34,801 nt of DNA. Source: a virus. The notes under the pieces are model-generated. The model was not told the origin of the DNA. It ran no database searches and worked only from the letters and a program-made list of their open reading frames with translations. Positions 1 to 34,801 of the stretch are shown piece after piece (the first letter of the stretch is position 1; the number at the start of each line of letters is the position of its first letter). The DNA is taken from positions 1 to 34,801 of IMG/VR virus record IMGVR_UViG_3300046836_000748. One strand, 5' to 3'. A program made the position numbers and the translations under genes.

Positions 1-45
1 CGACGCCGAGCGCAGTCGCAGCTAATCAGGGCTGACTTCAAACAG

Positions 46-60
46 CCCTCCACCGGAGGG
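46..60 (+). promoter_or_regulatory. Hairpin that contains the capsid gene ribosome-binding site
   Basis: CCCTCC (46-51) and GGAGGG (55-60) form a perfect 6-bp stem with a 3-base loop. The right arm is the Shine-Dalgarno sequence for the TTG start at 69, with 8 bases of spacing. In mRNA the site could be sequestered, so capsid translation might depend on ribosomes arriving from the upstream gene or on RNA unfolding. The pairing is seen directly; the regulatory role is inferred. Bases 1-45 hold only the possible tail of an upstream gene (stops at 23-25 or 33-35 depending on frame). Confidence 0.5.
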
Positions 61-68
61 TTCATACC

Positions 69-950
69 TTGGCCGACGTCACGATTACGACGGCCGCGCT
101 GTACATCGACCAGGTCTGGTCGCCTGAACTCAATCGGGCCATCCAGTACGACGTCGTGATCGCGGCATTGTTCGACGACAAAAGCGCGCTGGTCGACCAG
201 CACGCCAACACCATCAACCTGCCGTCAAGGCACAACCTGACTGCCAACGCCAAGGCGGCGGGCACCGCACTCACGCCACAGGCCATCACCGAAACCCAGC
301 AGCAATTCGTCCTGCCGATGACCAACGGCCATCGCGCCATCGCGCAAGAGATCGAGGACATCGCCGAGATCCAGTCGCGCTACGACATCCGCTCCGAGAC
401 CACCGTCGCCGGCGCCTACGCCCTGGCGCGGCAGATGGACGTGGATGCCGCCAGCCTGTTCGCCGCTGCGACCAACTCGAGTGGCACGAGCTCGGCCGAA
501 CTGACCGACGACAACCTGATTCTTGCCCGCACACTCCTGAGGAACAATGCCGCGCCCAGGCCCTGGTACATCGTCGTTCCCCCAGCCACCTACTCGGGTT
601 TTCTGAAGCTCGAGAAATTCACCAACATGCTGTACATCGGCGAAAGCACCGAAGGCACGGCGGTGGAAGAAGCCAGGGTCGGCAAGATGTACGGCGCCGA
701 CGTCTATGAATCGCAGTTGCTCGCAGGCAGCGCGCCGGCGGCAACGGGTGCGTTCTGGAGCAAGACGCACTACTTCAAAGCGATTCAGCGCCAGCCCACC
801 ACCCACACCTGGTACAGCCCGCTCGACCTGGCCTGGATCGTGTCGATGGACTGTATTTACGGGATGTTCGAGCGACTGGAGGCAGACGAGGCCGCGGCAG
901 CCACCACCAACTCGAGCAACTGGGCTGTCAAGCTGCTCTGCACCAAGTAG
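69..950 (+). CDS. Phage major capsid protein
   Basis: This 293-residue protein has the look of an HK97-fold major capsid protein, which would build the icosahedral head shell. An N-terminal segment of the type W-x-P-E-L-N-R-A is followed by an I-N-L-P-S stretch (about residues 49-53), a helical spine-like region and a C-terminal half with P-W-Y-I-V-V-P-P, typical of such coat proteins. TTG at 69 is taken as the start because GGAGGG lies 8 bases upstream and no better start is in frame. The stop is 6 bases before the next small virion gene. No scaffold or protease gene lies directly upstream within the window; if the genome is circular, the giant transglycosylase gene precedes it. The call rests on length, fold-like composition and position at the head of the structural operon, not on a catalytic motif. 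Confidence 0.72.
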   Translation: MADVTITTAALYIDQVWSPELNRAIQYDVVIAALFDDKSALVDQHANTINLPSRHNLTANAKAAGTALTPQAITETQQQFVLPMTNGHRAIAQEIEDIAEIQSRYDIRSETTVAGAYALARQMDVDAASLFAAATNSSGTSSAELTDDNLILARTLLRNNAAPRPWYIVVPPATYSGFLKLEKFTNMLYIGESTEGTAVEEARVGKMYGADVYESQLLAGSAPAATGAFWSKTHYFKAIQRQPTTHTWYSPLDLAWIVSMDCIYGMFERLEADEAAAATTNSSNWAVKLLCTK

Positions 951-956
951 ACCGCC

Positions 957-1238
957 GTGTCGAACGTCGACATGTTCCAGGGCGCCAACTACGCCCCGTT
1001 CACGACCTCGAACGTGGCGGTGAAAACCCGCGGTGGCCGCATCGCCAAGATCGTGGTCACCGCGGCGATTACCGGCTCGCTCACGATCTACGACAATCCG
1101 TCCGCGGCCAGCGGCCAGATTCTGTACGTGTCGGCCGCGACGCCGGGCGTTGGCATTATCCCCATCGACATCCCGGCTCGCTCGGGCATCTTCCTGGTGC
1201 CCGGCTCGGCCGGCGCGGGCATCGTCGTCTATTCCTGA
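957..1238 (+). CDS. Small beta-rich virion protein (capsid decoration-like)
   Basis: A 93-residue protein with alternating hydrophobic strands, Gly/Ala/Ser-rich turns and no charged helices. It contains A-I-T-G-S-L-T-I-Y-D-N-P and ends in I-V-V-Y-S. Short proteins of this make-up directly after the capsid gene are often head decoration or fibre proteins. The GTG start lies 6 bases after the capsid stop with no clear Shine-Dalgarno site, so translation is probably coupled. Function is inferred only from composition and place. It resembles in style the proteins at 2545, 3098 and 3497, which suggests a family of related surface proteins in this phage. Confidence 0.6.
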   Translation: MSNVDMFQGANYAPFTTSNVAVKTRGGRIAKIVVTAAITGSLTIYDNPSAASGQILYVSAATPGVGIIPIDIPARSGIFLVPGSAGAGIVVYS

Positions 1239-1240
1239 GC

Positions 1241-1693
1241 ATGCCGAATGTCATCGTCAGGCCCGGTCTCGAGCAGCAGGCGTACGCCGTGAAGTTTCAC
1301 GTGCGCCTGCCCGCGCGGGCAACCGCGGACCTGATGCAACGACGGCTGCAGTGGTCGCTGGAGCGCATGATTCCGAGACTCGCGCGGCAGGGCTGGACGT
1401 TCGTGCGGTTAGACGCCCGCCCGCCGCGCGGGCCCCTGCCCGTCGTCCCCGTCAAAGGGTTCGGAAAACCGCCCCCAAAACGACGGCGGGTGCCTGGCCA
1501 GCCCTCGCCGCCACCGCTGCCCGATGACAGCCTGGTGCGCGTCAGCACCCTGCCGACGTTCGGGCCCAAGGGGGCCCACCTGATGACCGACGAGGTCGAC
1601 TGGGAGTACTCAGCGCTCTTTCATCGACCAACGATTCCTACCGCCTACGTGCAGCAGCAAGGAGAGCCCGAGCCCGCATGGCTGAAACACTGA
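1241..1693 (+). CDS. Hypothetical phage protein in the structural operon
   Basis: I do not recognise this 150-residue protein. The N-terminal 55 residues are Arg-rich and could form helices; the middle (about 57-95) is rich in Pro, Arg and Lys (P-P-P-K-R-R-R) and probably unstructured; the C-terminus is acidic to neutral. Its ATG comes 2 bases after the preceding stop, and its 3' end overlaps the next gene by 16 bases, so it is translated as part of the same operon. The basic, Pro-rich centre could bind nucleic acid or the capsid interior, but nothing in the sequence decides this. Confidence 0.6.
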   Translation: MPNVIVRPGLEQQAYAVKFHVRLPARATADLMQRRLQWSLERMIPRLARQGWTFVRLDARPPRGPLPVVPVKGFGKPPPKRRRVPGQPSPPPLPDDSLVRVSTLPTFGPKGAHLMTDEVDWEYSALFHRPTIPTAYVQQQGEPEPAWLKH

Positions 1694-2523
1694 CCGCCGA
1701 CGCGCCGAACGCCGTCATCGCCGACGAGGGCCTCGTCTACTGCCGCGCGCCAGGCGGCGAGATCGTCTCGACTGACGCCTCGCCGATGGAAATGATGAAA
1801 AAGATCAACCGCGGCTGGCAGGTCCTGAACGACTACGGCCAGTTCGGCAGCAATGTCTATTACATGGACAACCCCTACGAACCGCTGTTCCAGGCCGGCG
1901 GCGCCCACGAGCTGGGCGTTGAGCAGATCGTCAACCTGGGCTACCACCTGCGTCCGCCGCTGGTGCCAACCTGTGAAAAACACGTGGGCCAGACGAAGGA
2001 TCACCTCACCCACGTGGGCCGGCCTGGCGCCGGCTCGGCCAAAGCCCAGGGGTGCTGGCGCGGCGCGCGGCCGGTGCGGTTTCCGCAGCTCGAGCGCGTC
2101 CAGGTTCCGCCGGCGCCCGACGAGTGCGAGTTCTGCGATCGCGACGATTTTCCCACGGATCGGGCGCTGAAACAGCACCAGGACGTGATGCACAACGATC
2201 GCCGCCAGCAGCAGGCCCTGGGCGAAGCGATCGTCTCGGGCCTGCACCAGACGGGCGTGGTGGGCAGCGGAGGGATTGATGCCGCGGCGATCGCCGCCGC
2301 GGTGGCAGCCACCCTGCAGACGCTGGGCTACGGCACACGCACCACGCCAGGGCCCGACCCTGAGCCTGACGACGACGACGAGGACGCACCAGAGCCAGCA
2401 CCCGAGCCGGCTGCGAAACGCGTGCTCAGTGAACGACAGCTCGCCCATAACGAACGCCAGCGCGCGGAAGCGGCCGCACGCCGCGCACGTCCAGTCGCCA
2501 CGGCTTCAGCCGTCGACGACTAA
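1678..2523 (+). CDS. Structural-operon protein with a C2H2 zinc-finger motif
   Basis: This 281-residue protein begins at ATG 1678 behind AAGGAG (about 1659). Residues 1-110 are a mixed alpha/beta region without a family I can name. At about residues 143-164 there is a C-x2-C-x13-H-x4-H pattern (starts C-E-F-C, ends H-Q-D-V-M-H), which matches a classical C2H2 zinc finger. After it come an Ala-rich helix, a strongly acidic Pro/Glu/Asp stretch (about 225-245) and a basic Arg/Ala-rich tail. Such an acidic linker and basic tail suggest a protein that contacts DNA or a virion surface. Placement between capsid and small virion genes suggests a virion or assembly role. The finger pattern is seen; zinc binding and DNA binding are inferred. 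A second C2H2-type gene is at 11460-11657. Confidence 0.62.
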   Translation: MAETLTADAPNAVIADEGLVYCRAPGGEIVSTDASPMEMMKKINRGWQVLNDYGQFGSNVYYMDNPYEPLFQAGGAHELGVEQIVNLGYHLRPPLVPTCEKHVGQTKDHLTHVGRPGAGSAKAQGCWRGARPVRFPQLERVQVPPAPDECEFCDRDDFPTDRALKQHQDVMHNDRRQQQALGEAIVSGLHQTGVVGSGGIDAAAIAAAVAATLQTLGYGTRTTPGPDPEPDDDDEDAPEPAPEPAAKRVLSERQLAHNERQRAEAAARRARPVATASAVDD

Positions 2524-2544
2524 TTCCCCAGGAGGCTTTCCCCT

Positions 2545-2934
2545 ATGCCTGGCACTCGAGCGCAGAGCAAAAACATCATCGACACGATCGCCGGCTATTC
2601 CAATGCCGCGGTCGTCGCCAGCCAGTTCCTCACCGAGTGGATCGTCGTGGCCTACGGCCGCATTACCGGCATCAAGGTGTACGCCGTGACAGCCGGCACC
2701 GGCGGCGCCAACACGGTGGTCGACGTGCTGGTCAACGGCACCAGCATCTGGGCCACCGCCGGCAACAAGCCCACCCTGCTGGCCACCTCGACGGGCGAAT
2801 TCGCCAACGCGGTGGGCGACCCCAATAAGACCGGCGTGCGACCCGGCGACCGCATCTCGATCCAGGTCGCCTCGATCTCGAGCACCGGCCACGCGCGGCT
2901 GAGCGCCACGGTCGCCCTCGAGGGCAACGCCTGA
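2545..2934 (+). CDS. Small beta-sandwich-like virion protein
   Basis: A 129-residue protein with a strong Shine-Dalgarno (CAGGAGG, about 2529-2535) before its ATG. After a helical N-terminus it shows alternating strands and T/G/S turns (I-T-G-I-K-V-Y-A-V-T-A-G-T-G, V-D-V-L-V-N-G-T). The segment G-V-R-P-G-D-R-I-S-I-Q-V and the strand that follows resemble Ig-like or jelly-roll phage surface proteins. I infer a head fibre, decoration or tail-associated protein; no specific family is recognised. Confidence 0.6.
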   Translation: MPGTRAQSKNIIDTIAGYSNAAVVASQFLTEWIVVAYGRITGIKVYAVTAGTGGANTVVDVLVNGTSIWATAGNKPTLLATSTGEFANAVGDPNKTGVRPGDRISIQVASISSTGHARLSATVALEGNA

Positions 2935-2936
2935 GC

Positions 2937-3134
2937 GTGAAAGAGATGGCGCAGGGCCTCGTCCCGCAGGCGGGCAGTTTGAGCGCGCGCATCATCCGCG
3001 CGTGTCCCGAGCACGCCCAGTGTGCGCTCGAGTGCCCCGTGCGCGCCGTCGAGGACCTCGGCACCATCGCGAAGTTTGAGCACAAGGAGGGTCGGTCATG
3101 GCGTCGCTTGTTCCATCGGTCGGAAAAGCCGTAA
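2937..3134 (+). CDS. Short Cys-containing hypothetical protein
   Basis: A 65-residue reading frame starting at GTG 2937, 2 bases after the previous stop, and running 37 bases into the next gene. It has three Cys and a His (A-C-P-E-H-A-Q-C, L-E-C-P) in the middle and a basic end (R-S-W-R-R-L-F-H-R). It fills the gap in the operon, which supports translation, but the long overlap with the well-supported gene at 3098 lowers confidence. The next gene's AAGGAGG lies inside this frame. It may be a small metal-binding protein or a leader-like frame. Confidence 0.45.
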   Translation: MKEMAQGLVPQAGSLSARIIRACPEHAQCALECPVRAVEDLGTIAKFEHKEGRSWRRLFHRSEKP

Positions 3135-3493
3135 TCAGCGGGCGGATGTTCGGCGCCACGCCGACCCAGACCGAGCCGCACTTCGTGGGCTGGGGTACGG
3201 GGGCCGGCGCGGGCGCGGCGGGCAGCACCGACCTGTCGACGCCGGCCACCGAGGCGCGCGTGAGCGGCACCAGCACCCAGGTGACCACCTCGGTCACTAA
3301 CGACACGCACCAGGTCGTGGCCACCATTACGGCGGCTGGGTCGAAGACGATCACCAACGTTGGCATCTTCGACGCGGCAGGCTCGGGCTCACCGCCGTCG
3401 GGCGGCGTGCTGTACGCCATCTTCGACGGTCTGAGCCAGGCGCTGAACTCAGGCGATTCGATCCAGTTCACAGCCAAAGTGCAATTTTCTTAG
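3098..3493 (+). CDS. Small virion protein, tail-fibre/decoration type
   Basis: A 131-residue protein with a strong AAGGAGG site 8 bases before ATG. It contains G-W-G-T-G-A-G and then strands rich in Thr, Val and Ser (V-S-G-T-S-T-Q-V-T-T-S-V), followed by I-T-N-V-G-I-F-D-A-A. The last pattern, with I-F-D-A-x-x-x-G and L-Y-A-I-F-D-G, is common in phage surface proteins of about 130 residues that sit near tail and fibre genes. I infer a structural protein exposed on the particle. It follows the same beta-rich style as its neighbours. Confidence 0.62.
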   Translation: MASLVPSVGKAVISGRMFGATPTQTEPHFVGWGTGAGAGAAGSTDLSTPATEARVSGTSTQVTTSVTNDTHQVVATITAAGSKTITNVGIFDAAGSGSPPSGGVLYAIFDGLSQALNSGDSIQFTAKVQFS

Positions 3494-3496
3494 GCC

Positions 3497-3931
3497 GTGG
3501 CGAAGTTCTCGAGCACCCATTCGCAGGCGGGAACGACCACCGAGCTCAACTCGCTGGCCAGTGCGGCCATCGCCGCGAGCGCGTCCGTGGTCGACAACAC
3601 CACCAACCTGGATCCGTGGGCGGCCATCCAGGGCAGCATCACGTTCAACGCGGCGCCCACGATCAGCGACAGCAACACGCTCGACGTGTATGCCCAGCCG
3701 GCCTGGACGGGCACCACGTACCAGACCATCGCGGCGAGCAACCTGCCACAGGGCGCGCTCTACCTGTGCTCGTTACCGGTCAAAAGCACGGCCACGACGC
3801 AGGTGATGGCGAGTGCGCCGTTCCCGCTGCCCGGCCCGATCGTCCTGCACCTGATCATTCAGAACAACACCGGTACCGCGCTGGCCGCCGGCGCTGGCAG
3901 TGTGACGGTCTATTCGTGGCAGACGCAATAG
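3497..3931 (+). CDS. Small beta-rich virion protein
   Basis: A 144-residue protein starting at GTG 3497, 3 bases after the preceding stop. It is rich in Thr, Ala and Ser with alternating strands (Q-G-S-I-T-F-N-A-A-P-T-I-S-D-S-N-T-L-D-V-Y) and ends with G-S-V-T-V-Y-S-W. The composition is that of a receptor-facing or decoration protein. No catalytic motif is present. It directly precedes the LamG-domain adhesin with a one-base gap, so the two are probably made together and may be partners. Confidence 0.6.
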   Translation: MAKFSSTHSQAGTTTELNSLASAAIAASASVVDNTTNLDPWAAIQGSITFNAAPTISDSNTLDVYAQPAWTGTTYQTIAASNLPQGALYLCSLPVKSTATTQVMASAPFPLPGPIVLHLIIQNNTGTALAAGAGSVTVYSWQTQ

Positions 3932-3932
3932 C

Positions 3933-5192
3933 GTGATCGCTCGCGACCTCGGGCTCGAGCTGCCGCGGCGAAAGCCGCTCGGCCTTCCCAGAATCAACCC
4001 GCAGCACCCACTGGCGCGTGGTCTGACGTTTGCCACGTTACTGACGGGCGACGGCGTGCCGCGCGACCTGGTGCTGGGCCGCGCGGCCAGTCCGAGCGGC
4101 GCACCTACGGCAATCCGTAGTACGCCACAGGGACAGGCGTTGCTGTTCAACGGCAGCACTGACAACTGCAATTTCGGTGACATCGCCAGCTACCGCACGG
4201 GGTCGCAAAACTTCACCATCGCGGCGTATGCAAACCCGCCGGCGAGCTCGACGACGTTCGGTCTGGCCAGCAAGCGCAACGGCGGCACCTTTATCCAGGT
4301 GTCCTTCGCGGTCAATATGGACAACAATGGCGGTCCCGCCTCGGGGCTCCTGGGATTGTTCATCCTCGACGGCAGCAATCAACTGAGTGGGGCGACGACG
4401 ACCTCGCCCGTCAACGGCGCGTTCCACCAGTTCGTCGCTACGCGGAACAGCGCGACCACGCTTCAGTTCTACGTCGACGGCGTGTCGCAGCCGCTCAACT
4501 ACACCTCGCAGGCCAACGCCAACTACGCCGGCACCGAGCCCCTGTTCATCGGCGCGATGGGCAGCACCAGCGCGCCCGCGGGCGGGTATCTGCCTGGCTC
4601 GATTGGCTACGTCTACATCTGGCGTGGGCGTGTGCTGACGGCAGCCGAGATCAACTGGCTGTACCGCGACCCGTACGGGATGGTCCGCGAGCAACCCCGC
4701 CAGGAACCGTGGTTCACCATCTGGGTACCGAGCGCCGGCGGCGGCACGACCTACACCCTGTCGGGGTCGGCCACGCAGCCCCAGACGCTGAGCCTGCGTC
4801 GGGCGCCCAGCCTGGTCCGCCAGATCGCCCAGACCCAGACGCTGGCGCTGCCCAAACAGGTCCGCCTGACGCGAGCGCTCGCCCAGACCCAGACGCTCAG
4901 CATCGTCGCCCAACGGGTCTTTCTGAGAACCGTCAGCACCACCCAGGCCCAGGCGCTGTCGCTCAGCACCGCGGTCCACCACACCTTCGCCGTGACCGTC
5001 AGCGCCGTGCAGACCCAGGTGCTGTCGCTGCTCACCCGCCTCAGCATGTCGCCGCCTCCCACCCCGGTGGTGGTCCCGAGCAGTACGCCCGCGGCCGGCG
5101 TCGCCGTCAGCAATTACCTCGACTGGCCGCAACATACGATCACCTCGAGCGATATCCCCCCGCCCGTCGGCAGCGCCGTTGGAGGTCCGTAA
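3933..5192 (+). CDS. LamG/concanavalin-type adhesin with QTQ-type repeats
   Basis: A 419-residue protein. Residues about 70-245 resemble a laminin-G/concanavalin A-like lectin domain: F-N-G-S-T-D-N-C near the start of the domain, F-V-A-T-R-N-S-A-T-T-L-Q-F-Y-V-D-G-V, and an ending S-I-G-Y-V-Y-I-W-R-G followed by L-T-A-A-E-I-N-W-L-Y. Such domains bind glycans and are frequent in phage receptor-binding proteins. Residues about 280-366 hold five copies of a short unit like A-Q-T-Q-T-L-S-L at 18-22-residue intervals. The tail is Pro-rich. GTG at 3933 is used because it lies just past the previous stop; the end overlaps the next ATG by one base (TAATG). Glycan or host-surface binding is inferred from the fold. 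Confidence 0.7.
   Translation: MIARDLGLELPRRKPLGLPRINPQHPLARGLTFATLLTGDGVPRDLVLGRAASPSGAPTAIRSTPQGQALLFNGSTDNCNFGDIASYRTGSQNFTIAAYANPPASSTTFGLASKRNGGTFIQVSFAVNMDNNGGPASGLLGLFILDGSNQLSGATTTSPVNGAFHQFVATRNSATTLQFYVDGVSQPLNYTSQANANYAGTEPLFIGAMGSTSAPAGGYLPGSIGYVYIWRGRVLTAAEINWLYRDPYGMVREQPRQEPWFTIWVPSAGGGTTYTLSGSATQPQTLSLRRAPSLVRQIAQTQTLALPKQVRLTRALAQTQTLSIVAQRVFLRTVSTTQAQALSLSTAVHHTFAVTVSAVQTQVLSLLTRLSMSPPPTPVVVPSSTPAAGVAVSNYLDWPQHTITSSDIPPPVGSAVGGP
4770..5030 (+). repeat. Five degenerate repeats encoding A-Q-T-Q-T-L-S-L units
   Basis: Units begin at about 4770, 4827, 4881, 4938 and 5004, i.e. 19, 18, 19 and 22 codons apart. The second and third share GCCCAGACCCAGACGCT exactly. They encode the C-terminal repeats of the LamG-domain protein. 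The regular spacing suggests a repetitive beta or stalk structure and a place where copy number could change by recombination. Confidence 0.75.
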
Positions 5193-6400
5193 TGAGTAAC
5201 ACCATCACGCTCCAGGAACCCAGCGTCAACGCCCTGATGAGCACCTACGTGGGTATCCAGCTCGAGCGCGCGCACGTGCAGAGTGGGCCGTTCACGCTGC
5301 TCGTCCAGTTGCCGTACGTGCTCAACCAGACGGTCTACACCTACGTCGACGTACCGGGCAATCTGACGGACTGGTACCGCACCGCGCGCTACACCGGCGT
5401 CGGGCTGGGGCCGTACTCGCCCGCGTGGCCGGTCCAATCCCAGCAGGGCGCTGGGTTCAGCTTGAGTCAGTACCGCCACCGGCTGGCCGACGCGGCCGGT
5501 TTTAACAGCATCACCCAGACCACCTCGGACGCGACCGCGACCAATCAGCTCGTCGTGGCCGATTTCCTGAGCACCGAGCTCGAGCCGTCGTTTCTGGGCA
5601 ACACCTGGGAGTACCAGCCAGCGGGCCCCAACGCGGGCCAGGTGCGGCGCGTGGTCTACGGCGGCCTGCAGAACGGGACGGGCACCATCACCGTCGAGCG
5701 CGCGCACACGGCGCTGACCCTGGCTGGCACGGCCGTCGAGTTCTACGGGAAACTGCCGCCCGTCCACTACGAGGGCCGTCTGGGCCTGAATGACATCGTC
5801 AACAAGGTGCTGGCCGAGTGCTGGACGATTCAAAAACTGCCGATACCGGGCGTGCTGAATCAGCGCGTCTATCCCGTCGGCACGCTGGCGCCCTGGCTGC
5901 AGGCCGAGGACCAGGTCGTCGAGGTTTTTTTCCGGCCCGCCAACAGCGACCCCAACGCCGACGACCAGTTGATGATCAACTGGCGCTGGCAGAGCGGCGG
6001 CGACAACCCCGGCATCGAGATCGCCCAGACGCTGAACACGGGCGACACGCTGCTGGTGCAGTGCTACGTGCCGATGTCGTACTGGATCAATACGGGTGCC
6101 GGCTGGGGCCTGGCCACGACCGAGGGTCTCTCCACCGAGACCGACCGCGCGGTGCTACCGATCAACGGCATGGAGATCATCGGTCAGGCCTACGTCAACC
6201 TCGAGCTTTCCAAATGGGGGCTGCCCGACGATCAGAAGCAGTACATGGCGTTGCGGGCCCAGGCTCGAGCCGCGGCGAACCAGTGGAAGCGGCTGACATT
6301 GCAGCACCCGCAGGTGAGAAAACAGCACTGGCCGTCGGTGCTCACCGTCCGCTCACGGGACAACTGGGGCGGCAACCCGGTGTTCGGTACGCCTGGCTGA
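5192..6400 (+). CDS. Phage neck/tail structural protein, family not recognised
   Basis: A 402-residue protein. ATG 5192 is preferred over an in-frame start far upstream because GGAGG lies 7-11 bases before it and the ATG overlaps the previous stop. The N-terminus (S-T-Y-V-G-I-Q-L-E-R-A) leads into a long beta-rich body with many Tyr, Gln and Asn. About residues 225-330 carry L-Q-A-E-D-Q-V-V-E-V-F and N-W-R-W-Q-S-G-G-D-N-P-G-I-E; the C-terminus is helical and basic. Its place between the adhesin and the propeller-like protein suggests a connector or adaptor of the tail, comparable in position to the small tubular protein of podoviruses. That role is inference; a head-completion role is equally possible. 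Confidence 0.55.
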   Translation: MSNTITLQEPSVNALMSTYVGIQLERAHVQSGPFTLLVQLPYVLNQTVYTYVDVPGNLTDWYRTARYTGVGLGPYSPAWPVQSQQGAGFSLSQYRHRLADAAGFNSITQTTSDATATNQLVVADFLSTELEPSFLGNTWEYQPAGPNAGQVRRVVYGGLQNGTGTITVERAHTALTLAGTAVEFYGKLPPVHYEGRLGLNDIVNKVLAECWTIQKLPIPGVLNQRVYPVGTLAPWLQAEDQVVEVFFRPANSDPNADDQLMINWRWQSGGDNPGIEIAQTLNTGDTLLVQCYVPMSYWINTGAGWGLATTEGLSTETDRAVLPINGMEIIGQAYVNLELSKWGLPDDQKQYMALRAQARAAANQWKRLTLQHPQVRKQHWPSVLTVRSRDNWGGNPVFGTPG

Positions 6401-6407
6401 GCGATAG

Positions 6408-8441
6408 GTGCCGACATTCCCGCTGCGCGACAGCATCAACATCAACGGGCAGGATTACACCCTGTACCAGTACAGCTCCGCGCGGCGCAGTGCGCCCGGT
6501 CAGGCGCAGGGCGACCAGGAAACTGCCGCGCCGCAGCTGTCGGGCGAGCCCGTCGACATCTCTGAGGAACCGCTCGTCATGGATACGTTCCACCTCGGGG
6601 CGTTCTACTCGTGGCGTTTGCTGGGCGGTACCTACGCCTGGGGTGTGAACGCCGACGCGCGGTTTCCCAGGCTGGTGCTGCCAGGCCCATTTCAAAATTC
6701 CGTCTCGCCGACAGGCCAGGCCGACCACGCGCGGTGCGCCCAGGATTTCGCGGGCGACCTGTACATCGGCGCGGGACGGTTTATCTACAAGGTCGCGGGC
6801 GGCACGGGGGCGATCACCCAGGACCAGGACCTGGGCGTCGGCAACGTGGCGTGGAGCATGTGTACGTTCGGCGGCAGCCTGTACGTCGGCACCAGCGTCG
6901 GCTCGACCTCGCAGAGCGTGCCAGGCCTGCTGTGGCAGAAGAGCGCCGGCGCATGGACGAACAACGCCGGCGTGCTGAGAAAATCGCTGGCGCAGGCGTG
7001 GTTTCAGACCACGGGCGCACTGGGCACGACCGGGGCGTTCCAGATGATCGGCCAGGATGGCGTCTCGAGCGTGCGCAATGTAGCCACGGCGCCGCTCACG
7101 CCCGCCAACTGGGGCGCGTCGGTCCCCGTGGGCGACACGACGTACGGCATCAACCGCCTCATCGGCGATCAGACGCACGTCTACATCAACAAAGTCAACG
7201 GCATGCACGACCTGGACGGCGTGACGGGCTACGCCCCCAACCTGATGCCGTTTTTTGCCGCGGCATTGGACGATGAGAACGGTATCGCCGGCCACTCGAG
7301 CGGCGGCCAGATCTATTCGTCCCACCTGAGCGGCCTCTTTCGGTTGGATGTGAGTGGCGCGGCGAGCTCGCGGCTGGTGACGGTCACGCCGGGCCACGGG
7401 TTGCCCAACGAGACCCCGGTGCGGGGCAAAATCCTGGCGTCGACGTCGTACGGTCCCTGGCAGATCGTGTCGGTCTACAACGGGGTCGACACGTACATCT
7501 GCTGGGGCCGCGACATCATGCAGGGCGACGCCGGCGTCTCACCCTTCGGGTACGGCTACGGGTACGGACCGTCACCGTCAGCGATCGGGCCGTCGCCGAT
7601 GCTGTGGCACGGCGGCATCATCGTCATCCCCGGCCAGCGCTGCTACCTGCTGTACATCTCGGGCCTGGCTTCAAACTCGCCGCCGCGGCTGTGGTTCGGC
7701 AACGGCACCACGACCGTCGGCTGGTGCGTGTTACCCAGAACCGAAAACCCGCTGCAGGACATCGAGTACCGCTTCGCCCAGAACTGGACCTTTTACATCT
7801 CGGGCCAGGACTGGGGGCATCCCGCGACGCCGAAGACGCTGCTGCAGGTGGACGTGGAGGGTGACAACCTGGGCGCCGGCGCCCAGGTGGTGGTGAACGG
7901 CAACGCCGAGGGCGGCGGCTACAGTCGGCTGGGGGTGGCCAATACGTCACCCCAGACGCAGATCATCGTGGGGCAGCCCTGGGATGGGCGGCGCATCGGC
8001 TTTCGGTTGGACGGCAGCAACACGAGCACCAGCGCGGCCATCCTGCGCGTGCTGATGCCGCGGGCCCAGATCCGTGTGGCGGTGCGGCCGGTACGGACGT
8101 ACCAGCTGCTGCTGGGCGAGGGCAACGTCGATCGGTTCGGTGGGAGGGATATCACCCGCGCCATCGACGATTTTCGGACGCTGCGAGCTCTGCAGACGGG
8201 CGATATGTGTACGTTGAGAGATGAGTTCGGCGAGACGTACAACGCGCTGGTGTTGCCGCCGGTGGATCGGCAACTGCTGTACCTGCGGGGGGAGTCGGGC
8301 AAAGGGACCGCGGAGCCGGTGGTGATGGTCACGTTACGGGTGAAACTGTTGCCGCCGGAACCGGGCTCGGTATCGACGGCGCCGTGGTACTGGGATGACG
8401 GGAGTCGTTGGGATGGCGGACGTATATGGACGACTGCCTGA
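6408..8441 (+). CDS. Large propeller-like phage tail protein
   Basis: A 677-residue protein. From about residue 100 to 420 it has repeated four-strand-like blocks with motifs such as G-D-L-Y-I-G-A-G-R-F-I-Y-K-V and G-G-S-L-Y-V-G-T, the style of beta-propeller blades. The C-terminal third has a G-E-G-N-V-D-R-F segment and an end V-T-L-R-V-K-L-L-P-P-E. Propeller-like proteins of this size occur as tail nozzle or distal-tail components of phages. The GTG start at 6408 follows the previous stop by 7 bases and has no strong Shine-Dalgarno, so it probably depends on coupled translation. A Gly/Tyr-rich stretch (G-Y-G-Y-G-Y-G) lies near residue 385. The structural role is likely; the exact part is inferred. 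Confidence 0.6.
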   Translation: MPTFPLRDSININGQDYTLYQYSSARRSAPGQAQGDQETAAPQLSGEPVDISEEPLVMDTFHLGAFYSWRLLGGTYAWGVNADARFPRLVLPGPFQNSVSPTGQADHARCAQDFAGDLYIGAGRFIYKVAGGTGAITQDQDLGVGNVAWSMCTFGGSLYVGTSVGSTSQSVPGLLWQKSAGAWTNNAGVLRKSLAQAWFQTTGALGTTGAFQMIGQDGVSSVRNVATAPLTPANWGASVPVGDTTYGINRLIGDQTHVYINKVNGMHDLDGVTGYAPNLMPFFAAALDDENGIAGHSSGGQIYSSHLSGLFRLDVSGAASSRLVTVTPGHGLPNETPVRGKILASTSYGPWQIVSVYNGVDTYICWGRDIMQGDAGVSPFGYGYGYGPSPSAIGPSPMLWHGGIIVIPGQRCYLLYISGLASNSPPRLWFGNGTTTVGWCVLPRTENPLQDIEYRFAQNWTFYISGQDWGHPATPKTLLQVDVEGDNLGAGAQVVVNGNAEGGGYSRLGVANTSPQTQIIVGQPWDGRRIGFRLDGSNTSTSAAILRVLMPRAQIRVAVRPVRTYQLLLGEGNVDRFGGRDITRAIDDFRTLRALQTGDMCTLRDEFGETYNALVLPPVDRQLLYLRGESGKGTAEPVVMVTLRVKLLPPEPGSVSTAPWYWDDGSRWDGGRIWTTA

Positions 8442-8443
8442 CG

Positions 8444-8893
8444 CTACGCGCGCCGTACGTAATTCACGATTCGCGAAATATGCGAGCGTCCGACGCCAAA
8501 CTCGTGCGCCAGTTCGCGCTGGGTTTCCCCTGCTGCCCAGCGCCTCCGAATACTAGCGAGGTGCTCCGCGCCAATCTTGGTATTGGGATGGCGTTCATTC
8601 CGGGCCATTCGGTGCTTGCGAATCATGTCGTGCGTGTTCTGCTTGGGACTGCCTACAAACAGGTGGTCTGGTCGCACGCAGGCGGGGATATCGCAGTGAT
8701 GGCACACGCTGAGGCCGTCAGGGATCGGTCCATAGTGCAATTCCCACGAGACGCGGCTGGCGCGGTGGCCCTTGCTGGTCTTCAGTTGTCCGTAGCCGTC
8801 CTTGTCGAGAGAACCAGTCCACAACCAGCAGGTGTCGGTCTTCTGGACTTTGGCCCAGAAGCGTTCAGCGACTGTGCCGTAGTGGCCGGTCAT
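8444..8893 (-). CDS. HNH endonuclease with C-terminal helix-turn-helix
   Basis: A 149-residue free-standing HNH endonuclease of the homing type, which cuts DNA at a specific site to promote its own spread. Visible features in order: C-W-L-W-T-G-S (about 22-28), the R-A-S-R-V-S-W-E-L-H-Y-G-P-I-P segment, H-H-C-D-I-P-A-C-V-R-P-D-H-L (the HNH core, about 65-78) and G-S-P-K-Q-N-T-H-D-M. A helix-turn-helix resembling T-Q-R-E-L-A-H-E-F-G-V-G-R-S-H-I-S-R-I follows at about 123-141 and would read the target sequence. It lies on the strand opposite to the tail genes and fills the junction between them (2 bases after the tail protein's stop), typical of an inserted selfish element. Confidence 0.88.
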   Translation of the reverse strand: MTGHYGTVAERFWAKVQKTDTCWLWTGSLDKDGYGQLKTSKGHRASRVSWELHYGPIPDGLSVCHHCDIPACVRPDHLFVGSPKQNTHDMIRKHRMARNERHPNTKIGAEHLASIRRRWAAGETQRELAHEFGVGRSHISRIVNYVRRA

Positions 8894-8931
8894 GGAAGGA
8901 GGGTACTGCCATCCCCACTTTAAATGACGTT

Positions 8932-10068
8932 TTGGCTGGCTCGCAGGCGCAGGCCGTCCAGGTGCAGCAGATCATCGATGCGCTCAAGGGCACTCCCAAC
9001 AAAGGCGTGCCGGTCGCGCTGGTCAGCCTCAACGACCCGAATAATTATGCGTTGACGGTCCAGAACGACGACCCCGTGAACTCGCGCGCATTGAGCGTGC
9101 TCAAGGCGGACGGGACGACGCTGATCTCGGCAGACGCGACGGGGGTGACGCTGGGGGCGCCGGTCAACGTGCCACCGGGCAGCATCTCGGGCACGGCGAT
9201 CGCCGCGGGCTCGATCTCGAATTCCATGCTGGGCGCGGACGTCGCGCGCGAGAACCAGTTGACGAACGGTGGATTTGAAGTCTGGCAGCGGGGCAACGGG
9301 CCATTTACCACCCCCTCGCCCGTATTTACGGCTGACCGTTGGGTCATCAATGGTGCTGGAGCCACGCTCTCTGTCACGCGCAATACGGCCAATGTTGACG
9401 CCGCATCAACAGCGTGTGCGGCGATCACCGTCACAGCATGGACGAGCGAGTTGTATTTGACCAATAGTCCAGAGCACCTGAAGCAACTGCTCGGGCGCAC
9501 AATCTCGCTTTCTCTGCGAGTACGCACCTCAACGCCGAATGCAGTGCGGGCGGTGATTGCAACAGACGTCGGTCCCTTTGCCTACAGCGCCTATCACACT
9601 GGCGGCGGAGCCTACGAGACCTTGACTGCGACTGCCCTGCTCGCAACCAATGCCACGATTGTGTCGCCCAGCGTTGCCTTCGGGGCAAACAGCACGGTCT
9701 ACGTCGACAACGCCATGCTGGTGGTGGGCAGCCAGGCGGCCAACTACGTGCCCCTGCACCCGGCCGACGACCTCGCGCGGTGTCTCAGGTATTACGAGGT
9801 GGTCGGGCTGGGCGGCGGCTTCCTGGCGGCGGCCTGGTCGGGGGTCGGGAGTGAAGCGATCGCGTCCCCTATCCGCTGGCAGGTTCCCAAGCCGGTCACG
9901 CCAACCGTGACGAAGGTCGGCACTTGGACCGTTACCCTCTGCACCCAGCCCACGATGCTGACGTCGACGGTTGACGGGACCCAGTTGTACGCGGCCAGTA
10001 CCGCAATCGGGCATGTCCAGTACGCGACGACCGGAAGTGCCTATCTGACGAGTGAGGCCAATCCGTAG
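8932..10068 (+). CDS. Tail fibre / receptor-binding protein
   Basis: A 378-residue protein when started at TTG 8932. The N-terminus (Q-A-V-Q-V-Q-Q-I-I-D-A-L-K-G-T-P-N-K-G-V-P) is followed by V-S-L-N-D-P-N-N-Y-A-L-T-V and then repeats of the A-D-G-T-T-L-I-S-A-D type, a trimeric-fibre style stalk. From about residue 104, N-G-G-F-E-V-W-Q-R-G-N-G with T-A-D-R-W-V-I begins a carbohydrate-binding-like domain widely seen in phage fibres. It most likely binds the host surface. TTG 8932 has no Shine-Dalgarno; a strong AGGAGG (8897-8902) instead points to codon 8911, which reads ATC, giving an N-terminus (I/M)-P-T-L-N-D-V-L-A-G. The true start may therefore be 8911 with a non-standard codon or a mutated one. 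Confidence 0.7.
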   Translation: MAGSQAQAVQVQQIIDALKGTPNKGVPVALVSLNDPNNYALTVQNDDPVNSRALSVLKADGTTLISADATGVTLGAPVNVPPGSISGTAIAAGSISNSMLGADVARENQLTNGGFEVWQRGNGPFTTPSPVFTADRWVINGAGATLSVTRNTANVDAASTACAAITVTAWTSELYLTNSPEHLKQLLGRTISLSLRVRTSTPNAVRAVIATDVGPFAYSAYHTGGGAYETLTATALLATNATIVSPSVAFGANSTVYVDNAMLVVGSQAANYVPLHPADDLARCLRYYEVVGLGGGFLAAAWSGVGSEAIASPIRWQVPKPVTPTVTKVGTWTVTLCTQPTMLTSTVDGTQLYAASTAIGHVQYATTGSAYLTSEANP

Positions 10069-10070
10069 CC

Positions 10071-10466
10071 ATGTCTGTCAAAGTCACCTCCTTCGATGAT
10101 CCCACCGCCTGGGAGTATGAGCACGACGATTTCCCAGGCGGCAGCCACGGGGGCACCCTGGACCCGACCACGGTCGCCTACGGGGTCAACATGGACGGCA
10201 CCGACAACCTGAACGTGGTGGTGGTGCCGTGCCCGTTCGAGGGCTGCGGCTCGGTGAGCTACTGGCCGCCAGGTGGTGGCGCCGACGCGCTGATGGGCCA
10301 GATGTTGCACGTCCAACTGGCGATGCAGCCCGGTCTGGGCCGTGAAGCCAAAAGTGCCGAGCAGGCCGCGGCCGAGGTCAAGGCCAGGGTGGTCGCTACC
10401 GACGGCCTCGAGAGATGGGTGCTCGATGACGCCGCGCTGGCGGTGCTGGAGGCTACTCAGGCATGA
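10071..10466 (+). CDS. Hypothetical phage protein with C-P-F-E-G-C motif
   Basis: A 131-residue protein starting 2 bases after the fibre stop. The first 85 residues look like a small beta fold with V-V-V-P-C-P-F-E-G-C-G-S-V-S-Y-W-P-P; the paired Cys could bind metal. Residues 90-131 are helical and Ala/Glu-rich. Its end overlaps the next start (ATGA). I do not recognise the family. A fibre-associated or lysis-region accessory role is possible from position only. Confidence 0.58.
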   Translation: MSVKVTSFDDPTAWEYEHDDFPGGSHGGTLDPTTVAYGVNMDGTDNLNVVVVPCPFEGCGSVSYWPPGGGADALMGQMLHVQLAMQPGLGREAKSAEQAAAEVKARVVATDGLERWVLDDAALAVLEATQA

Positions 10467-10642
10467 CGTACAACATCGGACCCGGTGTCCAGGCTGCCAT
10501 CGACGAGAACGGCGACGAGGCGAGATCCGACGAGCAGTATGTCATTCTCGAGCCAGGGTCCAAGATCTCGCTCACACTCGCAAGGGACGCGCAGTACTGG
10601 TATTACGAAGCCGATAACAAGGTCAACCGACTCGCTTTCTAG
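10463..10642 (+). CDS. Small acidic hypothetical protein (59 aa)
   Basis: The ATG at 10463 overlaps the previous stop as ATGA, and the frame runs 59 codons to TAG. The protein starts M-T-Y-N-I-G-P-G-V-Q-A-A and contains S-D-E-Q-Y-V-I-L-E-P-G and W-Y-Y-E-A-D-N-K-V-N-R. Composition is natural for a small folded protein with beta strands. Function unknown; translational coupling to the upstream gene is the main support. Confidence 0.6.
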   Translation: MTYNIGPGVQAAIDENGDEARSDEQYVILEPGSKISLTLARDAQYWYYEADNKVNRLAF

Positions 10643-10692
10643 CAGGGATCGAGCCGGCACCACCGGCGGTTCGATGGGATCCCTATACACCG

Positions 10693-11118
10693 ATGGAGCC
10701 TCAGTTGTTGGACTGGACGTGCGCCGCGTGCAGTCTGGATTGGCTCAAAGTAGCGACCGGCATGGAGGCTGCGAGTGATCGCTACACCACCACCATGCAG
10801 ATCGGCTATACCGAAAACATCAATCCGACCTACGGACTGATGGATGGCTCAGGCGCCGAGCTGCAGCGGGTGCTCGGGGAGTACGGCCAGGACAGCGCGC
10901 AGGGGTGGCTTGACTATGACTCGGTGTACGCGCTGGCACGTGAAACGACGGGCATGCTCAGTGGAGCGAACTGGTACCACTGGGTCGCTCTGCGCGGGGT
11001 GCAGGGCACCAATCTGTGGGTGGCCAACAGCGCGCAAGGCTACAAGGGGATTTACGACATCCTGAGCCGTTCAGACTTTGAACGTCTGGGCGGCTTTTCG
11101 GTTGTGTACTTGGTCTGA
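10693..11118 (+). CDS. C39-like cysteine peptidase fold protein, endolysin candidate
   Basis: A 141-residue protein with the layout of a papain/C39-like fold: W-T-C-A-A-C-S-L-D-W (Cys10 as probable nucleophile), Y-G-L-M-D-G-S-G-A-E-L (about 47-57), W-Y-H-W-V-A-L-R (His96) and L-W-V-A-N-S (Asn112 as third residue). Proteins with this D-W-x-C ... G-L-M-D ... H-W-V-x-L-R pattern occur in phage genomes. It sits directly before a two-helix holin-like gene, so a cell-wall cutting endolysin role is the best guess, though some relatives may be non-catalytic. The ATG at 10693 has no good Shine-Dalgarno, and the in-frame codons just upstream (back to 10618) read like protein (W-D-P-Y-T-P) but include no ATG, GTG or TTG. 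Confidence 0.6.
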   Translation: MEPQLLDWTCAACSLDWLKVATGMEAASDRYTTTMQIGYTENINPTYGLMDGSGAELQRVLGEYGQDSAQGWLDYDSVYALARETTGMLSGANWYHWVALRGVQGTNLWVANSAQGYKGIYDILSRSDFERLGGFSVVYLV

Positions 11119-11128
11119 AGGAGACGCT

Positions 11129-11281
11129 GTGAACATTGCGATGCCACCGATAACCGTGGGGTTAATCCTGGCGATCATCATCTTAATTTTGGCCGTCATC
11201 GGCCTGGTCGGCGTACTGCCGTTGAACCCGCTGATTATCTTCGGGATGTTCGCCGGGCTCGCGATCGCGCGCCTCGTCTAG
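11129..11281 (+). CDS. Two-helix membrane protein, holin candidate
   Basis: A 50-residue protein. GTG 11129 is chosen because AAGGAG (11118-11123) lies just upstream; a longer in-frame version would overlap the peptidase gene. Residues about 9-28 (T-V-G-L-I-L-A-I-I-I-L-I-L) and 31-48 are hydrophobic and form two predicted membrane helices with a Pro-Asn turn between. Size and place right behind the endolysin candidate fit a holin that opens the membrane for lysis. The membrane nature is seen; the holin role is inferred. Confidence 0.65.
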   Translation: MNIAMPPITVGLILAIIILILAVIGLVGVLPLNPLIIFGMFAGLAIARLV

Positions 11282-11300
11282 CGATTCAAGCAGCGCTGGA

Positions 11301-11347
11301 GTGTACGTCGCAGGGCGGCGGCATCGCTGCGCCGCGGGCGCGTACAC
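11301..11347. terminator. Nested inverted repeat between convergent operons
   Basis: GTGTACG (11301-11307) pairs with CGTACAC (11341-11347), and inside it GCGGCG (11315-11320) pairs with CGCCGC (11330-11335). It lies just after the holin-like gene and before the 3' end of the leftward cluster, so it could act as a two-way terminator. No T-run follows, so intrinsic termination is uncertain. The rest of 11282-11459 shows no convincing gene. Confidence 0.35.
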
Positions 11348-11459
11348 CCATCGTTCCAGGGCAAACGGGAGCGATTTGGCCAGCGCGAGGAGTGTAGGTC
11401 ACGAGCGCATCACCGCGGGAGTTTGGCGCGTGTCACAGGTGATAGAGCACGTGAAACGT

Positions 11460-11657
11460 TCAGATAGAAGTGCTGCTTTTATCGCTTGGTAGCGACTCGT
11501 GCCACATACGCCAGTGATGAATGGCGGCTTGGTACGACGAGCGGTCGGCGTTGCAAACCTCACACCTCCAGCCTTCACCGTGCTGTTTCAGTGGAAGTTG
11601 GTCAGCGTCGACCTGACTAAGTGGCCTGCAGGCGCCACACTGGCGTTTATCAGACAT
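11460..11657 (-). CDS. Small C2H2 zinc-finger protein
   Basis: A 65-residue protein starting M-S-D-K-R-Q-C-G-A-C; its ATG overlaps the stop of the upstream gene by 8 bases. An in-frame ATG six codons earlier (11675) is an alternative. The C-terminal part shows W-R-C-E-V-C followed by a C-x2-C-x12-H-x4-H pattern ending H-W-R-M-W-H, a good C2H2 zinc-finger match; C-G-A-C near the start may be a second metal site. It is the last gene of a five-gene leftward cluster. It may bind DNA or a protein partner. Zinc binding is inferred from the pattern. Confidence 0.65.
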   Translation of the reverse strand: MSDKRQCGACRPLSQVDADQLPLKQHGEGWRCEVCNADRSSYQAAIHHWRMWHESLPSDKSSTSI

Positions 11658-11949
11658 TACGGGATTTAGCGTCATCAAGTTGTGGCGGGTTCGGCCCCGG
11701 CCAAGCGTTCTTCTCTCGCAACGCGGCTTCCCATGCAGCCTGAACTTCGGGCGCGCAGTGGGCCAGCGCATCCACCCAGGTCGGCCAGCGGCCGCCACTC
11801 TGCTTGTAGAACCAGTATTGGTAGTACATGGATTGCGCCTGGTGCGGCTGGTCCGGCGTGTGCTTCCACGCGCACGCCTGGCACAAGTCCGGCGCGGGTG
11901 GGAGGAGCGTGCCGTTGAGTACAAGGTCGCCGCGATCTTCGGCCTTCAT
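11650..11949 (-). CDS. Hypothetical phage protein with C-Q-A-C and W-P-T-W-V-D-A motif
   Basis: A 99-residue protein with a strong AGGAGG just upstream of its ATG and an 11-base gap from the previous gene. It contains C-Q-A-C-A-W-K-H-T-P-D-Q-P-H, then S-M-Y-Y-Q-Y-W-F-Y, then G-R-W-P-T-W-V-D-A-L-A-H-C. The spaced Cys and His residues suggest a structural metal site. Similar H-x-P-x-x-P-H ... G-R-x-P-T-W-x-D-A patterns are familiar to me from small phage proteins without assigned function (memory, not searched). Part of the leftward accessory cluster. Confidence 0.65.
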   Translation of the reverse strand: MKAEDRGDLVLNGTLLPPAPDLCQACAWKHTPDQPHQAQSMYYQYWFYKQSGGRWPTWVDALAHCAPEVQAAWEAALREKNAWPGPNPPQLDDAKSRNV

Positions 11950-11960
11950 CCTTGCTCCTC

Positions 11961-12308
11961 CTAACTCGCTTTATGTTCTTCAAGCGGAGCGAACCGCCGC
12001 CAGACCTCGCCACCAGTCGCGCGGTTGTAGCGTTCCAGTGCCTGTAGAGCCAAGTCTGAGCCTCTCACCAGGTCGGCGGTACGCAAGTCGGCAATCGCCC
12101 ACAGTTCGGCAAGCAACGACCACTCAGACGCCCGCAGCCGCTCGATCTCGCGCAGGAGCGGCTGAACATCGTTGGCGAGGCGCACGTATGGCGAGCACTC
12201 GTGCCCTTCTGGAAAGAACCTACCCTGAACGAACGCGGCAGTGAACCGCTCCCTGATCTCGTCCAAGTCGGGCGACGATGGAAATTCGGCGCTGAGTGAG
12301 TCAGACAT
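11961..12308 (-). CDS. Helical hypothetical protein of the leftward cluster
   Basis: A 115-residue, mostly helical protein (M-S-D-S-L-S-A-E-F) with V-Q-P-L-L-R-E-I-E-R-L-R-A-S-E in the centre, which could form a coiled coil. An ATG seven codons earlier (12329) would overlap the upstream gene; the start at 12308 is preferred because it avoids this, though neither has a strong Shine-Dalgarno. Function unknown. Its neighbour at 12316 has a similar coiled-coil segment, so the two may interact. Confidence 0.58.
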   Translation of the reverse strand: MSDSLSAEFPSSPDLDEIRERFTAAFVQGRFFPEGHECSPYVRLANDVQPLLREIERLRASEWSLLAELWAIADLRTADLVRGSDLALQALERYNRATGGEVWRRFAPLEEHKAS

Positions 12309-12315
12309 ATTTGGC

Positions 12316-12663
12316 CTAATCGCTAGCAAGAGCCAGGAAGCGGCGCGCTTCGAGGATCTCGCATGGTTTCGTCACAAGGTGTTCCTGGCAGAAGCCGTGA
12401 TGATCCAGCCGGCAGTCACCGTCGAACGCATCGACAATCACACTGAGTCGAGCGATAGCCTCATTGAGTCGGCCGGTACGTTCGCGCAACTTCTCCGCTG
12501 TCAACGCGGACATGCGCGCCAGGGAGCCGTTCTCGCGTTGCAGCCGCTCGACCTGGGCCCGAAGGGCTTTGACCTCATCAGTCGGCGCCTGGTCGATGCG
12601 CGGATCGTGGGCAGGCTGACACCCGTCGCCCACGTAGTGAGTCTGACCTGGGTCAGTGCTCAT
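12316..12663 (-). CDS. Coiled-coil protein with C-terminal Cys/His motif
   Basis: A 115-residue protein. ATG 12663 overlaps the upstream stop as ATGA, which fixes the start; a longer open frame upstream is Arg/Pro-rich noise. Residues about 28-78 form a coiled coil (D-E-V-K-A-L-R-A-Q-V-E-R-L-Q-R-E-N). A compact motif follows at about 84-101: C-R-L-D-H-H-G-F-C-Q-E-H then K-P-C, suggesting one zinc site. Such a coiled coil plus Cys/His tail suggests a dimeric adaptor. Function unknown. Confidence 0.62.
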   Translation of the reverse strand: MSTDPGQTHYVGDGCQPAHDPRIDQAPTDEVKALRAQVERLQRENGSLARMSALTAEKLRERTGRLNEAIARLSVIVDAFDGDCRLDHHGFCQEHLVTKPCEILEARRFLALASD

Positions 12664-12869
12664 GGCACGGGGCGGAAATGCTCGAGCGCCTGGGCGACTT
12701 CGTCGTCGTCGAGCTGGTGGCTGACGTTGAACCGGACGCTCGAGAGGCACAGGTGACCGTCCGGGAGCCGGTCGTGCTCCAAGCAGAAACACCTGCAGCA
12801 TAGAGGGCAAAACGTTTGCACTGGAGCCTGGCAACCAGCGCGTTCACAGAGTTGTGGGATGTCGTTCAC
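12660..12869 (-). CDS. Cys-rich treble-clef-like small protein
   Basis: A 69-residue protein starting at GTG 12869 behind AAGGGGG; an in-frame ATG at 12902 is an alternative. Residues 8-41 carry C-E-R-A-G-C, C-P-L-C-C-R-C-F-C-L-E-H-D and G-H-L-C, i.e. eight Cys and two or more His. The C-x4-C ... C-x2-C-x-R-x-F-C-x2-H layout resembles AN1-type or B-box-like zinc fingers, usually protein-binding. The tail (D-D-D-E-V-A-Q-A-L-E-H-F) is a short acidic helix. It is the first gene of the leftward cluster and its stop overlaps the next start. Metal binding is likely; the role is unknown. Confidence 0.65.
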   Translation of the reverse strand: MNDIPQLCERAGCQAPVQTFCPLCCRCFCLEHDRLPDGHLCLSSVRFNVSHQLDDDEVAQALEHFRPVP

Positions 12870-12987
12870 ATTGCCCCCTTGAGGTGAGCACAAATAGGCC
12901 ATCGTTACCTTGACCGGGACACAACGCGGGTGTTGACTTGTGGTACGCGCAGGCGCGCGAGTCGTCTCCCCGCACGAGACGGGTAGG

Positions 12988-13076
12988 GGGGATGACGGGA
13001 AGACCCTGGTTCGCTGTGACCCGGTCCTTTGCACGACCCACGGGCCGCAACGAGACACGTGTCTCCCGTCATCCCC
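12988..13076. other. Large inverted repeat beside the integrase: attP candidate
   Basis: GGGGATGACGGGA (12988-13000) and TCCCGTCATCCCC (13064-13076) are a perfect 13-bp inverted repeat with a 63-base centre. Next to the right arm is a perfect 14-bp palindrome GAGACACGTGTCTC (13052-13065). The element lies 29 bases past the 3' end of the integrase gene, where phage attachment sites are often found. It may be the integrase core/arm site or a regulatory structure for the leftward cluster. The 235-base gap 12870-13104 otherwise holds only the presumed promoter of that cluster. Confidence 0.45.
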
Positions 13077-13104
13077 TCCCTCTCTACAGGCTGGGGAATT
13101 TTGT

Positions 13105-14031
13105 TCATAGTCCCCACCGTGCGCTGAGCGACGCCACTTCAGCGATCTCGCTCTTGGTCTGATCTGACAGCGAGACATAGTCGCTGAGCACTTCCCGCGA
13201 CAACTGGCCGAGCCGTGAGCGGAGCTGGATCTCGGCGCCGGGTCGCTGGGCCAGGAACTCGGACGCGTTGCTGTGGCGGGTGCGGTGCGGATGGCTGTTC
13301 GGCACCCGCGCGGCGCGGCCCAGCTCTGAGAAGATTTCGCGCACGCGTCGGGTGGACAGCGGCAGTCTTTCACGGGTGGTGAACAGCGCGGTGACGCCGT
13401 CGCGGGCTTCGCGTACCTTGAGCCAGTTTCTCAGGGCTGAGAGCGCCGGCCCCCCGTCGCGGCGGCTGGGCACCCTGAAGATCACTTTGCGGGGGTGACC
13501 GTTCTTGGTGCGGCGGAAGAGAATCGAGCCTTCGACCAGGTCGAGGTCGTCGAGTGTGGCCTGGCAGAGCTCGCCCACGCGACAGCCGGTGTCGAACATG
13601 ATCAAAAGCAGCGCGCGATCGCGGATGGGCTGCACGCCCTGGGCGGCGGCGCCGACCAGCTTGCGGGCGTCGTCCTCGGAAAACGGTTTGCGGTGAATTT
13701 TCTGAACGCGGGGGATCTTGAGGCGGGCGAGGGGATCGAAAGGGTAGATGTCGTTCTCCCAGAGAAAACGCGCCCACGTCTTGAGCATCATGACGCCCTG
13801 TTTTTCGGTGACGATGCCGCCGCGGCGGCCGGTCGAATGGGCGCGCAGGTGGGCCTGCCACTCGCGGACGAATTGCGGGTTGAGCGCGTCGAGCGAATCG
13901 TCGGTCTGGGATTCGACCAGGAAGGCGAGAAAACTGTTTTCGTAGATGGCGTAGAGCCGCAGCGTCATGGGCGAGCGGTTCAAGCGCAGGAGCGCGCCGC
14001 GGTGGAATTCGGCGGCCTCGGTCAGATTCAC
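13105..14031 (-). CDS. int: Tyrosine recombinase, phage integrase
   Basis: A 308-residue XerC/D-type tyrosine recombinase that would insert phage DNA at attB and take part in excision. Residues about 1-95 form the SAM-like core-binding domain. The catalytic domain shows D-T-G-C-R-V-G-E-L (Arg151), R-R-T-K-N-G-H (Lys176), H-P-H-R-T-R-H-S-N-A (His249, Arg252), L-G-Q-L-S (Gln276, usually His or Trp) and D-Y-V-S-L-S (Tyr285, the nucleophile). GTG 14031 is preferred because AAGGAG lies about 10 bases before it and the N-terminus then matches the usual length; a 19-residue longer version exists. It follows the repressor gene on the same strand, so the two could be co-transcribed. Its presence makes the phage temperate. 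Confidence 0.93.
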   Translation of the reverse strand: MNLTEAAEFHRGALLRLNRSPMTLRLYAIYENSFLAFLVESQTDDSLDALNPQFVREWQAHLRAHSTGRRGGIVTEKQGVMMLKTWARFLWENDIYPFDPLARLKIPRVQKIHRKPFSEDDARKLVGAAAQGVQPIRDRALLLIMFDTGCRVGELCQATLDDLDLVEGSILFRRTKNGHPRKVIFRVPSRRDGGPALSALRNWLKVREARDGVTALFTTRERLPLSTRRVREIFSELGRAARVPNSHPHRTRHSNASEFLAQRPGAEIQLRSRLGQLSREVLSDYVSLSDQTKSEIAEVASLSARWGL

Positions 14032-14084
14032 GGGCAACCCTCTCCTTAAGTGCCCGCTCAAATTAGAACGTGTGTTCGACAGGG

Positions 14085-14690
14085 TCAAGAGTGAAGGGGG
14101 GTTAAGCGGTAGAGCGGGGGACGTAACGGCGTTTGGGGGTGGCCGGGGTGTGGGAGGCGGGGTGTTAGCTGTGGTTTAGCGCAGCGTTGTGCTGGCCTTA
14201 ACCGACGCCCCGTCCCACGGCGAGGCGTCGTCCGTGCGGGGTTTCGGGTATTAACGCCCGTACTTAACGGCGCTATGGCCGCTGCATTAACGGCGGTCCC
14301 CACCGTGGTGATCAGCGCGACCGTCGAATCGCCGTGGGCTTTAAGCGCGTCCCAGAAGTCGTCTTCGTAGTCTGCGCCAACGGCGGCCATCCACCGATCC
14401 AGTTGGTCGCGGATGGCCTGGCGCCGGGCACTGACGCGGGCGCGAGCCCTGACGTGGGGCAGCTCGCCCATTTCGCGCAGCAGCTCCTCGTACGTCAGCC
14501 CCAGCACGGGGGCGACCTTGCGCAGGTTCGCCGCGCTGACGCTCTGCACGTCGCCGTTCAGCCACTTGCCGATCACGTTCTGCGGCACCGTGCTCACACG
14601 CGCGAATTCGACCCGCGGGGCGTGCTGAACGCGCAGCCATTCCTCGATCAGCATCCGCAAGGTTTCCACGCAGGAGCAGGCTACATTCAT
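14085..14690 (-). CDS. HTH (XRE-type) repressor, lysogeny regulator
   Basis: A 201-residue protein with an XRE-like helix-turn-helix at about residues 26-70 (E-F-A-R-V-S-T-V-P-Q-N-V-I-G-K-W-L-N-G, then N-L-R-K-V-A-P-V-L-G-L-T-Y-E-E-L). It is the probable immunity repressor because it faces a Cro-like gene across a short palindromic operator and lies upstream of the integrase. ATG 14690 has no Shine-Dalgarno, so a leaderless or weakly translated message is possible; the longer in-frame version crosses the operator and is rejected. The last 60 residues are Pro/Arg/Thr-rich and look unfolded, unlike a repressor dimerisation domain, so the functional end may be earlier or a frameshift may be present. 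Confidence 0.75.
   Translation of the reverse strand: MNVACSCVETLRMLIEEWLRVQHAPRVEFARVSTVPQNVIGKWLNGDVQSVSAANLRKVAPVLGLTYEELLREMGELPHVRARARVSARRQAIRDQLDRWMAAVGADYEDDFWDALKAHGDSTVALITTVGTAVNAAAIAPLSTGVNTRNPARTTPRRGTGRRLRPAQRCAKPQLTPRLPHPGHPQTPLRPPLYRLTPLHS
14101..14295. repeat. Dispersed TTAACG-type repeats at the repressor 3' end
   Basis: TTAACGGCG occurs at 14264-14272 and 14287-14295 and TTAACGCCCG at 14251-14260; looser copies are TTAACCG (14198), TAACGGCG (14124) and TTAAGCGG (14102). All lie in the low-complexity tail of the repressor gene and close to the integrase start, where arm-type integrase or directionality-factor sites could be. The repeats are seen; the role is a guess. Confidence 0.4.
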
Positions 14691-14716
14691 TCGGGGGATA
14701 GCGTCAAGCCATTCAT

Positions 14717-14744
14717 TGACATTCCCCGAGAGGTAGACTACTAT
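14717..14744 (+). promoter_or_regulatory. Predicted early rightward promoter
   Basis: TTGACA (14717-14722) and TACTAT (14739-14744) are separated by 16 bases, a good sigma-70-like promoter reading toward the Cro-like gene at 14763. Its -10 box touches the palindromic operator, so repressor binding would block it directly. Seen from sequence only. Confidence 0.55.
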
Positions 14745-14757
14745 CCCTTCAGGGATA
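14742..14757. promoter_or_regulatory. Palindromic operator of the lysogeny switch
   Basis: TATCCCT (14742-14748) and AGGGATA (14751-14757) form a perfect inverted repeat with a 2-base centre. A related half-site GGGGGATA lies at 14693-14700, next to the repressor start. The paired site overlaps the -10 box of the rightward promoter and lies between divergent HTH genes, exactly where repressor and Cro-like proteins would compete. Confidence 0.6.
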
Positions 14758-14762
14758 CCTGA

Positions 14763-15002
14763 ATGGCACCTACCGATCCAATCCGCGCGGTTCTTCGAGC
14801 GCAGGGCAGAGACCTGGCATGGCTTGCCCGAGCGCTCGGCATCAGCGTGAACTACCTGCACCGCATTTTGCTGCCGCCGACGCATCCCGACATGCGCCCG
14901 GCGCCCAAGGATTTCTACCCGCGGGTATCCGCGATTCTGGGCGTACCCGAGTGCTTCCTGCAGCCACCCGCCAGCGAACCCGCGGAGGAAGCGGTCGCCT
15001 GA
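14763..15002 (+). CDS. Cro-like small HTH protein
   Basis: A 79-residue protein with an HTH of the Cro/C1 type at about residues 15-36 (G-R-D-L-A-W-L-A-R-A-L-G-I-S-V-N-Y-L-H-R-I). A Pro-rich linker and the segment P-R-V-S-A-I-L-G-V-P-E-C-F-L-Q-P follow, like other small phage regulators. It is divergent from the repressor and is the first gene of the rightward early region. It probably binds the palindrome just upstream to antagonise lysogeny. The leader is very short: AGGG lies 8 bases before ATG. Confidence 0.72.
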   Translation: MAPTDPIRAVLRAQGRDLAWLARALGISVNYLHRILLPPTHPDMRPAPKDFYPRVSAILGVPECFLQPPASEPAEEAVA

Positions 15003-15027
15003 TCTAAGCGATCCGTAGACAAAGAGA

Positions 15028-15049
15028 GAGCCCCGCTACCACGGGGCTC
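15028..15049 (+). terminator. Stem-loop after the Cro-like gene
   Basis: GAGCCCCG (15028-15035) and CGGGGCTC (15042-15049) form a perfect 8-bp, GC-rich stem with a 6-base loop, 26 bases after the Cro-like stop. There is no T-run behind it. It may be a weak terminator or an antitermination/processing site that divides the switch from the early operon. Confidence 0.5.
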
Positions 15050-15080
15050 ATCTCAACAACCACGACATGAGGAAGACCAA

Positions 15081-15410
15081 TTGCACGACCCACTCAATGA
15101 CGCAGTTGCACTCACAAGCATAGCTCACCCGGCCAATGGTGCGCATGCTGCGCAGCAAGGCACTGTTGCGCAGTCCACGAACGGCGCGCAACACATCGTT
15201 GCTCCTGAGCGCACCTGGTCGATGCAGGCCGCGGCTGACCGCGACCAGGCCATCGCGCTGATCCAGGACGCACGCCAGCGCGTGTGCGACCTCAGGATGC
15301 TCCTGAACCATTACGACACGTCGCTGTCGTTCAAGTTGGATTCGTTCCAGCGCGAGCTCAACGACAGGCTCGGTGGACTGCTGGTCGCCCGCGAGGACGC
15401 GCAGGGATGA
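15081..15410 (+). CDS. Hypothetical early protein with helical C-terminus
   Basis: A 109-residue protein starting at TTG 15081 with GAGGAAG upstream. The first 45 residues are Ala/His/Gln-rich and probably flexible. Residues 50-105 are helical with heptad-like spacing (A-L-I-Q-D-A-R-Q-R-V-C-D-L-R-M-L-L-N-H-Y). No family is recognised. It opens a compact operon in which most following starts overlap the previous stop. Confidence 0.6.
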   Translation: MHDPLNDAVALTSIAHPANGAHAAQQGTVAQSTNGAQHIVAPERTWSMQAAADRDQAIALIQDARQRVCDLRMLLNHYDTSLSFKLDSFQRELNDRLGGLLVAREDAQG

Positions 15411-15538
15411 ACTGGGACGAGGTGGTCTACCGCGTCACCCTGCTGGCGGTGATCCTGGGCCTGGTCTGGCTGGTGTTGGCGCCCATGCCCAGCGGTGAGC
15501 CGCTCGTGCAGCTCGTCCACCAGGCGTACATCGCATGA
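15407..15538 (+). CDS. Single-helix membrane protein (43 aa)
   Basis: ATG 15407 overlaps the previous stop as ATGA. The protein is M-N-W-D-E-V-V-Y-R followed by one hydrophobic helix (V-T-L-L-A-V-I-L-G-L-V-W-L-V-L-A) and a short tail. It is probably an inner-membrane miniprotein of unknown function; superinfection exclusion is one possible role for such early phage proteins. Confidence 0.55.
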   Translation: MNWDEVVYRVTLLAVILGLVWLVLAPMPSGEPLVQLVHQAYIA

Positions 15539-15783
15539 CCACGATGCCCTCGATTCGGATGACCGCGGCGGTGGACGCGGCGTACACCAAGTACGTCACC
15601 GACCACCACGGCGATCTGTCCGACGTCGAGGGCTTCGCATCGACGATGTTCAACGCCGGCGCCCGCCACGCGGTGACGGCAATGGTCATCTTCGGTGACA
15701 TCGTCCCCCAGTTGCACCGCATCGAGGGCAAGGTCAAAGCCTTGCTCGAGCTGCTCGAAGCTTTCTCAGAGGACGAGCCCTGA
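15535..15783 (+). CDS. Small hypothetical early protein
   Basis: An 82-residue protein (M-T-T-M-P-S-I-R-M-T-A-A-V), starting with an ATGA overlap. The first half resembles a compact helical domain with F-A-S-T-M-F-N-A-G-A-R-H-A; the second half is an amphipathic helix (L-H-R-I-E-G-K-V-K-A-L-L-E-L-L-E-A-F). No family recognised. Confidence 0.6.
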   Translation: MTTMPSIRMTAAVDAAYTKYVTDHHGDLSDVEGFASTMFNAGARHAVTAMVIFGDIVPQLHRIEGKVKALLELLEAFSEDEP

Positions 15784-16055
15784 TGGCGTACGTCATCAAG
15801 CTCGAGGGATTGGCCGTGGGACGGCCGAGCGAGTACGACGGCGAGTACCTGTCGTTCTACGATCCTGGCGCGGGCGAGCCGGGCGAGTGCCGGCTGGACA
15901 CGGTGAGCGATCCGCGGGAGGCGCGCCACTTCGCCACGTTCCAGGACGCGGTACAGACCTGGCAGGCTGACGATCCACGCCAGCCCGTGCGCGCCGACGG
16001 GAAACCCAACCGACCGCTGACTGCCTATTCGGTGTCGATCGAGCCGGTGACCTGA
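15783..16055 (+). CDS. Small hypothetical early protein with beta-rich fold
   Basis: A 90-residue protein whose ATG shares one base with the preceding stop (TGATG). It contains Y-V-I-K-L-E-G, G-E-Y-L-S-F-Y-D-P-G and a helix around R-H-F-A-T-F-Q-D-A-V-Q-T-W, then ends in A-Y-S-V-S-I-E-P-V. The order strand-strand-helix-strand is reminiscent of small phage proteins of unknown role. Not recognised. Confidence 0.6.
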   Translation: MAYVIKLEGLAVGRPSEYDGEYLSFYDPGAGEPGECRLDTVSDPREARHFATFQDAVQTWQADDPRQPVRADGKPNRPLTAYSVSIEPVT

Positions 16056-16058
16056 GCG

Positions 16059-16409
16059 ATGTTGCTGGCGGCGTTCGTGGTCCCAGGTCAGCCCGTCCCG
16101 AAGGCACGTGCTCGGGTGGTGGGCCGGCACGCGTTCACGCCGAAAAAGACGCGCGAGGCTGAGGAACGCATCGGCCAGCACTTCTTTGTGAAGTACCCGC
16201 ACATGCAGCCGGCGACGTGCCGGCTCAGGGTGGTGGCGCGCTTTTACATCAAGGGCACCCGTGGTGACGGCGACAACTTTTTGAAGTGTCTGCTCGACGC
16301 GGGCAATAAGCGGATCTGGGCGGACGACAAGCTGGTGGATGAGATCGCCGTCAGCGTGATCCGTTCGAGTGCTGAGCCCAGGACCAGCGTGGAAGTGTGG
16401 GAGTTGTGA
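16059..16409 (+). CDS. rusA: RusA-family Holliday junction resolvase
   Basis: A 116-residue RusA-like endonuclease that would resolve four-way DNA junctions made during phage recombination and replication. It has the N-terminal strand V-V-P-G-Q-P-V-P-K-A-R-A-R, and the hallmark segment G-D-G-D-N-F-L-K-C-L-L-D-A with Asp70, Asp72 and Lys76, followed by W-A-D-D-K-L-V (Asp89/Asp90) and a final E-V-W-E-L strand. The number and spacing of acidic residues match the Mg-binding set known for RusA. Length is normal. ATG 16059 comes 3 bases after the previous stop. Confidence 0.9.
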   Translation: MLLAAFVVPGQPVPKARARVVGRHAFTPKKTREAEERIGQHFFVKYPHMQPATCRLRVVARFYIKGTRGDGDNFLKCLLDAGNKRIWADDKLVDEIAVSVIRSSAEPRTSVEVWEL

Positions 16410-16798
16410 GGGCGATCGTAGCGGCATCACTGCTGGTGACGACACTGCTGAGCACCCACACGGCCAGTGCGCGCGACGTCGGCGACGATCCCGCGCCGGT
16501 GGTCGTGGACGATACCCAGGACCAGGTGGTCGAAGCCGTCGTCGAGCCGGTGGTAGTGGAAAACCCACGGTTGGCGTGTATACGGCGTGTGGAGAGCCAC
16601 AACGACCCCAACGCGACCAACCGGTACTCGGGGGCGATGGGGCTGTACCAGTTCCTGCCGTCGACGTGGAGGACCACGCCGCAGGGTAGACAAGGGCTGA
16701 GCGCATACGACCCGGTGGCGGCCACGGCGGCGGCGAACTGGATGCTGTCGGTTGGCAGGGCGCGCGAGTGGGACGCGGTCAGGTTCTACGGATGCTGA
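16406..16798 (+). CDS. Secreted lysozyme-like (Rpf/transglycosylase-type) protein
   Basis: A 130-residue exported protein. GTG 16406 overlaps the previous stop (GTGA). Residues 1-23 look like a signal peptide (R-A-I-V-A-A-S-L-L-V-T-T-L-L, then T-A-S-A). A Val/Asp/Glu-rich linker (about 28-55) leads to a lysozyme-like domain: C-I-R-R-V-E-S-H-N-D-P (the Glu is the probable catalytic acid), G-A-M-G-L-Y-Q-F-L-P-S-T-W and A-A-A-N-W-M-L-S. Cys near the start and at the very end could form a disulfide. Its position in the early rather than the lysis operon is unusual. Confidence 0.78.
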   Translation: MRAIVAASLLVTTLLSTHTASARDVGDDPAPVVVDDTQDQVVEAVVEPVVVENPRLACIRRVESHNDPNATNRYSGAMGLYQFLPSTWRTTPQGRQGLSAYDPVAATAAANWMLSVGRAREWDAVRFYGC

Positions 16799-16799
16799 C

Positions 16800-16991
16800 A
16801 TGAACCGGGCGGCCCGCCAGAAATACCTCGACGAGATCTACGCGCTGGATAACGCCGGCCGTCGGCGCCGCAGTCTGACCGAGATCATCGTCGTCGCGAC
16901 GATTTGGGGAGTGATCCTCGGGGTCAGTGTGCTGATCCTGGTGGGGTCGGTCTTTCTCATAGTCGCGGTGGTGAGGCAGTTCTGGTCATGA
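16800..16991 (+). CDS. Small membrane protein (63 aa)
   Basis: The ATG lies one base after the previous stop region. The N-terminal 25 residues are charged (R-Q-K-Y-L-D-E-I-Y-A-L-D) and the rest is one long or two short hydrophobic helices (T-E-I-I-V-V-A-T-I-W-G-V-I-L). Next to the secreted lysozyme-like gene it could be a partner such as a holin-like or spanin-like protein, but no defining motif is seen. Confidence 0.58.
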   Translation: MNRAARQKYLDEIYALDNAGRRRRSLTEIIVVATIWGVILGVSVLILVGSVFLIVAVVRQFWS

Positions 16992-17785
16992 CGATCACGC
17001 GCACGACTTCAGACGCGGCGATCGTGAGCCAATTGGTCGGACTGCACTACTACCACGAGCCGATCATTCTGGATGCGAGCTTTGGTGGTGGGCGCATGTG
17101 GCAGGGGTGTCCCTACCAGCCAACCACGCGGCTCGACCGGCGGCCACTGCCCAACGTGGACGTGGTCGGCGACTGGGACCGCTTGGGCGAACTGTTCGAG
17201 CCCGGCCAGTTCCAGGTCGTGGTCTGGGACCCGCCACATCAGACTGACGGCGGGATACACGCGCTCGGCGGCGGCTGGGCGCATGCCTATGGCACCGCGG
17301 GTGCTGACGTGCAGCGACGTCCGAATATCAACCATCTGTACCCGGGCTTTCTCCAGGCCGCGCGTGCCGTGCTCCAGCCTCAGGTTGGCACCGTGCTGGT
17401 CAAGATCGCTGACCAGACGCACGGTGGCGTGCAGCACCTCCAGGCGGTGGATTTCGTCATTGCCTGTCGTGAAGCGGGCTGGACGGTGTGCGAGATGGTG
17501 CCGAAGATGCGGCGCCCGGGTCCCAGTGATCCGAAATGGCGTCGGCAGTTGCACATCCGCAAGGCCTGGTCGTACTGGATCTGTGCGCACCCTGGCCCGC
17601 AGTGCCCGGCAGTAGGTGTCGCGTTGGTACAGCCATGCGGGGGGTGTGGACGTGACTTTCATACCGGCCGGAGCCATGCTCGCGCGTGCAGCGATCGCTG
17701 TCAGAAGCGGCTCCAACGCGCCCGAGATGTCCACTTTTCTCGAAGCGCGGGCCAACTGGAAAAGTGGACACCAGAAGCTTCATGA
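16988..17785 (+). CDS. DNA methyltransferase with C-terminal zinc-ribbon-like motif
   Basis: A 265-residue protein, start fixed by an ATGA overlap. Residues 28-35 (L-D-A-S-F-G-G-G) are a SAM-binding motif I. Asp81-Pro-Pro-His84 is the motif IV active site of amino (N6-adenine or N4-cytosine) methyltransferases, with His in place of the usual Tyr/Phe/Trp. V-G-T-V-L-V-K-I-A-D follows as a core strand, and W-S-Y-W-I-C-A-H is near the end of the fold. A C-G-G-C-G-R-D-F ... C-S-D-R-C-Q-K-R cluster near the C-terminus looks like a zinc ribbon and could bind DNA. It probably modifies phage DNA against host restriction; the target is unknown. Confidence 0.75.
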   Translation: MTITRTTSDAAIVSQLVGLHYYHEPIILDASFGGGRMWQGCPYQPTTRLDRRPLPNVDVVGDWDRLGELFEPGQFQVVVWDPPHQTDGGIHALGGGWAHAYGTAGADVQRRPNINHLYPGFLQAARAVLQPQVGTVLVKIADQTHGGVQHLQAVDFVIACREAGWTVCEMVPKMRRPGPSDPKWRRQLHIRKAWSYWICAHPGPQCPAVGVALVQPCGGCGRDFHTGRSHARACSDRCQKRLQRARDVHFSRSAGQLEKWTPEAS

Positions 17786-17979
17786 ACCTGTCGATTGACG
17801 ATCTGAGCGCCTTCGGGCGGGCACGACTTGAAGACGACTACCGCGGTGTGGAGCGGCGAGACGGTGGCAAGACGTCCCGGGCCGATTTTGCGCTGGGCTG
17901 GATGGCGCTGGCCGTTCGCTACAAGCTGTGGGCACTGTTCACGCCCGAAGCCCGGGCGCGGATTGAGGCAGCGGCCTGA
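17782..17979 (+). CDS. Small hypothetical protein (65 aa)
   Basis: ATG 17782 overlaps the methyltransferase stop (ATGA). The protein (M-N-L-S-I-D-D-L-S-A-F-G) is helical and charged, with A-L-G-W-M-A-L-A-V-R-Y in the second half. Its end shares a base with the next ATG. Unknown function. Confidence 0.58.
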   Translation: MNLSIDDLSAFGRARLEDDYRGVERRDGGKTSRADFALGWMALAVRYKLWALFTPEARARIEAAA

Positions 17980-18152
17980 TGGCGAACTACCTGGAAGAGC
18001 TCGCTGCCCAGATGCAGGTGGCGGCAGACCGGCTGAGCCAGGAGCCGGGGCATTTTCAACAACATTTTGCCAGGCATCTCCTGGAAGACCGGCGCACCGT
18101 GCTGCTCCTCGCCTTGAGAGAACCTGAACCAGCGGAGGTCACCCCGGGGTGA
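17979..18152 (+). CDS. Small helical hypothetical protein (57 aa)
   Basis: The frame starts at ATG 17979 (TGATG overlap) and ends 18152, 2 bases before the converging ribbon-helix-helix gene. Protein: M-A-N-Y-L-E-E-L-A-A-Q-M, then L-L-E-D-R-R-T-V-L-L-L-A-L. Helical, weakly charged. It ends the early operon that began at 15081. Confidence 0.55.
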   Translation: MANYLEELAAQMQVAADRLSQEPGHFQQHFARHLLEDRRTVLLLALREPEPAEVTPG

Positions 18153-18154
18153 GG

Positions 18155-18418
18155 CTACTGAGTCTTTTCAGTCGCGCGAGGCAGGATCGGACCGCGGCGT
18201 TTGGGAGTGGGGGCGACCACGGCGCCGGCGCGGCCACGCGGCTCTGGGGTGGGGTTCTGGTCGAGGGCGGCCTCGAGCAGGTAGCGGATAGCGGCGTTGC
18301 GCGACGTCAGTCGATTCCCGAAACGGAAGTCGTCGATGCGCTCTAGCAGCTCGGGGTCAAGGATCAGATGGACGAACGGCTTGCTCGACGGCACGCCCGT
18401 CAGTGTACCAACCAACAT
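18155..18418 (-). CDS. Ribbon-helix-helix (CopG/Arc-type) repressor
   Basis: An 87-residue protein. Residues 15-20 (F-V-H-L-I-L) form the DNA-reading strand, 21-31 (D-P-E-L-L-E-R-I-D-D-F) helix A and 38-53 (T-S-R-N-A-A-I-R-Y-L-L-E-A-A) helix B, the classic RHH order. A basic tail follows. ATG 18418 is the longest sensible start; GTG 18394 is an alternative, since a -10-like TATACT on this strand lies close to 18418. It faces the RecT-like gene across repeated GTGTACCA boxes, so it most likely represses both itself and the recombination/replication operon. Confidence 0.75.
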   Translation of the reverse strand: MLVGTLTGVPSSKPFVHLILDPELLERIDDFRFGNRLTSRNAAIRYLLEAALDQNPTPEPRGRAGAVVAPTPKRRGPILPRATEKTQ

Positions 18419-18467
18419 AACCAGTATAGTGTACCACGTTGTAGTGGTGTACCATAGTGGTGTACTA
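18402..18467. promoter_or_regulatory. Four GTGTAC operator boxes upstream of the recombination operon
   Basis: Boxes with the core GTAC lie at 18405, 18431, 18449 and 18462. The last two are near-identical 13-base tandem copies, TAGTGGTGTACCA (18442-18454) and TAGTGGTGTACTA (18455-18467). TATAGT at 18425-18430 could be a rightward -10 box between them. Short tandem near-palindromes in a divergent region beside an RHH gene are the known mode of RHH cooperative binding. Confidence 0.6.
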
Positions 18468-18481
18468 CAGGAGGCAGGCTC

Positions 18482-19273
18482 ATGACGCAGGCGCTCGCGA
18501 ACGTGCAATACCGACCGCAGGAGATCGACACCGAAAAGCTGGGTGCGATCTTTGTGAAGTCGGGCTTCTTTCAGGACACCCGAGACGCGGCCCAGGCCAT
18601 CGTCAAAATCCTGGCCGGCGCCGAGCTCGGCTTCGGCCCCCTGGCGTCGATGCAGGGCGTGTACATCGTCAAGGGTCGGGTGACCCTGAGCGCCAACCTG
18701 GTGGGCGCGGCCATCCAGCGCTCGGGGAAATACGCGTACCGGGTGTTGCACCTGGACGACTCGCTGTGCGAGCTGGTGTTCCTCGGGGGCGGTCAGGAGA
18801 TCGGGCATTCGATCTTCACCATGAAGGACGCGCAGACCGCTGGCCTCGCCACCGAGACGTACAAGAAGTTCCCGCGGAACATGCTCTTTTCTCGGGCGCT
18901 GACCAATGGTGCGCGCTGGTACTGCCCCGAGATTTTCAACGGAGCGATCTACACCCCTGACGAGATCATGGGCGCGTCGGTGGAACGCGAGGGCCGCGTC
19001 GTCGACATCACCACCGGCGAGGTGCTGGAGGAAGCGGCGTACCTACCAACCCGTGAACGTGAGCCCGAGGTGCATGTCCCCGACCGGATGGACCTGGCCC
19101 TCGAGCAGTGGGCCGAGGTGTGCGCCGAGGCGGACCGCCTGAAGATTTCCCATAAGCCACTGCCGGCCAATCCACCGGTGGACCAGGTCGAACGCTGGAC
19201 GATCGCGTTGAACGAACGTATCACCGAGGCCGCCCTCCGCGAGCAGCATCTCGAGGAGGTCGAAGCGTTCTAA
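18482..19273 (+). CDS. RecT-like single-strand annealing protein
   Basis: A 263-residue protein that resembles RecT-family recombinases, which anneal complementary single strands. The pattern A-I-V-K-I-L-A-G-A-E-L-G-F-G-P-L, then Q-G-V-Y-I-V-K-G-R-V, then A-I-Q-R-S-G-K-Y, then K-F-P-R-N-M-L-F-S-R-A-L-T-N-G-A-R-W and N-G-A-I-Y-T-P-D-E-I-M-G fits this family's core. The ATG at 18482 has CAGGAGG about 8 bases upstream. No exonuclease partner is seen beside it. Position at the head of the replication operon fits recombination-dependent replication. The family call is by pattern, not by search. Confidence 0.72.
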   Translation: MTQALANVQYRPQEIDTEKLGAIFVKSGFFQDTRDAAQAIVKILAGAELGFGPLASMQGVYIVKGRVTLSANLVGAAIQRSGKYAYRVLHLDDSLCELVFLGGGQEIGHSIFTMKDAQTAGLATETYKKFPRNMLFSRALTNGARWYCPEIFNGAIYTPDEIMGASVEREGRVVDITTGEVLEEAAYLPTREREPEVHVPDRMDLALEQWAEVCAEADRLKISHKPLPANPPVDQVERWTIALNERITEAALREQHLEEVEAF

Positions 19274-19274
19274 G

Positions 19275-19736
19275 GTGGACCGCCAACCGCGCGCCATCCG
19301 CGTCAAGGTCGCCGAGCTCCCGCGTGGAGTGAAGGACGTGGCCGATCTGCTGAACACCCCCGGTGGGGGTGAGGCGTTCGGGGCGATGATCCGTAACGCC
19401 CGCGATGGGCCGCTGTGGATGATCGACCACCTCGAGGACGTCCGCGGTCACGATCTGACCACCCTGCAGGGCACCGTCGCCGCGTGCGAGGACATGGTCG
19501 ACACCCTGCTGCGCCAGCCACCGATCGCCAGGTCGGCGTACGTGCGCGCGCTGGCTGAAAAACTCGAGGTGCCAGAGGTCGAGATCCGCCAGACCCTCAA
19601 CCAAACGCTGGCCGAACGTGCGGAGCACTACCAGCGGCACCCGGAGGACCGGCCGCCTCCACTGAAGACCCCTTTGCCTCCACCAGATCCTGATGAGGGA
19701 CCGCCCGAGATTGACGTGTCGGACCTGCTCCGATGA
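19275..19736 (+). CDS. DnaG-primase-like C-terminal fragment
   Basis: A 153-residue protein starting at GTG 19275, one base after the RecT-like stop. Residues 8-35 (R-V-K-V-A-E-L-P-R-G-V-K-D-V-A-D-L-L) match the end of a TOPRIM domain in DnaG-type primases, followed by the helical C-terminal region (A-F-G-A-M-I-R-N-A, then Y-V-R-A-L-A-E-K-L-E-V-P). The zinc-binding and catalytic TOPRIM parts are missing and are not encoded just upstream. The last 30 residues are Pro/Asp/Glu-rich. It overlaps the helicase gene by 4 bases. It may be a remnant or a linker protein joining primase/helicase functions. Confidence 0.6.
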   Translation: MDRQPRAIRVKVAELPRGVKDVADLLNTPGGGEAFGAMIRNARDGPLWMIDHLEDVRGHDLTTLQGTVAACEDMVDTLLRQPPIARSAYVRALAEKLEVPEVEIRQTLNQTLAERAEHYQRHPEDRPPPLKTPLPPPDPDEGPPEIDVSDLLR

Positions 19737-20977
19737 CCTATCTGAGCGAGTTCGCCGCGTATCTGAAGTCGCGCACCGACGCGCCTGACGTGTTCCACAC
19801 GCACGCGGCCCTGTGCACCCTGGCCGTCGCGCTGGGCGTGCGCTGCTGGGTTGACGGCCCCGCCCGCGAGGTGTTCCCCAATCTGAATTGCGTGATCCTG
19901 GCGCCGTCGGGCATGGGCAAAAGTGTGCCCCTGGACATGGCCGCCAACCTGGTGCGGAAGGCGGGTATGGGAGACACCCTGTTGCCAGCGTCCTTCAGCC
20001 AGGAAGCGTTGCTGGAGCGGCTGTCGCAGTGCAACGTGGGGTTGTTCGTGGTGCAGGAGTTCGCGGCGTTCCAGGCGCTGCTGAGCCGCGACTACAACAG
20101 CGGCGCCGAGCAGACGCTGACCGAGCTGTACGACGTGCCCGAGATCTTCGAGCGACGGCTCCGCAAGAACGACGGCTTCACCTTGAAACACCCGTGCGTG
20201 ACGATTCTGGGAGCCAGCTCACCGGACTGGTTCGCTCAGGCGTTCAAGGGCAATTCCCTCCGCGGTGGGTGGCTGGCACGTTTTCTCTTCGCGCCTTCGC
20301 GTGCCGCCGGCGAACCGATCGGCAACCCAGGCCCGCGGGACGTCGGCCTCGAAGCCGGGCTCGCCGGTCACCTGCGTCAGGTGATGGAGTTGCACGGTCG
20401 TTTCGACACGCGCGCCGTCGCGAGCCAGTACGACGCGTTCGCCCGTAAGTGTCGGCTGGCCGCGCGGGAGTCCGCGGAGTTTGGAGGGATGCGCAGCCGT
20501 GGGCCGGTGATGGCCCAGAAGGTCGCCATGCTGGTGCACGTCAGCCGTGACCCCACCACCACGGCGCTCGACGAGGACGACATGGCCCGGGCCATCACCT
20601 TCATCGAAAACACGCACAAGGCGGCCGAGTACTACCTGACCAACGAGGTCGCCCACGACGTCAAGGACGCCCAGCGACTGCGCATCGTGGAGATCGTCCG
20701 CAGCAAGGGCGGCCGCGTCCAGTGGAGCGTGGTACTCAAAAACAGCCACATGGACAAGCTCGAGTTTCAACGGGCCATCGACACGATGATCGACAACGGC
20801 ACCCTGGTCCTCGAGACGGAAGGACGCGTCAGGTTCGTTGTCTCGATTCGCCAATTCGCAGCGAACCGAAGCGAATCTGCGAATTGGGCCAACGGGCACA
20901 GCGCGGTCCCGGTCGGGACTACCCGCGTGGAGGTTGCGAATTCTGCGAATTCTGGCGAAACGGATTCGCCCTTTTGA
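19733..20977 (+). CDS. DUF3987-like replication ATPase/helicase
   Basis: A 414-residue protein with a P-loop A-P-S-G-M-G-K-S (57-64, Lys63) and a Walker B-like strand G-L-F-V-V-Q-E-F. The segment S-F-S-Q-E-A-L-L-E-R-L, the P-C-V-T-I-L-G-A-S-S strand (sensor-like) and R-G-G-W-L-A-R-F-L-F are typical of DUF3987/primase-helicase-type ATPases of phages. A winged-helix-like tail follows (L-R-I-V-E-I-V-R-S-K-G-G-R-V-Q). It is likely the replicative helicase or its loader. The last about 45 codons run into the GCGAAT repeat field and the protein end is Ser/Ala/Asn-rich. Confidence 0.75.
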   Translation: MTYLSEFAAYLKSRTDAPDVFHTHAALCTLAVALGVRCWVDGPAREVFPNLNCVILAPSGMGKSVPLDMAANLVRKAGMGDTLLPASFSQEALLERLSQCNVGLFVVQEFAAFQALLSRDYNSGAEQTLTELYDVPEIFERRLRKNDGFTLKHPCVTILGASSPDWFAQAFKGNSLRGGWLARFLFAPSRAAGEPIGNPGPRDVGLEAGLAGHLRQVMELHGRFDTRAVASQYDAFARKCRLAARESAEFGGMRSRGPVMAQKVAMLVHVSRDPTTTALDEDDMARAITFIENTHKAAEYYLTNEVAHDVKDAQRLRIVEIVRSKGGRVQWSVVLKNSHMDKLEFQRAIDTMIDNGTLVLETEGRVRFVVSIRQFAANRSESANWANGHSAVPVGTTRVEVANSANSGETDSPF

Positions 20978-21110
20978 ACTGGGCATTTCGCATTCGCCGT
21001 TTCACTTAGGGGGGTAAAGGTAGTAGTGATATGTGAATTAGAGTTCACGCAGGCCTTCCAGGGGTTTCGTTTCGCATCCATTTCGCAAATTCGCTGCGAA
21101 ACGAATGGCG
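20845..21110. repeat. GCGAAT/ATTCGC repeat field, replication origin candidate
   Basis: Short repeats of GCGAAT or its complement ATTCGC, with TTTCGC variants, are packed at 20845-20886 (for example GATTCGCCAATTCGC), 20934-20970 (GCGAATTCTGCGAATTCTGG), 20983-21005 and 21064-21110. CGTTTCGC (21068-21075) and GCGAAACG (21096-21103) form an inverted repeat. Between lies a lower-GC stretch (21005-21055) with GTGAA/TTCAC arms. The field starts inside the helicase gene's end and fills the gap after it. Such iteron-plus-AT-rich layouts are typical of phage and plasmid origins; centromere or operator use is also possible. Confidence 0.6.
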
Positions 21111-21117
21111 CCCGGGC

Positions 21118-21246
21118 GTGAACGTGCGCTGCCTCGTCCTGGGTCACCGCTGGCGGTTCTGGGTCCGGTCCCCCCGCCCTGGCCTGGCCCTCGATCGCTG
21201 CCAACGCTGCGGCAAGATCACCCCCCACTGGTCACGTCCCGCATGA
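21118..21246 (+). CDS. Tiny zinc-finger-like protein (42 aa)
   Basis: GTG 21118 to TGA 21246, ending in an ATGA overlap with the next gene. The protein reads M-N-V-R-C-L-V-L-G-H-R-W-R-F-W and later L-D-R-C-Q-R-C-G-K-I-T. The C-x4-H ... C-x2-C set is a small metal-binding fold seen in many short phage proteins. No Shine-Dalgarno is obvious. Confidence 0.55.
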   Translation: MNVRCLVLGHRWRFWVRSPRPGLALDRCQRCGKITPHWSRPA

Positions 21247-21422
21247 CCGACTACGCCCTGGTCACTCTCCGCGACCTGGCCCGCAAAATGATCGTCCTCG
21301 AAGCCAGAGCTAGAGCATCCCTCGCCCACGGCGACGACCTCAAGGCCCGCCAGCTCTGGTTTCAGCGCGTCCAGATCACCACCCTGCGCTCGGCAAAACT
21401 GCGGGAGTACTGGCGCCGATGA
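21243..21422 (+). CDS. Small helical basic protein (59 aa)
   Basis: ATG 21243 overlaps the preceding stop, and its own stop overlaps the next start. The protein (M-T-D-Y-A-L-V-T-L-R-D-L-A-R-K-M-I) is two amphipathic helices, ending L-R-E-Y-W-R-R. Unknown function. Confidence 0.55.
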   Translation: MTDYALVTLRDLARKMIVLEARARASLAHGDDLKARQLWFQRVQITTLRSAKLREYWRR

Positions 21423-21694
21423 CCTTGATAAAACCCGTGGTCCTGACCGATGCCCAGATCATCCACGACTTCGGCCAGGAGATCGCACGCCTCCGCCTCG
21501 AGCTCGCCAACGCTAAAAAGCTCTTGACCCTGCAGGCATCCATCAACCACCTGCTCGAGCAACACATCGCCTCACAGGACACCGTCATCCAGGCCGCCCG
21601 TGAAGTCGTCCGTCACTCGGAGTCACCCGCCATCTGCCCGTGCCACAATCGCCTCGCCAATGCCATCTCTGCCCTTGACAGGGCATCAGCCTGA
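21419..21694 (+). CDS. Coiled-coil hypothetical protein (91 aa)
   Basis: A 91-residue protein with an ATGA overlap. Residues 15-70 form a heptad-like helix (E-I-A-R-L-R-L-E-L-A-N-A-K-K-L-L, then H-L-L-E-Q-H-I). C-P-C-H near residue 74 is a small Cys/His group. It shares one base with the methyltransferase start. Unknown role, perhaps a dimeric adaptor. Confidence 0.58.
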   Translation: MTLIKPVVLTDAQIIHDFGQEIARLRLELANAKKLLTLQASINHLLEQHIASQDTVIQAAREVVRHSESPAICPCHNRLANAISALDRASA

Positions 21695-22572
21695 TGGATC
21701 ATCCTCTCGTGCTGTCACTCTTCCCAGGCATCGGTCTGCTCGACCGAGCCTTCGAGCTCGAAGGCTTCTGCGTCGTCCGTGGCCCCGACGTGCTCTGGGG
21801 CGGCGACATCCGAAAATTTCATCTCCCAGCCGGCGTGTTCGCGGGCGTCATCGGCGGCCCGCCCTGCCAGATGTTCAGTCGCCTCGCCATCATGGTGCGC
21901 CACAACGGCTACGAGCCGAAGTTCGGCAACCTGATCCCCGAGTTCGAGCGGTGCGTCACCGAAGCTGCTCCGACGTGGTTCGTCATGGAGAACGTACCAG
22001 CCGCTCCCCCGCCAGTCGTCGACGGCTACCTGGTTCGCCACCAGGTCGTAAACAACCGCTGGTTCGTCGACGACGGTCAGACCGGCGCTGAGCAGAACCG
22101 AACACGCCGACTATCCTTCGGCACCGTGGATGGTCGCGGGCTGGCATTCGATGTCGCACTCTTCGAGCATCAGGCCATCGCTACTGGTGTCACCAGTAGC
22201 GATGGCGGCGGTGTGATGCGTGGGCGGCAGCCGGCGGTGTTGAGCGATCTTCGCTCAACACCGGTTCGCATCGGTGGAAGTGGCAAGGCAAAGCCATTTG
22301 CCGTCACGGCACGGCATGCTGGCCGGCCACCCTGGGTGGCCGGCGCTGACAGCGCCGGCCACGGTGGCGACAACTCCAAGCAGTACGTCTATTCGCTCGA
22401 GGACGCGTGCGAGCTGCAGGGCTTGCCTCGAAATTTCACCGACGACATGCCGTTCCGCAAAGACGCCAAGCTCAAGGCTGTCGCCAACGGCGTGCCGATC
22501 CCGATGGGCCGCGCTATCGCCCGCGCCGTCAAGCGTGCCATGGGCTATCCCACGTCCGAAGAGGCCGCCTGA
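21694..22572 (+). CDS. DNA (cytosine-5-)-methyltransferase
   Basis: A 292-residue C5 methyltransferase with most classical motifs: I (L-S-L-F-P-G-I-G-L-L-D), IV (G-G-P-P-C-Q-M-F-S with catalytic Cys58), VI (E-N-V-P, Glu99), VIII (Q-N-R-T-R-R-L-S-F-G, 134-143), IX (E-L-Q-G-L-P) and X (A-V-A-N-G-V-P-I-P-M-G). It would methylate cytosine at C5 with SAM, likely protecting phage DNA. The target-recognition region between VIII and IX is short and Gly-rich (about 160-225), and its DNA is a run of perfect palindromes. No cognate restriction gene is nearby, so it is a solitary enzyme. Confidence 0.92.
   Translation: MDHPLVLSLFPGIGLLDRAFELEGFCVVRGPDVLWGGDIRKFHLPAGVFAGVIGGPPCQMFSRLAIMVRHNGYEPKFGNLIPEFERCVTEAAPTWFVMENVPAAPPPVVDGYLVRHQVVNNRWFVDDGQTGAEQNRTRRLSFGTVDGRGLAFDVALFEHQAIATGVTSSDGGGVMRGRQPAVLSDLRSTPVRIGGSGKAKPFAVTARHAGRPPWVAGADSAGHGGDNSKQYVYSLEDACELQGLPRNFTDDMPFRKDAKLKAVANGVPIPMGRAIARAVKRAMGYPTSEEAA
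22174..22362. repeat. Cluster of perfect palindromes inside the methyltransferase gene
   Basis: Four perfect hairpins: GCCATCGCTACTGGTG (22174-22189) with its complement at 22191-22206, 1-base centre; CGGTGTTGAGCGA (22235-22247) with 22251-22263; GCCGGCCACCC (22322-22332) with 22334-22344; GTGGCCGGCGCTG (22336-22348) with 22350-22362. The last two share 22336-22344, so they are alternative folds. A smaller one, GGCAAA/TTTGCC, lies at 22287-22302. All fall in the target-recognition segment of the gene and are translated in frame. Confidence 0.85.
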
Positions 22573-22576
22573 CGCT

Positions 22577-22780
22577 ATGCATCATCCTGAATCCATGCAG
22601 CTCTACCAGATCGGCGACCGCGTCTACGTCCCACTCAGCGGCATCACCGCCGGCTCTGGCACCATCCAGGATCTCTGGCCCCGTGGCTTGCTCTTGATCA
22701 AATTCGACTCGGACGGCGTCGTCGCTCCCTACCTGCCAGACGACGTCCGACCACTGCCTACCCCGAGGCATGATTGCTAG
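22577..22780 (+). CDS. Small SH3/KOW-like protein (67 aa)
   Basis: ATG 22577, 4 bases after the methyltransferase stop. The protein contains L-Y-Q-I-G-D-R-V-Y-V-P-L-S-G-I, then G-S-G-T-I-Q-D-L-W, then L-L-L-I-K-F-D-S-D-G, a pattern of short strands like small beta-barrels that bind nucleic acid or protein. Unknown function; it lies just ahead of the packaging genes. Confidence 0.58.
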   Translation: MHHPESMQLYQIGDRVYVPLSGITAGSGTIQDLWPRGLLLIKFDSDGVVAPYLPDDVRPLPTPRHDC

Positions 22781-22795
22781 AGCAATGGGTTAGCA

Positions 22796-23083
22796 ATGGT
22801 TTTCAAAAAAGGCCAGAGTGGCAATCCTGCCGGCCATCGCAAGGGCGAGCCCCAGATCACCCCGTGGCTTCGACGCCTGTTGCTCGAAAAACAGGACGGC
22901 AAAACCCGAGCGGAGCATGTGGCCTCACGGATTGTTCAGTTGGCTCAGGACGGTGACGTGAAGGCCATCGCGCTTTTGCTCGAGCGCATCGACGGTAAGG
23001 TGCCCGATCAGGTCGATCTGACCTCTGACGGCCAGGCGTTCAGTTTCTCCATTCAGCGCGCCCATGCCGACCGCGACGACTGA
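22796..23083 (+). CDS. DUF5681-type protein, small terminase candidate
   Basis: A 95-residue protein that opens with F-K-K-G-Q-S-G-N-P-A-G-H-R-K-G, the DUF5681 signature found in many phages next to the large terminase. It continues with a helical region (L-L-L-E-R-I-D-G-K-V-P) and an end that overlaps the terminase start by 20 bases. By position it may serve as the small terminase subunit that recognises phage DNA. The family has no proven activity, so this is inferred. Confidence 0.7.
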   Translation: MVFKKGQSGNPAGHRKGEPQITPWLRRLLLEKQDGKTRAEHVASRIVQLAQDGDVKAIALLLERIDGKVPDQVDLTSDGQAFSFSIQRAHADRDD

Positions 23084-24410
23084 GCGCACGGCCACCTACA
23101 CCCGGCCCTGGATGGCCGACTATCAGCTGGCCGCGGTGTTCGCGCCTGAACGCTACGCGATCGTGGCCGCCAGTACGAAGTCCGGCAAGACCGTGGCCTG
23201 TCTGGTGTGGCTGCTCGAGCAAGCGATGCAAGGCGCACGCGGCCAGAATTTCTGGTGGATCGCTCCCGTATATTCCCAGGCCGCGGTCGCCTACGAACGC
23301 ATGAAGTACGGCATCCCCAGAGGCCTCTACAAGCCGCGTGAGACAGACCTGACGCTTACCCTGGCCAATGGCGCGGTGCTGTGGTTCAAGAGCGCTGAGA
23401 AGCCAGACAACCTGTACGGCGAGGATGTCTACGCCGCGGTGATCGACGAGGCCACCCGCTGCCGAGAAGAAGCCTGGTACGCGGTCCGGTCCACGCTCAC
23501 CGCGACCCGTGGGCCGGTCCGCATCATCGGCAACGTGAAGGGCCGCCGAAACTGGGCGTATCAGCTCGGCGTCCGCGCCGAGGCGGGGGAACCCGGCATG
23601 CACTGGGCCAAGATCACCGCCTACGACGCGGTGCAGGCCGGTGTGCTCGCCCAGACGGAGATCGACGACGCCAGGAGCAAACTGCCCGAGGCGGTCTTCA
23701 GAGAGCTGTACGAGGCCGAACCCAGCGACGACGAGGGCAACCCGTTCGGCATTCAGGCCATCCGCGCGTGTCTCGAGCCCATCCACCTCGAGTGCGAGCC
23801 CGTGTGCTGGGGCTGGGATCTGGCTCGAGCCAACGACTGGACCTGGGGAATCGCCCTGTGCGAGCACGGCGCCGTATGCCAGTCCGAACGCTGGAACCAG
23901 ACCCGTTATCCCGACTCTGACCACGAAACTGGCTCGAGCTCACACCCCGAGTACTGGGAAGTGACGTTACGTCGCGTCAAAGACCTGGTCGGCCGCTTGC
24001 CCGCCGCGGTTGACTCCACCGGTCCCGGCGGGCCCATCGACCAGGCATTGAACGCCGCCCACCGCAACGTCGAGGGCTACGTGTTCAACCAGCGCTCCAA
24101 ACAATTGCTCATGGAAGGTCTGGCGGTAGCAATCCAGCAGCGCGCCATCGCGTTCCCAGAAGGCCCATTGTCCCTCGAGCTCGAGGCGTTCGAGTATCAG
24201 TACTCCCGAACCGGCGTGCACTATGGCGCGCCTGAAGGCATGCACGACGATGGAGTCTGTGCCCTGGCGTTGGCCGTCTACAAGTTCGGCAAGCTCGAGG
24301 GCCTGAGGACGCTGGGCATTCTGCTCAACCACTCGGCGCGGATCAAGCATCACGGCGCGCTGGTGGGCGGTAAGAACCGAGACGACTGGCGCAACCCGCT
24401 CGAGGCTTGA
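23064..24410 (+). CDS. terL: Terminase large subunit
   Basis: A 448-residue packaging motor. The ATPase has Walker A A-A-S-T-K-S-G-K-T (35-43, Lys42) and Walker B with Asp128-Glu129 (A-V-I-D-E-A). The RNase H-like nuclease shows W-G-W-D-L-A-R (Asp252), A-V-D-S-T-G-P-G-G (Asp317) and H-D-D-G-V (Asp395/Asp396). Length and order are normal. It would pump DNA through the portal and cut it to size. ATG 23064 lies within the preceding gene, giving a 20-base overlap. A large inverted repeat follows the stop. Confidence 0.93.
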   Translation: MPTATTERTATYTRPWMADYQLAAVFAPERYAIVAASTKSGKTVACLVWLLEQAMQGARGQNFWWIAPVYSQAAVAYERMKYGIPRGLYKPRETDLTLTLANGAVLWFKSAEKPDNLYGEDVYAAVIDEATRCREEAWYAVRSTLTATRGPVRIIGNVKGRRNWAYQLGVRAEAGEPGMHWAKITAYDAVQAGVLAQTEIDDARSKLPEAVFRELYEAEPSDDEGNPFGIQAIRACLEPIHLECEPVCWGWDLARANDWTWGIALCEHGAVCQSERWNQTRYPDSDHETGSSSHPEYWEVTLRRVKDLVGRLPAAVDSTGPGGPIDQALNAAHRNVEGYVFNQRSKQLLMEGLAVAIQQRAIAFPEGPLSLELEAFEYQYSRTGVHYGAPEGMHDDGVCALALAVYKFGKLEGLRTLGILLNHSARIKHHGALVGGKNRDDWRNPLEA

Positions 24411-24411
24411 G

Positions 24412-24464
24412 TATGCACTTGACAGATACGAGAATGCTCTGTTCCAGGATCTGTCAAGTGCATA
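24412..24464. repeat. 16-bp-arm perfect inverted repeat after terL
   Basis: TATGCACTTGACAGAT (24412-24427) and ATCTGTCAAGTGCATA (24449-24464) are exact complements around a 21-base centre, in the 78-base gap between terL and the next gene. Each arm holds TTGACA, so converging -35-like boxes face each other, but no matching -10 box is clear. It could be a processing hairpin, a weak terminator, a protein-binding operator or a packaging-related site. Confidence 0.8.
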
Positions 24465-24488
24465 GACACGTGGGCGTAGACTGAGTGC

Positions 24489-24824
24489 ATGCCGACTGCA
24501 TCTGCACGCGATCTCGCCGGCGACGCCGCCGTCCTCGCTGCCAAACTCGAAGAATCTGACAGCGCCACCATCTACACTGAGGTGCCCGGTCTCGACGAAG
24601 ACGGCGCCGCCGCCCTGCTCGGTGGTGACCCGCCGCTTCACGTCGAGTTCGACCAGGTCCGCCAGTTGTGGGCGGTCCGCCTGGCCACGCCCGAAGAGGT
24701 CGCCGAAGCGCAGGCTGCCGCCGCCGCCGCTGTCGCCACAGGTGTCGCGACCCGAACCCAGGAGCACGAGGCCACCAGGGGCAGCGCTCAGGAGCACGAG
24801 AGTAAAGACACCGCGCGTCACTGA
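24489..24824 (+). CDS. Acidic hypothetical protein before the portal
   Basis: A 111-residue protein (M-P-T-A-S-A-R-D-L-A-G-D) with a middle strand-rich region (L-H-V-E-F-D-Q-V-R-Q-L-W-A-V-R-L) and an Ala/Glu-rich, helical, probably flexible end. It shares a base with the portal start. Not recognised; an assembly-related role is possible from position. Confidence 0.58.
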   Translation: MPTASARDLAGDAAVLAAKLEESDSATIYTEVPGLDEDGAAALLGGDPPLHVEFDQVRQLWAVRLATPEEVAEAQAAAAAAVATGVATRTQEHEATRGSAQEHESKDTARH

Positions 24825-26869
24825 TGCGCGAAGGCGACGTCCCTACCAGCGGCCAGCTCGCCACCATGTGGTGGTCGAAGTACAACGAATTCCAGACGTC
24901 CCGTTTGCGCGTGCGGGACTGTCGCGACTGGCTGAATAACCGCTGGGACCCCGTCGTCCCCAAAGACTTCGCCCAGGTCGCCGGCAACCTGGCCATCAAA
25001 CTGCCGTACGCCATCACCGTACCGTTGCACGCGGTGCAGATGCTCAGTGGGAAACGCCCGCGCCTGCGCCGCGATCCGATGGGCAAGAGCGTCACCGCGC
25101 GCACCGGCGCCTCTGACCTGGAGGTGTGGGCTAACGCGGCGATCACCGCGATCGAAGAGCAGCATGGGAAATTCTGGAGACCCTTGATGGACATGCTGTT
25201 CAACCAGGGTGCCGGCGCGGTGCTGTGTTTTCCAGCGTCCGCGGGCTGGGAAAACATGCCCTCGTTCGTCGACAACAACGGCGGCGTCTACCCGCAATTC
25301 AAGCGCCAGACGATGAAACAGTCAGCGTCTGAGTACGAGGAGTATCTGCTCGACTGGCGCGCCCGTCAGGTGCCGATGAGCATCAGGGTGATCGGCATCG
25401 ACCAGTGCCTGCCCATCCTGGGCCCAGGCCACCGTCTCGACGGATTGCTGGTGCGCTCGCAGTACGCCCAGGAAGAGCTCGAGGCGCGCGGCTACCGCTG
25501 GCGTTTTGGAGATGAGGGCCACATCGGGCCGGGCTACGACCCCGACTACATGAGTCAGTCCCGCGGTAGCTACCCCAAATTCACGCTGTACGAGCTCTGG
25601 AGGCCCGGTTCGGTCGTCTATTACATCGGCCAGGGCGTGACCGCGCCGGCCACCGACGGTTCCAATATCACTCTGGCGCACCGTGTGAACGCGGGCGGCG
25701 AGACCAGCCTGGCCGCGATCGACCTGGCCAAAGATTTCGGGATCACGCGGCTGTGCGGCACGTGGGTGTGGGGCTGCAACTTTGCCAGTGAGACCGACCC
25801 CGACCGCCGCGGCGTGCCGTTCCTGTGGCCGTTTCTCAGTGTCTTCCAGGGCATGAACAACCTGGCCACCGCGAAGCTGGCGCACGCCTGGCAGCACGCG
25901 TTCGGCGGCTGGTTCATTCCCGCCAATGCCGACGTCAGTCCAGATTTGGTTATGGAGAACGGCCGGCCGCGCGAGATCGACATCCAGCCGATGAAAGCCC
26001 AGTACGTGGCCGGCACCCCGGTGCCCGCCACGCATCCTGGCACGAACAAGGACGTCGACGAATTGATGGGCCTGATGCTGGGCAGCGTCCACGAGGAGGC
26101 GCCCTCAGCGGCCGCTGGTGGTGGTCCTGGGGCAACCAGCGGCCACGACCGTGCGCTGATCAGAAGCATGCTGCAGGACGCCTACGACGACGTGCTGAAC
26201 GGTGGGCTCGAGGCGATGACGTTCGTGGGCAGTATGGCGACCGAGATCGCCGATCGCATCGTTGAGCACTACGACGTGACCGTGCCGGTGTACTGCAGCG
26301 TCCAGCCCAAGGGTATGCGCCAATCAGTCAGAAAAGCCCAGGAGCTCACCAGGGATATGACGCAGGGCGTGTACGACTACTGGGCTGAGTATCCGCCCGA
26401 GGAAGGCGAAAACCTGCCGTACGCCCAGATGCTCATGCAGTGGTCGCTCGAGGGCAGGATCCCGTTGCGCCAGGCGCTCGAGAAGGGTCTCGGTGACGAA
26501 AGCCCCGATCAGACCATGATCGAGATTCAGACGGAAAAACTGCTGTTCAATACGCCGCAGGGGCAGGCCTACTTATTCCAATTGGTCGCCAAAAAGTTGG
26601 ACGATGAGAAGATGGCGCAACTGTTCCAGGCCGTGCAGTCGGGCCAGGCGATGCCGGACGGCACGCCCACCGCGGCACTACCGGGCGGTGGTCAGCCAGG
26701 TGGTGGCGGCCAACTGCAAGGGACCGCTGCGCCGCAGCCGGTAAACTCAGCCATTGGCGGGATCATGGCGGGAGCCATAGGCGCTGGGCCGATGCGTCAG
26801 GACGTGCTCGCTTCCCAGCAAGCGGGCGCCATAGTCGGACCGGGGGCCGCACCTCCTCCGGGTGGATGA
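24824..26869 (+). CDS. Portal protein
   Basis: A 681-residue protein directly behind the terminase, the usual place and size for a phage portal, the ring through which DNA enters and leaves the head. The N-terminus has a W-W-S-K-Y-N-E-F and R-D-C-R-D-W-L segment, and the core a mixed alpha/beta body with N-Q-G-A-G-A-V-L and Y-L-W/Y-E-L-W-R-P-G-type strands. A Gly/Ala-rich insert (about 425-440) precedes the helical region Q-E-L-T-R-D-M-T-Q-G-V-Y-D-Y-W. The last 70 residues are Gly/Pro/Gln-rich and probably disordered. Named by size and context; no diagnostic short motif exists for portals. Confidence 0.72.
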   Translation: MREGDVPTSGQLATMWWSKYNEFQTSRLRVRDCRDWLNNRWDPVVPKDFAQVAGNLAIKLPYAITVPLHAVQMLSGKRPRLRRDPMGKSVTARTGASDLEVWANAAITAIEEQHGKFWRPLMDMLFNQGAGAVLCFPASAGWENMPSFVDNNGGVYPQFKRQTMKQSASEYEEYLLDWRARQVPMSIRVIGIDQCLPILGPGHRLDGLLVRSQYAQEELEARGYRWRFGDEGHIGPGYDPDYMSQSRGSYPKFTLYELWRPGSVVYYIGQGVTAPATDGSNITLAHRVNAGGETSLAAIDLAKDFGITRLCGTWVWGCNFASETDPDRRGVPFLWPFLSVFQGMNNLATAKLAHAWQHAFGGWFIPANADVSPDLVMENGRPREIDIQPMKAQYVAGTPVPATHPGTNKDVDELMGLMLGSVHEEAPSAAAGGGPGATSGHDRALIRSMLQDAYDDVLNGGLEAMTFVGSMATEIADRIVEHYDVTVPVYCSVQPKGMRQSVRKAQELTRDMTQGVYDYWAEYPPEEGENLPYAQMLMQWSLEGRIPLRQALEKGLGDESPDQTMIEIQTEKLLFNTPQGQAYLFQLVAKKLDDEKMAQLFQAVQSGQAMPDGTPTAALPGGGQPGGGGQLQGTAAPQPVNSAIGGIMAGAIGAGPMRQDVLASQQAGAIVGPGAAPPPGG

Positions 26870-27096
26870 GACGCATGGCAGGCAAAATGCCCAGTATCGG
26901 CAAGAACTCCGCAGGGACCAGTTACCCCGACCCGAGCCTGGCTGGCTCGATCGGTTCGGCAAACACGTCGCTGGGCTCAGGCCCACACAACTGGAACGCG
27001 GCCAACTTCGTGCAGGACCCCGAAGTGTTCAACGCCTCACCCGCCACCAAGAAGAGCTACGCGTGGAATAAGGGCGAGACAGGGAATGCCACCTAA
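26866..27096 (+). CDS. Small hypothetical structural-region protein (76 aa)
   Basis: ATG 26866 overlaps the portal stop (ATGA); a second ATG four codons on is an alternative. The protein (A-G-K-M-P-S-I-G-K-N-S-A-G) is Gly/Ser/Asn-rich with few hydrophobic residues and is likely disordered. It is the first of five very small genes between portal and the large structural genes. Confidence 0.55.
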   Translation: MRRMAGKMPSIGKNSAGTSYPDPSLAGSIGSANTSLGSGPHNWNAANFVQDPEVFNASPATKKSYAWNKGETGNAT

Positions 27097-27235
27097 GAAG
27101 TGGACGCCGGCGGCCGACACCGCGGCTGACCGCAAGGCGGGCATCAAGGAAGGCTCGAAGCGTGACAACGCGCTGGACAAAAAGCGCGGCGTACCCATCG
27201 TCGTGGTCGCGGTGAAACCGAAAGGCAAGAAGTAA
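27086..27235 (+). CDS. Tiny basic protein (49 aa)
   Basis: ATG 27086 lies 11 bases inside the previous gene and the frame ends at TAA 27235, right before the next ATG. Sequence features: P-P-K-K-W-T-P, G-I-K-E-G-S-K-R-D-N-A and K-P-K-G-K-K at the end. It is very Lys/Arg-rich and could bind DNA or act inside the capsid. Confidence 0.52.
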   Translation: MPPKKWTPAADTAADRKAGIKEGSKRDNALDKKRGVPIVVVAVKPKGKK

Positions 27236-27394
27236 ATGGCGGCTCCGAAGATTCCGAAAATGGCCAAAGTGAAGATGCCGCCGATGCCCAGGGGGCCGAA
27301 GGCGCCAGCGATGGGGATGGGTGCAACGCCCAACCTTGGCGCTCGAGCCATGCGCACCCCCAAGGGTTTTTCACGGGGGAACATCAAGCCATGA
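27236..27394 (+). CDS. Tiny Met/Pro/Lys-rich basic protein (52 aa)
   Basis: Starts at ATG 27236 directly after the previous TAA and ends overlapping the next ATG. It reads M-A-A-P-K-I-P-K-M-A-K-V-K-M-P-P-M-P, then G-A-T-P-N-L-G and G-F-S-R-G-N-I-K-P. Basic and low in complexity, like other small head-associated proteins of phages. Function unknown. Confidence 0.5.
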   Translation: MAAPKIPKMAKVKMPPMPRGPKAPAMGMGATPNLGARAMRTPKGFSRGNIKP

Positions 27395-27609
27395 CCAGAG
27401 CCAAGGCCGAGAGCGACAGCAAGAATGGTCAGGGCCCGGCCGCGTACCCCGACCTCGACAGGATGGCGCGCCTCAATGCGCAGTTGCTGCCGCCACAGCC
27501 GGGCGTGCTCGAGTGCGACCGGCACAGCTATCCGTGCCCGCCGCAGCGTCTGCACAAGGGCTCTACGCCGACCGGTGGTAACGGCGGCGGCCACCTGCAC
27601 TCGAACTGA
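27391..27609 (+). CDS. Small Cys/His-containing protein (72 aa)
   Basis: ATGA overlap start. It contains Y-P-D-L-D-R-M-A-R-L-N-A-Q and then L-E-C-D-R-H-S-Y-P-C-P-P-Q-R-L-H with a final G-G-G-H-L-H. The Cys/His spacing could hold a metal. Its end shares a base with the next ATG. Unknown function. Confidence 0.55.
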   Translation: MTRAKAESDSKNGQGPAAYPDLDRMARLNAQLLPPQPGVLECDRHSYPCPPQRLHKGSTPTGGNGGGHLHSN

Positions 27610-27743
27610 TGCCACTCAAGAAGAGCGCGAGTAAAGCCGCGGTCAGCCAGAACATCAAGACCGAGATGGCTGCCGGCAAACCTCAGAAACAAGCCGTGGC
27701 GATCGCGCTAAACACGCAACGCAAGGCTAAAGCGAAGAAGTAA
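27609..27743 (+). CDS. Tiny basic protein of the K-Q-A-V-A-I-A-L type (44 aa)
   Basis: ATG 27609 to TAA 27743. The protein begins M-P-L-K-K-S-A-S-K-A-A-V-S-Q-N-I-K-T-E-M and has G-K-P-Q-K-Q-A-V-A-I-A-L-N-T-Q-R then a Lys-rich end. This N-I-x(5)-G-x-P-x-K-Q-A-V-A-I-A-L pattern recurs in many phages (DUF6496-like, from memory) near head genes; function unproven. Confidence 0.65.
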   Translation: MPLKKSASKAAVSQNIKTEMAAGKPQKQAVAIALNTQRKAKAKK

Positions 27744-28316
27744 ATGGCCGGCAGCGCCTCGAGCCAGGACGTTTTGCAGCAAACCGTCAATGGGTTCGCG
27801 CAGCGCGTCAGCGAGTACGCCGACGGCATAGCCGGGCGCCTGGGCCAGCCGCTCAGCGGCACGCAGTTGAGCAAGGATGATGCCGTGCAGCGCTGGAATT
27901 TCTCGCCGCTCGGCTCGACACAAGCCGCCGATGCCGCCTACCACCAGAAGGTCGCCCAGGGTATGCCGCCGGGTCAGGCCCTCGACCAGGTGTACCCCAT
28001 GCGCAGCATGCTGTACCGCGGCGCCGACACCCAGGACGCGATCAGCAACGCCCGTCAGATCGCTGGCTGGGCAGCCGATGCGACGGGTCAACCAGCGCCC
28101 CAGGAGCCGACGAGCTCGACGTTGCCGCTGTTGATGGCGCAGCAGCCGCCAGTACAGGGCGCGCCTCCGCCCATGCCGCTCCCAGGTCCTGGTGGACTGC
28201 CCCAACCCTCTCCGGGGCCGATGCCAGGGCCTGGGATGGCGATGCCCGCGATGCAGCCACCACCGATGGCTGGCCCCGCGCCAATGCCGATGCCGCAACC
28301 CGCTGGAGTGAGCTGA
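27744..28316 (+). CDS. Pro/Met-rich structural-region protein (190 aa)
   Basis: The ATG follows the previous TAA directly. Residues 1-120 form a helical domain (V-N-G-F-A-Q-R-V-S-E-Y-A-D-G-I-A and A-Y-H-Q-K-V-A-Q-G-M). Residues 125-190 are almost only Pro, Met, Gly and Ala (P-M-P-L-P-G-P-G-G), likely an extended linker. Not recognised; probably virion-associated. Confidence 0.55.
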   Translation: MAGSASSQDVLQQTVNGFAQRVSEYADGIAGRLGQPLSGTQLSKDDAVQRWNFSPLGSTQAADAAYHQKVAQGMPPGQALDQVYPMRSMLYRGADTQDAISNARQIAGWAADATGQPAPQEPTSSTLPLLMAQQPPVQGAPPPMPLPGPGGLPQPSPGPMPGPGMAMPAMQPPPMAGPAPMPMPQPAGVS

Positions 28317-28317
28317 C

Positions 28318-30162
28318 GTGCCCATAACCGCGCGACCCGATCCCAACAATCCCGGCAAGTTCATCTGGGTCGATTCCGCGACCGGCCAGCCCGCGACACA
28401 GCCTGGCGGCGCCAACACGCCGTATGTGGCGCCCAGCGACCAGCCCGGTGGGGTGAACATCGCGCCCGCCGGCAGCGGCGCCGCGCCACCTGCTGCCGCG
28501 CCGGCTGCACCAGCGGCAACTGGACCGGCCGCGGGACCGGCTGCGCCAGGGTCGCCGAGCATGGGTGGCTACACCGTCTCGCAGGTCATCGGCGAGTCCG
28601 ATGCCGAGCTGCTGAAAGCCAACACCGACGTCGCCAAGCTGTGGGATCAGATCAACGCCCAGAAAGTCCTCGTCGATCAGGCACAGAACGATCCCGCCAC
28701 CATCGCCAACCCGGCGAAACTGACCGCCGCCACCAGCACCCTGAACGCGCTGTACTCAACTCTCAGCCAGGGCTTGCAGCGCGTCGAGACGGCTAACGCG
28801 TCGCGCAGCAAGACGCTCAACGACGCGATCCACGACGGCACCGTCGATCCAGGCCAGGTCCAGGTCGCGCAGTCCACCGCGGCGAAAGCTGACGCTGACG
28901 CTGGGCTGGCAAGGACGCAGGCCAAAGTCCTCGACGAGGGCTCAGACGGTCAGAAGGCGCTGGTCGCGGCCCAGGCAACGTCGGCCAGTGCCCAGGCGGC
29001 ATCCGCGCTGGCTACCGCCGCCGCGACCACGGCCAAGACGCCGGCGGAGATTGCCCAACTCAACGCTCAGGCCAAGGCCCTGAACGCACAGGCCGACCAG
29101 ACCAACGCGTTGCTGCCCGGTCTGATCGACAAGCAGACGGCCGAGACCGGTCTGACCACCGCGCAAACCAGCCTGACGGGTTCGCAGTCCCAGCTCGCCC
29201 AGGCTCAGGCCACACAGGCGACGGCCAACGCGGGGCTGACAGACGCCCAGACGGCCCAGACGAAGGCACAGACCTCGACGCTGCTGCCGGCTCAGGTGGG
29301 GCTCGCGGGCGCCCAGGCGGGGCTGGCTGGGGCGCAGACGGCCCAGGCGCAGGCGGGCATTGAGAAGGACAAACTGGGCCCGCTGTACGGCCTGCAGGAC
29401 CAGATCAAGGCGATCCAGACGATCCAGCAGCAGGTGTTCGGCCCAGGTGGCTCGGGCGATCCCAACGAAGCGAATGATCTTCTAAAACAGTTCACGACGG
29501 CGACGCTGTCGGGCACCACGCCGTACGCGGCCAACGTTGCCGCGGCCAACGCCGGGCTGACCGCGTTCGGCACCCAGGCGTCATTGACCAATGCAGCCCA
29601 GGCAGCCGCGGCCTCGAGGGCGAACCAGTACACCGGAACCGCCGGCAGTGTGCTCGGCTCGCTGCTGGGGGTGATGAAGGACGCGCCGGCAGGCTCACAG
29701 GCTCTCGGGCCCGCGTTCGCCGATGCGATGGGCCAGATCGCGCAGGGCACCCAGGCGCCCCAGTTCGCCGCGCCGCAGATGCCTCAGGCGCCCGCGTTAC
29801 CGGCGCTGCTTCAGAAATTGGCGCCACCTGCCGCACCTACCGGCCCAGCACCCGCGCCACCCATGCTGAGACCACCCGCCCCGGCGGCCGCGCCGCCGAG
29901 CGCACCGACGACGAGCGCGCCGGTGACGATCAATATTGGCGGCCAGGGACAGACGCAGTCGCCGCCTCAGCAATTCCCCGGTCTGGCCCAGGGCTCGAGC
30001 GCTCAGGGCACGGCGCTCTCGGCTGGCCCAGGCTTGCCGATGCCGAGCGTGCTTCAGAACTACGCACCGCCGACGACCGATTATGTCCACCAGTTGTGGG
30101 GCAACGAACTGGGCTCGGGCGCGGTGCGTTCGCCCTATGCCGCGATGGGGCAGGGGGCCTGA
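28318..30162 (+). CDS. Ala/Gln-rich coiled-coil structural protein (614 aa)
   Basis: Starts at GTG 28318, one base after the previous stop. The N-terminal 80 residues are low in complexity. From about 85 to 380 the protein is a long Ala/Gln/Thr helix with near-heptad repeats (A-G-L-A-G-A-Q-A-G-L-A-G-A-Q-T, Q-T-S-L-T-G-S-Q), which suggests a rod-like coiled coil. A second helical part follows, and a Pro-rich tail (about 480-545). Rod-shaped Ala/Gln-rich proteins occur as scaffolds, tape-measure-like proteins or internal virion proteins; the position after the portal favours a scaffold or ejection protein. Not recognised by family. Confidence 0.55.
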   Translation: MPITARPDPNNPGKFIWVDSATGQPATQPGGANTPYVAPSDQPGGVNIAPAGSGAAPPAAAPAAPAATGPAAGPAAPGSPSMGGYTVSQVIGESDAELLKANTDVAKLWDQINAQKVLVDQAQNDPATIANPAKLTAATSTLNALYSTLSQGLQRVETANASRSKTLNDAIHDGTVDPGQVQVAQSTAAKADADAGLARTQAKVLDEGSDGQKALVAAQATSASAQAASALATAAATTAKTPAEIAQLNAQAKALNAQADQTNALLPGLIDKQTAETGLTTAQTSLTGSQSQLAQAQATQATANAGLTDAQTAQTKAQTSTLLPAQVGLAGAQAGLAGAQTAQAQAGIEKDKLGPLYGLQDQIKAIQTIQQQVFGPGGSGDPNEANDLLKQFTTATLSGTTPYAANVAAANAGLTAFGTQASLTNAAQAAAASRANQYTGTAGSVLGSLLGVMKDAPAGSQALGPAFADAMGQIAQGTQAPQFAAPQMPQAPALPALLQKLAPPAAPTGPAPAPPMLRPPAPAAAPPSAPTTSAPVTINIGGQGQTQSPPQQFPGLAQGSSAQGTALSAGPGLPMPSVLQNYAPPTTDYVHQLWGNELGSGAVRSPYAAMGQGA

Positions 30163-30165
30163 GTC

Positions 30166-31803
30166 ATGCCAACGTATGCGCTGCCGGATCCGTCAGGAAG
30201 CGGGACGATCTATGCCAGCGGCAACTCGCTGCAGGAAGCCGAGCAGACCGCGGCCAGCGCGCGCGGCATGGCGTCGTGGACGGGCGGCAGTTTCGGTGGC
30301 GACAGCAGCTCCAGCGGCGGCACGGCGCCGAATCCTGGCCCCACCACGATCAATCCTCAGGGCCTGGTCAATCCCAACCTGGGCGGACTGAACGCGCTGG
30401 GTGCGCAGGTTTCGGGTGTTACCCAGCAGCAGCTCGCCCAGCAGAAAGCCGAGTTTGACGCGCAACTGCAATTTGCCCAGCAGCAGATGCAGCAACTGGG
30501 CATTCCTCAGTTGCAGATCAACCAGCAGCTCGCCCAGTTGCAGCAACAGCAGTTCCAGAGTCAGCTCGCCCTCGCCCAGCAGGCCCAGCAGTACAGCCAG
30601 GCCGCGACGACTGCAGGACTGACGGGCTACTTCAACCCGCCATCGAGCGTGCCCAGCGTCGCCCAGTGGACGAACCCAACCGGTGGCGGCGCGGCGGGTG
30701 GTACTGGCACCACGACCGGCGGCGGCGGTGCGGCGGCGAATCCCCAGGACCAGTACGTCCAGGCCAGGACGCAGCAGTTGATGAGCGTGGCCGGCATGGG
30801 CCAGGCCCAGGCGCAGCAGACCGCCCAGTCTGAGTGGGGCCAGGGTTTCGCACAGTCCGGCAACGTGGCCTACGGGATGCCCACGGGCTTCTCGATGGGC
30901 ACCCCGCCGGCCGCCGGCGCGGCCGGCGGTGGTGCCACTGGGAATCCCCAGGACCAGTACATGCAGGCGCGCATACAGCAACTCATGAGTGTCGCGGGCA
31001 TGCCCCAGGGCCAGGCCCAGCAAACGGCGCAATCGGAGTGGAGCCAGGGGTTTGCGCAGAGTGGCAACGTCGCGTACGGTCTGCCGACTGGCTACAGTCC
31101 TGCCGGCGCGGCAGCCGCACCGGGCGCCTCAGCCGGCGCCCAGACGCCGGCTGGTGGTGGTGGGGCTGGGCAGCAGACTCTGGCGGGTGCGCTCCAGCAG
31201 GCGCAACTCAGCGGCCAGTACCAAGGCGCACCGACCGAGGCCGCCAGCGAGTTTGCCCGTCAGCTCGCCCAGGCCCAGCAGCAGTTCGCCGCGCAGCAGG
31301 CCCAGCAACAGGCCCAGTTCGAGCAGTCGTTCGGCTTACAGCAGGGCCAACTCGGCCAGCAGTACCTGAGCACGGCCGCTCAGCTCCAGGGTCCGCAGAA
31401 CACGTTCCAACTCTCGAATTATCTCCGCGGCGCCCAGGGCAATCAGGCGGTGCCGACGTATCTGCAGTCGCTGGCCAACAACATCGGCATGCCCGCCTTC
31501 CAGGGCACGGGCAGCACGCCGCCGAACACCCAGACGGCCGCGGGTCTCGCGGGTCAGTTGGGCGGCACGACCTCGGCGACGCCGGGCTGGGACTACAACC
31601 AGACGCTGGGCGCGATCCAGGGCATCATGGGCCAGGGCGCTCAGAGCCTCGGGCCTGGTGCACTCGAGCGGCTGAGTCCCGACGAGCTCCAGGCGCTGGG
31701 ATCGGGCATCGGCGCCGCGGGCGGCTCGCTGCCGTCGTTCCTGCAGCAGTACCAGCAGAGTCGCATCGGCCAGCAGGCCCCGACCCAGACCGCCCTGGCG
31801 TAG
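30166..31803 (+). CDS. Gln-rich structural protein with a 68-residue tandem duplication
   Basis: A 545-residue protein. Residues 85-145 are Gln-rich helix (F-A-Q-Q-Q-M-Q-Q-L-G-I-P-Q-L-Q). Two near-identical blocks starting N-P-Q-D-Q-Y-V/M-Q-A-R lie at about 192-242 and 260-310, separated by Gly/Ala-rich linkers. A third Gln-rich helix spans about 355-410, then a more ordered C-terminus. This Q/A-rich make-up is typical of internal or ejection proteins of short-tailed phages. No enzymatic motif is seen. It is followed 3 bases later by the giant transglycosylase gene. Confidence 0.55.
   Translation: MPTYALPDPSGSGTIYASGNSLQEAEQTAASARGMASWTGGSFGGDSSSSGGTAPNPGPTTINPQGLVNPNLGGLNALGAQVSGVTQQQLAQQKAEFDAQLQFAQQQMQQLGIPQLQINQQLAQLQQQQFQSQLALAQQAQQYSQAATTAGLTGYFNPPSSVPSVAQWTNPTGGGAAGGTGTTTGGGGAAANPQDQYVQARTQQLMSVAGMGQAQAQQTAQSEWGQGFAQSGNVAYGMPTGFSMGTPPAAGAAGGGATGNPQDQYMQARIQQLMSVAGMPQGQAQQTAQSEWSQGFAQSGNVAYGLPTGYSPAGAAAAPGASAGAQTPAGGGGAGQQTLAGALQQAQLSGQYQGAPTEAASEFARQLAQAQQQFAAQQAQQQAQFEQSFGLQQGQLGQQYLSTAAQLQGPQNTFQLSNYLRGAQGNQAVPTYLQSLANNIGMPAFQGTGSTPPNTQTAAGLAGQLGGTTSATPGWDYNQTLGAIQGIMGQGAQSLGPGALERLSPDELQALGSGIGAAGGSLPSFLQQYQQSRIGQQAPTQTALA
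30739..31095 (+). repeat. Tandem duplication, period 204 bases
   Basis: Copies start at 30739 and 30943 (68 codons apart) and each covers about 51 similar codons, from N-P-Q-D-Q-Y to P-T-G-F/Y. Substitutions are scattered and codons differ at third positions, so the duplication is not very recent. Each unit contains a Q-Q-L-M-S-V-A-G-M and S-G-N-V-A-Y-G stretch. Confidence 0.85.
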
Positions 31804-31806
31804 CGT

Positions 31807-34801
31807 ATGCCGAGCGGTATCTGGCTCGACGACGCGACGTACCTGCAAACGGCAGGGCAGTTGTGGGCGCAGCAGCAGACACAGAACGTCCACGCCGGGG
31901 TGAACTGGGCCCAGCAGGCGATGCAGGACACGGTCGGCCGCTTGCAGCAGATGGTGCCCCAGATACCGACCACGCCCACGCCAGCGCCTGCTGCGCCACC
32001 CCCGGTCGCCCCGCCGCCTGTCGAAGCGCCGCCGCCAATGCCCATGCCCACGCCGCCGCCCGTGCCGATCGGTGGCCCGACGCCCGCGGCCGGCGCATTG
32101 CCGGCACCTAGCGACCTGACCGGCGCGGGGATCACGCCTCCACCATCGGCGCCCACGCCGACGCCGGCCCCAATGCCTGTGCCCGCGCCCGCGCCGTCGA
32201 CCCCGGATGTAGGCCAGACCTGGGCGCAGCAGCAAATCCAGAACCTGCTCAATCCGTCCAGCGCTGGCCAGCAGACGTCGTCGCCGAGTCCACCTGCCGC
32301 AGCGCCCATCCCCGGCTTGCCATCGGCTCAGCCCTCGCCTGACGCGATCTCAGGCCCAGCGCCTGCGCCGGCCCCAGGACCCCAGCCGGCGGCACCCGGC
32401 GACCTGATCGATCAGACGCGCCAGGCCGCGGTCAGCGCGGGCATCGATCCCGAGATTTTCACGCGACAGATCAAGCAAGAGTCGAACTTCAACCCCAACG
32501 CGGGCTCGCCTGCCGGCGCGCAGGGCATTGCCCAGTTCATGCCCGAGACGGCGCGCGGACTGGGCATCGACCCCACGAATCCGCAGCAGGCCCTGCCGGC
32601 GGCCGCGAATCTCATGAAGTCGTACCTGGACAAATATGGGGGCGACTGGAGCAAGGCGCTCTCCGCGTATAACGCCGGCCCTGGCAACGTCGACAAGTAC
32701 GGCGGCATCCCCCCGTTCGAAGAGACGCAGACCTACGTCAAGAATATTCTGGGTGGAGCAGGTCAGGCGATCGGGAACGCCGCGCAGACCGGGCTGAGCG
32801 CGGTCAACACCGCGGTGCAGGGCGTGCAGTCCGCGGTCGCGCGCACCTCGCAGTTTGCTCTGGGCTTGAGCTCGGGCGATGCCATGGCGTTCTGCGGGCC
32901 GACCGCGGCGCTGGCCTTCGCCCAGAGCTTTGGACGCAATCCCACGGTCGCCGAGGCCAAGCAGCTCGCCCAGAAGGTCGGCTGGAATCCCGACCAGGGC
33001 ATGGCCGGGCCGCAGTCCGAAGTCCAACTCCTGAAGACGATGGGCGTGGACGCGCACATGACCGCGGGCGTCGACTGGGCACAGGTCGGCCGCGACGCGT
33101 CCGGCGGCAACCCAGTCATTCTGGATACGCCGGGGCATTACTACTACGTCGACGGCTACAACCAGCAGACCGGCCAGTTACACGTCGGCACGTCGGGCAC
33201 CGATCTGAAGGGTGGCAGCGAGTGGATGACGCCCGATCAGATCAATGGCATGTCGCAGTCGCACGGCGCGGTGCGCGCGGCCATCTTCGCCGACCACCCG
33301 CTGGCTCAGTCTGACGGTCTGGCGCAGTCCACCTCACGGCTGACGATGGGCACGATGCAGCCAGGCAATCAGCCCGATCTCGGGTCGTCCATCGGCAATG
33401 CGGTCGGCAATGCGCCGCTGCCGTTCCTGGGCGGTCAGAGCATCTCAGACATCGGCAATCTGCTCGGCCAGAACAGCCAGCAACTGCAGCAGGGCCGCGA
33501 CCTGGTCGGCGGCATCCTGTCGCCTGTTTCGTCCACCTCGGGCACTATTCAGACGAAGGCCAACAGCATTCTGCAGGCAGTGCAGGACGTCGGCTCGCAG
33601 GCATCCCAGGCTGGTCAGGACCTGCTCACCCAGGGCCAGAACGCGCTCCAGGGTGCGCAGAGCGACATCTCGCAGGCGCCGACCACCATCCAGGGCATCC
33701 TGCAGCAGAACGCGCTGACGAGCCAGGGCATCCCGAATATCGGGGGTCAGGCGCTCGAGGGCGCGGGCAACCTGATGTCGGGTATCGGGGGAGCGGTCAA
33801 CGCGGCAGCCACGGACCCGAACGCTGGACCCATCGGTCTCACCCGGAACCTGCTCCAGGCCGGCGCGCAAGGCCTGGCGTCCAACGTGGAGAGTGATCCA
33901 ACTCTCTTTGGCGCGGGTGTGCGGGGAGCCATCTCGGCCTACCAGTCACCACTCCGCCAGCAATTGCTTCCGAACATCACGGACCCCGAGCACCCGGTCA
34001 ATGTGATGCGCGATCTTCAGCAGAAGTACGGCACGTCCATGCCTGATGATCGCATGACACCCGAGGACAAAGATCGAGCAGATAACCTGATGATGGCGAT
34101 CGGCGGCGCAGTCACTCCGGCCGACTGGGTTCAGGGCGCGTACAAGGGTGGCGTTATCGGCGGTCTGAACACGATGGCTGACGTGGCCTCGAACGCCACG
34201 CTCAGCCCCATCCTGAGCGCCGGCGCGGGGTACGTGCGGGATCTCATCTCCCTCTCACCTGGGCGTATGGCTGGCCGCACGCTGGGGGCCATGTCCGGCA
34301 TCGCCGACTGGGGCAACAATTTCCTGGCTGGCCTGAGCGATTCGCTGTCACGCCCCACGTCGCTGTCGGCACGGGCGGGCGGCGGCGCGCCGAGAATCAT
34401 GGCCAATCTGATCGAGGGGATGGGTGCGCTGCACGGCGCGTTCCAGAACGCGACCTCGGAATTGATCCAGGCGATGGAGCGGGGCGCCGCGGCGGGTGAT
34501 GCCGCCGGCAACACCATCTTCAGTCCGGCCTGGAAGGGCAATTTCAGCACCGAGCTCGGGCGGCTACCGGCGGACGTCGTCGCGCGGGCGCAGGCGGTGG
34601 GTGATCGGACGGCGGCCCGTGGCGATCTCGGCACACTGGCCAGTGCGTTCGGCAACTTCGTGAATCGTGCCGGGCCGATCGGCGACGCGTTGTTTCCCGT
34701 GTATCGCATGGGCATGGCGCTCGGCAGCCGCATGGTCGAGGCGTCACCGCTGGGCCTGGTCGGCACGGGCTTCGACGTCGCGCGAGGCCTGGCTGGAAAA
34801 G
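31807..34801 (+). CDS. Giant virion protein with lytic transglycosylase and C39-like domains (partial)
   Basis: Open from ATG 31807 to the window edge (998 full codons), with the end outside. Residues 1-195 start with a helix and a Pro-rich stretch (T-P-T-P-A-P-A). An SLT lytic transglycosylase follows: I-K-Q-E-S-N-F (catalytic Glu225), G-A-Q-G-I-A-Q-F-M-P and S-A-Y-N-A-G-P-G-N-V. Next is a C39-like region: F-C-G-P-T-A-A-L (Cys363), G-H-Y-Y-Y-V-D-G-Y (His444, Asp449). The rest is helical, Gln/Gly-rich, with Ala-rich membrane-like stretches. It would be a particle-borne enzyme that opens the cell wall during DNA entry. If the molecule is circular, the frame continues to a stop at base 35. Confidence 0.8.
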   Translation, partial: MPSGIWLDDATYLQTAGQLWAQQQTQNVHAGVNWAQQAMQDTVGRLQQMVPQIPTTPTPAPAAPPPVAPPPVEAPPPMPMPTPPPVPIGGPTPAAGALPAPSDLTGAGITPPPSAPTPTPAPMPVPAPAPSTPDVGQTWAQQQIQNLLNPSSAGQQTSSPSPPAAAPIPGLPSAQPSPDAISGPAPAPAPGPQPAAPGDLIDQTRQAAVSAGIDPEIFTRQIKQESNFNPNAGSPAGAQGIAQFMPETARGLGIDPTNPQQALPAAANLMKSYLDKYGGDWSKALSAYNAGPGNVDKYGGIPPFEETQTYVKNILGGAGQAIGNAAQTGLSAVNTAVQGVQSAVARTSQFALGLSSGDAMAFCGPTAALAFAQSFGRNPTVAEAKQLAQKVGWNPDQGMAGPQSEVQLLKTMGVDAHMTAGVDWAQVGRDASGGNPVILDTPGHYYYVDGYNQQTGQLHVGTSGTDLKGGSEWMTPDQINGMSQSHGAVRAAIFADHPLAQSDGLAQSTSRLTMGTMQPGNQPDLGSSIGNAVGNAPLPFLGGQSISDIGNLLGQNSQQLQQGRDLVGGILSPVSSTSGTIQTKANSILQAVQDVGSQASQAGQDLLTQGQNALQGAQSDISQAPTTIQGILQQNALTSQGIPNIGGQALEGAGNLMSGIGGAVNAAATDPNAGPIGLTRNLLQAGAQGLASNVESDPTLFGAGVRGAISAYQSPLRQQLLPNITDPEHPVNVMRDLQQKYGTSMPDDRMTPEDKDRADNLMMAIGGAVTPADWVQGAYKGGVIGGLNTMADVASNATLSPILSAGAGYVRDLISLSPGRMAGRTLGAMSGIADWGNNFLAGLSDSLSRPTSLSARAGGGAPRIMANLIEGMGALHGAFQNATSELIQAMERGAAAGDAAGNTIFSPAWKGNFSTELGRLPADVVARAQAVGDRTAARGDLGTLASAFGNFVNRAGPIGDALFPVYRMGMALGSRMVEASPLGLVGTGFDVARGLAGK

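Follow-up and report, generated by a model that had tools for sequence, protein, structure and literature searches.

Four perfect palindromes (h1 to h4) are packed into the variable target-recognition segment of a phage C5-cytosine DNA methyltransferase gene, and we consider them to be coding palindromes that probably arose, and stay perfect, through short-range template switching, or quasipalindrome conversion, during replication. The gene lies in a window of 34,801 bases, i.e., the whole stretch of DNA that was analysed, in which terminase, major capsid, integrase, primase-like and RecT-like genes are also present (Table 1). Its identity as a C5 methyltransferase follows from the PF00145 match, the GGPPCQ (PC) motif, the ENV motif and a C5 methyltransferase fold, and an AlphaFold2 model built with 33 relatives as input has M.HaeIII and M.HhaI as best structural matches. 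A tblastn search of the methyltransferase against annotated phages returned two weak matches and nothing more, and no restriction gene was noticed beside the gene.

Table 1. Positions of the methyltransferase gene, its palindromes and further features described in the text; positions refer to the window unless a relative is named.
Feature	Position	Strand	Arms (bp)/centre (nt)	Codon phase	Sequence or remarks
C5-cytosine DNA methyltransferase gene, phage	21694..22572	+			292 aa; PF00145 1.4e-14; phrog_116 3e-20
Variable target-recognition segment	22123..22395	+			between motif VIII (QNRTRRLSFG) and motif IX (LEDACELQGLP); from alignments and AlphaFold2 model
Palindrome in N-terminal coding part	21747-21766		10, loop-free		AGCCTTCGAGCTCGAAGGCT; 11 bp in L019
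h1	22174-22206		16/1	2	GCCATCGCTACTGGTG-T-CACCAGTAGCGATGGC; encodes AIATGVTSSDG
h2	22235-22263		13/3	1	CGGTGTTGAGCGA-TCT-TCGCTCAACACCG
h3	22322-22344		11/1	1	GCCGGCCACCC-T-GGGTGGCCGGC
h4	22336-22362		13/1	2	GTGGCCGGCGCTG-A-CAGCGCCGGCCAC
Imperfect inverted repeat (83%)	21066-21105		18/4		
phrog_67 methyltransferase hairpin, L122	13536-13564		14/1		aa 59, variable part before CxCGAW
phrog_67 methyltransferase hairpin, L122	13576-13604		13/3		aa 73, variable part before CxCGAW
MT-A70 methyltransferase hairpin, L113	13180-13204		11/3		aa 17
MT-A70 methyltransferase hairpin, L205			16/6		aa 20
MT-A70 methyltransferase hairpin, L266			9/1		aa 15
PAPS-reductase-like gene hairpin, L115	13780-13807		13/2		
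PAPS-reductase-like gene hairpin, L138	8213		11/2		

The initial annotation of this DNA had described four perfect palindromes, two of them as alternative folds, and all four were found; h3 and h4 overlap by 9 bases and have one arm in common, so that they can form only as alternatives. Only two further perfect hairpins in the whole window have arms of at least 11 bp, which brings the total to six. Codon-preserving shuffles, which the annotation had proposed as a check on its statement that such a density is beyond chance, confirmed this statement: hairpins with arms of at least 11 bp arose 15 times in 3000 synonymous permutations of the gene, 35 times in 3000 draws from phage-wide codon usage and 14 times in 3000 shuffles of codon order. 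The expectation is thus approximately 0.005–0.012 per gene compared with four observed, which is far beyond chance. The further claim that the palindromes are confined to the recognition segment stands in so far as all four lie inside it, but the motif-coding parts are not empty, as they contain the loop-free palindrome listed in Table 1. Both the density and the placement of the hairpins in the recognition segment are supported by these data.

A comparison with relatives, likewise proposed in the annotation, revealed that perfect hairpins recur in their recognition segments with differing letters. In one clade, nine methyltransferases have perfect hairpins there, the close relatives in IMG/VR that do so being L018 (87% identity to the window gene; L018 and L001 are one contig), L019, L020, L021, L022, L023, L026, and L027; in the tree of the gene core, the deep nodes are weakly supported (18–51%). 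For h1, the ends read A...T in L019, GTC/GAC replaces ATC/GAT in L022, and L026 has TTC/GAA plus GCT/AGC. The h4 hairpins of L018–L020 equal that of the window except at the centre, where T/A differences are found; the L021 version of h4 has ACT-CAC-AGT, and that of L027 reads GTGCCCGGCAGTGTCACTGCCGGGCAC. In L018, h2 keeps the axis that it has in the window and shows four paired differences. Moreover, axes move while the protein motif persists: the peptide encoded at h1 is covered in L027 by a 17-bp hairpin whose axis is displaced, the place of h4 is taken in L023 by a 12-bp palindrome with a different axis, and L020 carries another hairpin a few codons downstream of the place of h2. Hairpins are gained and lost among the relatives, and their arms change in concert. 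Occasional hairpins, nearly all of them in the recognition segment, are also present in the distant relatives L033, L046, L055/L059, L067, L090, and L132. In two further relatives, L143 and L152, the N-terminal part of the methyltransferase is intact and an early stop or unrelated sequence follows at or before motif VIII; these genes are possibly pseudogenes or frameshifts.

The perfection of the palindromes is all-or-none. Among all axes with 12-bp arms in the nine clade genes, 17, 4, 3, 27, and 145 with zero, one, two, three, and four mismatches were observed, compared with 0.03, 0.35, 3.85, 27.0, and 131.9 expected. A strong excess is therefore limited to perfect Watson–Crick stems, stems with two or more mismatches occur at chance level, and the small excess at one mismatch is partly composed of perfect 11-bp arms counted over 12 positions. 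No G-U pairs were found in the stems with zero or one mismatch in these genes. Template switching would leave such a pattern: the nascent strand would fold back at an imperfect inverted repeat, copy one arm into the other and return, and each event of this kind would convert a quasi-palindrome into a perfect palindrome. As later mismatches would be erased by the same switching, stems should be either perfect or gone.

A direction of copying is suggested by comparison with the relatives. The left arm of h3 is the reverse complement of its right arm; the right arm encodes the conserved WVAG, and the left arm encodes GRPP, compared with DRLS in L023, GRLS in L028, and SRMS in L027, so that the left arm looks as if it had been overwritten from the right one. 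In h4 of L027, the left arm, encoding VPGS (VPKA in L028), mirrors a right arm encoding VTAGH, which is conserved in L022, L026, and L028. The h2 hairpin of the window has a family-like left arm (VLSD) and an unusual right arm (RSTP, V to T), and in h2 of L018 it is the right arm that is family-like (RPVP) and the left one that is unusual (AALGD, V to A). Arms thus look overwritten in both directions, as predicted by arm conversion, and the multi-base changes in h2, h3, and h4 of L027 fit the adjacent reverse complement in this comparison among relatives rather than between an ancestor and its descendant.

Template switching between the arms of inverted repeats was documented in yeast coding genes (PMC8604942), and it can create and maintain hairpins in RNA genes (PMC8794818). 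In E. coli, it is a hotspot process that is stimulated by Dcm-DNA complexes trapped by 5-azacytidine (PMC6357072); that covalent methyltransferase-DNA complexes help to trigger the rewriting in the phages is pure speculation. The phage hairpins resemble the quasipalindrome template-switch mutations of E. coli reporters (PMC6357072, PMC7202029), yeast coding genes (PMC8604942) and RNA genes (PMC8794818) in that one arm seems to template the other with a perfect product, that multi-base changes are clustered and that spacers differ, as at the centre of h4. Unlike those mutations, which are single events, several events are inferred here within 190 bp of one gene and clade-wide. A second parallel is offered by the mitochondria of Nematomorpha, in which perfect inverted repeats occur in functional coding genes with all-or-none identity and concerted arm changes, are gained and lost between species and are absent from phase 3 among the longest repeats; this 'binary' signature was interpreted as repeat conversion, and template switching was named as a possible mechanism (PMC6649704). 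Similar as in these mitochondria, both arms of the phage palindromes are translated in frame beyond chance, identity is all-or-none, arms change in concert and hairpins are gained and lost. As in the longest of the mitochondrial repeats, phases 1 and 2 are favoured over phase 3: all hairpins of the recognition segment are in codon phase 1 or 2, and the sole phase-3 case lies outside it. However, the mitochondrial repeats reach 284 bp and are scattered over many genes, whereas the phage arms measure 11–17 bp and are concentrated in one segment of one gene family. We assign the feature to the coding palindromes as an example from phages, for which no report concerning phage methyltransferases was found in the open-access literature searched. 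Within a coding gene of a virus, it provides a dense natural record of apparent template-switch conversion, and the repetition of this record across relatives opens the process to study from sequence alone.

An alternative, which we consider unlikely, is that the hairpins themselves are selected, either as mRNA stems pacing translation of the recognition domain or as DNA cruciforms bound by protein, with compensatory changes fixed by purifying selection. It draws on the recurrence of hairpins at homologous places and on covariation, as h1 has a covarying pair at codons -4/+4 (A-T/G-C/T-A) and h4 has two (G-C/C-G and G-C/A-T); covariation at both hairpins exceeds column shuffles, and the slid controls are weakened, the structure having been read from these very sequences. 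Furthermore, synonymous positions are conserved: all 21 of 21 hairpin codons (h3 included) are identical between the window and L020, compared with 115 of 196 (59%) elsewhere in the gene (p = 3e-5). This identity would be given by selection on the hairpin, and it is equally predicted by conversion combined with protein constraint, since selection on the protein keeps codon positions 1 and 2 unchanged and a synonymous change in one arm would be restored from the constrained partner arm. Hairpin carriers are also low in RNA folding energy (mean z -4.1), but 53 relatives without perfect hairpins show a mean z of 0.09 and thus no excess of RNA structure; a perfect hairpin is missing from both outliers, L063 and L091, and the segment of L063 is overlong from the motif search. 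Selection for structure is further opposed by the lack of G-U pairs, by numbers of stems with two or more mismatches that do not exceed chance, by axes and sequences that shift freely, and by the intact genes of L021, which lost or never had a perfect h1, and of L018 and L019, from which h3 is absent. The suggestion of the initial annotation that an RNA structure controls translation therefore finds little support. A conserved functional RNA element was considered in its own right and rejected, given the absence of G-U pairs and of family-wide structure in the 53 hairpin-free relatives. Covariation and synonymous conservation, which are commonly taken to prove a functional RNA, can also come from a mutational attractor.

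In the AlphaFold2 model, pLDDT is below 50 at residues 171–193 and 200–228 of the recognition segment, so that most of the hairpin-coded protein is predicted to be disordered or unresolved; the residues encoded by h1 (161–171) lie mostly just N-terminal to the low-pLDDT stretch. Conversion events would survive here because of the predicted disorder of the protein and its high content of A, G, S, T, and V, residues with codons that could pair in phases 1 and 2 without serious damage to the protein. Elsewhere, in 671 kb of sequence that excludes the methyltransferases of the clade, the density of such hairpins is 0.043 per kb, approximately 12 times the triplet-shuffle expectation, and this excess in other DNA of these phages makes the perfecting process appear general. 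In the recognition segment of the clade, the density is more than 100 times this background. The enrichment may be due to tolerance, residue composition or selection for new specificities, and tolerance alone may not account for a density so far above the background of the same phages. We infer that template switching is the mechanism and that the concentration results from tolerance, to which selection for new specificities may contribute.

In a stronger form, the hairpins would be a selected diversification device, in which a template switch at a hairpin would replace several residues of the specificity loop together and would be retained because the resulting methylation specificities help the phage to evade host restriction. 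Single conversion tracts do alter several residues, as seen for GRPP in h3 and VPGS in L027, and hairpins are found in two unrelated families of methyltransferases, likewise in variable parts. Hairpins are few in a scan of phrog_67 methyltransferases, five with arms of at least 9 bp in 46 kb; the two of L122 and one at aa 85 of L162 lie in the variable part. Three hairpins of MT-A70 methyltransferases all fall in the loop after DPPW, with no others among 80 relatives (Table 1). A helicase family examined as control contains merely scattered hairpins, three in 91 kb, two of which have arms of at least 11 bp. The phrog_67 and MT-A70 hairpins hint that template switching may help to diversify specificity loops. 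However, the counts beyond the C5 clade are small, and h1 and h4 are located on mostly conserved peptides and not on the most variable stretch, so that a selected device seems quite improbable to us. The broader idea that hairpin-templated rewriting serves as the phages' own diversity generator for methyltransferase specificity, with quasi-palindromes kept in the recognition loops of several families, we regard as more doubtful still. If the concentration in loops holds up, it would give phages a simple route to change several specificity residues at once. The phage of L122 carries a C5 methyltransferase that has three hairpins, too.

Template-switch conversion of inverted-repeat arms was not named in the initial annotation, and it fits better than the three mechanisms considered there. 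Besides RNA structure, these were mobile hairpin elements that became coding and recombination points for the exchange of specificity. Insertion of elements such as REP-like, rickettsial palindromic or bypassing elements is very hard to maintain. Four hairpins of similar size within 189 bases would suit such an origin, but homologues without hairpins are equal in codon number at h1 (11 codons), h3, and h4 (9 codons), the reading frame is open across every hairpin and the hairpins are unrelated in sequence, barring the arm common to h3 and h4. In a scan of 2.9 million viral contigs (IMG/VR), the h1 and h4 patterns matched only the same gene of sister phages and one terminator, the latter being an AT-rich, intergenic and unrelated chance match present in two contigs. 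With Rickettsia palindromic elements and REP, the phage hairpins have in common that they are short palindromes and that some of these lie within genes; unlike those elements, which are inserted, related in sequence and decaying, they are neither insertions nor members of a sequence family. As to recombination, the sequence that separates h1 from h4 is hypervariable, but the codons adjoining the hairpins have diverged to the same degree as the remainder of the gene, and no exchange between loci was seen. Type I hsdS phase variation likewise involves inverted repeats within the part of a methyltransferase system that sets specificity; the phage repeats are 0–5 bases apart, so that, unlike in hsdS, inversion would alter only one or two codons. 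Amplification chimeras can produce perfect inverted repeats, and an assembly or amplification artefact of this kind is nevertheless scarcely credible, since perfect hairpins with differing letters are found time and again at this place in contigs from separate metagenomes, always in frame and with no added length.

Inverted repeats were also noticed outside methyltransferase genes. Directly upstream of the small genes that precede the methyltransferase, the window contains an imperfect inverted repeat, which is possibly a terminator or a regulatory site. Perfect hairpins are also found in phage PAPS-reductase-like genes (Table 1).
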